Positions 1 to 64,000 of a stretch of DNA of 64,000 nucleotides are shown here, in pieces (the stretch's first letter is position 1; every line of letters starts with the position of its first letter). Source of the DNA: Inhella gelatinilytica. GTDB lineage: Bacteria; Pseudomonadota; Gammaproteobacteria; Burkholderiales; Burkholderiaceae_C. Below the pieces are notes generated by a model. It saw nothing but the letters and a program-made list of their open reading frames with translations. It had not been told where the DNA came from and did not search any database. The translations under genes were made by a program, and so were the position numbers. The stretch spans positions 248,001 to 312,000 of the forward strand of contig NZ_JAEDAL010000001.1 of NCBI RefSeq assembly GCF_016093295.1, in the 5' to 3' direction.

Positions 1-431
1 CGGGCGACTTGAGCGCGCACTCCGAGGGCTGGGCGCTGTACGCGGAATACCTGGGACGCGAGATGGGGATTTACCGCAGCCCCTTCGAGGAGTTGGGGCG
101 TGCCAGCTACGAGATGTGGCGCGCCTGCCGCCTGGTGATCGACACCGGCCTGCACGCGCTGGGCTGGACCCGCGAGCAAGCGCAAGCCTTTTTGCGCGAC
201 CACACGGCCCTGAGCGAGCACGAGGTGCGCACCGAGGTGGACCGCTACATCGGCTGGCCCGGCCAAGCGCTCTCCTACAAGCTGGGTGAAGTTCACATCC
301 GCCGCCTGCGCGCCGAGCACGAAGCAGCGCTGGGGACCCGCTTCAGCTTGCGCGACTTCCACGACCGCCTGCTGGCCTTGGGGACCGTGCCCTTGGGTTG
401 CTTGGCGGCGGAGCTGAAGCCGCAGCCGTGA
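1..431 (+). CDS. DUF885 family protein, C-terminal part (5' end outside window)
   Basis: The reading frame is already open at the left edge (codons from base 3) and stops with TGA at 429-431, so only about the last 142 residues are present. The visible segment begins GDLSAHSEGWALYAEYLG. The S-E-G-W-A-L-Y block is characteristic of DUF885 proteins, putative periplasmic or secreted zinc-peptidase-like enzymes of about 600 residues. The rest is helical and rich in Arg and Glu and ends shortly after a conserved-looking GTVPLGCL segment. Function in this family is not established; substrate and location cannot be judged because the signal-peptide end lies outside the window. The family call is fairly secure, enzymatic activity is not. 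Confidence 0.75.
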   Translation, partial: GDLSAHSEGWALYAEYLGREMGIYRSPFEELGRASYEMWRACRLVIDTGLHALGWTREQAQAFLRDHTALSEHEVRTEVDRYIGWPGQALSYKLGEVHIRRLRAEHEAALGTRFSLRDFHDRLLALGTVPLGCLAAELKPQP

Positions 432-600
432 GTCTGGGGCGCGCCCTCGACGTGCGCCCGTGCACCCGCTGCTCACCACTCACGCTTGCCAATCCCCATT
501 CAGCGCCCGTGCCGGCCCTTCATCGCAGGACGCTCGAACCCAGCGAGGGCCATCGGCACGATGCCGGCCTTGTCCCTTCAACGCCTCACGGAGCTGCCCC

Positions 601-903
601 ATGAACACGAGCCTGACCCCCGCAACGACCGACGCCGAACTGGAGCGCCTGGCCAAGAAACGGGTGGACCAGAAGATGGGCTTTCTGGTCCACCTCACGG
701 TTTTCATCTTGGTGAACGCTGGCCTGGCCCTGCTGGGCTTGCTCAAAGGCGGTGAGGGCGTGCGCTTGGTGCCGATTTGGGGCTGGGGCCTGGGCCTGAC
801 CATTCACGGCATCGTGACCCTGATCAGCCTGACCGGCCAGGGCCTGCGCGAGCGCATGATGGCCGAGGAGCTGCGCGCGCTGCAGGCGCGCCGCCAGGGC
901 TGA
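601..903 (+). CDS. Small 2TM-domain membrane protein
   Basis: A 100-residue protein starting at ATG 601. A charged N-terminal helix (ELERLAKKRVDQKMGF) precedes two hydrophobic segments, about residues 30-48 and 55-75, followed by a basic/acidic C-terminal helix ending ALQARRQG. This is the layout of the 2TM domain (pfam13239), found as a stand-alone protein or fused to LytTR or histidine-kinase modules. The stand-alone form has no defined role. The 169 bases upstream (432-600) contain no gene I can support. Longer in-frame starts exist upstream (460) but the sequence before 601 does not look like protein-coding sequence of this family. Confidence 0.7.
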   Translation: MNTSLTPATTDAELERLAKKRVDQKMGFLVHLTVFILVNAGLALLGLLKGGEGVRLVPIWGWGLGLTIHGIVTLISLTGQGLRERMMAEELRALQARRQG

Positions 904-906
904 ACC

Positions 907-1215
907 TCAGTACAAATTGGCGCGCAGCACTTCGACTTCGGTGAAGCTGACCAGCACGCTGTAGTGCGGAGCGAAGCGCTGCAGCACCGTCTCGGCAATG
1001 GCATCGGCCACGGCCGCATCGCAGGTGACGCGCAGCTCGATGCTGCGGTCGCCCTCCCAGTCGCCCGCACGCTCGCCCTCGGGGAAGCCCCCGCGCACCT
1101 CGTAGAGCGTCCAGGCCTGAATCTGGTGCCGGCGCAGCTCGGCCAGCAGGCGAGGCTCCAGCGCCGCCTCGGCCACGATCTTGAGTTGGGTCTTGCGGTG
1201 TTTGGTCAGGCTCAT
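907..1215 (-). CDS. sbtB: SbtB-like PII-family regulator of the bicarbonate transporter
   Basis: A 102-residue alpha/beta protein whose pattern (KTQLKIVAEA, then LLAELRRHQIQAWTLYEVRGG, then SIELRVTCDAAVADAIAETVLQRF, then SVLVSFTEVEVLRANLY) matches the PII-like fold of cyanobacterial SbtB. SbtB binds adenyl nucleotides including cAMP and gates SbtA. The C-terminal Cys-containing R-loop of cyanobacterial SbtB is absent: the protein ends ANLY. ATG at 1215 is chosen because it overlaps the sbtA stop codon (ATGA); a TTG nine bases upstream is less likely. The pairing with sbtA is the strongest functional evidence. The ligand in this organism is unknown. Confidence 0.75.
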   Translation of the reverse strand: MSLTKHRKTQLKIVAEAALEPRLLAELRRHQIQAWTLYEVRGGFPEGERAGDWEGDRSIELRVTCDAAVADAIAETVLQRFAPHYSVLVSFTEVEVLRANLY

Positions 1216-2165
1216 GGGGTCCAACTCTGCGCGAGCTTCAAATACAGCGGGATGCCAATCAGCAGGTTAAAGGGGAAGGTCACCCCGAGCGCACAGGCAA
1301 TCGCCAAACCGGTGTTGGCCTGCGGCACCGCCACCCGCACGGCGGCCGGCGCGGCGATATAGCTGGCACTCGCGGCCAGCGTGGCCAGCAGGGCCACGCC
1401 GCCGGCCTGCAGGCCCAGCAACCACCCTGTCGCAGCACCAGCCAAGGCCAGCAGGGGCGGCAGCACGCAGCCCAGCAGCACGAGCTTCATGCCGTGTTTG
1501 CGCAGAGCCGGAATTTGCCCCCCCGCGACCAGGCCCAGTTCCAGCAGAAACAGCGCGAGCACGCCCTTGAAGGGGTCGACAAACACGGCCTTGATGGGGG
1601 CCACGCCAGCGTCCCCCGCCACGGCGCCGATCAAGAGCCCACCCAGCAGCAGCAGCACCGACTTGCCGAGCAGCACCTCGTGGGCAAGCAAGCCCCAGCG
1701 CAAGGGGCTGCCGCCCTCGCGGCCCATCGCCAGGCGCGCCAGCACGATGCCGACCACCAAGCCCGGCGCCTCCATCACGGCGACCCACAAGGCCGCATGG
1801 CTTTCATGGGGCAGCCCCGCCCGCTGCACGGCGGCCAGGCCCACGGCAAAGGTCACGACGCTGACCGAGCCATAGTGGGCGGCCAAGCCCGCAGCATCCA
1901 CCGCGCGCAGCCCGGCCAGCCGCAGCAACGGGCTCACGCCCAAGGGAATCAGCGCCCCCAGCAGCATGACCGCCCCCACCTGGGGCGCCAGCGCCATCAG
2001 GGGCTGCCGGCTCAACTCCAGCCCCCCTTTGAGGCCGATGGCGAGCAGCAGGTAGATCGTCAGGGTTTCATAGAGGGCCTCGGGCAGGCGCAGGTCACTC
2101 TTGACCACGCGCGCAAAAACCCCGAGCACGAAAAAGAACACCACAACATCCAGCATGGCCGGCAT
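1212..2165 (-). CDS. sbtA: Sodium-dependent bicarbonate transporter SbtA
   Basis: A 317-residue polytopic inner-membrane protein with about ten hydrophobic segments. Family signatures visible are the N-terminal LGVFARVVKSDLRLPEALYE block, GLKGGLELS, and AAHYGSVSVVTFAVG near residue 95, typical of the SbtA (DUF897) fold with its inverted repeats. A hydrophilic stretch near the middle separates the two halves. SbtA imports HCO3- with Na+ in cyanobacteria; homologues occur in heterotrophic proteobacteria where the purpose is less clear. It is first in a two-gene unit with sbtB (4-base overlap). A perfect 12-base palindrome covers its ribosome-binding region (see the site at 2167-2178). Transport direction and substrate are inferred from the family. 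Confidence 0.85.
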   Translation of the reverse strand: MPAMLDVVVFFFVLGVFARVVKSDLRLPEALYETLTIYLLLAIGLKGGLELSRQPLMALAPQVGAVMLLGALIPLGVSPLLRLAGLRAVDAAGLAAHYGSVSVVTFAVGLAAVQRAGLPHESHAALWVAVMEAPGLVVGIVLARLAMGREGGSPLRWGLLAHEVLLGKSVLLLLGGLLIGAVAGDAGVAPIKAVFVDPFKGVLALFLLELGLVAGGQIPALRKHGMKLVLLGCVLPPLLALAGAATGWLLGLQAGGVALLATLAASASYIAAPAAVRVAVPQANTGLAIACALGVTFPFNLLIGIPLYLKLAQSWTP

Positions 2166-2166
2166 T

Positions 2167-2178
2167 GTTCCCGGGAAC
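2167..2178. promoter_or_regulatory. Perfect 12-bp palindrome over the sbtA ribosome-binding region
   Basis: GTTCCCGGGAAC is fully self-complementary and ends one base before the sbtA ATG (2165-2163, minus strand). The GGGAAC half is the only Shine-Dalgarno-like sequence for sbtA, so the site could act as a protein operator or as a short RNA hairpin that limits translation. No regulator is identified. Confidence 0.4.
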
Positions 2179-2217
2179 TGAACAGCCTTGCCTCACCGCG
2201 GACTTGGGCTTCGCGTC

Positions 2218-2247
2218 AAGTGGCGCGCCGCCCGCGGCGCGCCACTT
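2218..2247 (-). terminator. 30-bp perfect inverted repeat at the cphA 3' end
   Basis: Arms 2218-2231 and 2234-2247 are perfectly complementary (14 bp, two-base gap; as RNA about 13 bp with a 4-base loop). Each arm contains GGCGCGCC. The cphA stop codon TAA (2248-2246) begins in the arm. There is no T-run after it in the cphA reading direction, so it is either a factor-dependent terminator or an mRNA 3'-stabilising hairpin separating cphA from sbtA. Confidence 0.6.
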
Positions 2248-4816
2248 ATTCCGCGCAGCGCCGGCGCAAATGGGCCAGGGCTTCTTCCACCTGATCCACC
2301 AGCACCAAGCACAAGTCGCCTTCGTTCAAGTGCTGCAAGGCGTGATCGATGGCGAGGAACTCGCCACGAATGTCGTCAACACGGGCAGCGCGGGTGGCGC
2401 CTTCGAGTCCGCGGCGCAGCAAGGCCACCACCTCGCCGTCTTCGCGGCCACGCTGGCAGGCGTCTTGATAGAGCACGACGTGGTCGAACGCGGCGCCCAG
2501 AATTTGGGTTTGCTCCACGATGTCCTGGTCGCGCCGGTCGCCCGCCCCACTGATGACCACACTGCGACGCTGCGCGGGCAGGGCCTCAATGGCGGCGACC
2601 AAGGCGCGCATGGCGTCGGGGTTGTGGCCGTAGTCCGCAATCACCGTGGCGCCGCGAAACTCCATCATGTTGAAACGGCCCGGCGCGTTATCGCCATCAC
2701 TGTTGAAGCTGGCCAGACCGCGGCGAATGGCATCCCACGCCAATCCCGCGCCCCAGGCGGCCGCGACCGCAGCCATGACGTTTTCAACTTGGAAGCCGAG
2801 CAAGCCGCCCCGGGTGATGGGTATATCGCGCAGCGCAATCGTCTCGCGCCAGGCACCATCACTCGCCACCACGGCCCCTTCATCGACAAAGACGCACCGC
2901 TTGCCCTGGGCGCGGTGGGTGGCCATCAAGGGTTGATGGCGATCGGCGCCGAAATAAATGATTTGACCGGGGCATTGTGCCGCCATGCCCACAGCCAGCG
3001 GGTCGGTGGCGTTCAGTACCGCGTAACCCGAGGGCGCCACGTTTTGAACGATGACGGACTTCAGCCGCGCGATGTCTTCGACGGTCTCCAAATAATTGAG
3101 ACCCAAGTGGTCGCCGGCCCCAATGTTGGTCACAACGGCGACTTGGCAGCGATCAAAGCCCAGCCCTTCTCGCAAGATGCCCCCGCGGGCGCACTCAAAC
3201 ACGGCCGCTTCCACATCGGGGTGCATGAGCACGTTTCGCGCGCTCTTGGGCCCGGAACAGTCACCGCTGTCAATCTGGCGTCCATCCACGTACACCCCAT
3301 CGGTGTTCGTCATGCCCGTCTTGAGCCCACTGGTGGCAAAAAGATGGGTAATCAACCGCGCGGTGGTCGTCTTGCCATTGGTGCCCGTCACGGCGACGAC
3401 CGGAATCCGGCCGTCTTCGTTCTTGTCCGCGCCATAGATGCTTTGGATCACCGCCTTGCCGACATTGCGGCCCTTGCCGTACGACGGCGACAGGTGCATG
3501 CGCAGGCCCGGGGCAGCGTTCACCTCCACGATGCCGCCATTCACTTCTTCCAGCGGGCGCATGACGGTTTCCGCCACCACATCCACGCCACACACGTGCA
3601 AGCCCACGATTTGGGCCGCCGCAATGGCCCGCGCCGCCACTTCGGGGTGGACGTCGTCCGTGACATCGGTGGCTGAACCGCCCGTCGAGAGGTTGGCGTT
3701 GTTCCGCAAGATAACGCGCTGCCCCTTCTCGGGCACCGAGTCCGGAGTGAGCCCCTGCATGGCCAGACGCGTGATGGCAATGTCATCCAAACGAATTTTG
3801 GTGAGGGAGGTGGCGTGACCATCGCCACGGCGCGGGTCTTTGTTCACCTCGTCCACCAGTTGACGCACGGTATGCACCCCGTCCCCGCTGACCTGGGGAG
3901 GGTCACGTCGGGCCGCCGCCACGAGTTGGTTCCCGACCACGAGCAATCGGTAGTCGGCGCCCGGCAGGAACTTTTCCACCATCACGTCGCCGATTTCTTC
4001 GGCGGCCTTGTAGGCCGCGTCAAAGCCTTCTCGGGTCGAAACGTTGACGGTCACGCCCTTGCCTTGGTTGCCGTCTTGGGGTTTGACCACCACGGGCAGA
4101 CCCACTTCCTGAGCGGCAGCCCAACCGTCTTCCAAATCGTCAACGGGACGCCCGTGCGGCACCGGCACGCCGGCGCTTTGCAGGAGGCGCTTGGACAGGT
4201 CTTTGTCTTGGGCGATGGACTCGCTCACCGCGCTGGTGGCGTCCACTTCTGCCGCCCAGATGCGACGCTGCTTGTGCCCCCAGCCAAACTGAACCAACGA
4301 CCCTTGGGTCAAGCGTCGGTAGGGTACGCCCCGGGCGACCGCGGCATTCACGATGCTGCCCGTGGAAGGCCCCAGTCGAACATCCTCGTCCAGTTCGCGC
4401 AATTGCTTGGTAACCGCAACATGGTCCCAGTCACTGCGGCCGTCCAGCGCCGCTTGAACCAGCTTGACGGTTTCATCAAAGGCCAAGCGCCCCACATCCT
4501 CTTCCGAGTACTCCACCACCACCAGGTAGTGGCCCTCGGTGGGCGTGCGGTGGGTGTGGCTGTACGTGACGGGGCACCCCGCTTGCGCTTGAAGCGCGAG
4601 CGCCGTTTGCTCAATCACGTGCGCCAAACTGATGGTTTCTTGCTTGGGGCCATGCAGCGAGCCCACGCCCGGGAAAAGCGCGCGCAGGCGGGCTTCGAAC
4701 CCGGGCAGTTGGCGCAGGTCGGACTCGGCGGCAGAGCACACCACCACCGCTTCGATGGCGAGGTGGCGGCTCCAGATGTTGGGGCCCCGGAGGGCGCGGA
4801 CGCGGGAGACTTCCAT
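2246..4816 (-). CDS. cphA: Cyanophycin synthetase (canonical CphA)
   Basis: Polymerises Asp and Arg, with ATP, into multi-L-arginyl-poly-aspartate, a nitrogen and carbon store held in cytoplasmic granules. The 856-residue length is that of a full enzyme. Order: N-terminal domain beginning MEVSRVRALRGPNIW; ATP-grasp domain with KPQDGNQGKGV at 245-255 and EVNAAPGLRMHL near 431-442 (adds Arg); Mur-ligase-like domain with an intact P-loop TGTNGKTTT at 477-485 (adds Asp); C-terminal Mur domain including ADYGHNPDA. ATG at 4816 is chosen because it starts at the family N-terminus; an upstream in-frame extension into cphA' is not family sequence. It lies 17 bases after the cphA' stop, so the two are cotranscribed. 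Confidence 0.95.
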   Translation of the reverse strand: MEVSRVRALRGPNIWSRHLAIEAVVVCSAAESDLRQLPGFEARLRALFPGVGSLHGPKQETISLAHVIEQTALALQAQAGCPVTYSHTHRTPTEGHYLVVVEYSEEDVGRLAFDETVKLVQAALDGRSDWDHVAVTKQLRELDEDVRLGPSTGSIVNAAVARGVPYRRLTQGSLVQFGWGHKQRRIWAAEVDATSAVSESIAQDKDLSKRLLQSAGVPVPHGRPVDDLEDGWAAAQEVGLPVVVKPQDGNQGKGVTVNVSTREGFDAAYKAAEEIGDVMVEKFLPGADYRLLVVGNQLVAAARRDPPQVSGDGVHTVRQLVDEVNKDPRRGDGHATSLTKIRLDDIAITRLAMQGLTPDSVPEKGQRVILRNNANLSTGGSATDVTDDVHPEVAARAIAAAQIVGLHVCGVDVVAETVMRPLEEVNGGIVEVNAAPGLRMHLSPSYGKGRNVGKAVIQSIYGADKNEDGRIPVVAVTGTNGKTTTARLITHLFATSGLKTGMTNTDGVYVDGRQIDSGDCSGPKSARNVLMHPDVEAAVFECARGGILREGLGFDRCQVAVVTNIGAGDHLGLNYLETVEDIARLKSVIVQNVAPSGYAVLNATDPLAVGMAAQCPGQIIYFGADRHQPLMATHRAQGKRCVFVDEGAVVASDGAWRETIALRDIPITRGGLLGFQVENVMAAVAAAWGAGLAWDAIRRGLASFNSDGDNAPGRFNMMEFRGATVIADYGHNPDAMRALVAAIEALPAQRRSVVISGAGDRRDQDIVEQTQILGAAFDHVVLYQDACQRGREDGEVVALLRRGLEGATRAARVDDIRGEFLAIDHALQHLNEGDLCLVLVDQVEEALAHLRRRCAE

Positions 4817-4833
4817 GCGGATTGCTCTCTCAA

Positions 4834-7002
4834 TCAGGCGGGAATGAAGGTTTCGAGACCGGCGGCAATCAATTCGGGCGAAATGCCCAAGGCCCAGGCC
4901 GCTGCCACGGCCGCCAAGACGGCCCCAGCCTCGCAATGCAACCCGGCGCCCTGATAACGGCGCAACAGGGAATCCACGTTTGCGCCAACTTGCTGGCCCT
5001 CACTGCTCAAGAGCCAAGCTTGCGTTCCTCTCAACACCACAGCCCGACCGCCGCCGTGCAAGTGGGCCGTCAGCGGGGCGGCGGTTTCGCTGCAGCTGTA
5101 GAACACGACCTCGCCATCACAGAGTTCGGCCATGCTGGCCACTTGCTCGTCTTCGGCATTCAAAACGGCCGCTCCCTCCGGCAGCACCACATCGACTTGG
5201 GTGCGCAGCACTTTGAAGAGCTGGGGCAACTCCTGCACATCGTGATGCTGCAGGCTGGCGTCCAGGTTCAGGTCCGTGACGACCCCAACCGTGCAACGGT
5301 CATAGGCCAGCCCATCGTTCAGGATGGAACCTGCATCGTTCTCTGCCACCACGGCATCGACGCGCCGATTCATCAGCAGGCGGTGTGCAGCGTCAAACGG
5401 GCGTTTGATGTGTTTCTCCACCTGCCGAGGTCCCAAAAACAGGCCAGCGCTGCAAGCCAGGCCCACCTGTTTGCCGTGCAGGTGCAAAAGCCAGGCCACC
5501 AGGCGGGCAATCGGGGTGGTGTGCTGCTTGCCCGTGACGCCCACGATGGGGATGCGGCCGCTCTCGTCCTCAGCAAACAGATGGTCGACGATGGCCTGCC
5601 CGACGGGCTGGGGCACACCTTCGGCGGGCTTCAGGTGCATCAACAGGCCCGGGCCGGCATTGACTTCGACGACGGCGCCGCCCTGCTCGTGCAGCGGACG
5701 GCCAATGTCTTCCGCAACCAGATCAATGCCGGCGATGTCCAAGCCCACCGTGCGAGCCGCCAGCCCCACCTGAAACGCCACTTCGGGGTGGACTTCGGCC
5801 GTGCAGTCAATCGACACATTGCCGTTGCGCTGAATGAGAACCCGCTGGCCATGCGCGGGCACGGATTCCGGACGCAGGTTCTGCCGCTCCAGTTCGAGCA
5901 TGACCACCGGATCCTCTTCGGGCATCACGCGGTTCAGTGGGAAGTCTTCGGTCAAGCCCCGGCGCGGGTCGCTGTTGATTTGCAAGTCAATCAACTGACG
6001 CACGCTGTGCCGGCCGTCGCCATGAATCCAGGCTGACTCGCCGCGAGCGGCCGCCACCACTTTGCCCCCCACAACCAGCATGCGGTGCTCATTGCCTGGG
6101 ATGCATCGCTCCACCAGCACCTCCGAGCCCTCCGAGTCGGCCAGGGCAAAGGCCGCGCGAACGTCTTGCTCCGTTTTGAGGTCCAGGGTCACCCCCCGAC
6201 CGTGGTTGCCATCGCTGGGCTTGACGACCACGGGAAGCCCCAAATCTTGGGCGGCTTCCCAAGCCTCCTCTGGACTGCGCACCACTTGCCCCGCCGGGAC
6301 AGGCACCCCCACCGCTTTGAGAAGGGTTTTGGTGAGGTCTTTGTCCCCCGCGATGCCTTCGGCAATGGCACTGGTTCGATCGGTCTCTGCTGTCCAGATT
6401 CGGCGCTGTTTGGCCCCATGCCCCAGTTGGACCAAATTGCCATCATTGAGCCGAATGTGGGGAATGCGCCGCTCGGTCGCCGCCGCGACGATCGCCGCCG
6501 TGCTGGGGCCCAGATAACAGTCGTCGATGGTGTCCCGAAGTCGCGCCACTGCGGCCGGCACGTCGAACCGCTCATCGTTGATGGCGGCCATCAACAGCGC
6601 ATGCCCCTCTTTCAGCGCCGCGCGAGCCACCTGCTCATCACGCGCCCGGAACACCATGCGATAGACGCCCCGCTGCGTGGTGGATCGGGTCTGCCCAAAG
6701 CCCGTGGGCATGCCGGCCAGATTCAGCAACTCGATGACCACGTGCTCCAACACATGTCCCATCCAGGTGCCCTCCTGCAGACGCTGCAGGAACCCACCGC
6801 GCTCGCCCACACCGCAGTGGTGCTCCTGCAAGTTGGGCAACCAAGTCGTGAGACGGTCGTTCAGCCCCGGCAGCAGGTGCGAGGGGTGGTCTTCCAATTC
6901 CCCCAAATCCAGCCACACCTCCAGACAGCTCCGGTAGGTCCAGATGTTGGGGCCGCGCAGGTAACTGATGCGCAACAGTTGGATGTCGTTTTTCTTGCTC
7001 AT
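4834..7002 (-). CDS. cphA': Second cyanophycin synthetase, CphA'/CphA2-like, with degenerate Mur domain
   Basis: A 722-residue paralogue of the downstream CphA. The N-terminal block (LRGPNIW near residue 20) and the ATP-grasp domain (KPSDGNHGRGV, EVNAGPGLLMHL) are intact. The Mur-ligase half starts near residue 482 but the P-loop reads TGKQHTT (about 489-495) instead of TGTNGKTT, and the C-terminal Mur domain present in CphA is missing. This resembles CphA2/CphA2' proteins, in which only the ATP-grasp site works and beta-Asp-Arg dipeptides may be re-polymerised; applying that here is inference. ATG 7002 (MSKKND) is chosen over upstream in-frame starts because it matches the family N-terminus. 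Confidence 0.9.
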   Translation of the reverse strand: MSKKNDIQLLRISYLRGPNIWTYRSCLEVWLDLGELEDHPSHLLPGLNDRLTTWLPNLQEHHCGVGERGGFLQRLQEGTWMGHVLEHVVIELLNLAGMPTGFGQTRSTTQRGVYRMVFRARDEQVARAALKEGHALLMAAINDERFDVPAAVARLRDTIDDCYLGPSTAAIVAAATERRIPHIRLNDGNLVQLGHGAKQRRIWTAETDRTSAIAEGIAGDKDLTKTLLKAVGVPVPAGQVVRSPEEAWEAAQDLGLPVVVKPSDGNHGRGVTLDLKTEQDVRAAFALADSEGSEVLVERCIPGNEHRMLVVGGKVVAAARGESAWIHGDGRHSVRQLIDLQINSDPRRGLTEDFPLNRVMPEEDPVVMLELERQNLRPESVPAHGQRVLIQRNGNVSIDCTAEVHPEVAFQVGLAARTVGLDIAGIDLVAEDIGRPLHEQGGAVVEVNAGPGLLMHLKPAEGVPQPVGQAIVDHLFAEDESGRIPIVGVTGKQHTTPIARLVAWLLHLHGKQVGLACSAGLFLGPRQVEKHIKRPFDAAHRLLMNRRVDAVVAENDAGSILNDGLAYDRCTVGVVTDLNLDASLQHHDVQELPQLFKVLRTQVDVVLPEGAAVLNAEDEQVASMAELCDGEVVFYSCSETAAPLTAHLHGGGRAVVLRGTQAWLLSSEGQQVGANVDSLLRRYQGAGLHCEAGAVLAAVAAAWALGISPELIAAGLETFIPA

Positions 7003-7031
7003 GGTCGGGCCGTGGGGCTCAGATAGGGTGC

Positions 7032-7045
7032 ATTCTGCGCGGAAT
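7032..7045. promoter_or_regulatory. Imperfect palindrome in the divergent cphA'/ABC promoter region
   Basis: ATTCTGCGCGGAAT (12 of 14 bases symmetric) lies in the only 55 bases separating the divergent cphA' and ABC transporter genes. Its location makes it a candidate operator for both transcription units. No -10/-35 pair is convincing, so this is positional inference. Confidence 0.3.
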
Positions 7046-7057
7046 CGGAGAGGCACA

Positions 7058-9394
7058 ATGCCCGACGACTCTTCTCGTTTTCGTCCCATGCAAGCTTTTC
7101 CCATCAGTGATGCCCTGCGTCAGCACCCGCTTTGGGCCTCGTTGCAGGCAGAAGTCCAGGCTGGCGACAACGTCATCGCGGCAGCCAGCGTTGACCTGAA
7201 CCGGGCGTTGCGGTTTGACGCGGGGCTGCTGGCCTTGATTCAGTCTGGGCACGGGTTCCGATTGCTGGCCCTCGGGGCGGATGGACGCCAGGTGTGGCCG
7301 GTGGTCTCCGGCATGACGCTGCGGTGCCACGACCATGCCGGCTTAGGCTGCCTGGAGCTGGGTACCGCGCTGGGTCGTGAGCAGCATTGGCACTTCACCT
7401 TGGCCGATCAACTGGGCGTGACGCGCTTGCAAGATGCCTTTGCGCAATCGCAGGACGAATTGGCCGGGAAGCCCCAGCCGGCTCGAGCCGACGACGCCGA
7501 GCTTTGCCCCACCTGCCAAGCGCCGTTGCCACCTGAAAGCGAGGAATGCCCCACCTGCCATCGGGAACTCCATACGCCGCCCTCGACCTGGGTTCTGCTG
7601 CGATTGGGGCGTTTTGCCAAGCCCTACCAAGGGCAGTTGCTGCTGGGCTTCTTGTTGATGATGGGGGCCACGGGCGCCACGTTGGTGCCGCCTTACCTGA
7701 CCATGCCGCTGATGGACCAGGTGCTGATTCCGTTCCAGAACGGCCAGCCCATCAACACCACCCTGGTGGGTTGGTTGCTCGCGGGTCTTTTCGGCGCCGC
7801 GCTGGTGAGCTGGGTGCTGGGTTGGGCGAAAACCTACATCCTGGCCCTGGTGTCCGAGCGCATCGCCGCCGATCTGCGGACGGCCACGTTTGAGCACTTG
7901 CTGGGTCTGTCGCTGGAGTACTTCGGGAACAAGCGCACAGGCGACTTGATGGCGCGGATCGGCTCCGAAACCGATCGGATTTCGGTCTTCCTGTCGCTGC
8001 ATGCCCTGGACTTCATCACGGATGTGCTGATGCTGGGGATGACGGCCGTCATCCTGTTCAGCATTCACCCGGGTTTGGCCTTGGCCACGCTGATTCCCCT
8101 GCCCTTCATTGCCTGGCTCATTCACTTGGTGCGTGATCGCCTGCGCACCGGATTTGAAAAGATCGACCGCGTATGGGGCGAAGTGACTTCGGTGCTGGCC
8201 GACACGATTCCCGGCATTCGGGTGGTGAAAGCCTTCGCCCAGGAAAAGCGAGAAGCCCTGCGCTTCAAAGAAGCCAATGCGAACAACCTGGCGGTGAACG
8301 ACAAACTGAACAAGACCTGGAGTCTGTTCAGCCCAACGGTGGCCCTGCTGACGGAGTTTGGCCTCTTGGTGGTGTGGGCGACGGGCATTTGGTTGGTCAG
8401 TCGCGGTTCGGTCACGGTGGGCGTGTTGACCGCCTTCCTGGCCTACATCGGCCGCTTTTACGGCCGGTTGGATTCGATGAGCCGCATCGTGTCGGTGACC
8501 CAAAAGGCGGCGGCCGGCGCCAAGCGCATTTTTGACATCCTCGACCATGTCTCCAATGTGCCCGACCCCGCCCAGCCCGTGCCCTTTGACCAGGCCCGCG
8601 GGGCGCTGTCCTTGCAAGGCGTGCATTTCCGGTATGGCAGTCGCGCAGTCATCAAACGCCTGGACCTGGACATTCAGCCGGGCGAAATGATCGGCTTGGT
8701 GGGGCACAGCGGCTCGGGGAAAAGCACCCTGGTGAACCTGATTTGCCGTTTCTACGACGTGACCGAGGGTTCGATTCGAGTGGACGGCGTGGACCTGCGA
8801 CGCATCAAGGTGGCGGACTACCGGCGGCACATCGGCCTGGTGCTGCAAGAGCCCTTCCTGTTTTTTGGCACGATTGCCGAGAACATCGCCTACGGCAAGC
8901 CAGGAGCGACGCGGGAAGAAATCGTCGCCGCCGCTCGTGCCGCCCACGCCCATGAATTCATCCTGCGCTTGCCCCACGGGTACGACAGCCTGGTGGGCGA
9001 ACGAGGCCAAGGACTGTCCGGGGGCGAACGCCAGCGCATCTCGATCGCCCGAGCCTTGCTCATTGACCCGGCTCTCTTGATCTTGGATGAGGCCACCAGC
9101 GCGGTGGATACGGAGACCGAGAAAGAGATCCAGAAGGCGTTGGACAACCTCGTGAAGGGGCGCACCACCATCGCCATTGCCCACCGCTTGTCGACCTTGC
9201 GCAAGGCCGATCGCTTGGTGGTGATGGACCGCGGCGAAATCGTCGAAGTCGGAGGACACGACGAATTGATCGCCGCACAGGGCCACTATTGGCGACTGTG
9301 GGAAGCCCAGGCCCGTCGGGCGGAGGAACATGATGAAGGAGAGGGTCTGATGGTCGTGGCCCCCAACCCCAATCAACACACGGTGGCCGCATGA
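7058..9394 (+). CDS. Cyanophycin-locus ABC transporter (fused TMD-NBD) with double CPTC zinc ribbon
   Basis: A 778-residue half-transporter. Residues 1-145 form an N-terminal domain of unknown fold. CPTC at 150-153 and CPTC at 164-167 make a rubredoxin-like zinc ribbon. A type-I exporter membrane domain (about 190-490) follows, then a nucleotide-binding domain with Walker A GHSGSGKST (549-557), signature LSGGE (653-657) and Walker B LLILDEAT (673-680). Start ATG 7058 follows GGAGAG at 7047-7052. Such proteins travel with cphA in Betaproteobacteria, but the substrate is unknown; export of a cyanophycin-derived dipeptide, or a granule-linked role, are guesses. It overlaps the DUF1854 gene by ATGA. 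Confidence 0.88.
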   Translation: MPDDSSRFRPMQAFPISDALRQHPLWASLQAEVQAGDNVIAAASVDLNRALRFDAGLLALIQSGHGFRLLALGADGRQVWPVVSGMTLRCHDHAGLGCLELGTALGREQHWHFTLADQLGVTRLQDAFAQSQDELAGKPQPARADDAELCPTCQAPLPPESEECPTCHRELHTPPSTWVLLRLGRFAKPYQGQLLLGFLLMMGATGATLVPPYLTMPLMDQVLIPFQNGQPINTTLVGWLLAGLFGAALVSWVLGWAKTYILALVSERIAADLRTATFEHLLGLSLEYFGNKRTGDLMARIGSETDRISVFLSLHALDFITDVLMLGMTAVILFSIHPGLALATLIPLPFIAWLIHLVRDRLRTGFEKIDRVWGEVTSVLADTIPGIRVVKAFAQEKREALRFKEANANNLAVNDKLNKTWSLFSPTVALLTEFGLLVVWATGIWLVSRGSVTVGVLTAFLAYIGRFYGRLDSMSRIVSVTQKAAAGAKRIFDILDHVSNVPDPAQPVPFDQARGALSLQGVHFRYGSRAVIKRLDLDIQPGEMIGLVGHSGSGKSTLVNLICRFYDVTEGSIRVDGVDLRRIKVADYRRHIGLVLQEPFLFFGTIAENIAYGKPGATREEIVAAARAAHAHEFILRLPHGYDSLVGERGQGLSGGERQRISIARALLIDPALLILDEATSAVDTETEKEIQKALDNLVKGRTTIAIAHRLSTLRKADRLVVMDRGEIVEVGGHDELIAAQGHYWRLWEAQARRAEEHDEGEGLMVVAPNPNQHTVAA

Positions 9395-9864
9395 GCACAG
9401 TAATCGACTGGACCCTGCACCGCGATGCCTTTGGCCGATTGGTGCTCACCGATGCGAGTGGGGCCGCGCACGCGGGCGTGCACCCCGTTCGAGCCCACCC
9501 GATCAGCGCCCCCGATGAGGGCTTGAGTCTGGTGGGCGCGGATGGTCATGAATTGGCCTGGGTGGACCGCTTGGCGGACTTGCCTGCCGGCCCGCGCGAC
9601 TTGCTGCTTGCGGAGCTGCGCACCCGGGAATTCCGCCCCCTGCTGCAGCGCTTGGTGGCCGTGAGCACGTTTTCGACACCCAGCCAATGGACCGTGGAGA
9701 CCGACAAGGGGGGCTTGGAGTTCATCCTCAAGACCGAAGAGGACATTCGTCGATTGGGTGAAGGGCGGCTGTTGATCACCACGAGTCACGGCTTGCAGCT
9801 CTATGTGGCCGACCGCTGGGCGCTGGATCGGGGCTCGCGCCGCTTGCTGGAACGGTTTCTCTGA
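9391..9864 (+). CDS. DUF1854 protein, cyanophycin-cluster partner
   Basis: A 157-residue cytoplasmic protein starting in the ATGA overlap with the ABC gene, so the two are translated together. Visible features are a first half of short beta-strands (FGRLVLTDASGAAHAGVHPVRAHPISAPDEGLSLVG), a WVDRLADLP motif and a TEEDIRRL segment in the last third, typical of DUF1854 proteins found beside cphA in Burkholderiales. No catalytic motif is seen. The constant association with the ABC transporter suggests an accessory or regulatory subunit, which is inference. Transcription ends at the terminator directly downstream. Confidence 0.85.
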   Translation: MSTVIDWTLHRDAFGRLVLTDASGAAHAGVHPVRAHPISAPDEGLSLVGADGHELAWVDRLADLPAGPRDLLLAELRTREFRPLLQRLVAVSTFSTPSQWTVETDKGGLEFILKTEEDIRRLGEGRLLITTSHGLQLYVADRWALDRGSRRLLERFL

Positions 9865-9880
9865 GAACTCCGGCGCCCAC

Positions 9881-9911
9881 AAAAAAGCCGCCTCGTTGAG
9901 GCGGCTTTTTA
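9881..9911 (+). terminator. Intrinsic terminator after the ABC-DUF1854 unit
   Basis: AAGCCGCCTC, loop GTT, GAGGCGGCTT, followed by a T-run, and preceded by an A-run. Because it has A-runs and T-runs on opposite sides it can also serve the convergent lipoprotein gene on the minus strand. Confidence 0.9.
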
Positions 9912-9920
9912 ATGTTGCGC

Positions 9921-11915
9921 TCAGTGCACGTGCCGGTCCAGCGTCGGGCGGCCTTCGTGGCGGGCGTGATGGCGACGCTTCAGCTCCTTCTGGAACACCC
10001 CCCACTCTTCCTTCGTGGGCAGCGGGCCGCCCGCAGCAAAGGGTTTGCGCAGCGGCTCGCTACCGAGGAACAGATTGCTGTACCAGCTCTCGCCCGCGCG
10101 CATTGGGGTCGGCGCCGGCAGCTGGCCCAGCTCTGTGGTGTCGAACCAAGGCGCCAAATCGTTCATCACCAAGCGCGCACGCGGGTGCAGCCGCGGGTCG
10201 CCAATCCGGCCCCGCTGCCCCCAGGTCACCAAAATGGTGCGGCTGGTGTCGCCAGCCTGAATGGCGGGCGTGACGGCCACGTCACGACGGTAGCCCAGAC
10301 GCCGCGTCAACAGCACCTCTTCGAAGGTCATGGCCGTGTCTTCGCGCGAGGTCGAGTAGGCGTACTCGTCGGTCGCCAGGTCGGGCGCAAAGAAGCCGGC
10401 GATCTGGGACGGGGTATAGCTGTTCTGCAACGCCGATGCAGTCACCCCATGGAACTTCACCTGGCCCAAGCCCTGCAGTTCAGTCGAGATCAACGGGTGG
10501 AGGCTACCCGCTCGATCCGAGGTGAGCTGTTTGGCGCCATAGCGGGGCGCAATGTTGTCCCACAGGGTCTTGCTGCGGTCCAGACCGGCATAGGCTGCGG
10601 GCGGCGTGAAGTCGAGCGCATGGCCCAGCTCGTGGTACATCAAGGGACCGGCATCCGCCAGCAAGTCACCGATGGGACGGGTCACCCGTTGATCCGGAGC
10701 GTAGTAGCTGTAGATGCTGGCATTGCCGATCGTGTAACGCCACAGCATGTCGTACTGCAGCGTCTTGCCAAACGCACCGCGGTAGTCCGGCGCCTCATTA
10801 ATGGTGTCGCGCTCTTCCGGGGTGAGCCAGAAGTTGTCGGCATCCAAGTAGATGGCCCCGGTGGCGGCGTAATAGAACGACGGGCGAACTTGAGCGCCAA
10901 TCACCACGGCGGTGGTCGACATCAGCATGCGGCGGAAATCCCCCCGGGTGTCATGGGTTTCCAAGAAGCGGCGGAAGTTCACCCCCATCCAGTCGTGCGA
11001 CACCAAGACCCGGTTCATCACCTGATCAATGGCGGGCGGCTGACCCAGGGTTTCTTGCGCCAGCAGGGGAAGCCGCTCCAGCGAACACAGCGAGGTGTCC
11101 CGCTGATTGGCCGCATACGTGCAAGGCACCAAGTGAGCCGCATGGGGGCTACTGGCGATGTAGGGGTACACGCGAGAGACGTGGTAGCCCTCCCAGAGGG
11201 CCGACGCATCCCCGGTTGTTGCCTGGGCGTGGCGCTCCACCAGGACGGTGACGTCGGCGCTGTCGCTGCGCCCCTGGCTGGTAGCGGTCACCCGCAAACG
11301 GATCACCGTGTCTCGCGTCACCGTGGGGGCGGTGAAGAAGGCAACGGTGGGGTCCTGGGTGTCCAGGGTCACGACGGGGCCTTCAAGCTGCGTCCAGGAA
11401 ATCTGACTGGCGCCGACCCCGGGCGACGGCCAAGCGCGGAGGGACACTTTGCCCCCCATTCGAACGGCTTGGCTGGTGCGGGGGCTGATCAGGGGCGTGG
11501 GGAACGCTCCGGCAACGTCCACGTTGACGGACTGCGACTGGGGCTGCCCCCCCGCGTCCACGAACTGAACGCGAAATCCATAGCGCCCCGTTTGCGGCGG
11601 CTCGAACGCAATGAGCTGGGAGCGGGCCGACTGCATGCTGACGGCTGGCCCTTCGGTTTGCGTCCAACTCAACTGGGTCAGTTCACCCACGCTTTGGCAA
11701 TTCAGGACCCCCACAGCAGCCGGACGCCCCGGGGCGGTCGGCGCTTGGCTCGTCACCGCAAAGTTGCTGCTGTTCGCGCACGCATCAACCGCGGCCAGCG
11801 GTTGCGGTGTTGGCGGCGTTGGCGTGGGTGCAGGGGTCGACGATCCGCCACCCCCGCAAGCGACCAAAAGACTGCACAGGCCAGCGGTTAGCGCCGGCAA
11901 GAAAAATCGTTTCAT
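9921..11915 (-). CDS. Lipoprotein with Ig/PKD-like repeats and HELGH metallopeptidase motif
   Basis: A 664-residue protein. The signal peptide ends in a lipobox, LLVAC, with Cys at residue 20, followed by a Gly/Ser/Thr/Pro linker, so it is predicted to be membrane-anchored and periplasmic or surface exposed. Two beta-sandwich-like repeats follow (about 45-230), each with a tryptophan motif SWTQ(T/L)EGP as in PKD/cadherin-like domains. The C-terminal half carries HELGH at 428-432 in the context LMYHELGHALDF, the zinc-binding HExxH of gluzincin/metzincin-type peptidases. ATG 11915 is chosen for the signal peptide. I cannot name the peptidase family. It is monocistronic and converges with the DUF1854 gene. 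Confidence 0.75.
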   Translation of the reverse strand: MKRFFLPALTAGLCSLLVACGGGGSSTPAPTPTPPTPQPLAAVDACANSSNFAVTSQAPTAPGRPAAVGVLNCQSVGELTQLSWTQTEGPAVSMQSARSQLIAFEPPQTGRYGFRVQFVDAGGQPQSQSVNVDVAGAFPTPLISPRTSQAVRMGGKVSLRAWPSPGVGASQISWTQLEGPVVTLDTQDPTVAFFTAPTVTRDTVIRLRVTATSQGRSDSADVTVLVERHAQATTGDASALWEGYHVSRVYPYIASSPHAAHLVPCTYAANQRDTSLCSLERLPLLAQETLGQPPAIDQVMNRVLVSHDWMGVNFRRFLETHDTRGDFRRMLMSTTAVVIGAQVRPSFYYAATGAIYLDADNFWLTPEERDTINEAPDYRGAFGKTLQYDMLWRYTIGNASIYSYYAPDQRVTRPIGDLLADAGPLMYHELGHALDFTPPAAYAGLDRSKTLWDNIAPRYGAKQLTSDRAGSLHPLISTELQGLGQVKFHGVTASALQNSYTPSQIAGFFAPDLATDEYAYSTSREDTAMTFEEVLLTRRLGYRRDVAVTPAIQAGDTSRTILVTWGQRGRIGDPRLHPRARLVMNDLAPWFDTTELGQLPAPTPMRAGESWYSNLFLGSEPLRKPFAAGGPLPTKEEWGVFQKELKRRHHARHEGRPTLDRHVH

Positions 11916-12005
11916 GGGGAATCCCTCGCCCTCGAAGGGGGCGTTTGTGGTCCCGAAGTGTCCCCGCCCCGGGCGCGCCCAATTTGGTAACCGAATGTTC
12001 CACCC

Positions 12006-12067
12006 CCTCAACTGCGGGTGAGCGGTGGGGCGGCGCCCGTGCGGGAGCGCCCCGTCGCGAGTTGAGG
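12006..12067. repeat. Nested inverted repeat between divergent genes
   Basis: Outer arms CCTCAACT (12006-12013) and AGTTGAGG (12060-12067) are perfectly complementary. Inside them GGGGCG (12027-12032) pairs with CGCCCC (12048-12053). The element sits between the lipoprotein gene start (11915, minus) and the acyltransferase start (12114, plus). It could fold as a cruciform or as an mRNA leader structure; no function is assigned. Confidence 0.45.
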
Positions 12068-12113
12068 TGCAGCGGCGACAATCCCGGTTTTCCTGGTGAC
12101 CCGCGCTCGATTC

Positions 12114-13016
12114 ATGCTGACTTGGCTGCCCGCCCCCCTGCTTGGGGCCCTGAATTCCCTCTTGTTGGCGCTCAACACGCTGTTTTGGTGCACACCGCTT
12201 TTCGCCTTGTCTCTGCTCAAGCTGTTGCTCCCCCTGCAGAGTGTGCGTCGCGCGCTGGATCCCTGGTTGAATCGCATTGCCAAGAGCTGGATCGCCTGCA
12301 ACAGCGCCTGGATCGCTGCGAGCAACCCCGCGCCGTGGGAGGTCCGTGGGGCCGATCACCTGAAGTCGGGCGGGTGGTACATGGTGAACTGCAATCACCG
12401 GTCCTGGGTGGACATCTTTGTGCTGCAGCGGGGCTTCAACCGGCGCATTCCGTTTCTGAAGTTCTTCCTCAAGCAAGAGTTGATTTGGGTACCCGTCATT
12501 GGCTTGGCCTGGTGGGCACTGGACTTCCCGTTCATGAAACGTCATGGCAAAGCCGCGCTGCGCAAGAACCCAGCACTGCGCCACCAGGACATGGAGACCA
12601 CGCGCAAGAGTTGTGCTCGCTTCGCCCACGCCCCCACCAGCGTCATGAACTTTGCGGAGGGCACACGATTCACGCTGGCGAAACACGCGCGTCAGGCCTC
12701 GCCCTACCGCCACTTGCTCAAGCCCAAAGGCGGCGCGTTGGCGCTGGCGCTCAGCGCCCTGGGCGAACGATTCCGGGCGCTGCTGGACGTGACCTTGGTC
12801 TACCCCGATGGCGCCCCGACGTTTTGGGACCTGCTCTGTGGGCGCAGCGGACGGGTGGTGATGCTGGTGCAGGAGCGAGCCATCCCCCTGGATTTGGTTC
12901 AAGGGGACTACACCGACGATCCGGCCTTCCGGGCGCGCTTTCAGACTTGGCTCAACGAAGTCTGGGAGGCCAAAGACCGCGAGATCGACGCGGTGCTGCA
13001 GGAGTTCAAAAAGTAA
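12114..13016 (+). CDS. YihG-type lysophospholipid acyltransferase (PlsC superfamily)
   Basis: A 300-residue inner-membrane protein. A long hydrophobic N-terminal segment (residues 5-42) is followed by the acyltransferase core: motif I NHRSWVD with the HX4D pair His95/Asp100, and motif III FAEGTR (180-185). These are the catalytic and acyl-acceptor motifs of 1-acyl-glycerol-3-phosphate acyltransferases, and the size and hydrophobic start fit the YihG branch. It likely re-acylates lysophosphatidic acid or another lysolipid. ATG 12114 is chosen; GTG 12096 (six residues longer) is possible and neither has a good ribosome-binding site. It stands alone, with a hairpin just after the stop. Confidence 0.85.
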   Translation: MLTWLPAPLLGALNSLLLALNTLFWCTPLFALSLLKLLLPLQSVRRALDPWLNRIAKSWIACNSAWIAASNPAPWEVRGADHLKSGGWYMVNCNHRSWVDIFVLQRGFNRRIPFLKFFLKQELIWVPVIGLAWWALDFPFMKRHGKAALRKNPALRHQDMETTRKSCARFAHAPTSVMNFAEGTRFTLAKHARQASPYRHLLKPKGGALALALSALGERFRALLDVTLVYPDGAPTFWDLLCGRSGRVVMLVQERAIPLDLVQGDYTDDPAFRARFQTWLNEVWEAKDREIDAVLQEFKK

Positions 13017-13017
13017 A

Positions 13018-13038
13018 AAGCCGGCCCGGGGCCGGCTT
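13018..13038. terminator. GC-rich hairpin between convergent genes
   Basis: AAGCCGGCCC and GGGCCGGCTT flank a single G, giving an 8-9 bp stem between the acyltransferase stop (13016) and the convergent small secreted protein (13063). There is no T-run after it on plus; transcripts from minus would meet several Ts. It is probably a bidirectional terminator. Confidence 0.55.
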
Positions 13039-13062
13039 CATCGATCGCGAGGTGAACGGGGC

Positions 13063-13347
13063 TTATTGACCCGACTTCAGCTTGCCCTTGCGGTACGTGA
13101 ACTTGTGCTCCTCGATGGCGGGCTTGCCTGCCGCCGTCGGGTTGGCCCCCATCACCAGCGCCGGATCCAAGCTGGCCAAGTATTGGTTGTACTGGCGCTC
13201 GTTGCAGCCCAGCTTGCCTTTGGTGTAAACGAATTCGTATTCGTTGGTGCTGGTGCTGCGGTTGGAACAGTCGTTGCGCAGGGTTTGATCCGACGACGCA
13301 AAGGCGGCCACAGGGGCCAACAGGGCAATCAAAGCAATGGTTTTCAT
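13063..13347 (-). CDS. Small secreted protein with two YxKGKL repeats
   Basis: A 94-residue protein, MKTIALIALLAPVAAFAS, with a clear signal peptide cleaved near residue 18. The mature part has two related blocks, YEFVYTKGKLGCNERQYNQYL and HKFTYRKGKLKSGQ, the second ending the protein. Two cysteines (in NDCSNR and LGCNER) could form a disulphide. I do not recognise the family. The mature peptide is small and basic at the C-terminus, which would fit an envelope-binding role, but nothing proves this. The 338 bases upstream (13348-13685) hold no convincing gene; their one notable structure is the hairpin at 13627-13651. Confidence 0.65.
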   Translation of the reverse strand: MKTIALIALLAPVAAFASSDQTLRNDCSNRSTSTNEYEFVYTKGKLGCNERQYNQYLASLDPALVMGANPTAAGKPAIEEHKFTYRKGKLKSGQ

Positions 13348-13626
13348 GGGCTGACCTCAGGCAGGGTGCGGGGATGCGCCAATTTACCGCGAAGCGCCCC
13401 TCCCCGCATCGGGGTAACGACGGGCACGGCCCCAGGGGGACGGCAAGAAGTCACAGCTTTGCGACGCGCTTTCGCGGCGCCACCCGCCCAGCATGGCACC
13501 AATCAGCAGTGTGACTTTCGGTGCACGGGGCGATTCGGCGCAGGATTGGCTCCAGCAGACGTTTTTTGTTTGCTGCCATCCCGAGCCGCTGGGCGGCGCG
13601 CGACACTGAGTGGCTCGGGGTCTCTG

Positions 13627-13651
13627 CCTTGCGAGGTTTGAACTCGCAAGG
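13627..13651. repeat. 9-bp perfect hairpin with tRNA T-arm-like loop
   Basis: CCTTGCGAG (13627-13635), seven-base loop, CTCGCAAGG (13643-13651). On the minus strand the loop reads TTCAAAC, as in a tRNA T-loop, but no acceptor, D or anticodon arms are present. It lies 34 bases before the exported-protein start at 13686 and could be a leader hairpin for that gene. Confidence 0.45.
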
Positions 13652-13685
13652 GCCATGTGTCGACTGGCTCGAAAAGGAGACCACC

Positions 13686-14159
13686 ATGAGCCGCTTTTTG
13701 ATCAAGACCGTTTCCCTGGTGCTGATGACCGGAGCCGTGGGCGTCGGTGCCGCCACACCGCCCCATGCACTGCAACCCTTGCAACGGGTCGAGGTGGCAG
13801 GGCAAGCCCTCCCCGTCCGAACGGATGTGCTGCAAGCGTGCCCGGACGTAACGGCGCAACTGACCGTGGGACTCGCTCGCGCGCTGTCCCGCACCGGGGG
13901 AAGCGCCGACATGGTGGTGCGCTTCGACATCCGCGAGGGCGCGGTGGATCAAGTGCAAACCCAAGGGCACTGGAACCCCTACCGGGGGGCGGTGCGCCAG
14001 GCCATGCAAAACGTCCAATGCGAAGCGGCCAGCGTGGCTCGCGCGCCCCAGCGCTTCGCCTTCCGTCTGGCGATTCGGCCCGAATCCGACGAGGGGAAGG
14101 ACACCAACCGTGTGGCGCTCACGGCACTGCCGGTCGCCGCGGCGGTGGCCTTGTACTGA
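13686..14159 (+). CDS. Exported hypothetical protein, 157 residues
   Basis: ATG 13686 follows AAAAGGAG (13672-13679), a strong ribosome-binding site. A signal peptide spans residues 1-22 (MSRFLIKTVSLVLMTG...GVGA). The mature region contains LQRVEVAGQALPV, two cysteines (ACPDV and VQCEA) likely disulphide-bonded, and a segment, GHWNPYRGAVRQAMQNVQCEA, resembling the arrangement in small periplasmic proteins with a TonB-C-like fold. The C-terminus is hydrophobic (ALPVAAAVALY). I do not recognise the family. It converges with rsuA, 32 bases away, with no terminator visible between them. Confidence 0.65.
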   Translation: MSRFLIKTVSLVLMTGAVGVGAATPPHALQPLQRVEVAGQALPVRTDVLQACPDVTAQLTVGLARALSRTGGSADMVVRFDIREGAVDQVQTQGHWNPYRGAVRQAMQNVQCEAASVARAPQRFAFRLAIRPESDEGKDTNRVALTALPVAAAVALY

Positions 14160-14191
14160 CAGCGAACGGCAGCGGGCGAGGGTTCTCGGGG

Positions 14192-14878
14192 TCAGACGGA
14201 CGTCGCGTTGATCCAGCACCACTCGCCCGGCTGCAGATGCGCGGGAAGGGCCAAGCGCCCAAACTGGCTGCGGTGCAGCCCCTCAACCCGGTTCCCCACC
14301 GCCGCCACCATGCGCTTCACCTGGTGGTACCGCCCACCGGTCAAGGTGATCCGCAAGTGGGTGGAGTCGATCAACTCAGCGGCCTCGGCTTGAAGCGGCT
14401 GGGGATCATCGTGCAGCACTACCCCCTGGAGCAACTGCAGCCGGGCCGCCTCCTCCATAGGGTGCTTGAGCGTCGCTTCGTACACCTTGGCCACCTTTTT
14501 CTTGGGGTGGGTCCAGCGGTGAATGAGCGAACCGTCGTCGGTGAGCAGCAGCAGGCCCGTGGTGTCTTCGTCTAGACGGCCTACGGGTTGCACACCCCGA
14601 ACCCGCAAGGGCCCTGGGAGCAAGCTCAGCACGCTGGGATGGTGCTTGGGTTTGGTGCTGCATTCGTAGCCGACCGGCTTGTGCAGCGCCACCAAGGCTT
14701 GCCCTTGGTAGGGCCAAGGCACGCCGTCGACCTCGAACTGCAGCCCGTCGGGTTCGTACTCGGCAAAAGGGTCCAGGGCCGCTTGTCCCCCCACCCGCAC
14801 CCGGCCTTGGACGGCCAAGCCTGCGCATTCGTGACGGGTGCCGAACCCTTGGCTGAACAGGATTTGCTGTAGCTGCAT
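14192..14878 (-). CDS. rsuA: RsuA-type 16S rRNA pseudouridine synthase
   Basis: A 228-residue cytoplasmic enzyme. An N-terminal S4-like RNA-binding domain (LQQILFSQGFGTRHECAGL..GRVRVGG, residues 3-31) is followed by the pseudouridine synthase core with catalytic motif GRLDEDTTGLLLLT, Asp103 being the catalytic residue, and the later motif TGGRYHQVKRM. This is the RsuA/RluB/E/F family; the small size and short S4 domain favour RsuA (U516 of 16S rRNA). ATG 14878 is chosen; GTG 14884 adds two residues. Its start faces the diguanylate cyclase gene with only 16 bases between, so the two share a divergent control region. Confidence 0.85.
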   Translation of the reverse strand: MQLQQILFSQGFGTRHECAGLAVQGRVRVGGQAALDPFAEYEPDGLQFEVDGVPWPYQGQALVALHKPVGYECSTKPKHHPSVLSLLPGPLRVRGVQPVGRLDEDTTGLLLLTDDGSLIHRWTHPKKKVAKVYEATLKHPMEEAARLQLLQGVVLHDDPQPLQAEAAELIDSTHLRITLTGGRYHQVKRMVAAVGNRVEGLHRSQFGRLALPAHLQPGEWCWINATSV

Positions 14879-14894
14879 GGACACATGCTAGGGT

Positions 14895-16163
14895 ATGGCG
14901 TGCCCGCTACGCCGACCGTTCGCGATGGTTCCAATCTTTCTGGCATTGACTTTTGCGCTGCTGAGCTTTGGTTTGTGTTTGGTCGCCCTGTCTCTGTATG
15001 ACCGCCACGGCCTGGCGCCCGCCATGGTCTGCATGGCCCTGCTGGAAGGATTGAAGTACTTTGTCGCGGGGCACGTGGTGTTGACCCTGCCGGGTTTGGG
15101 TACCGCCGAACTCGGTTCACTGGTGTCCTTTGTGGCCCTGCTGGCCACCGTGCAGATGGCCTATCTGCGCTTGGGGGCCGGCCCCACGCGCCAGCTGCTG
15201 TGGGGCCTGGTGGCCCTGAGTGTGCTGACCAGTTGGTTCATGGCCCTGCTCGCCGCGTTGGTGGCCCATCCAGACGTCATCCTGCATGCGCCGTTGGACC
15301 CGCGCAGCATGGTGTTCAGCGGCGCGGTTCTTTTGGTCGGCAATGGGCTCCTGGTTGTCGGACTCATCGGCGTGGTGGTGCTGTTGCAGGTGTTGCTGCG
15401 ACGGGGCTTCAGCCTCTGGGGCAGCGTGGTGGTCAGTCTTCTTCTGGTGAATCTGGTCGACACCCTGGCGTTTCAAGCCTTGATCGGACCCCAGCGCCTG
15501 GTTTGGGACGACCTGCGGGCCGTGCTGATCGGCAAGACCGTGGTGGCCTTCTTTCTCGGGGCCGTGGGGGCCACTTGGTTGCGAGGATGGCGTCGGGGTG
15601 TGGAACCGGCCGCCTTGGATTTGTTGGCGGTGCTTTCGTTTCAGCGGCGCCTGCAGAGCCTGGAGCGCGAATTGCAACGCGACGCGCTGACCGGGCTGCT
15701 GAACCGCCGCTACCTGGAGCGTGAGGTGCCGGCGATCTTGCGCTTGGACGAACACCAGGGCCGCTCGACGGCATTGGTCCTGGTGGATCTGGACCACTTC
15801 AAAGCGCTGAATGACAGCCAAGGCCATTGGGTGGGCGACTTGGCTCTGCAGCACGTGGGGCGAGTGCTCCAGAACGGGGTGCGGCAACTGGACAGCGTCA
15901 TCCGCTATGGTGGGGAAGAGTTTGTGCTGGTCCTTCCCGGAACGCAGGCCGAAGAAGCGCGTCACCTGATGGAGAACCTGCTCCAGACACTGCGCCAGTC
16001 GCCGTTGCAGGGCGAAGGGGTTCCGCCCCTCACACTGGACGCCACCGCGGGCGTCGCAGCGACACCGAAAGACGGCCACACGTGGCCCGAACTGCTGCGG
16101 CGGGCGGATGCGCGCTTGTACGAAGGCAAGCGGGCGGGACGGGGCCGGGTGGTCGGCGCGTGA
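14895..16163 (+). CDS. Membrane-bound diguanylate cyclase
   Basis: A 422-residue protein that makes cyclic di-GMP from two GTP. Residues 10-235 are strongly hydrophobic with about six or seven membrane segments, forming an input domain of unrecognised type. A short linker (SFQRRLQSLERELQRD) leads into a GGDEF domain beginning DALTGLLNRRYLE. The active-site loop is GGEEF at 339-343, and the product-inhibition I-site RQLD is present at 330-333, five residues before, so it should be active and feedback-inhibited. ATG 14895 is used; ATG 14925 (MVPIFLAL) is an alternative that begins right at the first membrane helix. No c-di-GMP effector is nearby. Confidence 0.88.
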   Translation: MACPLRRPFAMVPIFLALTFALLSFGLCLVALSLYDRHGLAPAMVCMALLEGLKYFVAGHVVLTLPGLGTAELGSLVSFVALLATVQMAYLRLGAGPTRQLLWGLVALSVLTSWFMALLAALVAHPDVILHAPLDPRSMVFSGAVLLVGNGLLVVGLIGVVVLLQVLLRRGFSLWGSVVVSLLLVNLVDTLAFQALIGPQRLVWDDLRAVLIGKTVVAFFLGAVGATWLRGWRRGVEPAALDLLAVLSFQRRLQSLERELQRDALTGLLNRRYLEREVPAILRLDEHQGRSTALVLVDLDHFKALNDSQGHWVGDLALQHVGRVLQNGVRQLDSVIRYGGEEFVLVLPGTQAEEARHLMENLLQTLRQSPLQGEGVPPLTLDATAGVAATPKDGHTWPELLRRADARLYEGKRAGRGRVVGA

Positions 16164-16246
16164 GCCGCTAGAGAAGCCCGCCTGCGACAGTTGGGGGGCG
16201 CTCTCTAAAATGGCGGGGTTATTGACATGAAACCGCAGGTAACCCC

Positions 16247-17425
16247 ATGAATCTCCCCGGCCTCGACTTCCAACTCGGTGAAGACATTGACGCGCTGCGC
16301 GATGCCGTGCGCAGCTTTGCCGAGGCCGAGATCGCGCCGCGCGCGGCCGAGATCGATCACAGCGATCAGTTCCCCATGGATCTGTGGCGCAAGATGGGCG
16401 ACCTGGGCGTGCTGGGCATCACCGTACCCGAGCAGTACGGTGGCGCCGACATGGGCTACTTGGCCCACATGGTGGCCATGGAAGAAATCAGCCGGGCCAG
16501 CGCCTCGGTGGGTCTCTCGTATGGCGCGCACAGCAATCTGTGCGTCAACCAAATCAAGCGCAACGGCAACGAGGCGCAAAAGGCCAAGTACCTGCCCAAG
16601 CTGATCAGCGGCGAACACGTGGGCGCGCTGGCCATGAGCGAGCCAGGTGCCGGCTCCGACGTCATCAGCATGAAACTCAAGGCCGAGGACAAGGGCGGCT
16701 ACTACCTGCTGAACGGCAGCAAGATGTGGATCACCAACGGCCCCGACGCCGACACCATGGTGGTCTACGCCAAGACCGAGCCCGAGTTGGGTGCGCGCGG
16801 GGTCACCGCCTTCATCGTCGAGAAGGGCATGAAGGGTTTCTTCACGGCGCAAAAGCTCGACAAGCTGGGCATGCGCGGCAGCCATACCGGTGAGATGGTG
16901 TTCCAAGACGTGGAAGTGCCGGCCGAGAACATCCTGGGTGGCCTGAACCAGGGCGCCAAGGTGCTGATGAGCGGCCTGGACTACGAACGCGCCGTGCTGG
17001 CCGCCGGCCCGATCGGCATCATGCAGGCGGTGATGGACAACGTGGTGCCCTACATCCACGACCGCAAGCAGTTCGGCCAGAGCATCGGTGAGTTCCAGCT
17101 GATCCAAGGCAAGGTGGCCGACATGTACACCGTGCTGCAAGCCGGTCGGTCGTTCTGCTACACCGTCGGCAAAAACCTGGACAAGCTGGGTGCGGCCCAC
17201 GTGCGCCAGGTTCGCAAGGACTGCGCCTCCGTGATTCTTTGGTGTGCTGAAAAAGCCACCTGGATGGCTGGCGAGGGCGTGCAGATTTTTGGTGGCAACG
17301 GCTACATCAACGAATACCCGCTGGGCCGCCTCTGGCGCGATGCCAAGCTTTATGAAATCGGCGCCGGCACCAGCGAGATCCGCCGCATGCTGATCGGGCG
17401 TGAGTTGTTTGCGGAGACGCTGTGA
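16247..17425 (+). CDS. ivd: Isovaleryl-CoA dehydrogenase
   Basis: FAD enzyme of leucine degradation, isovaleryl-CoA to 3-methylcrotonyl-CoA, passing electrons to ETF. The 392-residue length and acyl-CoA dehydrogenase motifs are intact: [22 protein letters not shown], and near the C-terminus [22 protein letters not shown] and the GAGTSEIRR segment. The base in this subfamily is the glutamate in [13 protein letters not shown], which distinguishes isovaleryl-CoA dehydrogenases from the short-chain group whose glutamate lies near the C-terminus. The TGATG overlap with the following membrane protein and the close can and aceK genes suggest one transcription unit. The rest of the leucine pathway (liuBCDE) is not in the window. 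Confidence 0.92.
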
Positions 17426-17802
17426 TGCTGTTGGCCTTTGGCGCCTTGATGGTCGTGCTGGGCCTGCTCTCAGGCGGCGTGTTGACCGCATCGGCGCTGG
17501 GGGCGACTGCCCTGGAGCCGGGTTGGACGGCCGGGCTGGCCTATCCGGGTCTGACGCTGCTGGGTTACGGGCTTTTTGTCATTCCCGCCAATGACGGCCC
17601 GATTCAGTGGCTCACTCGGGCCAGTGGAGCCCTGTGCTTGTTGCTGGGCATGGTGGCCATCGCCGTGCTGGTGCTGCGATCCCTCGGCATCCTGGCGTTT
17701 GACGGGGGCACTCTGACGCTGTGGTGGATCTTTGGCTGCAGTTTGCTGCTGGGCCCAATGGGCTGGCTGGGCGCGCGCGTGCCGGCAAGCACCTCGCGTT
17801 GA
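17425..17802 (+). CDS. Small integral membrane protein between ivd and can
   Basis: A 125-residue protein starting in the TGATG overlap with ivd. Four hydrophobic segments (about 2-22, 35-52, 63-85, 92-115) and a short basic tail ARVPASTSR indicate a four-helix inner-membrane protein. No conserved charged or metal-binding residues stand out and I do not recognise a family. Its constant-looking position, coupled to ivd and nine bases before can, suggests cotranscription but not function. Confidence 0.7.
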   Translation: MLLAFGALMVVLGLLSGGVLTASALGATALEPGWTAGLAYPGLTLLGYGLFVIPANDGPIQWLTRASGALCLLLGMVAIAVLVLRSLGILAFDGGTLTLWWIFGCSLLLGPMGWLGARVPASTSR

Positions 17803-17811
17803 TCCCTGACC

Positions 17812-18483
17812 ATGAGTCACGACCTCAAAGAGCTGTTTGACAGCAATCGGACCTGGGCGGCGGCCATGGAGCAGCGCCAGCCCGGTTTTTTCACCCGTCT
17901 GCTCGGACAGCAAACCCCACAGTACCTGTGGATTGGCTGTGCGGACAGCCGGGTACCGGCCAATGACTTGGTGGGCCTGTTGCCTGGTGAGCTGTTCGTT
18001 CACCGCAACGTGGCGAACCTGGTGGTGCACACCGACTTGAACGCCCTGTCGGTGATTCAGTTCGCCGTGGACGCCCTCAAGGTCCAGCATGTCATCGTCG
18101 TCGGGCATTCCCAATGCGGGGGCGTCAAAGCCGCGCTGGCCGGCACCCGCGTCGGCTTGGTCGACAACTGGCTGCGCCATGTGCAGGACGTGCGCGACCA
18201 GCACGCGGCGCTGCTGGAGCGCGTGCCCGAGGCCCTGCGGGTGGATGCGCTGGTGGAGTTGAACGTGCTGGAGCAAGCCCGCAACGTCTGCCACACCACC
18301 ATCGTCAAGGATGCGTGGGCGCGCGGCCAGAGCGTGGTGGTGCATGGCTGGGTCTATGGCCTGCACAACGGCCTCTTGGAAGACCTCCGCATCACGGCCG
18401 GAGCGCTGGACGATGTATGGCCCGCTTACCAAGCGGGCGTAGCGCGGGTGGCACGCCGCTACGGTGCTGATTTAGAAGGCTGA
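17812..18483 (+). CDS. can: Beta-class carbonic anhydrase
   Basis: Interconverts CO2 and bicarbonate. A 223-residue protein with the beta-class zinc site complete: Cys43 and the Asp45-Arg47 dyad in CADSR, then His99 and Cys102 in GHSQCGG. The C-terminal region NVCHTTIVKDAW..VVVHGWVYGL is typical of the Can/CynT group. It supplies bicarbonate for biotin carboxylases such as the methylcrotonyl-CoA carboxylase of leucine catabolism, which makes sense downstream of ivd; that link is inference. The window also encodes an SbtA bicarbonate transporter. It is followed by a strong hairpin in front of aceK. Confidence 0.93.
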   Translation: MSHDLKELFDSNRTWAAAMEQRQPGFFTRLLGQQTPQYLWIGCADSRVPANDLVGLLPGELFVHRNVANLVVHTDLNALSVIQFAVDALKVQHVIVVGHSQCGGVKAALAGTRVGLVDNWLRHVQDVRDQHAALLERVPEALRVDALVELNVLEQARNVCHTTIVKDAWARGQSVVVHGWVYGLHNGLLEDLRITAGALDDVWPAYQAGVARVARRYGADLEG

Positions 18484-18526
18484 CCCCACAGCCACGAAGC
18501 CTGTACCGATTTCAGCCGCTAGGCTA

Positions 18527-18550
18527 GGGCCCTCTGGTCACCGAGGGCCC
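18527..18550 (+). promoter_or_regulatory. Perfect hairpin covering the aceK translation-start region
   Basis: GGGCCCTC (18527-18534) and GAGGGCCC (18543-18550) pair perfectly across an 8-base loop. The stem ends four bases before the aceK ATG (18555) and no separate Shine-Dalgarno sequence is visible. It may depress aceK translation or act as a weak terminator after can. There is no T-run. Confidence 0.55.
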
Positions 18551-18554
18551 GCCG

Positions 18555-20300
18555 ATGTTTCCGCACCAGCTCAACGATCCCCGCGCCTACGAGATCGCGC
18601 AAGCTTTGCTGGGGGGCTTCAACCGCCACTACCGGCTGTTTCGTGAAACCACGGCTCAGGCCAAGCAGCGCTTTGAGCGCGCCGACTGGCACGGCCAACA
18701 AAAGGCCCAGGCGGAGCGCATCGCCTATTACGACCAGCGGGTGGGTGAATGCGTGGAACTGCTGGAGTTGGGCTATGAAGCCTCTCAGCTGCCGATGGAA
18801 GTCTGGCAGCAGATCAAGCTGCACTACATCGGTCTGCTGACCAACCACTTGCAACCCGAACTGGCCGAGACTTTCTTCAACTCGGTGTGCACCCGCATCC
18901 TGCACCACAGTTACTTTCACAACGACTTTCTGTTCGTGCGCCCGGCCGTCAGCACGGAATACATCGAAAACGACGAACCCGCCGCCAAGCCCACCTACCG
19001 GGCCTATTACCCGGAACCCGGCAAGTTGCCGCAAACGTTTCGACGCATCGTCACCAACTTCCAGCTCAAGACGCCTTTCGAAGACCCCGAGCGGGACACC
19101 GCTGCGGTGGGCGCGGCGGTTGAGCGACAGCTGGGGGGCGAGCGCTGGCGCGCGAACTTCCAGGTGCAGGTGCTGTCCAGCCTGTTCTTCCGCAACAAGG
19201 GCGCCTACGTGGTGGGCAAGATCATCAACGGGTTTCACGAGTTGCCGTTTGCGCTGCCCATCCTGCACGGAGACCGAGGTTTGGTCATCGACGCCATGCT
19301 CTTTGGCGAAGATGACTTGCTGATGCTCTTCAGCTTTGCGCGGGCGTATTTCATGGCGGACTTTGAGGTCCCCTCCGCCACGGTGCAGTTCTTGCGCAGC
19401 CTGATGCCCCGCAAGCCCCGCGCGGAGCTCTACAACGCCATTGGCCTCCAAAAGCACGGCAAGAACCTGTTCTATCGAGACCTGCTGTACCACCTGCGGC
19501 ATTCGTCCGACAAATTCCGCATCGCTCCCGGCATCAAGGGCATGGTCATGCTGGTGTTTGATTTGCCCAGCTTTCCGTTCGTATTCAAGCTGATCAAAGA
19601 CTTCTACCCACCGCAAAAGGACACGACACGCGAGCAGATCCAGAGCAAGTACCTGCTGGTCAAACAGCACGACCGGGTGGGCCGGATGGCGGACACGCTG
19701 GAGTACAGCAATGTCGCCTTTCCACGTCAGCGGTTTGAGGATGAGTTGATCAAGGAGCTGCGCCACTTTTGCCCGAGCTTGCTGGACGACAGTGGGGACG
19801 ACATCGTGCTCAAGCACGTGTACATCGAGCGCCGCATGGTGCCGCTGAACATCTTTTTGCAAGATGCCACGGACGCCCAGCGCGAACACGCCGTGCGGGA
19901 GTACGGCAACGCCATCAAAGACTTGGTGGCGGCCAACATCTTCCCCGGTGACATGTTGTGGAAAAACTTTGGCGTCACGCGCCAAGGCAAAGTGGTCTTC
20001 TACGACTACGACGAAATCGAGTACCTGACCGACTGCAATTTCCGCAAAGTGCCGGCGGCGCGCAACGAAGAAGACGAGATGAGCGGCGAAATTTGGTACG
20101 CCGTGAACAAGGGCGATGTGTTTCCCGAAACCTTTGGCCCTTTCCTGCTCGGCCACCCCGGCGTGCGCGAGCCCTTCATGAAGCACCACGCTGATTTGCT
20201 CGATCCGGCCTATTGGCAGGGTCACAAGGACAAGATCCTCGCGGGGCATGTTCACGATGTCTTCCCCTACGACGCCAGTCGGCGGTTTGCGCCAACCTGA
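18555..20300 (+). CDS. aceK: Isocitrate dehydrogenase kinase/phosphatase
   Basis: Bifunctional enzyme that phosphorylates and dephosphorylates isocitrate dehydrogenase, switching carbon between the TCA cycle and the glyoxylate bypass. The 581-residue length matches the family. The N-terminal half contains [17 protein letters not shown]. The kinase domain has the AceK nucleotide loop [12 protein letters not shown] beginning at residue 324, followed by [16 protein letters not shown] with the conserved lysine, [14 protein letters not shown], and the catalytic/metal segment [20 protein letters not shown]. aceA and aceB are not adjacent. Start ATG 18555 sits behind the hairpin described separately. 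Identification is secure. Confidence 0.96.
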
Positions 20301-20314
20301 CACAGCCGGTGCCC

Positions 20315-21250
20315 ATGGATACGCCCGCCCCTTTACCCTGGCCCGACCTCCGGGACCCCCGCGCTTTCGACGAGTTGCACGACAACCCTGTGCGGTGGCT
20401 TACCTGGGTGCAGGGCTTGGCTCGGCAGCTCGGCTTGCCGGAGGGGGTGCTGCCCTTGGGTGAGGGCACGGCCCTGGTGGTTCAAGTGGGGGCCGACTGG
20501 ATCCTGAAAGTCTTTCCACCCTTCTTGCGCGACCACTGGGCGTTCGAGCGGGGCCTGCTCATCCGACTGCAAGGCCAGTTAACCGTTCCAACGCCCCGGT
20601 TGGAGGCGTCAGGCGACGTGCAGGGCTGGCCTTGGCTGCTGATGAACCGGCTGGAGGGGCAAACCCTCACCGCCTTGTGGCCCCGTTTGGACGAAGCGCG
20701 GCGGCACGGGCTGCTGCGCCAGATCGGGGAATTGGCTCGACAGGTGCATGGCGTGCCCGTGGGCGACCAACAAACCCTGGCGCCGTTGTGGGCGGATTTC
20801 TTGGCCCGGCAACGCACCGGGTGCTGGGCGCGGCAACAACGCACGGGCCTGCCCCCGCAGTTGCTGGCGCAAGTCGAGGCTTTTGTTGCTGGACCGGTTC
20901 CGCTGGACCCCAAGGTGCTGCTGACCGGGGAGTTCACGCCCATGAACCTGATGGTGGACCCCCAGGGGGAGCGCGTTATCGGCCTCTTTGACTTTGGGGA
21001 TGGGCTGATCGGCCCCTGCGCCTACGACTGGGGCGGCCCGCTGGCCTTCTTGGCGGCGGGCCATGGCGAGCGCGTGGCCGCTTTTTTTGCCGGTTATGGC
21101 GTCGCCTTTGACGAGGCCGCCCGCACAGTGCAGTTGCGATTGCTGCTGTTGCACCGGTACAGCCACCTGCCCATTCAGTTGGCCGGGTGTCCGGGGTGGG
21201 CGGACACACCCACCTTGCCCGCGTTGGCCCGCCATCTGTGGCCAATCTGA
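20315..21250 (+). CDS. APH-family phosphotransferase with altered catalytic loop
   Basis: A 311-residue protein with the aminoglycoside-phosphotransferase/choline-kinase fold: the nucleotide-binding strand GEGTALVVQVGADWILKVFPP with the ATP lysine, the WLLMNRLEGQTL hinge, a brenner-like loop LTGEFTPMNLMVD and the metal-binding FDFGDG (Asp226). The usual catalytic sequence is HGDxxxxN; here it is T204-G205-E206-x4-N211, so Asp is replaced by Glu and His by Thr, while Asn211 and Asp226 remain. It may be a weak kinase, a pseudokinase, or a subfamily that tolerates Glu. It follows aceK by 14 bases. Substrate is unknown; resistance to aminoglycosides should not be assumed. Confidence 0.75.
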   Translation: MDTPAPLPWPDLRDPRAFDELHDNPVRWLTWVQGLARQLGLPEGVLPLGEGTALVVQVGADWILKVFPPFLRDHWAFERGLLIRLQGQLTVPTPRLEASGDVQGWPWLLMNRLEGQTLTALWPRLDEARRHGLLRQIGELARQVHGVPVGDQQTLAPLWADFLARQRTGCWARQQRTGLPPQLLAQVEAFVAGPVPLDPKVLLTGEFTPMNLMVDPQGERVIGLFDFGDGLIGPCAYDWGGPLAFLAAGHGERVAAFFAGYGVAFDEAARTVQLRLLLLHRYSHLPIQLAGCPGWADTPTLPALARHLWPI

Positions 21251-21305
21251 GATCCGTCTTCCTCTACCATCGCCGGGGCTCAACAACGCGAAAGGGAGGC
21301 AGGGC

Positions 21306-21530
21306 ATGAGCGATTCCCGAACCCGCGCCCACCCGATCTTGGTGGTGGAAGACGTGGTAGAGATGCGTGAATTGCTGCTGCGCCTGCTGCGGGTGCTGGG
21401 CTACGGCCCCATCGCGGCGGGGGTCACCGACTATTTGCTCAAGCCTTTCACCCTGGCCACGCTGGAGAGCAAGCTGAATCGGGCCTTGGCCGCCCCCCAT
21501 GCGGCGGGTGCGCCGCCGCACTCACCATGA
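21306..21530 (+). pseudogene. Receiver-domain remnant lacking the phosphorylation core
   Basis: A 74-residue frame reading ILVVEDVVEMRELLLRLLRVLGYGP and then directly IAAGVTDYLLKPFTLATLESKLNRAL. The first part is strand 1/helix 1 of a CheY-like receiver with the acidic pair Glu15/Asp16; the second is strand 5/helix 5 with the conserved Lys47. About 60 residues that should lie between, carrying the phospho-accepting Asp and switch Thr, are missing, with the junction near residues 34-36 (bases about 21400-21415). The frame is intact, so it looks like an in-frame deletion rather than a frameshift. It overlaps the next gene by ATGA. Confidence 0.7.
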
Positions 21531-22027
21531 TCGACTGGAATTGGCCGCTGTGGCTGGAGCAAGGCAGTTACTTGGTGACGGTCATCGGCCTGCCCTTCGC
21601 CATTTGGGTGTTCATGCGCCAAGAGCGGGCGGAGCGCGAGAACGAAGAGGAGGAGGCCTACCTACTGCTGGCCAATGCCTACAACGACTTTCTCAAGGTG
21701 GTGCTGGCCAACAGCGACCTGCAGTTGCGCAGCGCGCCGGCCCTGGAGGCGCCCACCGCAGAGCAACGCGAACGCATGTTGATCATCTTTGACATGCTGG
21801 TGAGCCTCTTCGAGCGAGCCTATCTGGTGGCCTACAAGGAAGACATGAGTGCCAGTGAGCGGCGGCGCTGGAACAGTTGGGACGACTACATGCGCGAATG
21901 GTGCGCCCGCGATGATTTCTTTTTCAGCCTGCCGCAGCTGCTCCGGGGAGAAGATCCGGGGTTTCAGGCCTACATCCAAGGCATTGCGCAAGAGATTCGG
22001 GTGGAACGCTTGAGCCTGCAATCCTGA
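21527..22027 (+). CDS. Membrane-anchored hypothetical protein
   Basis: A 166-residue protein starting in an ATGA overlap with the receiver remnant. One N-terminal membrane segment (residues 13-30, SYLVTVIGLPFAIWVFM) is followed by a highly acidic patch (ERENEEEE) and a cytoplasmic helical domain containing SLFERAYLVAYKEDMSASERRRWNSWDDYMREWC. The W-x2-W-D-D-Y-x-R-x-W segment looks conserved. I do not recognise a named family. Translational coupling suggests it was once a partner of a receiver protein. Confidence 0.6.
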   Translation: MIDWNWPLWLEQGSYLVTVIGLPFAIWVFMRQERAERENEEEEAYLLLANAYNDFLKVVLANSDLQLRSAPALEAPTAEQRERMLIIFDMLVSLFERAYLVAYKEDMSASERRRWNSWDDYMREWCARDDFFFSLPQLLRGEDPGFQAYIQGIAQEIRVERLSLQS

Positions 22028-22052
22028 GCCGACTTCCGACTCTTCCGCATCG

Positions 22053-22790
22053 TTAAGAGCGCCGGTATTTGTCGAGCACGGCCTTGAGACGACCGGACTG
22101 CCGCAAGCGGTCCAGGGCCTCCAAGATCAGCCGCGGTTCATGGCGAGGCTGGGGCGCCAGCAAGCAGCGGGTTTCGACTTCGGAGACCACCCGCAGCAAG
22201 CGCAGGCCCTCATGCCGGGCACGTTCACGGTTGAAAGCGTGCAGTGCGTATTCATTGACCACCCCAACGGGAACACGGGAGCGGGCCAACTTGGCCAGCA
22301 CCGCCGCCTGGTCCGGGGCATCGTCCCGAATCATGCGCCCGCTGACGAATTCAGACTTCAGTGCGGGGTAGAGATACCCATGAACGGTACCCACCCGCCA
22401 CGGATGGGACGGCACGGGCTTCACGGGCCAGTGGGTAGGGCCATCGGGCGCGGCCACCAACACATCGCGCAGCGTCAAGATGGGGGCACTCCAGCGCCCG
22501 GCAGACACGGGGCTACCCCACCAGTCGGGGTGCATGGGGCACTGAAGGTCCACTTCGCCGGCCTCCATGGCCGTGACCGCCCGCATCGCGGGCAAGCGCA
22601 CCCATTCCACGGGGACGCCCATTTCCAATCCCAGCAAATGCATCAAATCGGGCAGGATGCCCGCGGGCCCCGGGCCACCGTCCGCCATAACGAAGGGCGG
22701 GCCCCAGGTGGCAGGCAAGGCCACGCGCAGCGCTGGCGCCGATGGCAGAGCGGCGGCCCCGGCCGCGAGCAAGACGTCCCGACGATCCAT
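22053..22790 (-). CDS. Orphan periplasmic amino-acid-type binding protein
   Basis: A 245-residue protein with the two-lobe pattern of family 3 solute-binding proteins: GILPDLMHLLGLEMGVPVEWVRLPAMRAVTAMEAGEVDLQC, then ILTLRDVLVA and a closing helix LDRLRQSGRLKAVLDKY. The N-terminus MDRRDVLLAAGAAALPSAPA has a twin-arginine-like RRDVLL and a short hydrophobic run, suggesting Tat export. ATG 22790, seven bases after the upstream prs-like stop, is chosen over longer frames running into that gene. There is no permease or ATPase nearby, so it may serve as a sensor or have lost its transporter. Ligand unknown. Confidence 0.7.
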   Translation of the reverse strand: MDRRDVLLAAGAAALPSAPALRVALPATWGPPFVMADGGPGPAGILPDLMHLLGLEMGVPVEWVRLPAMRAVTAMEAGEVDLQCPMHPDWWGSPVSAGRWSAPILTLRDVLVAAPDGPTHWPVKPVPSHPWRVGTVHGYLYPALKSEFVSGRMIRDDAPDQAAVLAKLARSRVPVGVVNEYALHAFNRERARHEGLRLLRVVSEVETRCLLAPQPRHEPRLILEALDRLRQSGRLKAVLDKYRRS

Positions 22791-22797
22791 ACCGCGC

Positions 22798-23721
22798 TCA
22801 GCCCGGAGAGAGCGGGGCCAAGCCCCGGGCTTCACCGGAAAATGCCGCCGCCAACAGTGGCGCCACGCTCAGGGCGTTCGTGGGGTGGGCAATGCAGTCG
22901 GTGCTCCAAATAGCTTGCACGCCAGCGGCGCGAACCTGGGCCTCCGCATCCCCCCCAAAAAGGGCATGCGTCACGGCCACGCTCACTGAAGCGGCACCGG
23001 CCGCCAGAGCCAGCCGGGCGGCTTGGGCCAACGTCCGCCCGGTACTCGCCACGTCGTCGACCAACACCACGTCCCGGCCGACCCAAGGCACGTCCGGCAG
23101 GGCGATCCGAACCTCGCGGTCACCCTGGCGCTCCTTGGTGCAGACCGCCCAAGGCAGGCCGGCGGCTTCGCCCGCCACGCGAACCCACTGCTCAGCCTCA
23201 CCATCCGGTGCCAGCAACAACGCGCCCGGGCGCTGCTGGGCCGCCCACAGCCCCAAGAGCGGCGCAGCAGAGAGCGCCAGCCCCTGGCGCCCGGGCAAGA
23301 CAGCCGCCAGGGTTGCCACCCGGTGCAGGTGCGGATCCACAGTGACAACGGCCTCGAACGACTGGGCCAACACCCGCCCAAAGTGACGCTGGCTCACCAC
23401 TTCGCCCGGGTTGAAGGCCACGTCTTGCCGCATGTAGCCCAAGTAAGGCGCGATCAAGGTCAGGGTCTCGGCACCGAGCTCGCGCGCACCGCCCGACACC
23501 AGCAGCAATTCGGCCAGCCGGGCATTGGCGTTCTGAAGGCCCCGCAACACCACCACCTGGGGCGGCAAGTGGGGCGGCAATCGCAAGCGGCTTTCGCCAT
23601 CGGGGAACCGGTGAATCTCCACCTCATGCATCGGGCAGCCCAGGACCTGAGCCAGAGCCCGTGCGAGCGGGGCCTCGTCAGGCCAAGCCAGCAGCACGTC
23701 AGGGCGAGGCCAGGCCGTCAT
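22798..23721 (-). CDS. PRPP-synthetase-family protein
   Basis: A 307-residue type-I phosphoribosyltransferase-fold protein. Recognisable elements: [12 protein letters not shown] (PRPP-synthetase ATP/ribose-phosphate loop, FxDGE), [15 protein letters not shown] (the flexible catalytic PY-GY-RQD loop) and the PRPP motif [14 protein letters not shown]. These place it with ribose-phosphate diphosphokinases, though it is divergent from a housekeeping Prs and closer in length and loop to class III-like or archaeal forms. ATG 23721 overlaps the stop of the upstream phosphorylase gene (ATGA), so the pair is translationally coupled. Reaction direction and substrate (ribose-5-P, or ribose-1,5-bisphosphate) are open. 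Confidence 0.85.
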
Positions 23722-25268
23722 CGCCCGCCACTCCCCAGCGGGGGCGTGACACTGGTGGCGGCGCCGATGACCCACCCGTTGTCAGCCTCAGCGAGTTGGC
23801 GGGCAAACGCCAGATCGGCCTCAAAGCGGGCATGCAGGCGATAAAGCAACTGTCCGGCCTGCACCGTGTCCCCCAAACGAACCGCCAGATCCAAGCCCGC
23901 CTCCGGCACCTGTGGGGCGCCCGAGAGGCGAGCAATGCGGGCCAGTCGCAGGTTGTCCACGCTGACCAAGGTCCCAGCGGTGGGCGCGAGAACATCAAAC
24001 ATCAACGGGGCCGGCGCCGGCGGCGTTCGCCGCCCTTGGGCTTCGATCAGGGCTTCCATCTGAGCCAGGGCACGGCCGCTTTCCAGAATGTCTCGGGCAA
24101 GGTGCCAGCCCTCGCCGCCGCGCACGTCGGGGTCAAATTCGATCATGCGGCCCGCCAGCCACAAGGCCTTTTGGCGCAGGTCCTGCGGGGCCATGGGGTC
24201 GTTGCGCAGCACCTGCATCACGTCGCGCGCTTCCAGCAGCGGGCCAATCCCCCGACCGATCGGCTGCTGACCGTCGGTCACCATCACCTCCAACTGCAGA
24301 CCCAGGCGGCCGGCCACGTATTCAAAGAGCCGCTTGAGGCGCTGGGCTTCGGGCATGGTCCGGACCTTGGCACTGGCCCCCACGGGAATGTCCAGCACCA
24401 GGTGGGTCGAGCCCGCCGCGATTTTCTTGCTCAGAATGGACGCCACCATTTGCCCTGGTGAGTCAATCGCCAAGGGCCGTTCGACCGATATCAAGATGTC
24501 ATCGGCAGGCGAGAGATCGGCGGTGCCCCCCCAGGCAATGCAGCCCCCGGTTTGGCGCACGATGGCCTGGAGGCGGTCCATGGGCAATTCGACTTCGGCC
24601 ATCACCTCCATGGTGTCGGCCGTGCCCGCGGGGCTGGTGATGGCCCGCGAACTCGTCTTGGGGCAGCGCATGCCGTGCGCCGTGACGATGGGGACCACCA
24701 GCATCGACGTCCGGTTGCCCGGAATACCGCCGATGCAGTGTTTGTCCACCACGGGGGCATGGCCCAGGTCGGCACGCCAGTCGATGCGGCGACCCGCGGC
24801 AATCATGGCCTCGGTCAGGTGCAACACCTCGTCGCGGTCCAGCTCATACTGGTTGGTGGCGACGACGAAGGCAGCCAGCTCAATTTTGGAATAGCGCGCA
24901 CCGGCGATGTCGGCCATCACCGCGTGCAGGTCGTCGCGGCCCAAGCGCTCCCCCGCAATCTTGCGTCGGAGCGCAGCAATGGAGGGCGGGGGCTCGGCAT
25001 GTTCAATGCGCGCCGTGTGGCCTTCGGCCACCCCCAGTCGCCGAAAAGCCTCCTCGGAAAGGCCCAAGTCACACGGCGGCACGATGCGCTCGTCGTCCAC
25101 CACATTGAGGACCGCCGAGATGACTTCCCCATTGGCCTGGACGGTTACTTTGGAAAGCGCCTGAAAACCCTCGGCACGCACGACAGGACAGTCCCGGTGC
25201 AGATAGGCCACGTTTTCGCGCCAGGTATCGATGCCGACGCGCCGCACATGCAGGGTGGGTTGTTGCAT
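23718..25268 (-). CDS. AMP phosphorylase-like (thymidine phosphorylase family) enzyme
   Basis: A 516-residue protein, longer than DeoA (about 440) because of an extra N-terminal domain (residues 1-80), as in archaeal AMP phosphorylases. The pyrimidine/nucleotide phosphorylase core shows [21 protein letters not shown], then [19 protein letters not shown] (phosphate/base site) and [14 protein letters not shown]. Archaeal relatives convert AMP plus phosphate to adenine plus ribose-1,5-bisphosphate. Bacterial members are usually just called thymidine phosphorylase family. Coupling to a PRPP-synthetase-like gene supports a nucleotide ribose-phosphate salvage step rather than deoxynucleoside breakdown; this is inference. 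ATG 25268 is well placed. Confidence 0.85.
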
Positions 25269-25287
25269 AGAACCGATCTTCAGACCA

Positions 25288-26703
25288 TCAGGGCGTGTTG
25301 AACGGGCCCTGCGCCTTCAATTGTTCGGCAATCTGTGCAGGATCTCCCACCACGATCCAAGAAAACGTCGCCGGATCAAAGTAGCGCCGGGCCATGGTTT
25401 GCACCTGGGCCGCACTCACCCGCTGAATGGCCGGCACATAGTCGGACAAGGCCGCGGGCGGCAAACCTTTGAGCCAATTGCCCGCCAAAGACTGCGCCAC
25501 GGCGGCTTGCATCTGCATGGTCAGCAGGTAGCTTCCGGCGACGTAGCGCTTGTTCATGGCCATTTCTTCCGCACTGATGGGTTCGTCCGCCAAACGTTTG
25601 AACTCTTTGCCGTACTCCGCCATGGCCGCGCCCGTGACCTCGTTGCGTACATCCGCACCGCCCATCACCACGCCACCCAGCAGATAGGTGCCGTCCCCGG
25701 CATAGGCGCCATAGGTGTAGCCTTTTTCTTCGCGCAGATTCATGTTGATGCGGCTGGAAAAGCTGCCGCCCAAGATCGTTCCGGCCAGACGCAGCGCCGG
25801 AACATCCTCAGCCTGAGCGGGAATGCCGGGTCGGCCGAGCCGCAGGGTGGCCTGCACACTGCCGGCCCGCGCAATGAGTTGGTGCTGGCGCGGCAGGCTC
25901 GCCGGGGCCAAAGGCGCCACCGCACGCGGGGCGCCCTGGGCCTTCCAGTCCCCCAGCGCGACGCGGGCCCAGCGCAGGGCCGGACCCGGTTGCACGCGGC
26001 CGGCAATGACCAGCAAGGCGCGATCGGGGCGGAAGCGGACTGCGTGCTCCGTGCGCAACCACTCGGCCGTGATGCCCTGCAAGCCCGCCTCGGTTTCTTG
26101 GGTGCGGGCATAGGGATGGTCACCGTACACCGCACGCCCCAAGGCGCCGTCCGCCAAGAAATTCGGGTCGGCGCTGGCGGCTTTCAACGCCTGCAGGGCA
26201 TTGGCCCGCGCCAAGGCCACTTCGGCCTCGGGGAAGCTGGCCTGGCGAGTGACCTCGGCCAGCAGCTTGAGCATGGGCTCAGCCTGGGAGGCCAGGGCAT
26301 GGGCTTGCACGGTCAACCCATCGCGACCGGCGCTGGCGCCCACCGCGCCGCCCATGCCCTGGGCGGCTTCGGCAATGGCCTGGGCGGAGCGCTGCGTCGT
26401 GCCCTCGTTGAGCAGGGCGGCGAGCAGTTTGGCGGCAGCGGGCCGATCTGCGGGGTCGGCCGTGAAGCCGGCCCCTTTCAAACTGAGCACGAAATCCACC
26501 CGGGGCGGGCCGGAGCGGGGGACGACCCAGACCTGCAAGCCATTGGGCAAGGTGGTGCGGTGCACGGTGGGGGGCGGGATGGTCTGCTCCGGGGCGAACG
26601 CCGGAAGATCCGCAGGCAGCGGGGCATTGCCCGCGGCGGGCAGCCCCAACAGGGCCAAGGCCAGCGGGCCAGCCGCACGCATCAAAGTAGGGAACCGAGA
26701 CAT
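25288..26703 (-). CDS. M16 peptidase family subunit without zinc motif
   Basis: A 471-residue exported protein (signal peptide residues 1-26). It has the M16 fold: [28 protein letters not shown] near the start and the closing [16 protein letters not shown] block, but where the catalytic subunit has HxxEH this protein has [11 protein letters not shown], so zinc cannot be bound. In bacterial M16 pairs the non-catalytic partner forms the clamshell chamber with the active one. The start ATG 26703 has AGGAG seven bases before it; an ATG at 26721 overlapping the upstream stop is less likely. It directly follows the zinc-containing subunit. Confidence 0.88.
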
Positions 26704-26720
26704 GGGGGAACTCCTGCGCA

Positions 26721-28064
26721 TCAAGGCTTGGCGGGCGTCGGACGGCGATCAATCACCGAGCGGTTTTCGACCGTGAGATAGGTGCGGGCCACCCGCTGCA
26801 CGTCGGCACTAGTCACAGCCTGGATCCAGCCGGGAATGCGGTTCACCACCTCGGCATCGCCCCACAGGGTCTGCAGTCGGGCCAGCAGGTCCGCCCGTTG
26901 CATGAAGTTCTCCAGTCCGTTGAACCAATTGGCCTTGAGTCGGGTCTGGATGCGCGCCAAAGTCGGGGCGTCGACACCGTCCTTCACCACGCGCGCAATC
27001 TCCTGGTCCAGCGCACTCAGCACGGCGTCCGCCGTGTGCTCCGCCTTGTAGACGGCAAACAGCGTCCACAGGCTCGGGCCGTCGTATTCCCAGGCACTGG
27101 TCAGCCCGTAGAGCGAGTCCAGGTTCAGCGTGAGCTCGCGCCCCTTGACCAAGCCCAGGTAGAAGCGCGAGGCCTCACCACCTGCCAGCAACTCGCCCAA
27201 CACGGCAAACGCCGCCTGGTCGGGGGAGCCCCGATTGGGCAACTTCCAACCCACCGTCACGGCCGGCAGTTGGGCCAGAGCGTCGGTTTGGGCGAGCCGC
27301 CGCTCCGCCGTGTTGAGCCCTTCCGAAAAATCGGTCGGCTTGGGCGTGGGCCGCGCCGGAATGCCTCCGAAATACTTTTGCGCCAAACGAAAGCCTTGTT
27401 CGGGCGTGATGCTGCCCGCGATGGACAACACGGCGTTGTTGGGGCCGTAGTAGTCGCGGTGGAACGCGCGCACATCCTCCAGGCTGGCGTTCTCCAGGTC
27501 TTCAAAGCTGCCGTAGCCGTCGTGCTTGTTTTCCCATTTATCAAAAGCCAATTGGCCGATGTCAATCCACATCACGGCGCCGTAGGGCTTGTTCTGCACG
27601 TTGACGCGGATTTCCTCCTTCACCACGTCCTGCTGGTTCTTCAGCGACTCGGCGCTGAAGTCCAGGGTTTTCATGCGGTCGGCCTCGAGCCACAGCAAGG
27701 CTTCCAAGGCGGAGGCGGGCGCGGTCTCCACGTAATTGGTGAAATCCGGCCGGGTCGAGCCGTTGTTGTCACCGCCGCCGCCCGTGACCACGCGGTCGAA
27801 GACGCCCTTGGGGGCTTGGGGCGTGCCCTGAAACATCAGGTGCTCAAACAGGTGTGCAAAACCCGTGCGGTTACGCGGCTCCAGGCGCATGCCCACGCGG
27901 TACACCACGCTCACGCCCACCGTGGGCGAGCTGGCATCGGGGGAGATCAGCACGGTCAACCCGTTGCTCAAAGTCTTACGGGCGACGGGCACCTTCCAGG
28001 TGTCCGCCAGGGTCACAAGGCTGCTGCAGGCCAACAGCCCCAGCACCAGCACGGAGCGCAACAT
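26721..28064 (-). CDS. M16 zinc peptidase, catalytic subunit
   Basis: A 447-residue exported metallopeptidase. The signal peptide spans residues 1-20 (LVLGLLACSSLVTLA). The inverted zinc motif HLFEH is at 71-75 and the third zinc ligand is Glu in VVKEEIR near residue 151, exactly the spacing of M16 (HxxEH-x74-76-E). The region VYRVGMRLEPRNRTGFA and the second half with EYDGPSLWTLFAVY match the family. It probably degrades periplasmic peptides together with the downstream zinc-less partner. The two form an operon that starts next to the divergent MFS gene. Confidence 0.92.
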   Translation of the reverse strand: MLRSVLVLGLLACSSLVTLADTWKVPVARKTLSNGLTVLISPDASSPTVGVSVVYRVGMRLEPRNRTGFAHLFEHLMFQGTPQAPKGVFDRVVTGGGGDNNGSTRPDFTNYVETAPASALEALLWLEADRMKTLDFSAESLKNQQDVVKEEIRVNVQNKPYGAVMWIDIGQLAFDKWENKHDGYGSFEDLENASLEDVRAFHRDYYGPNNAVLSIAGSITPEQGFRLAQKYFGGIPARPTPKPTDFSEGLNTAERRLAQTDALAQLPAVTVGWKLPNRGSPDQAAFAVLGELLAGGEASRFYLGLVKGRELTLNLDSLYGLTSAWEYDGPSLWTLFAVYKAEHTADAVLSALDQEIARVVKDGVDAPTLARIQTRLKANWFNGLENFMQRADLLARLQTLWGDAEVVNRIPGWIQAVTSADVQRVARTYLTVENRSVIDRRPTPAKP

Positions 28065-28161
28065 GGCGCCTCCCTCAAGTCAGAAGTTGGGCGGGCAGCG
28101 TAGCGCAAACGCGAGCGGGCGGCGTCCCGAGGATGCGGGGCGCCGCCGGGGATACTGGGCC

Positions 28162-29355
28162 ATGCTTGCATCCACTGCCCGCACCGCCATCCCGCGCACC
28201 GTCTGGGTGCTCGGGATGGTGAGTCTGCTCACGGACATTTCCTCGGAAATCATCCACAGCCTGCTGCCGCTCTTCATGGTGGGCACCTTGGGGATGAGCA
28301 TCTTTTGGGTGGGTGTGATCGAGGGGGCGGCGGAAGCCACCGCCTTGATCGTGAAAGTGTTCTCGGGGGCTTTGAGCGACTGGCTGGGCAAACGCAAGGG
28401 CTTAGTGCTGCTCGGCTATGGCCTGGGGTTCTTGAGCAAACCCTTGTTTGCGCTGGCCTCCAGCGCAGGCTGGGTCGTTGGGGCACGCTTGGCCGACCGT
28501 TTTGGCAAAGGCGTTCGCGGCGCCCCGCGCGATGCCCTGATTGCCGATGTCACGCCGCCCGAAATTCGAGGGGCGGCCTTCGGTCTGCGTCAGGCTTTGG
28601 ACACGATCGGCGCCTTCCTCGGGCCGCTGCTGGGCGTGGGCCTGATGCTGCTCTGGGCCAATGACTACCGGGCGGTCTTTTGGGTGGCGGTCGTGCCGGC
28701 GGGTTTGGCCGTCGTGCTGGTGCTCATGGGCGTTGAAGACTCCGGCGGGGTAGAACGCCGCGCCGGCGTGAATCCCTTGCAGCGCTCGCAACTGGCCCGC
28801 TTGCCCCAGGGCCTGTGGCACGTGGTGGCCTTGGGCGCGGTCTTCACCTTGGCTCGCTTCAGCGAGGCCTTCTTGGTCCTGCGCGCCGCGGAACTGGAGG
28901 TGCCCCCGGCAGGCGTGCCCTTGGTGATGGTGGTGATGAGTGTGGTGTATGCCGCCACCGCCTTTCCCTTTGGTCGGCTGGCGGACCGCGTGCCACCTCA
29001 GCGCCTGCTGATGGGGGGCATGGCCGTGCTGGTGGGCGCAGACTTGGTGTTGGCCTCCGCCCACAGCTGGTGGGGCTTGGCTGCGGGTGTGGCGCTGTGG
29101 GGCATGCACATGGGCATGACGCAGGGCTTGCTGGCGGCCCTGGTGGCCCGCTTTGCCCCGGCCGACCTGCGAGGCACGGCCTTCGGTGTGTTCAACCTCG
29201 CCTGTGGCGTCGCCCTGTTGCTGGCCAGCGCTCTGGCGGGTTGGTTGTGGCAGCAATGGGGCTCGGGCGCCACATTCGTGACCGGGGCGGCCCTGGCGGC
29301 ACTGAGCGCACTCGGCGTGGGATGGCTGTGGGGCTGGAAAGCCCTCAACGAATGA
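28162..29355 (+). CDS. MFS transporter
   Basis: A 397-residue inner-membrane permease with about 12 hydrophobic segments. The loop 2-3 motif is GALSDWLGKRKG (the MFS GxLaDrxGrkr signature), and the motif is partly repeated in the second half as GRLADRVPPQRLL. The sequence SLLTDISSEIIHSLLPLFMV at the N-terminus and ARLADRFGKGVRGAPRDALIAD are typical of a subgroup annotated simply as MFS transporters in proteobacteria; the substrate is not known. ATG 28162 is chosen because the first helix begins just after it. The intergenic stretch to the M16 gene (28065-28161) must contain both divergent promoters. Confidence 0.85.
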   Translation: MLASTARTAIPRTVWVLGMVSLLTDISSEIIHSLLPLFMVGTLGMSIFWVGVIEGAAEATALIVKVFSGALSDWLGKRKGLVLLGYGLGFLSKPLFALASSAGWVVGARLADRFGKGVRGAPRDALIADVTPPEIRGAAFGLRQALDTIGAFLGPLLGVGLMLLWANDYRAVFWVAVVPAGLAVVLVLMGVEDSGGVERRAGVNPLQRSQLARLPQGLWHVVALGAVFTLARFSEAFLVLRAAELEVPPAGVPLVMVVMSVVYAATAFPFGRLADRVPPQRLLMGGMAVLVGADLVLASAHSWWGLAAGVALWGMHMGMTQGLLAALVARFAPADLRGTAFGVFNLACGVALLLASALAGWLWQQWGSGATFVTGAALAALSALGVGWLWGWKALNE

Positions 29356-29443
29356 GCATGTCCGGTCGCGTCGGGCCATGCCTTTTGGCTGTGGCGTCTG
29401 AGCTTTCGAAAATGGCAAGTTTTGCTTCCTTCGGAACCTCCCC

Positions 29444-32107
29444 ATGGTTTTGCGTGCACACGTTGCAGCCCTGCTGTCCGCCACCGTTTTGGCGCTGGGC
29501 AGCGCGAGCACAGCCCCGGCCTTTGCGGCCGCCGAGCCCCTGACGCTGGAGCGCCTGTTTCGCGCCCAACCCTACCGCGGCGAAGCCGCACGGGATGCCG
29601 CATTCAGTGCCAGCGGTCGCTATGTCGCCTACCGCTGGAACCCGCATGGGGAACCCGGCTTGGACCTGTACGTGCACGACACCCGCACCGGTCAGACCCA
29701 GCGCCTGACCTCGCCGGGCGCGATGACCCCCTTCGACGGCCCCGATGAGCAGGCACGTTTTGCCCGCAAGCTGCAGCAGCGCCATCAGGACTGGCAAGAC
29801 CGACAAGCCCAGGAAGAGGCACAGGCCGCCTATTTGCGGGGCGAACCCGTGGACCTGACGCAATGGGAGCGCGCCGCGCTGGACAAGCTCAAGGCCCAGG
29901 CTCAGGCCAAACACCAGCGAGACGAGGCCCAGAAGGCGGCCGACAAGGCAGACGCGGAGCAGGAGAAGAAGGCCATGGCCGCCTTGGCCGCGCGTCGGGC
30001 GGGCAAAGCGCCTGCCACCACCCCGGCTCCCGCCACACCGGCTGCGCCCACACCAGCCCCCGCGGCATCGGCCCCCGAGTTGAAGAAGGACGACTGGGAG
30101 TGGCGGGACGAGCTGAAAAAACAACAGCAGAAGAACAAGCTCAAACCCGAGGACTTGTACCCCGGCGTGGCGCAATTCGTGTGGGCGCAAGAGGCCGAGG
30201 AGCTGGTTTTCCAATACCGCGGGGCCTTGTTCCGCTGGCAGGCCGGGCAGGACAAGCCCCAACTGCTGATGGGCATGAACCGCGGCTTGCGCGTACTCGC
30301 CTATGGCCCCGGGGACCAATCGCTCTTTGTGCAGGATGAGACGCGGGTGCTGCGCCTGCGCTTCAAGGGCCTCTCGGTACAAACGCTCAACCGTGAATTG
30401 GTCCACGCGGACGACGTCGACAAGAAGTACAAGATCGCTCAGACCACGGTGAGCCGCGATGGCCGTTGGATGGCCCTGTTGGCCCAGGCCCCCTTGGGCG
30501 AGGAAGGCAAACCGCCGCCCAAGGCGGGGCGGCAAGTGGAAATCATGGGCTACGACCAGCGCTTCGCGACCGCCAAGAAGGTGGACCGGGAGGTCTCCGA
30601 TGACAAGCGGCAGGTGCTCCCCACCGCGCTTTACATCCGCGCCGTGCCGGCCGAAGGGGCCGCCCCCGCCGCCCAACCCGAACCAGTGTTCACCCACAAA
30701 GGCGGAGACGTGTGGTTTGAGATGAGCCCCGTGGTGTGGAGTCGCGACGGTCAGCGCTACACCTTTGCCACCTGGGAGCGCGAGCGGGAACTGCTGCGCG
30801 TGTATCTCGGCAACGCCGACGAGAAAGCCAAACCCGAAGTCGTGATCGAGCGCCGGGGCGACGTGGGTCATGAGGTGGTCAACGTGCTGCGCCCGCACTT
30901 CACACCGGACGGGCAAACGCTGGTCACCGTGCTGGATGACGGGGGCTGGCGTCAGCCCTATGCCTTGGACCTCAAGGCCCGCCAGTTGCGGGCCCTGCTG
31001 AAGGGGGACTTTGAGGCCCACCAGGTGCTCGGCTACACGCGCGACAGCCGCCATGGCTTTGTGCTGGCCAACAAAGACGATTGGGCCGCCATGAACGTCT
31101 ATCGGTTTGGCGTCGCCGATGGGACGATGCAGGCGTTGGGGGCGGCCGGGGACTACCACCGCAATGCCGCAGTCTCGGAAGACGGCCGTCAGGCGGTGGC
31201 GGTCGCCGGCCACTGGGCCGCTCCCCCGGAGCTGAAGCGATTGACGCTGGGCGCACCGGCCAAGGTCTTGACGCAAAGCCACGACCCGGCCTGGGCGGGG
31301 TTGATGCGTACCCGGGTGCCGGAACGGTTCAGCTTTAAGAACCGGCACGGCGACCTCTTGCAAGCCTATGTTTTCAAACCAAAGGGCTGGCAAGCCACGG
31401 ATCGGCGGCCGGCCGTGGCCTACGTCTATGGCGGGCCCCTGAACGACCGTCATTCGGTGGAACTGGACAGCTATCAGCCCACCGCGTACCAGTTCTCGAT
31501 GTACATGGCCGAGCGCCACGGTTACGTGATGGTCACCCTCGACACCCGGGGGCATTCCAACTACGGCCGGCGCTTTTCCGACGCCAATTGGGAAGCACCG
31601 GGCGTGCCCCAGACCGAGGACCTGGAAGACCTGCACCGCTACATGGTGCAGAACCTCGGCGTGGATGGGGCGCGGGTTGGCCTGAACGGCTGGAGCTTTG
31701 GCGGCTTCCAAACCCAGCACACCCTCTTCACCCGGCCCGACCTGTATGCGGCGGGTATCGCCGGAGCGGGCCCGACCGAATGGGAAAACTACAACAGTTG
31801 GTACAGCGGTCGCACCATTGGCGCGGTGGACCGCAGCAAACCCACACTGCGCAAGTATTCGCTGTTGCCGCTCGCGAAAAATCTGAAGAAGCCCTTGCTG
31901 CTGGTGCACGGCATGATGGACCCGAACGTGCTCTATCAAGACACGGTCAACGTCTACCGCGCCCTGCTGGAGTCGGGCAAGGAAACCTTGGTGGATCTCT
32001 TCCTCGACCCCGAGGGAGAGCACGGCATGGGCGGCGCCGTGAAGACCGCTGGCTGGCACCGCAAGTACGAAGCTTTCTGGCTGCAGCACCTGGGGCGCGC
32101 GCCGTAA
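29444..32107 (+). CDS. Periplasmic S9-family prolyl oligopeptidase-like peptidase
   Basis: An 887-residue exported serine peptidase. A signal peptide (1-29, ending AFAA) is followed by a beta-propeller region and a C-terminal alpha/beta-hydrolase domain. The triad is visible: Ser751 in GWSFGG, Asp826 in HGMMDPNV and His860 in EGEHGMGG, in the order expected for S9. Residues 106-240 contain a long Lys/Glu/Gln/Ala-rich segment likely to be coiled coil, with an Ala/Pro linker (APATTPAPATPAAPTPAP), interrupting the propeller; most dipeptidyl-peptidase relatives lack this. It is monocistronic with a good terminator. Confidence 0.9.
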   Translation: MVLRAHVAALLSATVLALGSASTAPAFAAAEPLTLERLFRAQPYRGEAARDAAFSASGRYVAYRWNPHGEPGLDLYVHDTRTGQTQRLTSPGAMTPFDGPDEQARFARKLQQRHQDWQDRQAQEEAQAAYLRGEPVDLTQWERAALDKLKAQAQAKHQRDEAQKAADKADAEQEKKAMAALAARRAGKAPATTPAPATPAAPTPAPAASAPELKKDDWEWRDELKKQQQKNKLKPEDLYPGVAQFVWAQEAEELVFQYRGALFRWQAGQDKPQLLMGMNRGLRVLAYGPGDQSLFVQDETRVLRLRFKGLSVQTLNRELVHADDVDKKYKIAQTTVSRDGRWMALLAQAPLGEEGKPPPKAGRQVEIMGYDQRFATAKKVDREVSDDKRQVLPTALYIRAVPAEGAAPAAQPEPVFTHKGGDVWFEMSPVVWSRDGQRYTFATWERERELLRVYLGNADEKAKPEVVIERRGDVGHEVVNVLRPHFTPDGQTLVTVLDDGGWRQPYALDLKARQLRALLKGDFEAHQVLGYTRDSRHGFVLANKDDWAAMNVYRFGVADGTMQALGAAGDYHRNAAVSEDGRQAVAVAGHWAAPPELKRLTLGAPAKVLTQSHDPAWAGLMRTRVPERFSFKNRHGDLLQAYVFKPKGWQATDRRPAVAYVYGGPLNDRHSVELDSYQPTAYQFSMYMAERHGYVMVTLDTRGHSNYGRRFSDANWEAPGVPQTEDLEDLHRYMVQNLGVDGARVGLNGWSFGGFQTQHTLFTRPDLYAAGIAGAGPTEWENYNSWYSGRTIGAVDRSKPTLRKYSLLPLAKNLKKPLLLVHGMMDPNVLYQDTVNVYRALLESGKETLVDLFLDPEGEHGMGGAVKTAGWHRKYEAFWLQHLGRAP

Positions 32108-32128
32108 ACGGCATCGACCGGCGAATAC

Positions 32129-32155
32129 AAAAGGCCACTCACGGGTGGCCTTTTT
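32129..32155 (+). terminator. Intrinsic terminator after the S9 peptidase gene
   Basis: AAAAGGCCAC, loop, GTGGCCTTTTT. The stem is 10 bp if A-T pairs are counted. It also lies downstream of the convergent gene at 32171-32725 and can serve both. Confidence 0.88.
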
Positions 32156-32170
32156 CTTGCAGGGCAGTCC

Positions 32171-32725
32171 TTACAGACCGGTCGGCGCGCTGGGGTCCAC
32201 CCCCACCCAGTCCACGGTGCTGAAGGGGTCGGGCAACAAGCCGCTGCCGATCAGGATGGACCAGCCGGCCGACTGGACCCAGTCGTCGATGTCCGGACTG
32301 AACTCCAGCAGTCCGGCCTTGGTTTCGTGAACACGAGCCAAACGCACCAAATCGAAATTGTCGCCAAGCCAAGCGTAGGTCGCCGGCGTGACGCCAGGAG
32401 CCAGCACCCAGGTGTCTGGTGATTCGACTCGCAACTCAATAGCTACCGGTGCACCCTGGTACGGGTGAGCCCCCTGAGCTTCAGCGACACCGACGAGTTC
32501 CAAAAGCCCATCCCCCTCCAGCACTTCCACTGGCGCGACGGATGCCCACAGATCCGTGAGGCCGATCGGTAACAGGGCAAGATTTAGGGCGTCCACAGCC
32601 GGAACTACCCGATCGCCAAACGCCCCCAAAGACAACGAAGTAGCGGTGGCATCAAACACTGATCCCTCACTGTCAATAGTGGACAGCGCCCAGGGCTTGA
32701 AAGAAAAAGGCAACCGATTCGACAT
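32171..32725 (-). CDS. Hypothetical protein with less GC-rich codon use
   Basis: A 184-residue soluble, acidic protein with no signal peptide or membrane segment and no recognisable motif. It reads as alternating short strands and loops (FDATATSLSLGAFGDRVVPAVDALNLALLPIGLTDLW). Start ATG 32725 has GGTGAG seven bases upstream; an in-frame TTG extension is not favoured. Third-codon positions look less GC-rich than in the flanking genes, a possible sign of recent acquisition. Function unknown. Confidence 0.55.
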   Translation of the reverse strand: MSNRLPFSFKPWALSTIDSEGSVFDATATSLSLGAFGDRVVPAVDALNLALLPIGLTDLWASVAPVEVLEGDGLLELVGVAEAQGAHPYQGAPVAIELRVESPDTWVLAPGVTPATYAWLGDNFDLVRLARVHETKAGLLEFSPDIDDWVQSAGWSILIGSGLLPDPFSTVDWVGVDPSAPTGL

Positions 32726-32856
32726 GGCGAGCTCACCACATGTGGGGTATTGGAGGATTTTGACAAAGCTCAGGGCTTGATGCAAAGCGATGTGCCCCCT
32801 AGACTGCGCAGCTCATCCGCTCAGGCGCCGGCTCGCGCGCCATCCCGGAGGTCGAC

Positions 32857-32880
32857 ATGAAGGTTCTGCACCCCTGCTAA
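32857..32880 (+). CDS. Possible 7-codon leader peptide MKVLHPC
   Basis: ATG AAG GTT CTG CAC CCC TGC TAA, preceded at five bases by a perfect GGAGG (32847-32851). It is too short to judge by composition, but the ribosome-binding site is better than that of the large gene downstream. It ends Pro-Cys-stop, six bases before a perfect hairpin, an arrangement seen in attenuation-type leaders. Confidence 0.35.
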   Translation: MKVLHPC

Positions 32881-32886
32881 CGCCTC

Positions 32887-32906
32887 GCCAAGGCCCGCGC
32901 CTTGGC
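32887..32906 (+). promoter_or_regulatory. Leader hairpin following the short ORF
   Basis: GCCAAGGC, loop CCGC, GCCTTGGC: an 8-bp perfect stem starting six bases after the stop of the seven-codon frame and 71 bases before the CBM9/DUF5916 gene start. There is no T-run, so any control would be at translation or by factor-dependent termination. Confidence 0.4.
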
Positions 32907-32977
32907 TCCGCTGGCGCGCCCGCACCGGCCCGCCCAACTTCATGCTCATGTCCGCTTCAACGCGGCCTCCTACTGCC

Positions 32978-35251
32978 ATGCGAATCTTGTTCATCGCCGC
33001 GCTGCTGGGCGCGGCGGCGCCGCTGGTTGCGGCCCCCCTGTCCGAGCCCCCACAGCTGCCCGTCCTGGCGCTCACGTCCCCAGCGCCACCGGTGAAGATC
33101 GACGGGCGCTTGGAAGAAGCCCTGTGGCGCCAAGCCCCGCCCTTCGAGGCCTTTCAACGCTTTCGTCCCGACAGTGCCCCCGATGCCGGGCCCTATCGAA
33201 CCGAGGTCCGCCTGCTGCTGACCGCCGAGGCCCTGGTGATCGGCCTGCGGGCATGGGACCCCGACCCCCAGCAGTTGCGGGCCCCGCTGGCGCGCCGCGA
33301 TCAGGTCTGGCCCGATCAGGACAGCCTGACGGTGTGGATCGACCCCACGGGGCGTCAACAAGTTGCGCAGTTCGTGCGGGTCAACGCAGCGGGTGTGATC
33401 CACGATGGCTTGTACAGCGCCGCCGCGGATGATGAAGACACCGCCCCCGACTTCTGGGAAGTCGAGGCCGCAGCCCACCGCTTGCCGGATGGCTACAGCG
33501 TCGAAATCCGCTGGCCGCTGAGCGCGCTGCGCTACCCCTTGCAGGGCGTCTTGCCCTGGCGCGTCATGGTCAGCCGGCGGGTACCGCGCGAGCCCGCGCT
33601 CACCTTTACCAGCACGGCACTGAATCGCGAGCACCCCCACCTGCTGGCCCAGATGCAGACGCTGTCCGGCCTCGACGAGGTGCTCCCTGAGCGGCTGGCC
33701 CGGGCGGAGCACCGGGTGTTGCGCAGTGAACTCACGCTGCGGCGTGGCCGCCCGGAGCGCGCCAGCCCGCAGGCCAATTTGGGGCTCGAACTGCAGTGGC
33801 GTCCGCGCGCCGATTGGGTGCTGGATGCCACGTTGCGCCCGGACTTCTCGCAAGTGGAGTTGGATGAACCGCAGTTGGCCGGCAACACCCGATTCGCCCT
33901 CTTTCAAGCCGAAAAACGGTCCTTTTTCTTGGAGAGCAGTGAGGTGCTGGGACACGTCATGCCCGACGACTGGGGCGTGGCCCGCGGGCTCTTGGCGTTC
34001 TATTCCCGCACCGTGGCGGACCCCCGCTGGGGCGTTCGCGCCACCTGGCGCGGAGCCCAGGCCGAGGCCACGGCACTGGCACTGCACGATGCCGGCGGGG
34101 GCCAGCGCTGGCGGCCGGGGCCCTTCGGGACCGAGGCCGAGGCGGTAGCGCGCGCCTCGCGCGCCCTCTTTGCGCGCCACCGCATGCAGTGGCACGACGA
34201 CTGGGCGCTGGCTGGCTTGGTCTCCGTCCGCGATTGGCAAGGCGGGGGCCAAACCCGCTTGCTAGGGCTGGACTTTCAGGGAGAGCCGTCGGAGGCCAAT
34301 CAGTGGCGGGGCCACTGGCTCATGAGCGAGGACCGAACCGGTCCGGGCGCGAGCCCCTCGGCGCACTCCGAACGGGGTCACGCCGCTTGGGTGTCATGGC
34401 GACACCGGGGCGAGGGACTGCGCTGGCACGCGCACTGGGAACACATCTCCCCGCGATTCGTGAACGACAACGGCTTTGTGCCCCAGGCCGGCATTGAGCG
34501 GCGAACGCTGGAGTGGGTGCGCCCCATTCACCCCGAGTCGGGCCCCCTCGTGGAGTGGGAGTGGATGGTGCGACTGCTGGACACCCGAGCGCTGCGCGAC
34601 CCGGAGCACGGCGTGCTGCAGCGCCAAGCCAGCGCGCAGGCCGTGCAACCGGGCTTCTGGCTTCTGGGGCCCTGGGACACCGGACTGTGGGTCCATGCCA
34701 ATGAGGAACGTCAGCGGGCCCAGGCGGGAGGGCCACTGCACCGGCCCCGGAGTTGGACCCTGGGCTTTGAGTCCCACCCCGGCCCGCGGTGGCACTTCGC
34801 GCAGGCCGACCTCACCTGGGGTGAACGGGTAGACGTCGAAGCGGACAGGGTGGTTCGGGGCTTGAGTCTGAGCAGTCAGTTCAACTGGCGCACGGTCCTG
34901 CCAACCGGCTGGGGGCTGGAATTGGAGCAGCGCTGGGCGCTGAACCATCTGCAAACCCCCTCCGGGAGTGAGTGGGCCCTGCGGGAGCGGCAGTCTCAGA
35001 CCAAGCTCTTGCTTCTGCTCAGCCCCGAGCAGGCCCTGCGCTGGGTCCAGCAGCGGGGCTTGGGCGAGCGCCGGGGGGAGCCCGGCTTGGCCGCTCGCCA
35101 ACATCGCGACCGCACCACCACCTTCACGTGGCTGGCCCGCGCGGGCGCGCTCAGGGGCTGGAGCCTGGGCCTGAACCTCAGTCGCCCGGCACTGGGGGCC
35201 GTGCAGCAGCGGGAACTGTTTGTGAAGTACCAGCAGGGGTTTGCCCTCTGA
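32978..35251 (+). CDS. CBM9-like/DUF5916 outer-membrane protein
   Basis: A 757-residue exported protein. The signal peptide is MRILFIAALLGAAAPLVAA; ATG 32978 is chosen because it places this signal at the start, while ATGs at 32942 and 32948 would add 12 or 10 residues. Residues 30-210 form a carbohydrate-binding family-9-like beta-sandwich (VKIDGRLEEALWRQAPPF..., EVRLLLTAEALVIGLRAWDPDP, DSLTVWIDPTGRQQVAQFVRVNAAG). The rest is DUF5916, with FSQVELDEPQLAGNTRFALFQAEKRSFFLE and alternating amphipathic strands ending in Leu (FVKYQQGFAL), consistent with a beta-barrel. Related proteins sit near proteases and glycan genes; substrate unknown. Confidence 0.85.
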   Translation: MRILFIAALLGAAAPLVAAPLSEPPQLPVLALTSPAPPVKIDGRLEEALWRQAPPFEAFQRFRPDSAPDAGPYRTEVRLLLTAEALVIGLRAWDPDPQQLRAPLARRDQVWPDQDSLTVWIDPTGRQQVAQFVRVNAAGVIHDGLYSAAADDEDTAPDFWEVEAAAHRLPDGYSVEIRWPLSALRYPLQGVLPWRVMVSRRVPREPALTFTSTALNREHPHLLAQMQTLSGLDEVLPERLARAEHRVLRSELTLRRGRPERASPQANLGLELQWRPRADWVLDATLRPDFSQVELDEPQLAGNTRFALFQAEKRSFFLESSEVLGHVMPDDWGVARGLLAFYSRTVADPRWGVRATWRGAQAEATALALHDAGGGQRWRPGPFGTEAEAVARASRALFARHRMQWHDDWALAGLVSVRDWQGGGQTRLLGLDFQGEPSEANQWRGHWLMSEDRTGPGASPSAHSERGHAAWVSWRHRGEGLRWHAHWEHISPRFVNDNGFVPQAGIERRTLEWVRPIHPESGPLVEWEWMVRLLDTRALRDPEHGVLQRQASAQAVQPGFWLLGPWDTGLWVHANEERQRAQAGGPLHRPRSWTLGFESHPGPRWHFAQADLTWGERVDVEADRVVRGLSLSSQFNWRTVLPTGWGLELEQRWALNHLQTPSGSEWALRERQSQTKLLLLLSPEQALRWVQQRGLGERRGEPGLAARQHRDRTTTFTWLARAGALRGWSLGLNLSRPALGAVQQRELFVKYQQGFAL

Positions 35252-35329
35252 AGTTCGCGCCCCACGAGCGCCGGCGCGGGCCAGAATCGACCGTGCCGCC
35301 GACCCCTCGTTCGGCGCACCGGAGGATGC

Positions 35330-36877
35330 ATGAACTTCTTTCTGAAACTGCGCGTGGGCCAGCGGCTGGGCGGGTCTTTCATTGCGCTGTTGGCCTTGTT
35401 GCTGTGCGTCGCGGTCGTGGGCTGGGTGGAGCTGGGCCACAGCAACGATCGGCTGAAGGCGGTGTACCAGCAGCGCACCGTGCCTCTGGAGCAACTCGGG
35501 CGCGTGAACGCCATGGCCATACGCGACCGCTACTTGCTGGCCGAAGCGCAGTTGCTGCGCAACGACTCCGCCACCGCGCGCGCTTTGCAGGAATTGAGCA
35601 GTAACGCCCAAGAGTCCGACCGGCTCTTGGCAGCCTATCTGGCGGGCAGCCTCAGTGCGGAAGAAAAAGACCTGGCCGCGCAGTTGATGACGGCCCGCAC
35701 GGCCTACGCGCGCGAGGGGCTGGCCGAAGCCCGTAAAGCCCTGGAGGAGCGTGACTTCAATGGCGTGCAGAACGCCTTCCTGGGCAAAGTGGCTGAATAC
35801 GCGCCGCCCGTGGCCCAGCACCTGGGTGCGCTGTTGGCACTGCAAACGCGTCAGGTCCAAGCGGAATACGCAGCGGCCGAAGCCGCACAGGCCCGCAGCC
35901 AATGGCTGGTGGGGCTGCTTACCGCCACGGCGCTGGTGCTCGGGGCAGCGTTGGGCTGGCGCATCACCCGCTCCATCACCGCCCCCACCCGCAAGGCCTT
36001 GCGCTTGGCGCAGGCCGTGGCCGCGGGGGACTTGAGCACCCGCATCGAGGCCAAGGGCCACGACGAAATTGGGCAATTGCTGGCGGCGCTGGCCGAGATG
36101 AACGATCAACTGGGGCGTTTGGTTCGGCAGGTGCGGGAGAGCGCCGACTCCATCGCCACGGGCACGTCCGAAATTGCCAGTGGCAACGCCGACTTGTCCA
36201 TGCGCACCGAACAGCAAGCCGCCAGCTTGGAGGAAACAGCCGCATCCATGGAGCAGATGAGCGCCACCGTGCGGCACAACGCCGAAACGGCGCTCAATGC
36301 CTCGCAATTGGCCACTGCGGCCAGTGAGGTGGCCGAGCGGGGAGGCGAGGTGGTGGGGCAGGTGGTGTCCACCATGAACGACATCAGCACCAGTTCCAAG
36401 CGAATCGCCGACATCATCGGGGTCATCGACGGAATTGCGTTTCAAACCAACATCCTCGCGCTGAATGCAGCGGTGGAGGCGGCGCGAGCCGGCGAACAAG
36501 GGCGTGGATTCGCGGTGGTGGCCGGCGAAGTGCGCCTGCTGGCCAGTCGCAGTGCCGAAGCCGCCAAGGAGATCAAAGGCTTGATTGGCGCCAGTGTGGA
36601 CCGGGTGGAGGCGGGGGGCAGGCAGGTGGCCGACGCGGGCCGCACCATGGGCGAGATCGTCAGCCAGGTGCAGCGGGTCGCCAGCCTGATTCGCGAAATG
36701 GACCACGCCAGCCGCGAACAGGCCCAGGGCATCGGGCAAGTCAGCGAAGCCGTCGCCGACTTGGATCGCACCACCCAGCAAAACGCGGCCCTGGTGGAAC
36801 AGGCGGCCGCGGCGGCAGAGAGCCTGCGCCAGCAAGCCCACGCCCTCACCGGGGTGGTGGGGGTGTTCCGTCTCTGA
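35330..36877 (+). CDS. Methyl-accepting chemotaxis protein (Tar-like topology)
   Basis: A 515-residue chemoreceptor. Transmembrane segment 1 is at about 15-35, a periplasmic four-helix-bundle-like sensor at 36-195 (4HB_MCP pattern), transmembrane segment 2 at 200-218, HAMP about 219-272 ([29 protein letters not shown]), then the cytoplasmic signalling domain. The conserved hairpin tip reads [46 protein letters not shown] is four bases before ATG 35330. The C-terminus lacks the NWETF-type CheR/CheB tether. No che genes are in the window. The ligand is unknown. Confidence 0.95.
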
Positions 36878-36942
36878 GTCGCTGGGCGCTGGTCCGCTGG
36901 AGCGGCGTCGCGCTGAAGACAGGCCACCGCTAGGATGGCGTC

Positions 36943-37716
36943 ATGCCCTGGAAGTCCCCGCTCGAGCAGGCCTTCGGCCAAAACAGTACGCAGCTCTTTT
37001 CCACCAAAGTCGCGGCCTATCAAGCGGCGCGCCCGGACTACCCCACCGCGCTCTTTGACTGGCTGGCTTCGCATCTGCCGGTGCACCCGGAGGTGCTGGA
37101 CATCGGGGCTGGCACGGGACTGTTCACGCAAGGTCTTTTGGCACGTGGATGGCGGGTGCTGGCCGTCGAGCCCGACGCCGCCATGCGTGCCGCATGCGAT
37201 GCCCGCTTGTCCAACGTCCCCCACTACCGAAGCGCAGCGGGCCTAGCTGAAGCCCTGCCGGCCGACGACCACAGTGTGGACCTGATCACGGCAGCCCAAA
37301 GCTTTCATTGGTTCGACCCCGTGCCCGCGCGACGCGAATGCACCCGGGTGCTGAAGCCGGGCGGGCGAGTGGCCCTGATCTGGAACGACCGGGACGAGGC
37401 CGCCCCGATCCACCAGGATTTGAATACCCTGTTCGCACAGTTTGGCGGGGCCGCTCGGGCGGCGCAGGTGGCGGACAACGAGCTGGAGCGGGCCGCCCAA
37501 TTCTTGGGCGCGGGCGCTCAGTTCTGGCATGGCCCGCATCACCAGTTGCTCGACGCTGAGGGGCTGGAAGCCCTGGTTTTCAGCCGCTCCTACATGCCCT
37601 CACGTGAAAGCCACGACGGCAACGCGGTCGTCCGGGCGCTGGGTCACCTGTTTGATCGACACCAGCGCCAAGGCCAGGTGCGACTGCCCTACCAAACGCG
37701 CGCCTGGCTGGGCTAA
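36943..37716 (+). CDS. Class I SAM-dependent methyltransferase
   Basis: A 257-residue cytoplasmic protein. SAM-binding motif I is VLDIGAGTGLFT (residues 51-62), followed by the acidic residue in VLAVEPDAAMR and the post-motif DLITAAQSFHWFDPVPARRECTRVLKPGGRVALIWNDRD. The sequence AAYQAARPDYP at the start is the hallmark of a group of Rossmann-fold methyltransferases distantly related to UbiE/trans-aconitate methyltransferases. Acceptor substrate unknown. Stop is followed 121 bases later by the first of two related small exported peptides. Confidence 0.85.
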   Translation: MPWKSPLEQAFGQNSTQLFSTKVAAYQAARPDYPTALFDWLASHLPVHPEVLDIGAGTGLFTQGLLARGWRVLAVEPDAAMRAACDARLSNVPHYRSAAGLAEALPADDHSVDLITAAQSFHWFDPVPARRECTRVLKPGGRVALIWNDRDEAAPIHQDLNTLFAQFGGAARAAQVADNELERAAQFLGAGAQFWHGPHHQLLDAEGLEALVFSRSYMPSRESHDGNAVVRALGHLFDRHQRQGQVRLPYQTRAWLG

Positions 37717-37837
37717 ACGCTCCACTTCCCCGTCGATTCAGCGCGTGATTTCTGCGGTTCATCGCAAGCCGCTCGCGCGCTCAAAGGGCTTCGCGCACAG
37801 TTCAGTCATCGCAACGCTGAACCCCGAGGAGCCCACC

Positions 37838-38110
37838 ATGAACACCACCCCGTCGCGCATCGCCAGCCTCCTGACTTTCACCACCATGGTGGGTCTGAGC
37901 TTCGCCAGCGCCGCCGCTCTGGCCACCTTCCAGCCCGCCCTCGATGGCGTGAGCGAGACGGTGGTCATGCTGCCCCGGGTGGAGATCACGGCCAAGCGCC
38001 CTGAGGTGCCCCACCTGCCCACAGTGGTGGTGACGGTCAAGCGGGCATCCACGGACGCCGCACAGTTGGCGAAAGCCGAAGCCTGTGCGCCCAGCACCGC
38101 GGTGTGTTGA
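37838..38110 (+). CDS. Small exported peptide with LPRVEIT motif (paralogue 1)
   Basis: A 90-residue protein. ATG 37838 has GAGGA nine bases upstream. An N-terminal hydrophobic segment (SLLTFTTMVGLSFASAAALATF) is a signal peptide or anchor. The mature part contains VVMLPRVEITAKRP, then VVVTVKRA, and ends with two cysteines (EACAPSTAVC). The neighbouring 77-residue gene at 38310 shares the layout and the VVxLPRxEIT motif, so the two are paralogues. No known family is recognised. A good terminator follows directly. Confidence 0.6.
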   Translation: MNTTPSRIASLLTFTTMVGLSFASAAALATFQPALDGVSETVVMLPRVEITAKRPEVPHLPTVVVTVKRASTDAAQLAKAEACAPSTAVC

Positions 38111-38131
38111 TCGTCCACCGCGTTGCCCACC

Positions 38132-38156
38132 GAGCCCGGCCCTGGCCGGGCTTTTT
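38132..38156 (+). terminator. Intrinsic terminator after the first LPRxEIT peptide
   Basis: AGCCCGGCC, loop CT, GGCCGGGCT then TTTT: a 9-bp stem with T-run. It separates the two paralogous peptide genes into separate transcription units. Confidence 0.85.
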
Positions 38157-38309
38157 CGTACTCGGGTCGCCCTGTCGGATCACGGCCGTTCACCCGATTC
38201 CAGCGCAATTCACCCCCGGCATTCCGCCGCTCGTCACACCCGACTCGCGCGCCGTCCGTGAAGGCGCCAGACTTCCCACCATCGCCCGTTTCAACCCCAA
38301 GGGGTCGCC

Positions 38310-38543
38310 ATGAGCACATTGCGCGCCGTTGACTTTCTCACCATGACCGTGATGGCGGCTGGGGTCAGCGTCGCCAGCGCCGTGGCGTTGACGGTGTTCA
38401 ACCCGGCGGCCGCCACGGCCGCCGCCCCGGTGGTGGTCCTGCCCCGCATCGAAATCACGGTGCCCGCGCCCGCTGGGGCTCAACTCCTGGCCGAGCCGCC
38501 GGCAGCCGGCGCCCTCAGGCCCTCGAAGCCTCGCCCCCAATAA
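38310..38543 (+). CDS. Small exported peptide with LPRIEIT motif (paralogue 2)
   Basis: A 77-residue protein with a hydrophobic N-terminus (FLTMTVMAAGVSVASAVALTVF) and a short mature region VVVLPRIEITVPAP followed by an Ala/Pro-rich end. It resembles the 90-residue protein at 37838 over about 50 residues. It lacks the terminal cysteines. Its 3' end overlaps the 3' end of the convergent hydrolase gene by 29 bases, which is unusual but both frames look genuine. Function unknown. Confidence 0.55.
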   Translation: MSTLRAVDFLTMTVMAAGVSVASAVALTVFNPAAATAAAPVVVLPRIEITVPAPAGAQLLAEPPAAGALRPSKPRPQ

Positions 38544-39375
38544 ACCGGCGCAGCACCGCCAGCGTGCGCACCGGGTCATCGCGCCACGGGCCGTGGCCCA
38601 CATTAGCGAAGCGCTCAAACTGCACGCAGGCAGGCGGTAGCGCGGCCACGATCTCCTCGGCATCTTCAATCGGCGTGACCGGGTCGGTATCGCCCGCCAT
38701 CACCAGCACCGGGCAGCGCACGCCCGCCAAGCCGGGCCGCAGATCCATGCGCTGCTGCTCGCCGGCCGCCGAAGTGAACAGGATTTCCGGACGGAACACC
38801 TGGCGGTGCCTGGCTTCGCCGTCCTGGGGCTGGGTGTTGTAGTGAGGCCGACACTGCACCTCGTAGGTCGCCCAGGTTTCTGCGCAGGGATTCGACCAAA
38901 ACGCCTGCGATGCCGACTCCGCAGCCGGGCCGCCCAGGCGACCGAACCAGGCGTTCTTGCGTACCAACCCCATGTGGTGGGTGGTGCTGGAGAGGATCAC
39001 CCGCGCCGGGTGATCGGGGTGACGCGCCAGGTAGCGCTGCGCCACAAACCCGCCAAAGCTCTGGCCCAGCACGATGGGCTTGACGATGCCCAGCCGCTCG
39101 CACAAGCGCACCACATCGTCCGCGAAGGTATCCAAAGTCCATTCGGAGGCTGGACGTTGATCGGAACGGCCATGCCCGCGCTGGTCGTAATAGACGACTT
39201 GCGCCAGATCAGCGAGTTGCGAAAAGAACGGCTTGAACCCCGTGTGGTCAAAGCCCGGTCCGCCATGGATCAAGATCAGCGTGGGTTTTTCCCGCAGGCG
39301 AGGCCCGTCCACCACATAGCCCAAGCCTTCCACATCGACAAACAAGCGGACGCCCGGTTCGATTTCAATCCGCAT
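38515..39375 (-). CDS. Alpha/beta hydrolase, proline-iminopeptidase-like
   Basis: A 286-residue hydrolase. The oxyanion-hole motif is LILIHGGPGFDH (HGGPG as in S33 prolyl aminopeptidases), the nucleophile elbow GQSFGGF, the acid in MAGDTDPVTP, and the histidine in NVGHGPW. No signal peptide, so cytoplasmic. ATG 39375 lies two bases after the reductase stop, suggesting an operon with the reductase and outer-membrane protein. The HGGPG motif favours peptidase/arylesterase chemistry; the substrate is unknown. Confidence 0.82.
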   Translation of the reverse strand: MRIEIEPGVRLFVDVEGLGYVVDGPRLREKPTLILIHGGPGFDHTGFKPFFSQLADLAQVVYYDQRGHGRSDQRPASEWTLDTFADDVVRLCERLGIVKPIVLGQSFGGFVAQRYLARHPDHPARVILSSTTHHMGLVRKNAWFGRLGGPAAESASQAFWSNPCAETWATYEVQCRPHYNTQPQDGEARHRQVFRPEILFTSAAGEQQRMDLRPGLAGVRCPVLVMAGDTDPVTPIEDAEEIVAALPPACVQFERFANVGHGPWRDDPVRTLAVLRRFIGGEASRA

Positions 39376-39377
39376 GC

Positions 39378-40370
39378 TCAAGTTCCCACCCGAACCAGGG
39401 TTCGGCCCGTGACGCGCCCCTGCAGGTAGTCTTCAAACACCGTGGGGAGTTCCCGCAATCCGACCTCGCGTTGGGCGATGGTGGCCAGGCCGGAAGGCTT
39501 CAGGTCGCCACCCAGGCGGGCCCAGACCTTCTCGCGCAAGGGTACGGGGCAATAGGTGCTGTTGATGCCCAGCAGGTTCACACCGCGCAGGATGAAAGGC
39601 ATCACCGTGGTGTGCAGCTCATGGCTGCTGGCCAGGCCGATGCTGGCGATGGAACCCAGCGGCTGCATCGTCGCGCACAGCCACGCGAGCGGGGCGCCGC
39701 CCAGGTTGTCAATCGCGCCCGCCCACAGGGCTTTTTCCAGCGGGCGGACTTTCTCGGGCAGGCTGCTCGCCAGCATCACCTCGGCCGCGCCCAGGCCCCG
39801 CAGCCAGTCGGCGGCGTCGGCTTTGCCGGTCCAAGCGGTCACGCGGTAGCCCGCGCCCGCCAGCATGTTCAGGCCCAGACTGCCCACGCCGCCCGTCGCA
39901 CCGTTCACCAACACCGGGCCGGCGGAGGGCGTGAGGCCGTTGTCTTCCAGGCGCTGAATGCCCATGGCCGCGGTGAAGCCGGCCGTCCCGATGGCCATGG
40001 CATCGCGCAGGCTCAGTCCCGCAGGGCAGCGCACGATCCAATCCCCGTGCACCACGGCTTGTTCGGCAAAACCGCCATCGCTCTCCTCGCCGATGCCGCA
40101 GCCGACAACGATCACGGGCTCACCGACAACGTAGCGCGGGTCCGCCGATTCGCTGACCACCCCCGCGAGATCGATCCCGACCACGAGCGGGAACCGCTTC
40201 ATGATCTTGCCCGCCCCCGTGGCGGCCAGCGCGTCTTTGTAGTTGATGCCTGACCACTGAACCGCCACCCGCACCTGGCCCACGCCAAGGGGTTGGGGCG
40301 CCAGGGTTTCAAGGCGAGACATCACCCGACCATCTTCTTGGTGGGCGCGATAGGCGAGGTAGTCGGTCAT
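39378..40370 (-). CDS. acuI: Acryloyl-CoA reductase-type MDR oxidoreductase (AcuI/YhdH family)
   Basis: NADPH-dependent medium-chain reductase, 330 residues, probably reducing acryloyl-CoA to propionyl-CoA. AcuI-family features are visible: the N-terminal WSGINYKDALAATGAGKIMKRFPLVVGIDLAGVV, the nucleotide-binding VLVNGATGGVGSLGLNMLAGAGY and IDNLGGAPLAWLCATM. Zinc ligands of alcohol dehydrogenases are absent, as expected. ATG 40370 has GGAG eight bases upstream. Its position beside beta-alanine catabolism genes fits a role in C3 acid metabolism, but the specific substrate is inferred. Confidence 0.88.
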   Translation of the reverse strand: MTDYLAYRAHQEDGRVMSRLETLAPQPLGVGQVRVAVQWSGINYKDALAATGAGKIMKRFPLVVGIDLAGVVSESADPRYVVGEPVIVVGCGIGEESDGGFAEQAVVHGDWIVRCPAGLSLRDAMAIGTAGFTAAMGIQRLEDNGLTPSAGPVLVNGATGGVGSLGLNMLAGAGYRVTAWTGKADAADWLRGLGAAEVMLASSLPEKVRPLEKALWAGAIDNLGGAPLAWLCATMQPLGSIASIGLASSHELHTTVMPFILRGVNLLGINSTYCPVPLREKVWARLGGDLKPSGLATIAQREVGLRELPTVFEDYLQGRVTGRTLVRVGT

Positions 40371-40406
40371 GACGAACTCCGAATGCAAGCAGGGGCGCGG
40401 ATGGGC

Positions 40407-41090
40407 TCAGAACCCCATCTTGGCCGACAGCGTGAAGCTGCGCGTCTTGGGGCTGCCGCGGTCTTGCGTGGCCATGGCGCCAAACGTCCAGTCGTTCACC
40501 ACCGTGCGCACCCCCACCCCGTAGCTGCGCGGACTGCCCTGTTCACCGTAGCTTTCAGCCAGCAGCTCCACCGCATCGTTCAGGGCGTAGCCCACACCCA
40601 GCGCCGTCGCCCGAACGGTCTCATCGGCCAGCTTGGAATGCATCCACCCAACGTTGCCGTGCACAGTCCAGGCGCCAAGGCCATAACTCATCACCCACTT
40701 GGCAAAGTGGGCATCCTGGCGATAGCCGCTGCGCCCGGGCAGGCGCAGGCTCTCGAGCCCCCAGGCCAGCGTCAGGCCCAGGCCATCGCCCTTGCGCTCA
40801 ATGAGCCCCGTCTTGCCGCTCAAGGTCAGTGAACTCGCGCTCACCCCCTCGGCCGTCGCGCGGCCGAAGGCCAAGCCCATTTGGGTGCTGAAGATCGCCT
40901 GGCATTGAAAGCCCGTGTTCCAACCGTGGGCTGAAATGCCCGCCGCCTTGGCTCGCTCGGCCACGGTCTCCCACTCGCACTGCCCCGGGCTCAGCACATC
41001 GGCATCTTCCGTGGCCATGGGCGCGCCCGCGTGACTGGCCGCCGCGACCAGCAACCCAGCGGCCACCAGCCCGAATTTCAATGTCTTCAT
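40407..41090 (-). CDS. Outer-membrane beta-barrel-like protein
   Basis: A 227-residue exported protein with a clear signal peptide (MKTLKFGLVAAGLLVAAASHA). After a short region with three cysteines' worth of context (QCEWETVAERA, FQCQAIFST) it shows alternating amphipathic strands (SSLTLSGKTGLIERK, LGLTLAWGLESL, TVHGNVGWM) and ends in Phe (SFTLSAKMGF), the classical outer-membrane insertion signal. It is probably a small porin-like or sensor barrel. GGAGG is 4 bases before ATG 41090. It lies between the LysR regulator and the AcuI-like reductase, in the same direction. Confidence 0.7.
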   Translation of the reverse strand: MKTLKFGLVAAGLLVAAASHAGAPMATEDADVLSPGQCEWETVAERAKAAGISAHGWNTGFQCQAIFSTQMGLAFGRATAEGVSASSLTLSGKTGLIERKGDGLGLTLAWGLESLRLPGRSGYRQDAHFAKWVMSYGLGAWTVHGNVGWMHSKLADETVRATALGVGYALNDAVELLAESYGEQGSPRSYGVGVRTVVNDWTFGAMATQDRGSPKTRSFTLSAKMGF

Positions 41091-41139
41091 ACGACCTCCG
41101 AAAGGGGGATAACAACTTGCATTGTGCGCACGGCCCGAA

Positions 41140-42078
41140 TCAGGCCAAGGACTTGGCGTGTACCGCCTGTAGCGCCGCTACAAACGCCTGAGCCGCACGG
41201 GGCGGCGCCGGCGTCCGGCGGATCACGCAACTGAAGGTACAGGGGTAAGCAAGGACCTCTGGATTCACGGCCCGCAGCCGACCGGATTCAACAAAGGGCG
41301 CGGCATAGTGATCCGGCAAAAAGCCGACAAAGCGCCCAGACAACACCAGCAAGCCCACCGCTTCCTGGTCGGACGCGCTGGCCTGGCGGCTCAGTTGCCG
41401 CGCATGGGCCAGCATGAGGTTGGGCGAGTGATAGTCCAGCCCTGCCAGCGCCTGGTGGCGCAAGTCCGCCCACCCGGGCCGCAGCGCCCGGGTCTCAAAC
41501 CAGGGGTGACCCACCCCGGCATACAGCACCATGGTTTCGCGAAATAGCGGGGTGTAGACCAGTCGCTCCGAGCGCCGGTGCTCGGGCACCAGCCCCAAGT
41601 GGAACTGGCCGTCAATCACGCCCCGCTCGATGCTGCTGATCGACCCAATGTGCACGTGCAGCATCACATCGGGGGCCTGGTCGCGAAAACGGCTCAGTGC
41701 CAGCGGCACTTGTGCCGCCGGGTTGCTGGCGGTTTTCTCAAACACCGCCATATGCAAGTCGCCACCCAGGCGCTGGTGGATCTCGTGCAAGCGGCCGCGG
41801 AAGGCATCGGTCGCGCTCAGCAGCTGCTCGGCGGCCTCAACCAACTGCCGCCCCTCGGGCGTGAGCGCAAAGCCGCCGCGGCCGCGCCGGCACAGCACCA
41901 GCCCCAAGCGCTGCTCCAAGTCCTTCACGTGGCGGCTGATGGTGGAGATGGCGATGTTCAGTTCCAGTTCGGCCGCCGCCATTCCGCCGCAATCGGCCAC
42001 GGCCTTGAACACCCGCAGCAAGCGCAAATCCACGTCACCCAACTGCCCGATCAGAGCCCTTGATTTTTTTGGTTGCAT
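41140..42078 (-). CDS. LysR-family regulator of the beta-alanine/C3 locus
   Basis: A 312-residue transcription factor. The N-terminal winged HTH includes DVDLRLLRVFKAVADCGGMAAAELELNIAISTISRHVKDLEQRLGLVLCRR (residues 15-65), followed by the linker FALTPEGRQLVEAAEQLL and a periplasmic-binding-like effector domain. It is transcribed divergently from the transaminase gene, the standard arrangement for a LysR activator of that gene. The intergenic region is only 83 bases and contains the small palindrome at 42084-42093. The inducer (perhaps a beta-amino acid) is not known. Confidence 0.88.
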   Translation of the reverse strand: MQPKKSRALIGQLGDVDLRLLRVFKAVADCGGMAAAELELNIAISTISRHVKDLEQRLGLVLCRRGRGGFALTPEGRQLVEAAEQLLSATDAFRGRLHEIHQRLGGDLHMAVFEKTASNPAAQVPLALSRFRDQAPDVMLHVHIGSISSIERGVIDGQFHLGLVPEHRRSERLVYTPLFRETMVLYAGVGHPWFETRALRPGWADLRHQALAGLDYHSPNLMLAHARQLSRQASASDQEAVGLLVLSGRFVGFLPDHYAAPFVESGRLRAVNPEVLAYPCTFSCVIRRTPAPPRAAQAFVAALQAVHAKSLA

Positions 42079-42083
42079 AAAAA

Positions 42084-42093
42084 CTCAACTGAG
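42084..42093. promoter_or_regulatory. Candidate LysR operator in divergent control region
   Basis: CTCAACTGAG, a palindrome with 4-bp arms, lies six bases upstream of the LysR start in the 83-base divergent gap. The position fits autoregulation, but the arms are short and a T-N11-A match is not clear. The transaminase has a good Shine-Dalgarno GAGGAG at 42151-42156. Confidence 0.25.
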
Positions 42094-42161
42094 CTGGGAT
42101 ATTTCGCCATCGTATTCAAGCAAATAAAAGCGCAAGATCCCCCCATCCCCGAGGAGACCGC

Positions 42162-43517
42162 ATGAACCTGGCCGACACCCACTCGCTGCAAGCGTCCTTT
42201 GCCGACCCCGAATGGTTGGCCGCCCACTGGATGCCCTTCACCGGCAACCGGCAGTTCAAAGCGGCCCCGCGACTGTTCACCGCTGCCTCGGGCACGCACT
42301 ACACGACAGCGGATGGGCGTCAAATTTTTGACGGCCTCTCCGGCCTGTGGTGCTGCGGCCTGGGCCATGGCCGCCCTGAGCTGGTGGACGCGGTGGCGCG
42401 CCAGCTGGCGACGCTGGACTACTCACCCGCCTTCCAGTTCGGCCACCCGCTCTCGTTCGAGCTGGCCAACCAGATCGTGGCGCGCATGCCGAAGGATTCC
42501 GGCCTGAACCGGGTGTTCTTCACCGCCTCGGGCTCAGAGGCCGCCGACACCTCGCTGAAGATCGCCCGCGCTTATTGGCGCGCCCAGGGTCAGGCCAGCA
42601 AGACCCGCCTGATCGGCCGCGTCAAGGGCTACCACGGCGTGAACTTCGGCGGCATCTCGGTGGGGGGCATCGTCGGCAACCGCAAGACCTTTGGTCAGGG
42701 CATCGAGGCCGACCACCTGCCCCACACCCAGCCCCCCAGCGGCAGTTTTTTCAAAGGCATGCCGCCGACCGGCGCCGAGCTGGCCGACGAGCTTCTGAAC
42801 CTGATTGCCCTGCACGACGCCAGCACCATCGCCGCCGTCATCGTCGAGCCCTTCTCCGGATCGGCCGGCGTGGTGATCCCGCCCGTGGGCTACTTGCAGC
42901 GCCTGCGCGAGATTTGCACGCAGCACAACATCCTCTTGATCTTTGACGAGGTCATCACCGGCTTTGGCCGCGCGGGGGCCTGGACGGGTGCAGAGGCCTT
43001 TGGTGTCACGCCCGATCTGCTCAACTTTGCCAAGCAGGTGTCCAACGGCGTGCAGCCGCTGGGCGGCGTGGTCGCCAAGCAAGAGATTTACGACAGCTTC
43101 ATGCAGTCCGGCGGGCCGGACTACCTGCTGGAGCTGCCGCACGGCTACACCTACAGCGCCCACCCGGTGGCCTGCGCGGCGGCCCTGGCCACGCTGGCGG
43201 TGATGGAGCAGGAGCACACGCTCGACCAGGTGCGCACTCTGGCCCCGGCCTTCGAAGAGAAGGTGCACAACCTGCGCGGCGCCCGGCATGTGGCGGACAT
43301 CCGCAACTACGGTCTCGCGGCCGGCTTGACTATCACCGCCCACCCCGGTGAACCGGCCCGCCGCCCCTTTGAGATCGCGATGTCCATGTTTAAAAAGGGC
43401 TTCTACGTGCGCTATGGCGGCGACACCATTCAGCTCGCGCCGCCCTTCATCAGCACCCCGGCCCAGCTCGACAGCCTGATCAACGCCCTGGGCGAATCCC
43501 TCTCGGAAGTGGCCTGA
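42162..43517 (+). CDS. Beta-alanine (omega-amino acid):pyruvate transaminase
   Basis: PLP enzyme, 451 residues, transferring the amino group of beta-alanine to pyruvate to give malonate semialdehyde and alanine. Class III aminotransferase motifs are present: LWCCGLGHGRPELVDAV, FFTASGSEAADTSLKIARAYWRA, YHGVNFGGISVGGI, the PLP aspartate in LLIFDEVITGFGR, and Lys291 in NFAKQVSNGVQPLGG, which forms the Schiff base. The length and motif set fit OapT/BauA-type enzymes. It is one base from the dehydrogenase that consumes its product, so the two form an operon. Confidence 0.92.
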   Translation: MNLADTHSLQASFADPEWLAAHWMPFTGNRQFKAAPRLFTAASGTHYTTADGRQIFDGLSGLWCCGLGHGRPELVDAVARQLATLDYSPAFQFGHPLSFELANQIVARMPKDSGLNRVFFTASGSEAADTSLKIARAYWRAQGQASKTRLIGRVKGYHGVNFGGISVGGIVGNRKTFGQGIEADHLPHTQPPSGSFFKGMPPTGAELADELLNLIALHDASTIAAVIVEPFSGSAGVVIPPVGYLQRLREICTQHNILLIFDEVITGFGRAGAWTGAEAFGVTPDLLNFAKQVSNGVQPLGGVVAKQEIYDSFMQSGGPDYLLELPHGYTYSAHPVACAAALATLAVMEQEHTLDQVRTLAPAFEEKVHNLRGARHVADIRNYGLAAGLTITAHPGEPARRPFEIAMSMFKKGFYVRYGGDTIQLAPPFISTPAQLDSLINALGESLSEVA

Positions 43518-43518
43518 C

Positions 43519-45015
43519 ATGCCCCCCATCCAACACCTCATCAATGGCCAGTTGGTGGACGGCGGCAGCCGTCAATCTGATGTTTTCAACCCCGCCACCG
43601 GCCGCGTGAGCCGCCAGGTGCAACTGGCCGACGCCGTGACCGTGCAGCAGGCCATCGCGGCCGCACAGGCAGCTTTCCCGGCCTGGCGCAACACCCCGCC
43701 GCTCAAGCGCGCGCGGGTGATGAGCAAGCTCAAGGAACTCCTGGAAGCCAACGCCGAGCGCATCTGTCAGCTCATCACCGCCGAACACGGCAAGGTGCTG
43801 GCCGACGCCCTCGGGGAGCTGCAGCGCGGCATCGAGAACGTCGAATATGCGTCCTATGCACCCGAGCTGCTGAAAGGCGAGCACAGCCGAAACGTCGGCC
43901 CCGGCATCGACTCCTGGAGCGAGTTCCAGCCGCTCGGGGTGTGCGCCGGCATCACGCCGTTTAACTTCCCGGTCATGGTTCCGCTGTGGATGTGGCCCAT
44001 GGCCGTGGCTTGCGGCAACACCTTTGTGCTCAAGCCCTCGGAGCGCGATCCCTCCTCCGCCCTCTTGGTGGCCGAGCTGGCCTTGGAAGCCGGTCTGCCG
44101 CCCGGCGTGCTGAACGTTGTCCACGGCGACAAGGAGGCGGTCGACGCGCTGCTGGATTCGCCGCACGTCAAGGCCGTGAGCTTCGTCGGCTCCACGCCGA
44201 TTGCAGAGAGCATCTACCGCCACGGCAGCGCCTCCGGCAAACGCGTGCAAGCCCTGGGCGGCGCCAAGAACCACGCGGTGCTGATGCCCGATGCGGACTT
44301 GGACAACGCGGTGGCCGCTCTGATGGGCGCGGCCTTCGGCAGTTGTGGCGAGCGCTGCATGGCCGTGCCCCTGGTCGTGGCCGTGGGCCACGAGGTGGCC
44401 GACGCCGTGGTGGCCAAGCTGAAGGTGGAGATGGCCAAGATGACGGTCGGCCCGGGCGACACCGGCAACCCCGACATGGGCCCGCTGGTCACGCGCCAGC
44501 ACCTTGAGAAGGTGCGCGGCTATGTCGATCAGGGCGTGGCAGAAGGCGCCGAGCTGGTGGTGGATGGCCGCGGCCTCCAGGTGCCAGGCCATGAGGACGG
44601 CTACTTCCTCGGCCCCTGCCTCTTTGACCATGTCAAGCGCGGCATGCGCATCTACCAAGAAGAAATCTTTGGCCCGGTGCTGGGCGTGGTGCGCGTGCAC
44701 AGCCTGGCCGAGGCCATGGAGCTGATCGACAGCCACGAGTACGGCAACGGCACCTGCCTCTTCACCCGCGACGGGGAGGCGGCGCGCTACTTCACCGACC
44801 ACATCCAGGTCGGCATGGTGGGCGTCAACGTGCCCCTGCCGGTGCCGGTGGCCTACCACTCCTTCGGCGGCTGGAAGCGCAGCCTCTTTGGCGATCTGCA
44901 CGCCTACGGGCCGGACGCCGTGCGCTTTTATACCAAGCGCAAGACCATCACCCAGCGCTGGCCCAGCGGCGGGGTACGGGAGTCCGCGGTGTTCAGCTTC
45001 CCATCGAACAGCTGA
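43519..45015 (+). CDS. mmsA: CoA-acylating methylmalonate/malonate-semialdehyde dehydrogenase
   Basis: NAD-dependent enzyme, 498 residues, that turns malonate semialdehyde (or methylmalonate semialdehyde) into acetyl-CoA (or propionyl-CoA) and CO2. Motifs: ITPFNFPVMVPLWMWPMAVACGNTFVLKPSERDP (substrate/cofactor region), VSFVGSTPIAESIYRHGSASGKRVQALGGAKNHAV, and GSCGERCMAVPL with catalytic Cys280. The catalytic general-base Glu of ordinary ALDHs is replaced by Asn/His in KNHAV, as usual for the CoA-acylating class. Together with the transaminase it completes beta-alanine conversion to acetyl-CoA. Confidence 0.95.
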   Translation: MPPIQHLINGQLVDGGSRQSDVFNPATGRVSRQVQLADAVTVQQAIAAAQAAFPAWRNTPPLKRARVMSKLKELLEANAERICQLITAEHGKVLADALGELQRGIENVEYASYAPELLKGEHSRNVGPGIDSWSEFQPLGVCAGITPFNFPVMVPLWMWPMAVACGNTFVLKPSERDPSSALLVAELALEAGLPPGVLNVVHGDKEAVDALLDSPHVKAVSFVGSTPIAESIYRHGSASGKRVQALGGAKNHAVLMPDADLDNAVAALMGAAFGSCGERCMAVPLVVAVGHEVADAVVAKLKVEMAKMTVGPGDTGNPDMGPLVTRQHLEKVRGYVDQGVAEGAELVVDGRGLQVPGHEDGYFLGPCLFDHVKRGMRIYQEEIFGPVLGVVRVHSLAEAMELIDSHEYGNGTCLFTRDGEAARYFTDHIQVGMVGVNVPLPVPVAYHSFGGWKRSLFGDLHAYGPDAVRFYTKRKTITQRWPSGGVRESAVFSFPSNS

Positions 45016-45039
45016 GCCTCGCCTGAGCGGGCGGACCTT

Positions 45040-45525
45040 TCAAAGCTGAGCCAGCGGTTCGTCGGCCAGCGCGGGGTCCGCCTGGAGCAGCGCGATCAAT
45101 TCCCCCATGCTGCGCTCCAGTTGCCGCGCGGACTCCGGTGTGAGGTCTTTCAGCGCCGCGGGCAACACACCCGCTGCCGGACCAGGCGCCTGCATCAGCA
45201 GGCGTTGCCCTTCAGGCGTCGCACGCAAGCGGACGAAGCGCTTGTCCTGAGCGTCGCGACGGGTCTCCACATAGCCGGCCGAATGCAAAAGCTTCACCAT
45301 GCTGCTGGCATTGGGCTGGCGGATGCTGAGGGCGCGAGCCAATTCATTCACCCCCAAGTCAGGCCGCTGGTCGATGACGGCAAGTGCCCACAGTTGCGCA
45401 CCGCCTATTCCAACTTCCCGTTCAACGGCTTGAAAGTGCGCTCGAACCGCCCGCAACACCACACGGAACTGACGCAGCAACCGCTCCGGGGTGTCGGTTT
45501 CCGATCCGTGGGGGACTGCCTTCAC
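45040..45525 (-). CDS. MarR-family repressor, last gene of antiporter operon
   Basis: A 161-residue winged-helix regulator: VNELARALSIRQPNASSMVKLLHSAGYVETRRDAQDKRFVRLRATPEGQRLL is the recognition helix and beta-wing (DxRxxxxxLT type). It is the sixth and last gene of the operon, overlapping uspA by ATGA. The promoter far upstream (about 50336-50363) contains a 13-base perfect palindrome that is the size and type bound by MarR dimers, so autorepression of the whole operon is likely. The inducer is unknown; MarR ligands are often phenolic or oxidising compounds. Confidence 0.88.
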   Translation of the reverse strand: MKAVPHGSETDTPERLLRQFRVVLRAVRAHFQAVEREVGIGGAQLWALAVIDQRPDLGVNELARALSIRQPNASSMVKLLHSAGYVETRRDAQDKRFVRLRATPEGQRLLMQAPGPAAGVLPAALKDLTPESARQLERSMGELIALLQADPALADEPLAQL

Positions 45526-45974
45526 TGCTCATCCTTACAAACCAAGACGGGAATTGGAGATGCTGTGATCAGGGCGGGAATCAGGTTGCCAGACAACAAG
45601 CGCATGACGGCATTCTGCGGTGGCGCCCCCACCAAGATGTAGGCGCAGTGCCAGCGGCGCGCTTGCTCGACCACGAGGCTGGAAAGGTCGCCACCGCGTT
45701 GAACCGCCACATGGTGAAGGATACCCGCGTGATCCGCCGCCTCAGCCGCTTGGCGTAAACGCTCCGCCGCCTCCAAGCGCAATGCCGCATCGGTCGTCTC
45801 GCCCGACTCCACCATCAGGGTGAACGCATCGCCCATGGCCGAACCCAGCGCCGGCAGGGGCACGAAGAACACCAATTCGGCCGCAAGCGCCCCTGCCAGC
45901 GCCAGCCCTTGCTGGACGGCCGACGCACTCCAGGGCGTCAGTTCCAGCACCACCATCAGACGTTTGATCGTCAC
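45522..45974 (-). CDS. Universal stress protein (UspA family)
   Basis: A 150-residue cytoplasmic protein with the Usp fold: KRLMVVLELTPWSASAVQQGLALAGALAAELVFF at the start and the C-terminal LVGAPPQNAVMRLLSGNLIPALITASPIPVLVC. The ATP-binding signature G-2x-G-9x-G(S/T) is only partly matched (VGAPPQNAVMRLLSGN), so nucleotide binding is uncertain. It sits between the second antiporter gene (one-base gap) and marR (ATGA overlap). In other bacteria Usp domains are fused to or encoded with antiporters as soluble regulators, which fits here. Confidence 0.8.
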   Translation of the reverse strand: MTIKRLMVVLELTPWSASAVQQGLALAGALAAELVFFVPLPALGSAMGDAFTLMVESGETTDAALRLEAAERLRQAAEAADHAGILHHVAVQRGGDLSSLVVEQARRWHCAYILVGAPPQNAVMRLLSGNLIPALITASPIPVLVCKDEQ

Positions 45975-45975
45975 C

Positions 45976-47202
45976 TCAACTCTCCTTCACCGGGACGGCT
46001 CCGCCATAACGCAACGCAAAAGCGGCGACGGGCGGGCCAAGGGTTTCAAAAATCGCCACGGAGGCCAACACGATGGCCGCCACCGGACCGGCGTATTCGG
46101 GCATCAACCCCGTTGAGGTCTGCACAAGACCAATAGCCAGCCCCGCCATGGGCACCAATAACAAGCCCTGCCCGGTTGCGCTCCGATGCGACACGCCGTA
46201 GGCCCGTGACGCCAAGTACACCGTCACGAATTTGACCGCGGTCCGGGTCGCCACGAAAGCCATTGCCAGGGGCAGAACCTCCCACACTTGCATGAGGTTG
46301 ATCTTGGCGCCGGCAAAGACAAAGAGGATGACAAAGAACACATCACCCCCCCCGCCGAATTCGATGCGGGTCAATCGTGTGCGCCCTTGCAGCCAGCGGC
46401 AGCCAATACCCAGGCACAGCCCCGCAAAGAGCCCGGACACCTCCAAGGCCTTCGCCAACCCCAAGGCCAGCGTGACTGCGCCCACCACCAAGGCGAATCG
46501 GTAGTGGCTGTCCGCGCTGCGAGTCAGCCGTGCAATCTGCGTGACCAACACCGACACCACAGCAGCAACCAATACCGCCCCGAGCAATTGATAGGCTGGC
46601 AGAGCCCAAGCGCCCACCACGTCAAATTGCGCCCCCAACAGGGCCACCGGCAACGCCAGGCTAAAAAACACAAACGACAACAGATTGTTGCCAGCCACCA
46701 GGGCCTTCGCCCCCTCAACGATGGTGCCCCGCGCATGGAGTTCCTCTGCCACATGCACCAGCACCGCAGGCGAAGACGAAACCGCCATCGAGGCCGCGAG
46801 AACCGCAACCCCCGCGCCAGCGCCAAACAGCATCAAGAGCGACCCAATCGCGATCGCCGTCGCCAAACTCTCCACCACGCTGGTGACCACCAAACGTCGA
46901 TTTTTTAGCGTCCGCTGGGGGTGAAGGCTCCCGCCCAAGCGAAACAGAATCAGGCCCAGGGCGATGTCCACCAGGATGCGGGAATTCAGCAGCGCCTCTT
47001 TCGATAGGAGCCCGATGCCGCTGGGTCCGATAAGCAGACCCAGCGCCATGAATGCAGTGATCGAAGGTAGCCACCGTATCCGCGCCGCCAGGGTGCCGCC
47101 CAGCACGCCGAATGCGAGCAACAAGCCAAACACGATCAGAGGATTGGAGGCAGGCCACGCACCAGGCAAGACCTGCAGCACCAGAGGCAAAGCGTCATTC
47201 AT
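45976..47202 (-). CDS. CPA2-type cation:proton antiporter (second in operon)
   Basis: A 408-residue inner-membrane protein with 11-13 hydrophobic segments. Kef/CPA2-like features are LPSITAFMALGLLIGPSG, the glycine-rich ILVDIALGLILFRLGGSLHP, SMAVSSSPAVLVHVAEEL in the position of the ion-site helix, and GLFAGLCLGIGCRW. The usual Asp pair of CPA antiporters is not obvious, and there is no C-terminal RCK/KTN domain, which in KefB/C controls gating by NAD(H) and glutathione. It overlaps the amidotransferase gene by ATGA. Ion specificity unknown. Confidence 0.85.
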   Translation of the reverse strand: MNDALPLVLQVLPGAWPASNPLIVFGLLLAFGVLGGTLAARIRWLPSITAFMALGLLIGPSGIGLLSKEALLNSRILVDIALGLILFRLGGSLHPQRTLKNRRLVVTSVVESLATAIAIGSLLMLFGAGAGVAVLAASMAVSSSPAVLVHVAEELHARGTIVEGAKALVAGNNLLSFVFFSLALPVALLGAQFDVVGAWALPAYQLLGAVLVAAVVSVLVTQIARLTRSADSHYRFALVVGAVTLALGLAKALEVSGLFAGLCLGIGCRWLQGRTRLTRIEFGGGGDVFFVILFVFAGAKINLMQVWEVLPLAMAFVATRTAVKFVTVYLASRAYGVSHRSATGQGLLLVPMAGLAIGLVQTSTGLMPEYAGPVAAIVLASVAIFETLGPPVAAFALRYGGAVPVKES

Positions 47203-47981
47203 TGGCGTCGCGCCTTCGCAAAGGCGAGAAAGTCATCCATCAGAGGTTCAGCACTCAGCCAATCCGAATGATCCGGATGGAACTCAGGGTGCCACTGCAC
47301 GCCAACTACGGTGTCAACGCCCTTGCCACGTATGGCTTCCACAATGCCATCGTCCGGACACATGGCCTCCACCTGCAGGTCGCCTCCCAAGCGTGCAATG
47401 GCTTGATGATGCAAGCTGGTGACCTTGGCCGAGTGAACCTCCGGATACAGGGCGGCCAAACGACTGTCCGGTACGAGTTCGATGGCATGGTGCAGTTGGT
47501 CGTACTGCGCAGGGTCGTAGTGCGTAATGGCGTCCGGCCGCTGGGTAGAAAGATCCTGGTAGAGCGTGCCCCCGAAGGCCACGTTAATCAACTGGCAGCC
47601 GCGGCAGATGCCGAGCACCGGTCGCCCTCGCCGCAAAAACACCTCCAACAATTCGAGCTCATAGCGGTCCCGCACCGGGTCGCCTTCCCATTCCGGGCGC
47701 TGCGGCAGCTCGCCATAGCTTTGCGGGCTCATGTCGGCGCCGCCCTGCAAAACGAGTCCATCCAGCGCAGCGGCGTATTCGCCCAGCGCAATTTGGCGGC
47801 GTTCGACTTCCGCGCCTTGGCCCAGTGCCGGAATCATGAAGACAAGAGCCCCTCGCCCCAGCACCCAGTGCGCAATGCTTTGCTCCAGGTAATGCAAGGT
47901 CTTGTTACGAAAACCCAGCTCCCGTGGGGGCTGATGAAGCAAGCGCGCCGACAGTCCAATGCGCAGCGGTTCGGGTTTCAT
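47199..47981 (-). CDS. Class I glutamine amidotransferase-like hydrolase (PuuD-like)
   Basis: A 260-residue protein of the gamma-glutamyl-GABA hydrolase group. The nucleophile motif is [21 protein letters not shown] with Cys in the elbow, and the His-Glu pair is in [28 protein letters not shown] matches the PuuD start of domain. Such enzymes cleave a gamma-glutamyl amide bond. It overlaps the carboxylate-amine ligase gene by ATGA, so a ligase that makes a gamma-glutamyl-like amide and a hydrolase that splits one are made together. The natural substrate is unknown. Confidence 0.88.
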
Positions 47982-49096
47982 GCCTCGCTCCAAATCACGG
48001 TTTGTTCGCGCACCAACTCGCCCAAGTCACACCCGTGGGCATACAGGCGGCGCAAACGCCCCGCATCGTTGCCAATATCTAGCAGTTCGTGGCGCAAATG
48101 CTGGATGGCCCCTTCCGCACGGAGCTCCATCGCATGCACTTCCAAGCGAGCGAACAGGTCTTCGAGCTCCGTACGCAGGAGTCGATGCTCGCCAGTGCTC
48201 GGGTCCACATAGGTCGCTTCCGGCCCAAAGCGACAGGCTTGGAAACGATTGAAGGTGTAGACGAGATAGTCATCCTCCGAGAGCTCGAACGGCCGCTCGG
48301 TGCGAATCCAACGCGCCAAACATTGGATGAAACCGGCGATGGCCGCCGCCTTGCGGACAGTCAACGGGGTATCCATCACCCGCACTTCGATCGTGCCGTA
48401 TTCCGGCTTGGGTCGAATGTCCCAATAGAAGTCCTTCATGCTCTTGACCACGCCGGTGCGGCGCATCTTCTGGAAGTATTCAGTGAACGCTTCCCAGCTC
48501 AAGACATAGGGCGCACGCCCCGACAGGGGAAAGGCAAAAACCGAGTTCAAGCGGGCCGAGTCGAACCCGGTATCCGCCCCTTGCACAAACGGAGACGACG
48601 ACGACAGCGCAATAAGGTGCGGGATGTAGCGCGACAGCCCATGCAGCAGTTGCAGCCCCTGATCCGGGCCCGAACAACCGATATGCACATGCTGCCCAAA
48701 CACCGTGAACTGCTTGGAGAGATAACCGTACAACTCCGATAGCTCCGCAAAACGCGGACGGTCAAAGATCTGACGGGCCGTCCAGTCCTGGAAGGGGTGC
48801 GTGCCCCCGCCACACAGCGCCACCTCCAGCCGTTTAGCACCCTGCTGGAGCGCGCCATGGATCTCCCGCAATTGGCTCAGGACATCGGCATGGTCTTCAC
48901 AAATGCCAGTCGACAACTCGATCATGGAGCGCGTCATTTCCGGCTTGACTTCGCCCGGAATCGACACGCCTCTCATCTGCCGCAGCAGATCCACGGCCTG
49001 AGGCGTCAAGTTGTAGTCATGGGTGTTGACGATTTGGAGTTCCAACTCCACGCCCAAGGTCAGCGGCCGCGACTGGGAAAAGACCGGCAAGCTCAT
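47978..49096 (-). CDS. ybdK: YbdK/GCS2-family carboxylate-amine ligase
   Basis: A 372-residue ATP-dependent ligase related to glutamate-cysteine ligase. Signatures: [19 protein letters not shown] (start of GCS2), [48 protein letters not shown] and the metal site [15 protein letters not shown]. YbdK-type proteins have weak glutamate-cysteine ligase activity in vitro and their real product is usually unknown. Its ATGA overlaps with the antiporter before and the amidotransferase after suggest a small thiol or gamma-glutamyl compound linked to the transport function. Confidence 0.9.
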
Positions 49097-50280
49097 GCTT
49101 CACTCCGTTTGATTTCAACCGGGACCTCACCCGCTCGCCGCAGCCCCCAGCGGACAGCCAAGGGCCCCGTCAACTCCAGGATCGCCAGGGCGGACAGCAC
49201 CACTGGCGCGATTTGCGCGCCCACGCTGGGTGCGGCCACCATCAACTCGTTGAGCAACAGCAAACAAGTGACTGACAGCGGCATAAGCGTGATGGCCAAC
49301 GCCAACCCTTGCCGCTCTTTCAAACCGGACGGACGACGCAGGGCCAAAACGGCCAGCGTCTTGGCGGCCAAGCGCGCGGCCACCAAGGCGCACGCCATCC
49401 ACCAGCCCGCCTGCAACGTGCCCACTGACCAGGCGGAGCCCACCACCACAAACATCATGAGCACCAACAGCCCCCCGGCCGTGCCGAAATGCTGCGGCCA
49501 AGGCCAGGCCCGGTCGCTGATGTTGCGCAGCAGGGCGCCGGCCAGCAACGGCACCAACAGCGTGGACGTTCCGACCAAGCGGGCCGAGTGGCTGACCAAC
49601 AGAATCAGGGCCAGCACGAGCAACACGGTGTTCTCCTGCCGCAGGTTCATCCATTTCGTCACACCCGCAATCGCCAAGGCCAGGGCCGTCGCCAGCGCCA
49701 AGGCACTGGCCATGGACAGCGACAACTCACTCAGCGCAAGCCACGCGATAGGCGCCTGCCCCAAATGAATCATGCTGAGCAGCGGCACCATCAAGATCGC
49801 GGCGGCCAAGGTGCCCGTTGCCGCCAACACGGCCATGCGCTGCGCCACCTGGCCTTGCGCCCCCAGCTCGCGCGCCACACGCCCGGCCACCGCCACTGAT
49901 GCCGGCAGCGTCGCCACCGCTGCAGCAGCGGCAGCCTGCACACCCACCCCCAGCCAATAAAGGACAGCAAAGCTCAGTCCAGCGGTCAGGCTGGCTTCAA
50001 GCACACACACCAGCAACATGGACCGATTGCTTGCGAGCCATCGCAAACGCAGTTGGGCCCCCACCTCAAACAGAAGCACCGCCGCTGCGCTGTCCACCAC
50101 GCCGCGTGACCAGCCACTGAGGGGCAAGGCAACCCCATGCCCAGTCAGCGCCAACATGGCTCCGACCAGCGAATAACCCAACACACGCGGCAGGCCAGCG
50201 GTTCGCACCCCCACCTCGGCCCCCAAAGCACCCACCACCGCCAAGGCGGTCATGAGCCAGATCGAATCCGCTGGATTCAT
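49093..50280 (-). CDS. CPA2-type cation:proton antiporter (first in operon)
   Basis: A 395-residue inner-membrane protein with about 12 hydrophobic segments and no cytoplasmic nucleotide-binding tail, so again a KefB/C-like core without RCK domain. Recognisable pieces: [41 protein letters not shown] (second helix of the core), [23 protein letters not shown] and [16 protein letters not shown]. Conserved acidic residues are fewer than in Na+/H+ antiporters. Start ATG 50280 follows GGAAGGGG. It shares little obvious identity with the second antiporter beyond the fold, so the two may form a heteromeric pair. Confidence 0.82.
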
Positions 50281-50335
50281 TCGATTCCCCTTCCGTGATC
50301 GTGCAACGGCTCCGTGAGCCCAAAAGTTTCACTTG

Positions 50336-50363
50336 CATATATACCTAGCAAATATATTGTCAA
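50336..50363 (-). promoter_or_regulatory. Promoter of the six-gene antiporter operon
   Basis: Reading minus: TTGACA (50363-50358), a 16-base spacer, TATATG (50341-50336), then about 55 bases of leader to ATG 50280. This AT-rich block stands out sharply from its GC-rich surroundings. The -35 box lies inside the palindrome at 50351-50369. Confidence 0.6.
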
Positions 50364-50369
50364 TATGTT
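50351..50369. promoter_or_regulatory. Palindromic operator overlapping the operon -35 box
   Basis: The core ATATTG-T-CAATAT (50354-50366) is a perfect 13-base palindrome; adding the outer bases gives 19 bases with one mismatched pair. The size and AT-rich symmetric form fit a MarR dimer site, and the operon encodes a MarR protein. Binding there would block RNA polymerase at the -35 box. Confidence 0.6.
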
Positions 50370-50535
50370 GATGCGCCACTCAGGATTTGCACGGGGTGGC
50401 CCCGGGGAACCGCCGGCTGGCCCTCGCCCCGAACCCACTCTTCATGCACCTGAACGGACAGCCTGTCGCACACCGCTCGCGGCCCCCGCCGCGTCGGCCT
50501 ACGCTGCGCGCCTTCTTCACACAACAGGTGCGCCC

Positions 50536-51414
50536 ATGCTGCAACTGGACAACCTCAGCCGCAGCTTTGACGGCGGCAAGACTTTTGCGGTCGACGGCGT
50601 GAGCCTGACCCTCCAGCCCGGCGTTCTGGGTTTGATCGGCCACAACGGCGCCGGCAAAACCACGTTGATGCAAATGCTCGCCACGCTGATCAAGCCCACG
50701 CGAGGTCGCCTCTTGCTGGAGGGACAGGACATCGTGGCCCAGCCCGAGGCCATGCGCCGCCGCCTGGGCTATTTGCCGCAGGACTTCGGCGTGTACGCCA
50801 ACCTCACCGCCTTGGAGTTGCTGCAGTACTTCGCGGCCCTCAAGGGCGTCCGCGATCCGGCCCGGCTGCGGCGCCTGCTGGAGCAGGTCAACCTGCATGA
50901 ACACGCCCACCGTCAAGCGGCGAGCTTTTCAGGCGGCATGCGCCAACGCTTGGGCATCGCGCAGGCGCTGCTGAACGACCCGGACGTGCTCGTGGTGGAT
51001 GAACCCACGGCCGGACTGGACCCCGAAGAACGCCTGCGCTTTCGGCAGCTGCTCAGCGAAATTGGCTTTCGCAAGCTGGTGATCGTCTCCACGCACATCG
51101 TGTCGGACGTCGAAAACATGGCCACCCACCTCGCGATCCTGAATCGCGGGCGGCTGAGCGCCTATGAAACGCCCGACACCCTGCTGCAGCGGGCCAGCGG
51201 CCAGGTGTGGGCGGGCGAGCTCGACGCTGCGGACTACGAAGCTCGACGCGGGGCATGGCAGGTGCTGCACGCGCAACGCGACCGACAGGGCAGCGTGCGG
51301 GTCCGCGTCGCCCAGGCACACGCGCCCTTCGAGGGCGCCCAAACCAGCCCACCGAGCTTGGAAGAAGCGTTAATGGCGCTGCGCTACGCCCGACCCGAAG
51401 GGGTGGCTGCGTGA
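50536..51414 (+). CDS. ABC transporter ATP-binding protein
   Basis: A 292-residue ATPase: Walker A GHNGAGKTT (about residues 37-45), signature FSGGMRQRL, Walker B VLVVDEPTAGLDPEE and the His switch VSTHIV. The layout is that of ABC-2-type exporters with a C-terminal tail of about 70 residues. ATG 50536 (MLQLDNL) is chosen; the frame is open far upstream but that extension is not family-like. Its GTGA overlap with the next gene marks a two-gene unit. Confidence 0.9.
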   Translation: MLQLDNLSRSFDGGKTFAVDGVSLTLQPGVLGLIGHNGAGKTTLMQMLATLIKPTRGRLLLEGQDIVAQPEAMRRRLGYLPQDFGVYANLTALELLQYFAALKGVRDPARLRRLLEQVNLHEHAHRQAASFSGGMRQRLGIAQALLNDPDVLVVDEPTAGLDPEERLRFRQLLSEIGFRKLVIVSTHIVSDVENMATHLAILNRGRLSAYETPDTLLQRASGQVWAGELDAADYEARRGAWQVLHAQRDRQGSVRVRVAQAHAPFEGAQTSPPSLEEALMALRYARPEGVAA

Positions 51415-52970
51415 CCGCCGCCCTGCACCGCCGGCATTCGCCCTTCGCCGCGTTGCTGCGGGCGGAGTTCTTGCTGCGCGTGCGGCGACCCGGCACCCTG
51501 ATCGTGGCCCTGGCCGTGCTGGCGGTGACCTGGCTGATGATCGCCGACCCCGCCAGCGGCCTGACCTTGCTCGAGGCCAACAAACACCGCTTGGCCTACA
51601 GCAGCGGCACCTTGGCCTATGGCAGCGCCGCCATGGGCAGCGTGCTGCTGGGTTTAGCGGGCTTTTACCTGGCGCGGGGGCGCGTTCAAGAGGACTTGCG
51701 CAGCGGCATGGCCGGCGTGCTCGCGGCCTCGCCGGTCGACAACCAAACCTTGCTGCTGAGCCGCGCCCTGGGCGCTTTTGCCTACCTGATGGCCCTGGCC
51801 GGGGTGCTGCTGATGGGCACCTGGGCGCTGCATGCCCTTCGCGGTGAAGGCCCCTGGTTGCCTTGGGTGTACGTCGAGCACTACCTCTTGATGCTGGTGC
51901 CCCAGTTGCTGTGGACCGCCTGCTGCGCCACGCTTTTTGATGCCTGGGCGCCGCTGATGGGGCGACGAGGCGATGTCCTCTACTTTTTTGTGTGGACGGC
52001 ACTCTTTGCCCTCATGCCACTGAACGAACACCTCCAGGGGCTGAATGCCAGTTTGCTGTTGGACTTCAGTGGCCTGGCCACCTCGGTGTTCGCATTGGCC
52101 CAGCAACTGGGCACCCCCCACATCGCGATTGGGGGCAATTCGTTTGACCCCAACCTACCCCTGCGGGCGTTCCCACCCGACCTGTGGACGCTGCCCATGG
52201 TGGCCTGGCGGCTGGGCGCGCTGGCCCTGGCCGCGCTGCCCCTGCTGCTGGCGTTGCCGCTGTTCCACCGCTACCGCCCGGACCGGGTTCGCGCCCGTAG
52301 CGCCGCCGCCGCGCACGGTCGCCTCGGCCGCGCGGTGGCGTGGAGCCTGAGCCCGTTCACCCGCGGTTTGGGCCGCCTCTTGCCGCTCGTCGGTCGCCTG
52401 CCCCTGGCCGGCGTGTGGGCCGAAGGCATGCTGAGCTTGATCAGCCAGCCCCTCGCCTTGGTGTGGCTGGTTGCCGCCTGGCTCGGAACCTCGGCCGTGC
52501 CCCCCGCGCACCTGGGCGCCGGGGTGGCCGCGGTTCTGGCGGGCTGGGCCCTGTGGGCCGCCGAATTGGGGGCGCGCGACACGCAGCAGGCCGGCACCCT
52601 AGCGCTCTCCACCAGCTTGCCCGGTGGCGCGCCGCGGCGGGTGCTCACCCGCTGGGCGGCCGCCACGTGGCTGGGGCTGGCGGGTTGCGCCACCGCCATC
52701 GCCCAGCAGCCAGCGCTGTTGACGCCATTGGCAGCCGGGCTGGCGGCGGCCAGTGCGGCGGCGCTGGTGTTGGGCCGGCTGAGCGGCGGCGGGCGGGCCT
52801 TCCTGGCGCTCTTTCTGTTTTGGCTGTTTGTGGCGGTTCAGGCCCCGCAGGTGGGCGCGCTGGATTGGCTGGGGTTCAACGGCGTGGCGCCGACCGCCAT
52901 GCCAGCCTTCACCGCCCTGGTCGCTGTCATGGGTTTGACGGTGGGCTTGTGGCAGGCGCGCCGGCGCTAA
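51411..52970 (+). CDS. ABC transporter permease, ABC-2-like
   Basis: A 519-residue inner-membrane protein, GTG start overlapping the ATPase stop (GTGA). Twelve or so hydrophobic segments; the N-terminal half has ARGRVQEDLRSGMAGVLAASPVDNQTLLLSRALGAFAYL, as in ABC-2 permeases in which this loop follows the second helix. The very hydrophobic second half (LPLLVGRLPLAGVWAEGML..., AWLGTSAVPPAHL) resembles a second ABC-2-type bundle, so it may act as a full permease. Substrate unknown. Confidence 0.8.
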   Translation: MTAALHRRHSPFAALLRAEFLLRVRRPGTLIVALAVLAVTWLMIADPASGLTLLEANKHRLAYSSGTLAYGSAAMGSVLLGLAGFYLARGRVQEDLRSGMAGVLAASPVDNQTLLLSRALGAFAYLMALAGVLLMGTWALHALRGEGPWLPWVYVEHYLLMLVPQLLWTACCATLFDAWAPLMGRRGDVLYFFVWTALFALMPLNEHLQGLNASLLLDFSGLATSVFALAQQLGTPHIAIGGNSFDPNLPLRAFPPDLWTLPMVAWRLGALALAALPLLLALPLFHRYRPDRVRARSAAAAHGRLGRAVAWSLSPFTRGLGRLLPLVGRLPLAGVWAEGMLSLISQPLALVWLVAAWLGTSAVPPAHLGAGVAAVLAGWALWAAELGARDTQQAGTLALSTSLPGGAPRRVLTRWAAATWLGLAGCATAIAQQPALLTPLAAGLAAASAAALVLGRLSGGGRAFLALFLFWLFVAVQAPQVGALDWLGFNGVAPTAMPAFTALVAVMGLTVGLWQARRR

Positions 52971-53109
52971 ACGCTGCGTGCCCAACCTCGACCCTCAATC
53001 CAGAGGTTTTGCAGTTCATCCTCGTCACGGCGCATTTGATCGCAGGCCCCGCGACACCCTGGCGCCCGCTCGGCACAGTCACGCCACTTCGAACCCCTGG
53101 GTCCTCACC

Positions 53110-53913
53110 ATGAAAAGCTTCCGCGCCCCGCTCGTCCTGTTCGCCAGCCTCAGCCTGCTGCCGCTCGCGCAGGCGGCTGAAAAGGAATGGTCCATCAACG
53201 TGAAGCAGGAGACCAACGGCTTCAGCGTCCACGTGGGGGGCACCACTTCGGTGGGCCACTCGGCCCACCGCATCAAGGGCTCGGGCAAAGCGGTGGAAGT
53301 GGCCCGCGCGCTCTCGCCGTTCAGCCGCGTCAAGGTCAGCGGCCCGGTGGATGTGGTACTGGTGCAAGGCAACAGCGAGGGCGCTCAAGTGCGCGCCGAC
53401 GACAACATCGAGTCGATGATCACCACCCAGGTCGAGGGCGACACACTGGTGGTTGGGGTCAAGCCCGGTGCGAGCTTTTCCACGCGCCAGGAGCTGCGGG
53501 TGACGGTGCAGTTCAAGCAGCTGCAAGCCCTGCACTTGAGCGCCTCCGGCGACGCTAAGCTGGACCGCTACAAGGGCGAGCGCCTGGAGCTGGACCTCAG
53601 CGGTTCGGGCGACTTGCAGATCGGCCAGCTCGACGTGCGCGAGCTCACCGCCCGCCTGCGGGGCTCGGGCGACGTGCAAGTGGCCGGAACGGCCGAGCGT
53701 CAAGACTGGCACTTGAGCGGCAGCGGCGATGTTGCAGCGGCGTCGCTGAGTGGCCAGAAGATCAAGGCGCGCCTGTCGGGCAGTGGTGATCTGGACGTGG
53801 GCGTGTGCCAAGAGCTGGAAGCCACCCTCAGCGGCAGCGGCGACCTGAGCTACGCCGGCCGCCCCCAAGTCAAGAGCCAGATCAGCGGCTCGGGCGAGAT
53901 CAGCGCGCGCTAA
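53110..53913 (+). CDS. Exported DUF2807 (head GIN) protein
   Basis: A 267-residue periplasmic or surface protein. Signal peptide MKSFRAPLVLFASLSLLPLAQA. From residue 70 on it consists of repeated short beta-helix rungs with the motif LSGSGD (or SGSGD/RGSGDV), at least seven times: LSASGDAKL, DLSGSGDLQI, RLRGSGDVQV, HLSGSGDVAA, RLSGSGDLDV, TLSGSGDLSY, QISGSGEI. This is the DUF2807 head-GIN domain, found in stress- and envelope-related proteins. No catalytic role is known. Confidence 0.88.
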   Translation: MKSFRAPLVLFASLSLLPLAQAAEKEWSINVKQETNGFSVHVGGTTSVGHSAHRIKGSGKAVEVARALSPFSRVKVSGPVDVVLVQGNSEGAQVRADDNIESMITTQVEGDTLVVGVKPGASFSTRQELRVTVQFKQLQALHLSASGDAKLDRYKGERLELDLSGSGDLQIGQLDVRELTARLRGSGDVQVAGTAERQDWHLSGSGDVAAASLSGQKIKARLSGSGDLDVGVCQELEATLSGSGDLSYAGRPQVKSQISGSGEISAR

Positions 53914-53949
53914 ACGTCGCCACGCAAAACGACGCAGAAAGGTCCCCCC

Positions 53950-54138
53950 ATGTTCGGCTTCCTGGTCTGGTTGTTGCTGCTCTTCCTCTGCTGGCCGCTG
54001 GCGCTGCTGGCCCTGGTGGCGTGGCCCTTCGTGTGGCTGCTCTCGCTCCCCTTCCGGCTGATCGGCATCACCTTTGAAGCCGCCTTCGCCTTGCTGCGCG
54101 CCGTGCTGATGCTGCCGGCCCGGATCCTGGGGCGCTGA
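53950..54138 (+). CDS. Small very hydrophobic membrane protein
   Basis: A 62-residue protein with two adjacent hydrophobic helices (FGFLVWLLLLFLCWPLALLALVAWPFVWLL, then IGITFEAAFALLRAVLML) and a basic C-terminus. It lies 36 bases after the DUF2807 gene, in the same direction and probably the same transcript. Proteins of this size and composition often accompany DUF2807 genes; no function is known. GC-rich hydrophobic codons make this call less certain than larger genes. Confidence 0.55.
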   Translation: MFGFLVWLLLLFLCWPLALLALVAWPFVWLLSLPFRLIGITFEAAFALLRAVLMLPARILGR

Positions 54139-54221
54139 ACCGTTCCAGCCCACGGGCTCGACCCGGCCATTGCGCGCCGGGTCGATCCAGGTCAAGGGCA
54201 AGGGGGATGAAGGTCGCCATC

Positions 54222-55748
54222 ATGGCGGACATGAAACGCACCCTCTTCACGGTGGTGACGGCCACCCTCAGCCTGACCCTCGGGCTCGCCCAGGCCGCGC
54301 AAGACAGCCCGAGCGCCCCACATGCCACCGCGCTCTTCCAGCAGCACTGCGCCAGCTGCCACGGCGCCCAGCGCACCGGCAGCATGGGCCCGGCCCTGCT
54401 GCCCGAATCACTGGCCCGATTGCGCCCCGCCGAGGCGCGCAAAACCATTGCGGAGGGCCGCCCGGCCACCCAGATGCCGGCATTTCAGGCCAGCCTCTCA
54501 CCCGCGGACATTCAGGCGCTGACCGAGCTGATTTACCAGCCCATGCGCCCCACGCCGGCGTGGACGGAGCTGGACATCCAGGCCTCGCGCGTTCAGCACA
54601 CCGACGCCCGCAAGCTGCCCAACAAGCCGCAGTGGAAGGCCGACCCGATGAACCTGTTCATCGTCGTCGAGGGCGGCGACCACCACGTCAGCCTGCTGGA
54701 TGGCGACCGCTTTGAGCGCATTCACCGCTTTCCTACCCGCTACGCGCTGCACGGCGGCCCCAAGTTCAGCCCCGACGGGCGATTTGTCTACTTCGGATCA
54801 CGTGACGGTTGGATCAGCAAGTACGACCTCTGGAATCTCAAGCTGGTGGCCGAGGTGCGCGCCGGGCTGAACATGCGCAACGTGGCGGTGAGCAGCGACG
54901 GGCGCTGGGTCATCGCCGCCAACTACCTGCCGCACAGCGTCGTGCTGTTTGACCACGACCTGAAACTGGTGCAAACCCATGCGGCGCGCAGCGGCGTGGA
55001 GAGCTCGCGCGTCTCCGCTGTCTACGACGCCGCGCCGCGCCAGAGCTTTGTCGTCGCCCTCAAAGACGTGCCCGAGCTGTGGGAGATCTCCTACGCCGGC
55101 AAGAAGGCGCCGGCCGCGCCGCGTCGCATTCAGCTGGAAGAGCCGCTGGACGACTTCTTCTTCGACCCGGCCTACCGCCACGCCCTGGGCGCCAGCCGCC
55201 CGCAAGGCGACGGTCAGGCCACGGCGCAGGTGGTGGACCTGGACGCCGGCCGCAAGGTCGCCAACCTGCCCATTGCCGGCATGCCGCACCTGGGCTCGGG
55301 CATCACCTTTGACTACCAAGGCCGCCGCGTACTGGCCAGCCCCAACCTCAAAGATGGCGCCATTGACGTCATCGACCTCACCAACTGGCAGACCGTCAAA
55401 ACCATCGCGACGCCGGGCCCGGGTTTCTTCATGCGCAGCCACGAAAAAACCCCCTATGCCTGGGTCGACTCCATGATGGCGCCCAAGGCCAAGGACCGGC
55501 TCACCGTCATCGACAAGCGCACGCTGCAGGTGGTGGCCGAGGTGCGCGAGCCTGGCAAAACTCTGGCCCACATCGAGTTCACCCGAGACGGCCAATACGC
55601 CCTGGCCAGCCTGTGGGAGATGGACGGCGCCCTGATCGTCTATGACGCGGCCACCTTCAAGGAAGTCAAGCGCCTGCCCATGAGCAAACCCGTGGGCAAG
55701 TACAACCTGCACAACAAGCTCACGCGCAGCGAGGGCACCTCGCATTGA
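54222..55748 (+). CDS. Orphan cytochrome c/d1 protein, NirN-like
   Basis: A 508-residue periplasmic haem protein. Signal peptide (KRTLFTVVTATLSLTLGLAQA) then a cytochrome c domain with CASCH and the methionine ligand in ATQMPAF. From about residue 135 it is an eight-bladed propeller of the cytochrome d1 type, with RYALHGGPKFSPDGRFVYFGSRDGW (proximal His region), PGPGFFMRSHEKTPYAWVDSMM and the closing KPVGKYNLHNK. These features match NirN/NirS relatives. ATG 54222 is chosen for the GAAGG eight bases before; 54207 and 54231 are alternatives. No d1-haem biosynthesis genes are nearby. Confidence 0.85.
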   Translation: MADMKRTLFTVVTATLSLTLGLAQAAQDSPSAPHATALFQQHCASCHGAQRTGSMGPALLPESLARLRPAEARKTIAEGRPATQMPAFQASLSPADIQALTELIYQPMRPTPAWTELDIQASRVQHTDARKLPNKPQWKADPMNLFIVVEGGDHHVSLLDGDRFERIHRFPTRYALHGGPKFSPDGRFVYFGSRDGWISKYDLWNLKLVAEVRAGLNMRNVAVSSDGRWVIAANYLPHSVVLFDHDLKLVQTHAARSGVESSRVSAVYDAAPRQSFVVALKDVPELWEISYAGKKAPAAPRRIQLEEPLDDFFFDPAYRHALGASRPQGDGQATAQVVDLDAGRKVANLPIAGMPHLGSGITFDYQGRRVLASPNLKDGAIDVIDLTNWQTVKTIATPGPGFFMRSHEKTPYAWVDSMMAPKAKDRLTVIDKRTLQVVAEVREPGKTLAHIEFTRDGQYALASLWEMDGALIVYDAATFKEVKRLPMSKPVGKYNLHNKLTRSEGTSH

Positions 55749-55887
55749 TCGCCGGTCGTACGCCGGAGGTGCCGGCTCCATAGGGCGCCCCTCCGAGGTG
55801 GACACGGAAGCGGCGGTGTACAGTTTCTCGGCCTGCGGCGCGTGCCCTCTTGGTGCAGCCGTCCATCATCCTTCGAGGAGCGACCCC

Positions 55888-56568
55888 ATGCGCAGTTGGG
55901 TTTTGGCGTTCATCGTTGCGGCCCCGGGGTTCGCGCCGCCGGTGGCGGGCGCTACGCTCACGGTAAAGGCGGGCGTTGTGGAAGGCCTACCGGGCTACGA
56001 GTTGAAAGACGGTGAACTCCGCATCGAAGAGGAGTTCAAGCGCAAGCTGTTCGACTGTGTGGCGAAGACCTTGGACGCCCGGTTTGTTTGGCAGGCCTTG
56101 CCCACACGCCGTTTGATTCAAATGGTGGTGGAACGCCAACTCGACGTGGCCTTCCCGATGGGTTTTAGCGAAGAGCGCGCCGCCCGCATGTTGCAAAGCC
56201 AGCCGCTGTGGGACAACCCAGACCTGTGGTTGTCCCTGCGCCCCATCAATCCCGCCGACAAGAGTTTGCGCGTGGCTGCCCGCCTGGGCTCACCGCAGGA
56301 GGCCGAACAAACGGCGGCGGGCTACGCCCGCGTGGTGGGCGCCAACACCTACGAAGAGTTGGGCAAGACTTTGCGTCTGAATCTGGTCGATGCCGTGGTG
56401 GTACCCCGATCCATCTACGAGGAACTGAAACCCGTTTGGCCCGAGGGCGTCTCCCCCACCCTGGGTAAAACGCGCTCCACTGGCTTCTATTTGAGTCCAC
56501 AGGACCCCAAGGGCTTGGCCACGCCGCTCAATCGCGCTATCGAGCACTGCCGCGCCAACCCGAAGTAG
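55888..56568 (+). CDS. Orphan periplasmic binding protein (family 3)
   Basis: A 226-residue exported protein with signal peptide MRSWVLAFIVAAPGFAPPVAGA. The pattern EEFKRKLFDCVAKTLDARFVWQALPTRRLIQMVVERQLDVAFPM matches the first lobe of family 3 amino-acid-binding proteins and the end QDPKGLATPLNRAIEHC the last helix. It has one cysteine in each half. No permease or ATPase is next to it. ATG 55888 has GAGGAG seven bases upstream. It is monocistronic and converges with the murein peptidase gene. Ligand unknown. Confidence 0.7.
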   Translation: MRSWVLAFIVAAPGFAPPVAGATLTVKAGVVEGLPGYELKDGELRIEEEFKRKLFDCVAKTLDARFVWQALPTRRLIQMVVERQLDVAFPMGFSEERAARMLQSQPLWDNPDLWLSLRPINPADKSLRVAARLGSPQEAEQTAAGYARVVGANTYEELGKTLRLNLVDAVVVPRSIYEELKPVWPEGVSPTLGKTRSTGFYLSPQDPKGLATPLNRAIEHCRANPK

Positions 56569-56623
56569 GGGCAAAGATCCGCGATGGGTCACAGGGTCAC
56601 TGGCCCGGGACGATGCCCCTGCC

Positions 56624-58117
56624 TCAGGAGGCCGGAGCGGAGCGGGGCACTGGCACCCGCAAGCGCACCCGCTTGGAAAGCCCGACCTCGGCCTCCATCG
56701 ACTCCACGGTCTCTGGTGCCGTCACCGTCGCGCGTGGGCTCGCCGGGCTCAAGCTCACCCGCTCGGGGGCCGTGGCGCCTTGGCGCCAGACCAGCAAGTC
56801 CAGGCTGGTGATCAGCGCCGCGTGCGCCGGCGGGTGATCCAGCGTGACGTCCAGACCTTCGGGCAGGGCGCGCGTGCGGGCCACGAAGTCGCGGGCCTCG
56901 ACGCGCACCCGCAGCCAAGGCGCTTGCGCGGGCAGGGCCACCTCGCGGCGCAGGAGCGCCCGCTGGCCATCGGCGAACGCCAACTCCACTTCGGCCGGGG
57001 CGGTCGAAAACTGCGCACGGGTGGGCGCGGGGATGACGTGGTGCAGCGGGTCCAGCGGGTCCAGCGGGGGGCTCCATGCACCCCCTTGGAAACGGAAGCG
57101 CAGCCCCATCAGTTCGGCCGGCTGGGTGCAGCCCGTCACGCGCAGGTCCAACGAGCGGGCGAGGTTGAACGAGGAGAGCTCCGTGATCAAGGCGCAGCCG
57201 CGGGCCGCCGCAGCGCTGCCGGCCAGCAAGCGGGCTTCCAGCGCTTGGTCGGCGTCGATCAAGCGCTTGAACGCGTCGCGGTAGCGGCCACTGGTGTCCA
57301 ACGCCCGCAGCCGCAGGTGGATGTGGTGGTGGTGCGAAGTGGCCCAGCCCTCGTACGGGCTGGAGGCAAACACCGCGCCCAGCGCCTCCACCAAGGCCGG
57401 CGTCACCCCATGCCGACGCTGCGCCGCCCACTGACGGGCTTGGACCAGCACGGCCGCGCGCACCTCGGCGTCGATGCCAATGGCCTCCACCCACTCCCCG
57501 CCGAACTGGGCGCGGTCCATGCGCAGCAGCTCCAGCAGGAAGAAGGTTTGGCGCGGCGTGTCCAGCCGGTCCGCAGGGCCAGTGCACTGGCGGGCTTCGA
57601 GCAGCTTGCCTTCAGCGCCCACCTTGTGGTGCTCGGTGCAGGCCGCGTAGTCCGGCGTTTCGACTTGGCCTTTTTCGCTGCTGAGGTAGTAGCCCAGGTC
57701 CAGGTTCCAGCCGCCATCGTGCGAATTGCCCGGGTGACGGCCCCGCGCGCCCTCCGCCTCCATCTTGAGCGGGGTATCACCGTTCTCGCTGGCCAGATCG
57801 AACACCGGGTACGGCAGGGGCGCCGCCCCCAGGACCTCGTGCGTGCGCCGGCTGGCCAGCCGCACCAAGGCCAGGGCCGGACGGGTGACCCAGCGGTACG
57901 CCGGGTCGCCATCGGCCCCACCCGCCTGGTCTTCAGCCAGAACGCGATAGCCTGAACCCGCCCCGGCGGGTTCGTGCCAGTGAAAGAGCTGCGCCGGCAC
58001 GCCCTGCTCGTAGCGGTTGCGTCCGTCGTTGGCAAAGCCCGGGGTCGCCAGCCACATCAGCAAGGCAGCAACGCCCACGTGTCGGGTAGAAACCGAGAAA
58101 ACGAGTCGTTTTTTCAT
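56624..58117 (-). CDS. MepA-like (LAS family) murein endopeptidase with extra domain
   Basis: A 497-residue exported protein. Signal peptide residues 1-29. The zinc site of penicillin-insensitive murein endopeptidases is recognisable: NSHDGGWNLDLGYY (His and Asp of the H-x6-D ligand set) and HHHHIHLRL (the HxH motif). MepA has about 270 residues; this protein adds about 210 residues at the C-terminus with beta-sandwich-like sequence (PAEVELAFADGQRALLRREVALPAQAPWLRVRVEA). It probably cleaves peptidoglycan cross-links or another D-peptide. ATG 58117 is chosen for the signal peptide. It is divergent from icmF. Confidence 0.72.
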   Translation of the reverse strand: MKKRLVFSVSTRHVGVAALLMWLATPGFANDGRNRYEQGVPAQLFHWHEPAGAGSGYRVLAEDQAGGADGDPAYRWVTRPALALVRLASRRTHEVLGAAPLPYPVFDLASENGDTPLKMEAEGARGRHPGNSHDGGWNLDLGYYLSSEKGQVETPDYAACTEHHKVGAEGKLLEARQCTGPADRLDTPRQTFFLLELLRMDRAQFGGEWVEAIGIDAEVRAAVLVQARQWAAQRRHGVTPALVEALGAVFASSPYEGWATSHHHHIHLRLRALDTSGRYRDAFKRLIDADQALEARLLAGSAAAARGCALITELSSFNLARSLDLRVTGCTQPAELMGLRFRFQGGAWSPPLDPLDPLHHVIPAPTRAQFSTAPAEVELAFADGQRALLRREVALPAQAPWLRVRVEARDFVARTRALPEGLDVTLDHPPAHAALITSLDLLVWRQGATAPERVSLSPASPRATVTAPETVESMEAEVGLSKRVRLRVPVPRSAPAS

Positions 58118-58186
58118 GAGCGGCATTGTGCAGAGACGAAGGCCCGGCACCGCTGCGCATCGGCCACACTCGGGCCAACCCTAAAC

Positions 58187-58204
58187 TGCGGGCTTCCGCC
58201 CGCA
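58187..58204. promoter_or_regulatory. Short perfect hairpin upstream of icmF
   Basis: TGCGGGC, loop TTCC, GCCCGCA (7 bp), 56 bases before the icmF start in the 142-base gap with the divergent peptidase gene. A cobalamin riboswitch was considered because IcmF needs B12, but its conserved boxes are not present. Confidence 0.35.
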
Positions 58205-58259
58205 AGCCCCGGTGCTCACAAGGCGCCGCTCGGCCCTGGGTTTTCTTGCCTTTTCCGCC

Positions 58260-61200
58260 ATGAACCATTCCCACGCAGAACACAAGGCGCTGGCCCAATA
58301 CCGTCCCACCCACAAGGTGCGTTTCGTGACGGCGGCCAGTCTGTTCGACGGCCACGACGCCGCCATCAACATCATGCGGCGCATCCTGCAAAGCATGGGG
58401 GCGGAGGTGATCCACCTCGGTCACAACCGCTCGGTGGATGAGGTCGTCACGGCCGCCCTGCAGGAAGATGCTCAGGGCATTGCGGTGAGCTCTTACCAAG
58501 GCGGGCACGTCGAGTACTTCAAGTACATGGTGCAGCTGCTCAAAGAGCGCGGCGGCGAGCACATCCAAGTCTTTGGCGGCGGCGGCGGCGTGATCGTGCC
58601 GGCCGAAATCAAAGACCTAGCCGCCCACGGCGTGCGCATCTTCAGCCCCGAGGACGGGCAGCGCATGGGCCTGCAGGGCATGATCGGCGAGATGGTGATG
58701 CGCTGCGACCGGGACCTGTCGCCTTATGCCCCCACCGCCGTCTCTGCCCTCCAGGGCCACACCGAGGCCGCTTGGCGCTCGCTGGCTCAGGCGCTGACTG
58801 CCCTCGAAAACCAAGCGGCCGATGCCGGCTTTAAGGCCGCGCTGCACGAGGCCGCCAAAGCGAGCACCGCCCCGGTGCTGGGCATCACCGGCACCGGCGG
58901 CGCGGGCAAGAGCTCGCTGACCGACGAGCTGATCCGCCGCCTGCGCCTGGACCAAGACGACCGCCTGCGCGTCGCGCTGATTTCGATCGACCCCTCGCGC
59001 CGCAAGAGCGGTGGCGCGCTGCTGGGCGACCGCATCCGCATGAACGCGACCGGCCCGTGGCAGAACGGTTCACGTGTCTTCATGCGCAGCTTGGCCACGC
59101 GCGACTACGGCAGTGAGATCAGCCAGGCGCTGCCGGACTGCATCGCCGCCGCCAAGGCCGCGGGCTTTGATCTGGTCATCGTCGAGACCTCGGGCATTGG
59201 CCAGGGCGACGCCGCCATCGTGCCGCTGGTGGACGTGCCCCTGTACGTCATGACGCCCGAGTTCGGCGCCGCCAGCCAGCTCGAAAAGATCGACATGCTG
59301 GACTTCGCCCAGTTCGTCGCCATCAACAAGTTCGACCGCAAGGGCGCGCAGGACGCGCTGCGCGACGTGGCCAAACAGGTGCAGCGCAACCGCGAGGCCT
59401 TCACGGTGATGCCCGACCAGATGCCGGTCTTCGGCACCATGGCCAGCCGCTTCAACGACGACGGCGTGACCGCGCTCTACCAAGCGCTCAAGCCCGTGCT
59501 GGTCGAGAAAGGTCTGCAACTCGATGCCGGGCGCCTCCCGCTGGTGGCCACACGCCACAGCACCCACCAAGTGCCCATCGTGCCGGCCGCGCGCACGCGC
59601 TACCTGGCCGAGATCGCCGACACCGTGCGCGGCTACAAGGCCCGCGCCCGCAGCCAAGCCAAGCTGGCGCGCGAAGTGCAACAACTGCGCGCCTCGCAAG
59701 CCATGCTCAAAGCCTGCCAGCACGAGGTGCCTGCCACGCTGGAAGCCCTGGCCCAGGAACGGGAAGAGCGCCTGCTGCCCGAATCGCGCAAGCTGCTGCA
59801 GCAGTGGCCGGACATGGTCAAGGCCTACGCGGGCGACGAGTACGTCGTGAAGATCCGCGATAAAGAGATCCGCACCCAGCTCGTGCAGCAGTCGCTCTCC
59901 GGCACCAAGATCCGCAAGGTCGTGCTGCCCACCTACGAGGACCAGGGCGAACTCTTGAAGTGGCTGATGCTGGACAACGTGCCCGGCAGCTTCCCCTACA
60001 CGGCCGGCGTGTTCGCCTTCAAGCGCGAGGGCGAAGACCCGACCCGCATGTTCGCGGGCGAAGGCGATGCCTTCCGCACCAACCGCCGCTTCAAGTTGGT
60101 CAGCGAAGGCATGCCCGCCAAGCGCCTCTCCACGGCGTTCGACTCGGTCACGCTCTACGGTGCCGACCCAGCCCCGCGCCCCGACATCTACGGCAAGGTG
60201 GGCAACTCGGGTGTGAGCATCGCCACGCTGGACGACATGAAGGTGCTCTACAGCGGCTTTGACCTCTGCAACCCCTCGACCAGCGTCTCGATGACCATCA
60301 ACGGGCCCGCGCCCACGATCCTGGCGATGTTCATGAACACCGCCATCGATCAGCAGTTGGACAAGTTCAAGCTTGATAACGGCCGCGAGCCCACCGACAC
60401 CGAAGCCGCCAAGATCAAAGAGTGGGTGCTGGCCAACGTGCGCGGCACCGTGCAGGCCGACATCCTCAAAGAAGACCAGGGCCAAAACACCTGCATCTTC
60501 TCGACCGAGTTCAGCCTCAAGGTCATGGGCGACATCGCGAGCTACTTTGTGCACCACAACGTGCGCAACTTCTACTCGGTGTCCATCAGCGGCTATCACA
60601 TCGCCGAGGCCGGCGCCAACCCCATCTCGCAGCTGGCCTTCACGCTCAGCAACGGCTTCACCTTTGTGGAGGCGTATCTCGCGCGCGGCATGCACATCGA
60701 TGACTTTGCGCCCAACCTGAGCTTTTTCTTCAGCAACGGCATGGACCCCGAGTACACCGTGCTCGGCCGCGTGGCGCGCCGCATTTGGGCCACCACGATG
60801 CGCGACAAGTACGGCGCCAACGAGCGCAGCCAGAAGCTCAAGTACCACATCCAGACTTCGGGCCGTTCGCTGCACGCGCAAGAGATCGCCTTCAACGACA
60901 TCCGCACCACGCTGCAAGCGCTGATCGCGATCTACGACAACTGCAACTCGCTGCACACCAACGCCTACGACGAGGCCATCACCACCCCGACCGAAGAGAG
61001 CGTGCGCCGCGCCATGGCCATCCAGCTCATCATCAACCGCGAGTGGGGCCTGGCCAAGAACGAGAACCCCAACCAGGGCGCCTTCATCATTGACGAGCTC
61101 ACCGAGCTCGTCGAAGAGGCCGTGCTGACCGAGTTCGAAAAGATCGCCGACCGCGGCGGCGTGCTCGGCGCCATGGAGACGGGCTACCAGCGCAGCAAGA

Positions 61201-61541
61201 TTCAAGAAGAATCGATGCACTACGAGATGCTCAAACACACGGGCGAGTACCCCATCATCGGCGTCAACACCTTCCGCAACCCGGCGGGCGACCCCGTACC
61301 CGAGAGCATCGAACTGGCCCGCTCCACCGACGAGGAAAAGCAAAGCCAGCTTCAGCGCCTGGCGGACTTCCAAGCCCGCAACACCGCGCAGAGCGGCGCC
61401 ATGCTCAAGCGCCTGCAGCAGGCCGTGATCGACAACAGCAACGTGTTCGAAGTCCTGATGGACGCCGTGCGCGTCTGCTCGCTGGGCCAAGTCACGTCGG
61501 CCCTGTTCGAGGTGGGCGGGCAGTACCGGCGCAGCATGTAA
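58260..61541 (+). CDS. icmF: Fused isobutyryl-CoA mutase IcmF
   Basis: Adenosylcobalamin enzyme that interconverts isobutyryl-CoA and n-butyryl-CoA, and in some strains isovaleryl-CoA and pivalyl-CoA. It is 1093 residues, with all three parts: B12-binding domain (1-150) with [10 protein letters not shown] at 29-38 carrying the lower-axial His32; MeaI-like GTPase chaperone (about 200-430) with P-loop GTGGAGKSS at 211-219 and later NKFDRK; and the substrate-binding TIM barrel from about 560 ([30 protein letters not shown]..., [13 protein letters not shown]). The fused form is typical of Burkholderiales. ATG 58260 is chosen. It is monocistronic, with a UUCG-loop terminator. Confidence 0.96.
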
Positions 61542-61565
61542 GCACACGCCACCACGCGATCCCGC

Positions 61566-61588
61566 AGGCCTCCTTCGGGAGGCCTTTT
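61566..61588 (+). terminator. Intrinsic terminator after icmF
   Basis: AGGCCTCC, TTCG tetraloop, GGAGGCCT and a TTTT run starting at 61585. The cUUCGg loop makes this an unusually stable hairpin. Confidence 0.9.
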
Positions 61589-61639
61589 CTTCGCGCCAAC
61601 GGCCGGCTCACGCCACACTGCGCAGCCCACAATGCCGCC

Positions 61640-61924
61640 ATGAGAGTGCTTCTGTTCGTTGTGCACCAGATTTGGTGGCTGGCTGTCGCCTATCTGCCCA
61701 TCGCTCAGTTCAGGCTCCGTCAAACCTACAGCCGCTCCATCGGTTGCCCAGAAGCCGGGGACTGCTACGTTCCCGGATCGGAGTTTTTGCTGAACCTCGA
61801 TCTGCTGATCTTTTGCTCTGGATTCGTCCTGTGGCCGCTGTGCGTCCACCACTTCATCGTGAGGCCTTGGCTCGCGTACCGCCGCGCGGCGACTGCACGC
61901 GCCCAGCGACCGAACTTGTTATGA
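61640..61924 (+). CDS. Small membrane protein coupled to a ClpP-like gene
   Basis: A 94-residue protein with two hydrophobic segments (residues 3-22, and 48-70 LLNLDLLIFCSGFVLWPLCVHHFIV) and cysteines in SIGCPEAGDCYV between them, probably disulphide-bonded on the periplasmic side. The C-terminus is basic and cytoplasmic. The ATGA overlap with the next gene means the two are translated together. I do not recognise the family. Confidence 0.62.
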   Translation: MRVLLFVVHQIWWLAVAYLPIAQFRLRQTYSRSIGCPEAGDCYVPGSEFLLNLDLLIFCSGFVLWPLCVHHFIVRPWLAYRRAATARAQRPNLL

Positions 61925-62778
61925 AATTCCACAAGGCCTTGGGGTGGACGGCGCTCTTTCTCGTAGGCGTTGGCGGAGTGGTCGCCGGGTTGGTGCGCCC
62001 TGATCGAACGGATGCGGCCATCGTCATCAGCGCGGCCACCTGCGATGTTCGTGCCCCCCAGGTTCCGCTGAAGATCCAAGACGTCGCTGGTCAGTTCTCG
62101 GACCTGGATGCAAACGAGGTCAACGCGCTGCTGATGGCCAAAATGTCCGGGACCTTCCAGGCTCAAACCAGCGGGAATTGGATCCTGACTGGACGCCTCG
62201 ATCAGGCGTTGCTGAAAAAGTGGCAGGCTGCCGCAGCCTCGCGCGCACCCGCGCGGTTGCTCATCAGCAGCGCGGGCGGCGATGAGGCGGTGGCCCTGCA
62301 ACTGGCCGCAGATCTCCAACGTTGGAGGACGCCGGTCATCGTGTTTGGCTTGTGCGGTTCAGCCTGCGCCAACTACCTGCTGCCGGCGGCGCATTCCATT
62401 CGTCTGAGCGGTCCGGTGCTGCTTCACGGCTCAGCTCGCGACTGTCAGGACCGCTTGGGAGCCTGGCAGGCTTGGTTCAGACTGGGCTCAAGTGGGGCCG
62501 CCGCGCTGCGGGAGGCCTCCACCCGGCAAGATCAATTCGACGCGCAGCACCCCCAGTTGCGCGACCTGACACGCCTCAGCGCCCACCCCAGCCGCGGCGA
62601 CCCCACGGGACAACCCCACGACTGGCTGGTGGTGCCCGCCTCAGCCCTGCGAGCCCGGCTGCCACAGTTGGAGATCGACCCCAGCTACCCCCAGCGCCTG
62701 GCCACGCTTTTGACCTTGCACCAAGCGATGCCGGAGTTGGGGGCACTTTACGCACCGTCCCGACTCCCACCCCCTTGA
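61921..62778 (+). CDS. Membrane-anchored ClpP-like envelope protein
   Basis: A 285-residue protein with an N-terminal hydrophobic segment (residues 9-25) as anchor or signal. The core PARLLISSAGGDEAVALQLAADLQRW, VIVFGLCGSACANYLLPAAHSIRLSGPVLLHGSARD follows the ClpP/crotonase fold used by periplasmic COG3904 proteins: the SACA serine is where the nucleophile lies in ClpP, and HG follows 20 residues later. Proteolytic activity is unproven; the group may instead bind peptides. It is coupled by ATGA to the small membrane protein. Confidence 0.65.
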   Translation: MKFHKALGWTALFLVGVGGVVAGLVRPDRTDAAIVISAATCDVRAPQVPLKIQDVAGQFSDLDANEVNALLMAKMSGTFQAQTSGNWILTGRLDQALLKKWQAAAASRAPARLLISSAGGDEAVALQLAADLQRWRTPVIVFGLCGSACANYLLPAAHSIRLSGPVLLHGSARDCQDRLGAWQAWFRLGSSGAAALREASTRQDQFDAQHPQLRDLTRLSAHPSRGDPTGQPHDWLVVPASALRARLPQLEIDPSYPQRLATLLTLHQAMPELGALYAPSRLPPP

Positions 62779-62844
62779 CTCGGGCACTGGCGCTGCCACC
62801 GCGACGGGTCTACAGTCGTCTAACTCTCTGCCTCCCATTTCGCT

Positions 62845-63618
62845 GTGCGCCTCCCCTCCGCCCCCCTGTCCCGCCGCACCTGCTTGGGCAGCCTGAGCCT
62901 GTTGGGCTGGGCCCCGCTCACCGCGAGCGCGGCCGAGGACACGGTGCTGTACAGCTATCACCTCAAGCCGCCGTACTTGGACTTGACCCGCAAAGAAGGT
63001 CTGTACTACGAGTTGGCCGACTTGCTCAGCCTGCGGGTGCCGGGCCTGCGCTGTCGGGTGGAATACCTGCCGCGGCGGCGCTTGGAAGCGGACTTGGTGG
63101 CCGGGCGGTTGCGCGGGGCGATTCTGGGCGTGCACCCCACCTGGTTCCGCGACGCCGAGCGTTCGCGCTACCTCTGGACCCCGCCGGTGATGCGCGATGC
63201 CGACGTGGTGGTGTCACGCCACGACCACCCCGTGGCGTACACCGGGCCGGACTCGTTGGTGGGCGTGCGCATGGCCTTGCCCCGCGGCTACTACTACGCG
63301 GGCATCGAAGAGCTGGTCCAAGCCGGGCGTATTCCGCGCGAGGAAAGCGAAAGTGACGAAACCGCGCTGATGATGCTGTCGCTCGGGCGGGCGGACGCCA
63401 CGGTGATCACCCGCCGCACGCTTTACACCTTGCTGGCGCGGCGCCCCGGGCTGCGGGGCCGTTTTCATGTGGCCCCCAAACCCCACGACGAATACGAACG
63501 CCACATCCTGGTGCCCCACGATCAGCCCGCGCTGCACAAGCAGCTCAGTGAAGGCGTGGCGCTGCTGGCCCGCGACCCAGCTTGGCAGGGCCGCCTGCAG
63601 GAACAGTCGCTGCGCTGA
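62845..63618 (+). CDS. Tat-exported orphan binding protein (family 3-like)
   Basis: A 257-residue protein starting at GTG 62845. The N-terminus contains SRRTCLGSLSLLG followed by a hydrophobic run and TASAA, a good twin-arginine signal. The mature part follows the substrate-binding pattern: HLKPPYLDLTRKEGLYYELADLLSLRVPGLRCRVEYLPRRRLEADLVAGRLRGAIL, then a second lobe DSLVGVRMALPRGYY. No transporter is adjacent. It converges with the nhaR-like gene (the two stops touch). Ligand unknown. Confidence 0.7.
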   Translation: MRLPSAPLSRRTCLGSLSLLGWAPLTASAAEDTVLYSYHLKPPYLDLTRKEGLYYELADLLSLRVPGLRCRVEYLPRRRLEADLVAGRLRGAILGVHPTWFRDAERSRYLWTPPVMRDADVVVSRHDHPVAYTGPDSLVGVRMALPRGYYYAGIEELVQAGRIPREESESDETALMMLSLGRADATVITRRTLYTLLARRPGLRGRFHVAPKPHDEYERHILVPHDQPALHKQLSEGVALLARDPAWQGRLQEQSLR

Positions 63619-64000
63619 TCAAACCGTCCGTGCCTGAACCAACGGGGCCAGCAGCGGATGCGCCACGCGCTTGTGCGCGGTCACCAAATAGAAGCGTTCT
63701 TCCACGCCGTCACACAACCCCACGGGCGCCACGCCATAGTGGGTCGTGAGCGCCGGCCGCACCAAGTCGGCGGCCGGAAAAACGCCCATGCCTTCGGCGC
63801 CGAAGGCCTTGAGCAACGCACTGTCCTCAAACTCCCCGACTACGCGTGGCCGAACGCCGTGGCGCTCGAACCAAGCATCCAATTGACGTCGCAAGGCGGC
63901 ATGGCGCGTGGGCAAGAGTACCGGGACCTCGCCCAAAGCCTGTGGAAACCGCTGGGCCACGGATTGCCACGCGGGCGCGGCATACCACGAGACGGCGGAG
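63619..64000 (-). CDS. nhaR: LysR-type regulator, NhaR-like, C-terminal part (5' end outside window)
   Basis: The reading frame is open through the right edge and stops at 63621-63619, giving about 127 residues of the effector domain. It contains the NhaR hallmark VPVLLPTRHAALRRQLDAWFERHGVRPRVVGEFEDSALLKAFGAEGMGVFPA, followed by the ERFYLVTAHKRVAHPLLAPLV ending. NhaR activates the nhaA sodium/proton antiporter in enterobacteria. The DNA-binding part and any target gene lie beyond the window. Confidence 0.8.
   Translation of the reverse strand, partial: SAVSWYAAPAWQSVAQRFPQALGEVPVLLPTRHAALRRQLDAWFERHGVRPRVVGEFEDSALLKAFGAEGMGVFPAADLVRPALTTHYGVAPVGLCDGVEERFYLVTAHKRVAHPLLAPLVQARTV

Follow-up and report, generated by a model that had tools for sequence, protein, structure and literature searches.

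The structure of the E. coli ligase YbdK and its ligase activity in vitro were reportedly published in 2004. To our knowledge, YbdK has no settled physiological role. The ligase of the Puu pathway, PuuA, is of the glutamine-synthetase type. The gamma-glutamylation of amines by this pathway, with PuuA as ligase and PuuD as hydrolase, has been described (PMC9397018). A pairing of ligases with peptidases was noted from gene neighbourhoods in 2008 for a GCS2-like family; this is not the family of the ligase studied here, and neither "antiporter" nor "transporter" appears in the accessible main text (PMC2588565). Among the antiporters of the CPA2 superfamily, KefC and KefB are K+/H+ exchangers. The accessible text on KefC calls D156 essential for ion binding, and the D156N variant lost the K+ density (PMC11150392). 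No description of the system reported below was found in the literature searched.

The window is a stretch of 64,000 nucleotides from Inhella gelatinilytica, and the operon within it is listed in Table 1. Its five junctions comprise three ATGA overlaps (A/G at 49096-49093, G/H at 47981-47978, H/B at 47202-47199), a one-base gap between B and U (45975) and a GTGA overlap between U and M (45525-45522). The tight packing of six genes noted in the first-pass annotation is thus confirmed. The G/H overlap holds if H starts at the ATG used here; in the ORF list, H begins at a TTG further upstream (47993). Pfam assigns A and B to Na_H_Exchanger (PF00999; 59.1 and 94 bits against a cut-off of 26.2), G to GCS2 (189.4 bits) and H to Peptidase_C26 (186.6 bits). 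U and M score above the cut-offs of Usp (52.7 bits) and MarR_2 (47.8 bits). A promoter scan upstream of A found none. The neighbouring beta-alanine genes were considered as members of the system and rejected, being absent from the recurrent neighbour clusters scanned.

Table 1. The six ORFs, all on the minus strand from 50280 down to 45040 (ORF list), and the palindrome upstream of them.
Feature	Description	Coordinates	Strand	Remarks
A	CPA2-fold membrane protein, 395 aa	49093..50280	-	First gene; ion-site motif G156-T157, not [QEDN]D
G	Predicted YbdK-type GCS2 carboxylate-amine (gamma-glutamyl) ligase, 372 aa	47978..49096	-	
H	Peptidase_C26, predicted PuuD-like gamma-glutamyl hydrolase, 260 aa with ATG start	47199..47981	-	
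B	Second CPA2-fold membrane protein, 408 aa	45976..47202	-	Ion-site motif N172-N173
U	Single-domain universal stress protein, 150 aa	45522..45974	-	
M	MarR-family regulator, 161 aa	45040..45525	-	Subfamily often adjoins ion-transporter genes
Palindrome	Perfect palindrome ATATTGACAATAT	50354..50366	.	73 bases upstream of the A start; candidate MarR operator

G scores above the cut-off of the NCBIfam YbdK equivalog PRK13516 (568.7 against 425 bits) and is homologous over its full length to E. coli YbdK (1r8g) and to 1tt4, with an E value of about 1e-105. The metal motif GhExE, as defined in the literature, is present, and G15, E17 and E19 are invariant in 26/26. H matches PuuD (6vtv), and its catalytic residues Cys126, His231 and Glu233 are invariant in 8/8; the score lies below the cut-off of the PuuD equivalog PRK11366 (90.6 against 266 bits). 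These invariant residues suggest that the two enzymes can make and break a gamma-glutamyl bond, as had been proposed for the pair. The logic of a ligase with a C26 gamma-glutamyl hydrolase is that of PuuA-PuuD. However, G is a GCS2 ligase and the carrier here has the CPA2 fold. The PuuB oxidase and the PuuC dehydrogenase are not found among the six genes. G is unlikely to be a glutathione enzyme, since a GshA (TIGR02049) is present in the genome.

With the rows of the own genome left out, A lies directly upstream of G on the same strand, with a gap of 4-208 bases, for 107 of the 120 G matches from 117 other genomes of the family. The 13 exceptions are two contig ends (G104, G171), seven weak, partial or other-subfamily matches (G002, G039, G064, G094, G113, G121, G130) and four good G matches without A (G011, G075, G077, G182). 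A diverged A occupies the place upstream of G in two further cases (L166, L169). In the genomes with two G genes (G017, G052, G168, G487), each copy has its own A. The pair is also present in 80 of 80 named loci, which are the best 80 matches listed and overlap the G-handle set (for instance, L126/L056 and L138/L055 are the same contigs, judged by length). This order is far beyond chance. The pair is widespread among Burkholderiales-type bacteria; the environmental species Rubrivivax gelatinosus is one that carries it (L072/L079). The adjacency counts come from related genomes, so the independent events are fewer than the counts. Gene picks in the fetched loci are based on ORFs, without a gene caller.

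The remaining genes are less constant. Among the same 80 best matches listed, H is nearby in 22 and B in two, and hydrolysis and a second carrier are therefore not part of the core. B adjoins A-G in nine of 17 B loci and is not beside it in eight. The first-pass annotation had taken the six genes as one joint system, to be doubted if their order were unique to this genome. The outcome is mixed. The exact set of six was found in no other locus examined (the nearest is A-G-H-B in L032), and the idea of a six-gene unit does not stand. The claimed link between the ligase and an antiporter-fold protein does hold, and because the A-G order is conserved, a joint system with this two-gene core is supported. 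G can also work without A, as the four good matches without A and E. coli ybdK, which has no antiporter neighbour, indicate. In Acidovorax/Polaromonas-type loci, the genes around A-G are housekeeping genes unrelated to the pair (AIR-synthase-like, ApaG and ribulose-phosphate epimerase). Two congeners without A and G had suggested that the operon is missing from the genus. This idea was overturned: two of five congeners carry G (54 and 56% identical) beside an acid-less A-type protein (L259, L261), while of the other three, two lack a G match and one has a weak one at 25% identity.

A and B have the NapA/KefC fold (Foldseek E values of 6.6e-8 for A against 8bxg and 9.4e-9 for B), and this fold together with the Pfam match places both in the CPA2 superfamily. 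The aspartate of the ion site in TM6, KefC D156, is replaced: its position is acidic in 0/110 A and 0/19 B proteins. At the pair equivalent to KefC Q155 D156, A shows NT, ST, NS and the like, with no acid at site 2 in 110/110 and an aspartate at site 1 in 1/110; B has NN in 19/19. The nearest relatives, a group from outside the order that we call X (n=12), carry DD in eight, ND in three and NI in one. As a control, 47 PF00999 proteins were chosen by Pfam match alone from the own genome and those of relatives, 15 in all; 44 of them have Asp at site 2. The three exceptions (L258, L259, L261) are the only ones with a G gene found alongside among the 18 controls covered by the neighbour scan. The control list held 56 places. 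Thirty had loci, of which L154 was dropped (no match to the control profile) to leave 29, and 18 were fetched later; the remaining eight (the own A, two B, the B of G001 and of G002, the A of G003 and two G002 fragments) stayed out of the control set. Two of the 29 are also among the six C sequences of the ion-site comparison.

The register of the alignment depends on the method. D156 falls opposite A154/B170 by MAFFT without intermediates, opposite A154/B174 by hhalign, and on A157/B173 when DD-type relatives are included. Across A149-163 and B167-181, acids are absent in the first sets (0/36 and 0/13). The larger set contains one in 110 A (L175, the D at site 1) and one in 19 B (L178, a Glu near the helix start). 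Wider stretches that include the helix ends hold acids in 10/36 A and 2/13 B. B keeps NN also at loci without a nearby G, and the loss of the acid is therefore not tied to G alone. No G was found in the stretches fetched around X. In the tree, in which X is the closest group, support is 0.84 for A, 0.94 for B, 0.93 for A+B+X and 0.18 for B+X.

Other residues of the transport core are retained. Arg303 is present in 110/110 A and 19/19 B, and Lys307 in 106/110 A, which leaves the region basic. In the A-type proteins L259 and L261, Lys307 is replaced by Thr, a point against the carriage of anions. P334 is invariant, as is R303. Arg303, in TM11, was considered as a new gain of A and B and rejected: it is found in 12/12 X and is therefore older than A and B. 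Glu337 of KefC is absent in 110/110 A and 18/19 B. A second feature counts against the carriage of anions. E95 in TM4 of A (109 E and one D of 110) and the equivalent E111 in B (18/19) are conserved, whereas the position is acidic in 2/12 X and 0/6 ordinary members. The carboxylate for cation transport could have moved to this position. A and B would then still be cation/proton antiporters, modulated under stress by a low-molecular thiol or by what the ligase makes. The fold, the mostly kept Lys307 and the neighbours of B in two loci (in L170 a TrkA_N protein, in L177 a DD-type antiporter) fit such an arrangement. However, the accessible text treats D156 as an essential residue of KefC and of the corresponding proteins (PMC11150392), and a precedent for a TM4 acid was not found. 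We consider this reading unlikely.

A and B share the fold and Lys307 with KefC and KefB, but lack D156, Q155 and the RCK domain. Both end with the membrane domain, and no RCK/TrkA_N domain was found in either, in agreement with the first-pass annotation. A KefF/KefG partner gene is likewise not found among the six genes. Kef membership is thus rejected on both motif and domain. With the aspartate missing and GshA already in the genome, the proposed Kef-like, thiol-gated cation antiport is not supported. In its full form, that proposal had a gamma-glutamyl or thiol signal gating K+ efflux by a heteromer of A and B, with UspA as a soluble gate. A ligase-hydrolase pair next to antiporter folds without RCK is consistent with it, as are the B genes that adjoin A-G and the Usp genes found after a CLC gene in L201 and ahead of MarR-G in L165. 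Nevertheless, 78 of the 80 best matches listed have A without a nearby B, the glutathione precursor is made by GshA, and the operon has no QD motif; we regard the proposal as very unlikely. According to the accessible text of PMC3739934, the electrophile methylglyoxal raises RNA polymerase occupancy at a set of E. coli genes that does not include ybdK.

As A lacks the acid that antiporters need, its cargo may not be a metal ion. The explanation we favor, with a confidence just short of even, is that A and B are elevator-fold carriers that went from cations to anions, most probably to the gamma-glutamyl compound made by G and cleaved by H, under the control of MarR and Usp. The operon would be a stress-regulated system for gamma-glutamyl conjugates with its own carrier. 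G would couple an amine or amino acid to glutamate through its gamma-carboxylate, and H would split the product again. A, and in this operon B as well, would derive from cation/proton antiporters whose cation-binding carboxylate was lost. Their most likely cargo across the membrane would be a gamma-glutamyl compound, anionic or zwitterionic, or else a counter-anion. M would act as a MarR repressor, perhaps on the palindrome upstream of A, and M and U may set expression or activity under stress. The lost acid and the very tight pairing with one enzyme would also suit proteins that no longer transport but serve as sensors or as scaffolds to hold the ligase at the membrane, a role made very unlikely by the conserved residues of the transport core.

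Of the G-bearing genomes sampled in this large family, nearly all have A alongside the YbdK-type G. If A and B are carriers of the gamma-glutamyl compound, the cargo of A would point to the ligase product and give a direct handle on the role of YbdK. If they move a non-cation, they would show an elevator antiporter fold changing its substrate through loss of its carboxylates, and many proteins named 'cation:proton antiporter' would be misnamed.

The palindrome occurs as a single exact copy in the genome, with one other site at one mismatch; if up to one mismatch is allowed, chance would give 0.02 sites in the window. It is a possible MarR operator. The motif ATTGNCAAT is found in 12/194 loci and was rejected as a conserved operator: L001, L002 and L158 are the window's own site, and the remaining loci lie, by coordinates, outside any MarR-A gap. 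This MarR and Usp recur with ion-transport genes, in support of the first-pass annotation. From 41 MarR matches without an A, B or G neighbour, 20 further loci were fetched, mostly from the top of the list, with one to three neighbours scanned in each. Nine of these 20 have the MarR subfamily of M within one gene of a CLC anion transporter. The CLC proteins show the GSGIP and GREGP signatures, and their fold is unrelated to that of A and B. The regulator is shared with our operon, as are the Usp in L201 and, in L168 (MarR / CLC - H - distant GCS2), H and a GCS2 protein. In seven loci, a gene for an MscS-type channel lies upstream of A-G-H; in L198, such a gene is the neighbour of M.

These neighbours could mirror ion stress in general. 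They also suit a CLC-like role in which A and B move a simple inorganic anion while the ligase makes an osmolyte or acid-stress metabolite in parallel, not sequentially. We think this quite unlikely, as the near-obligatory adjacency of A and G suggests a tighter link than shared stress, and only one (L168) of the ten MarR-CLC loci (L168 and nine of L197-L210) has a GCS2 gene in the fetched stretch. Returning to the gamma-glutamyl carrier, a broader version is conceivable, although we hold it as doubtful: an antiporter-fold branch may have given up its cation site (DD to NT, NN and others), may carry anionic gamma-glutamyl compounds and may be inherited with the ligase, in the slot that CLC fills in sister genomes. 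More than half of the genomes sampled in the family carry the acid-less branch itself.

The proteins A and B have lost the cation site of the antiporter fold, and A is paired with the ligase gene G. The AlphaFold models (pLDDT 91.4 for A and 83.7 for B) match NapA, NHA2, and KefC. In KefC, K+ is bound by the pair Q155–D156; D156 is strictly conserved and essential, and the ion density is gone in D156N, according to one study (PMC11150392). We aligned this site in 110 A proteins (that of the window and 109 others), 19 B proteins, six ordinary antiporters, and a set X of 12 proteins drawn from the nearest relatives outside the taxonomic order (eleven belong to other classes of the phylum and one to the same class). 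The pair is QD in four, ED in one, and DD in one of the ordinary antiporters, and DD in eight, ND in three, and NI in one of the X proteins. Among the A proteins it is NT (53), ST (17), NS (14), GT (7, the window's A included), NV (7), NC (3), or another pair (nine). None of the 110 has an acid at the second position and a single one has Asp at the first (DC, at locus L175, in a genome with two A–G pairs). The B proteins have NN in 19 of 19.

As a control, PF00999 proteins were chosen by Pfam match alone from 15 genomes (the window's own and relatives). The 29 high scorers have QD (25), ED (three), or DD (one), and 15 of the 18 lower scorers have Asp at the second position (ED, DD, QD, or ND). 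It is missing in three (L258, L259, and L261; NT, GC, and AC). A G gene was found next to each of these three and next to none of the other 15. L259 and L261, from two congeners, have GC and AC, and the G alongside is 54–56% identical to that of the window. The B proteins have NN even where no G is near, so loss of the acid marks the A/B branch and not adjacency to G alone.

Of the other aligned positions, Arg303 is retained in A and B, and Lys307 in 106 of 110 A and 18 of 19 B proteins (in L259 and L261 of the control it is Thr). Glu337 of KefC is missing in all 110 A and in 18 of 19 B proteins, but it is also missing in all 12 X proteins. An ion site that is basic and devoid of carboxylates suggests that the substrate of A and B is an anion. 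The best argument against an anion is an acid in TM4 (E95 in A and E111 in B), which is new relative to most X proteins (present in two of 12).

Features discussed in the text, with coordinates in the window or in the named locus or contig
Feature	Coordinates	Strand	Content
Six-gene operon	50280 down to 45040	−	A (antiporter fold), G (GCS2 ligase), H (class-I amidotransferase-like hydrolase), B (second antiporter fold), U (Usp), M (MarR)
Flanking cassette	41140–45015	convergent with operon	LysR regulator (by Pfam), omega-aminotransferase, CoA-acylating MMSDH
L069 (genome G000, contig C20)	~123.7–125.5 kb		second B copy, divergent MarR
L167	4179–9107		MFS carrier, kynureninase, then distant GCS2 and C26 hydrolase (H-type), in one run
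L170	2849–4881		separate TrkA_N-domain protein adjoining B
L175	6278–7510		A with DC
L177	4156–7302		DD-type antiporter adjoining MarR–B

As read from the sequence, three of the operon junctions are ATGA overlaps, one is a GTGA overlap, and one is a one-base gap. The first-pass annotation, which had described all five as ATGA overlaps or a one-base gap, was close. By a curated model, G is a YbdK (568.7 bits; cut-off 425), and its closest solved structures are 1r8g (YbdK) and 1tt4. The PDB chains matched by H include 3fij, 7d4r, and PuuD (6vtv), and its Cys-His-Glu set is invariant in all eight aligned sequences. In the flanking cassette, the aminotransferase scores 687 bits with the AptA model (against 500) and the dehydrogenase 652 bits (against 448.5); we take this gene set to be a beta-alanine-type degradation cassette.

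A family sample of 200 genomes, the window's own included, has A matches in 113 and G matches in 118. In the 117 other genomes, a same-strand A match lies directly upstream of 107 of the 120 G matches, 4 to 208 bases apart, and a diverged A-type protein is upstream of G in two further cases (L166 and L169). Four genomes with two G copies (G017, G052, G168, and G487) have a separate A beside each. Among the named loci, which are the top 80 among at least 583 matches to a G profile and hence close relatives, A is upstream of G in all 80, and H, B, and M are near G in 22, two, and three. In a phylum sample of 299 genomes (own included), an A/B-type protein adjoins 12 of the 15 loci with a strong G (430 bits or more); that of genome G367 scores best as B type. 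The three loci without such a neighbor all belong to one family, and G groups with E. coli YbdK in the two that were fetched. Judged by coordinates, no A match lies beside the weaker GCS2 matches of this sample, and an antiporter neighbor is absent at E. coli ybdK. In the G tree, the unlinked genes (the E. coli type and those of genomes G011, G075, G077, and G182) fall inside the A-linked group with low support (0.33), which would mean that A was lost there, not gained late.

The nearest A/B relatives found here, L182–L193, come from outside the order, and most of them are DD-type antiporters. No G is present in the stretches fetched around them.

The six genes had been proposed as one joint system; their full order recurs in none of the other loci examined. 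The nearest order is A-G-H-B (L032). A-G-B-H is found in L055 and L138 and B-A-G-H in L056 and L126 (each probably one genome), and M-A-G-B in L053 and L054. B proper (E < 1e-140) has 17 matches in 16 genomes, and A–G adjoins nine of them. Among five congeners, G lies beside an acid-less A-type protein in two (54 and 56% identity), has a weak match in one (25%), and has none in two; the G of Rubrivivax and Leptothrix, which are presumably other genera, is 70–71% identical to that of the window. Third-position GC is 0.69–0.80 in the operon against 0.82–0.88 in five flanking genes. Given this distance to congeners and lower GC, the copy in the window may have originated outside the genus. The same genome carries a second B copy (L069; 69% identity) together with a divergent MarR from the subfamily of M; no A, G, or H lies in the 14 kb fetched around it.

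M belongs to a recognizable MarR subfamily, with 50 matches in 43 of the 200 genomes. A, B, G, or a distant GCS2 (genome G130) adjoins nine of the 50. The neighbors of 20 of the remaining 41 were fetched: a CLC anion transporter is near nine (directly adjacent in five and one gene away in four), a PF07399 Na+/H+ antiporter is near two, and an H-type hydrolase is near one, with none of these in the scanned neighbors of eight. GSGIP and GREGP are present in all ten CLC proteins, including that of L168, and the subfamily is possibly a CLC regulator. It recurs beside CLC chloride transporters at L197–L201, L203, L205, L207, L210, and L168.

Genes for this regulator, Usp, the hydrolase, and the ligase thus turn up repeatedly near transporters with different folds, and A/B occupy the place held elsewhere by CLC. 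At L168, MarR is followed by CLC, H, and a distant GCS2, with H 51% and M 41% identical to those of the window. L201 has CLC and then Usp, and L165 has Usp-MarR-G without A (Usp 38% and MarR 43%). In seven loci an MscS-type channel gene, assigned by Pfam in one member (L091), lies before A-G-H, and in an eighth locus (L122) it comes after G. The run at L167 may point to a kynurenine-type amine as the substrate of gamma-glutamylation.

We favor the reading that the operon is a system that makes, carries, and breaks a gamma-glutamyl compound, with A/B as the carrier. We give this reading slightly less than an even chance: the A–G pairing and the lost cation site are observed, and its substrate and direction are ones that we infer. 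Gamma-glutamylation of amines via PuuA and PuuD is established (PMC9397018), and for another ligase family a protein of GCS2 size next to a peptidase resembling amidotransferases was reported in 2008 from gene neighborhoods (PMC2588565). No description of the A–G pair was found in the literature searched, which lacks most subscription papers, and an earlier mention is possible.

In L129 and similar Burkholderia loci, the genes after A–G encode MarR, a GATase (PRK07053 model), an oxidoreductase of the old-yellow-enzyme type, and a protein with a SET domain; this arrangement recurs in about eight loci, with the domains taken from one member. Other companions of B are the TrkA_N-domain protein at L170 and, next to MarR–B, the antiporter at L177.
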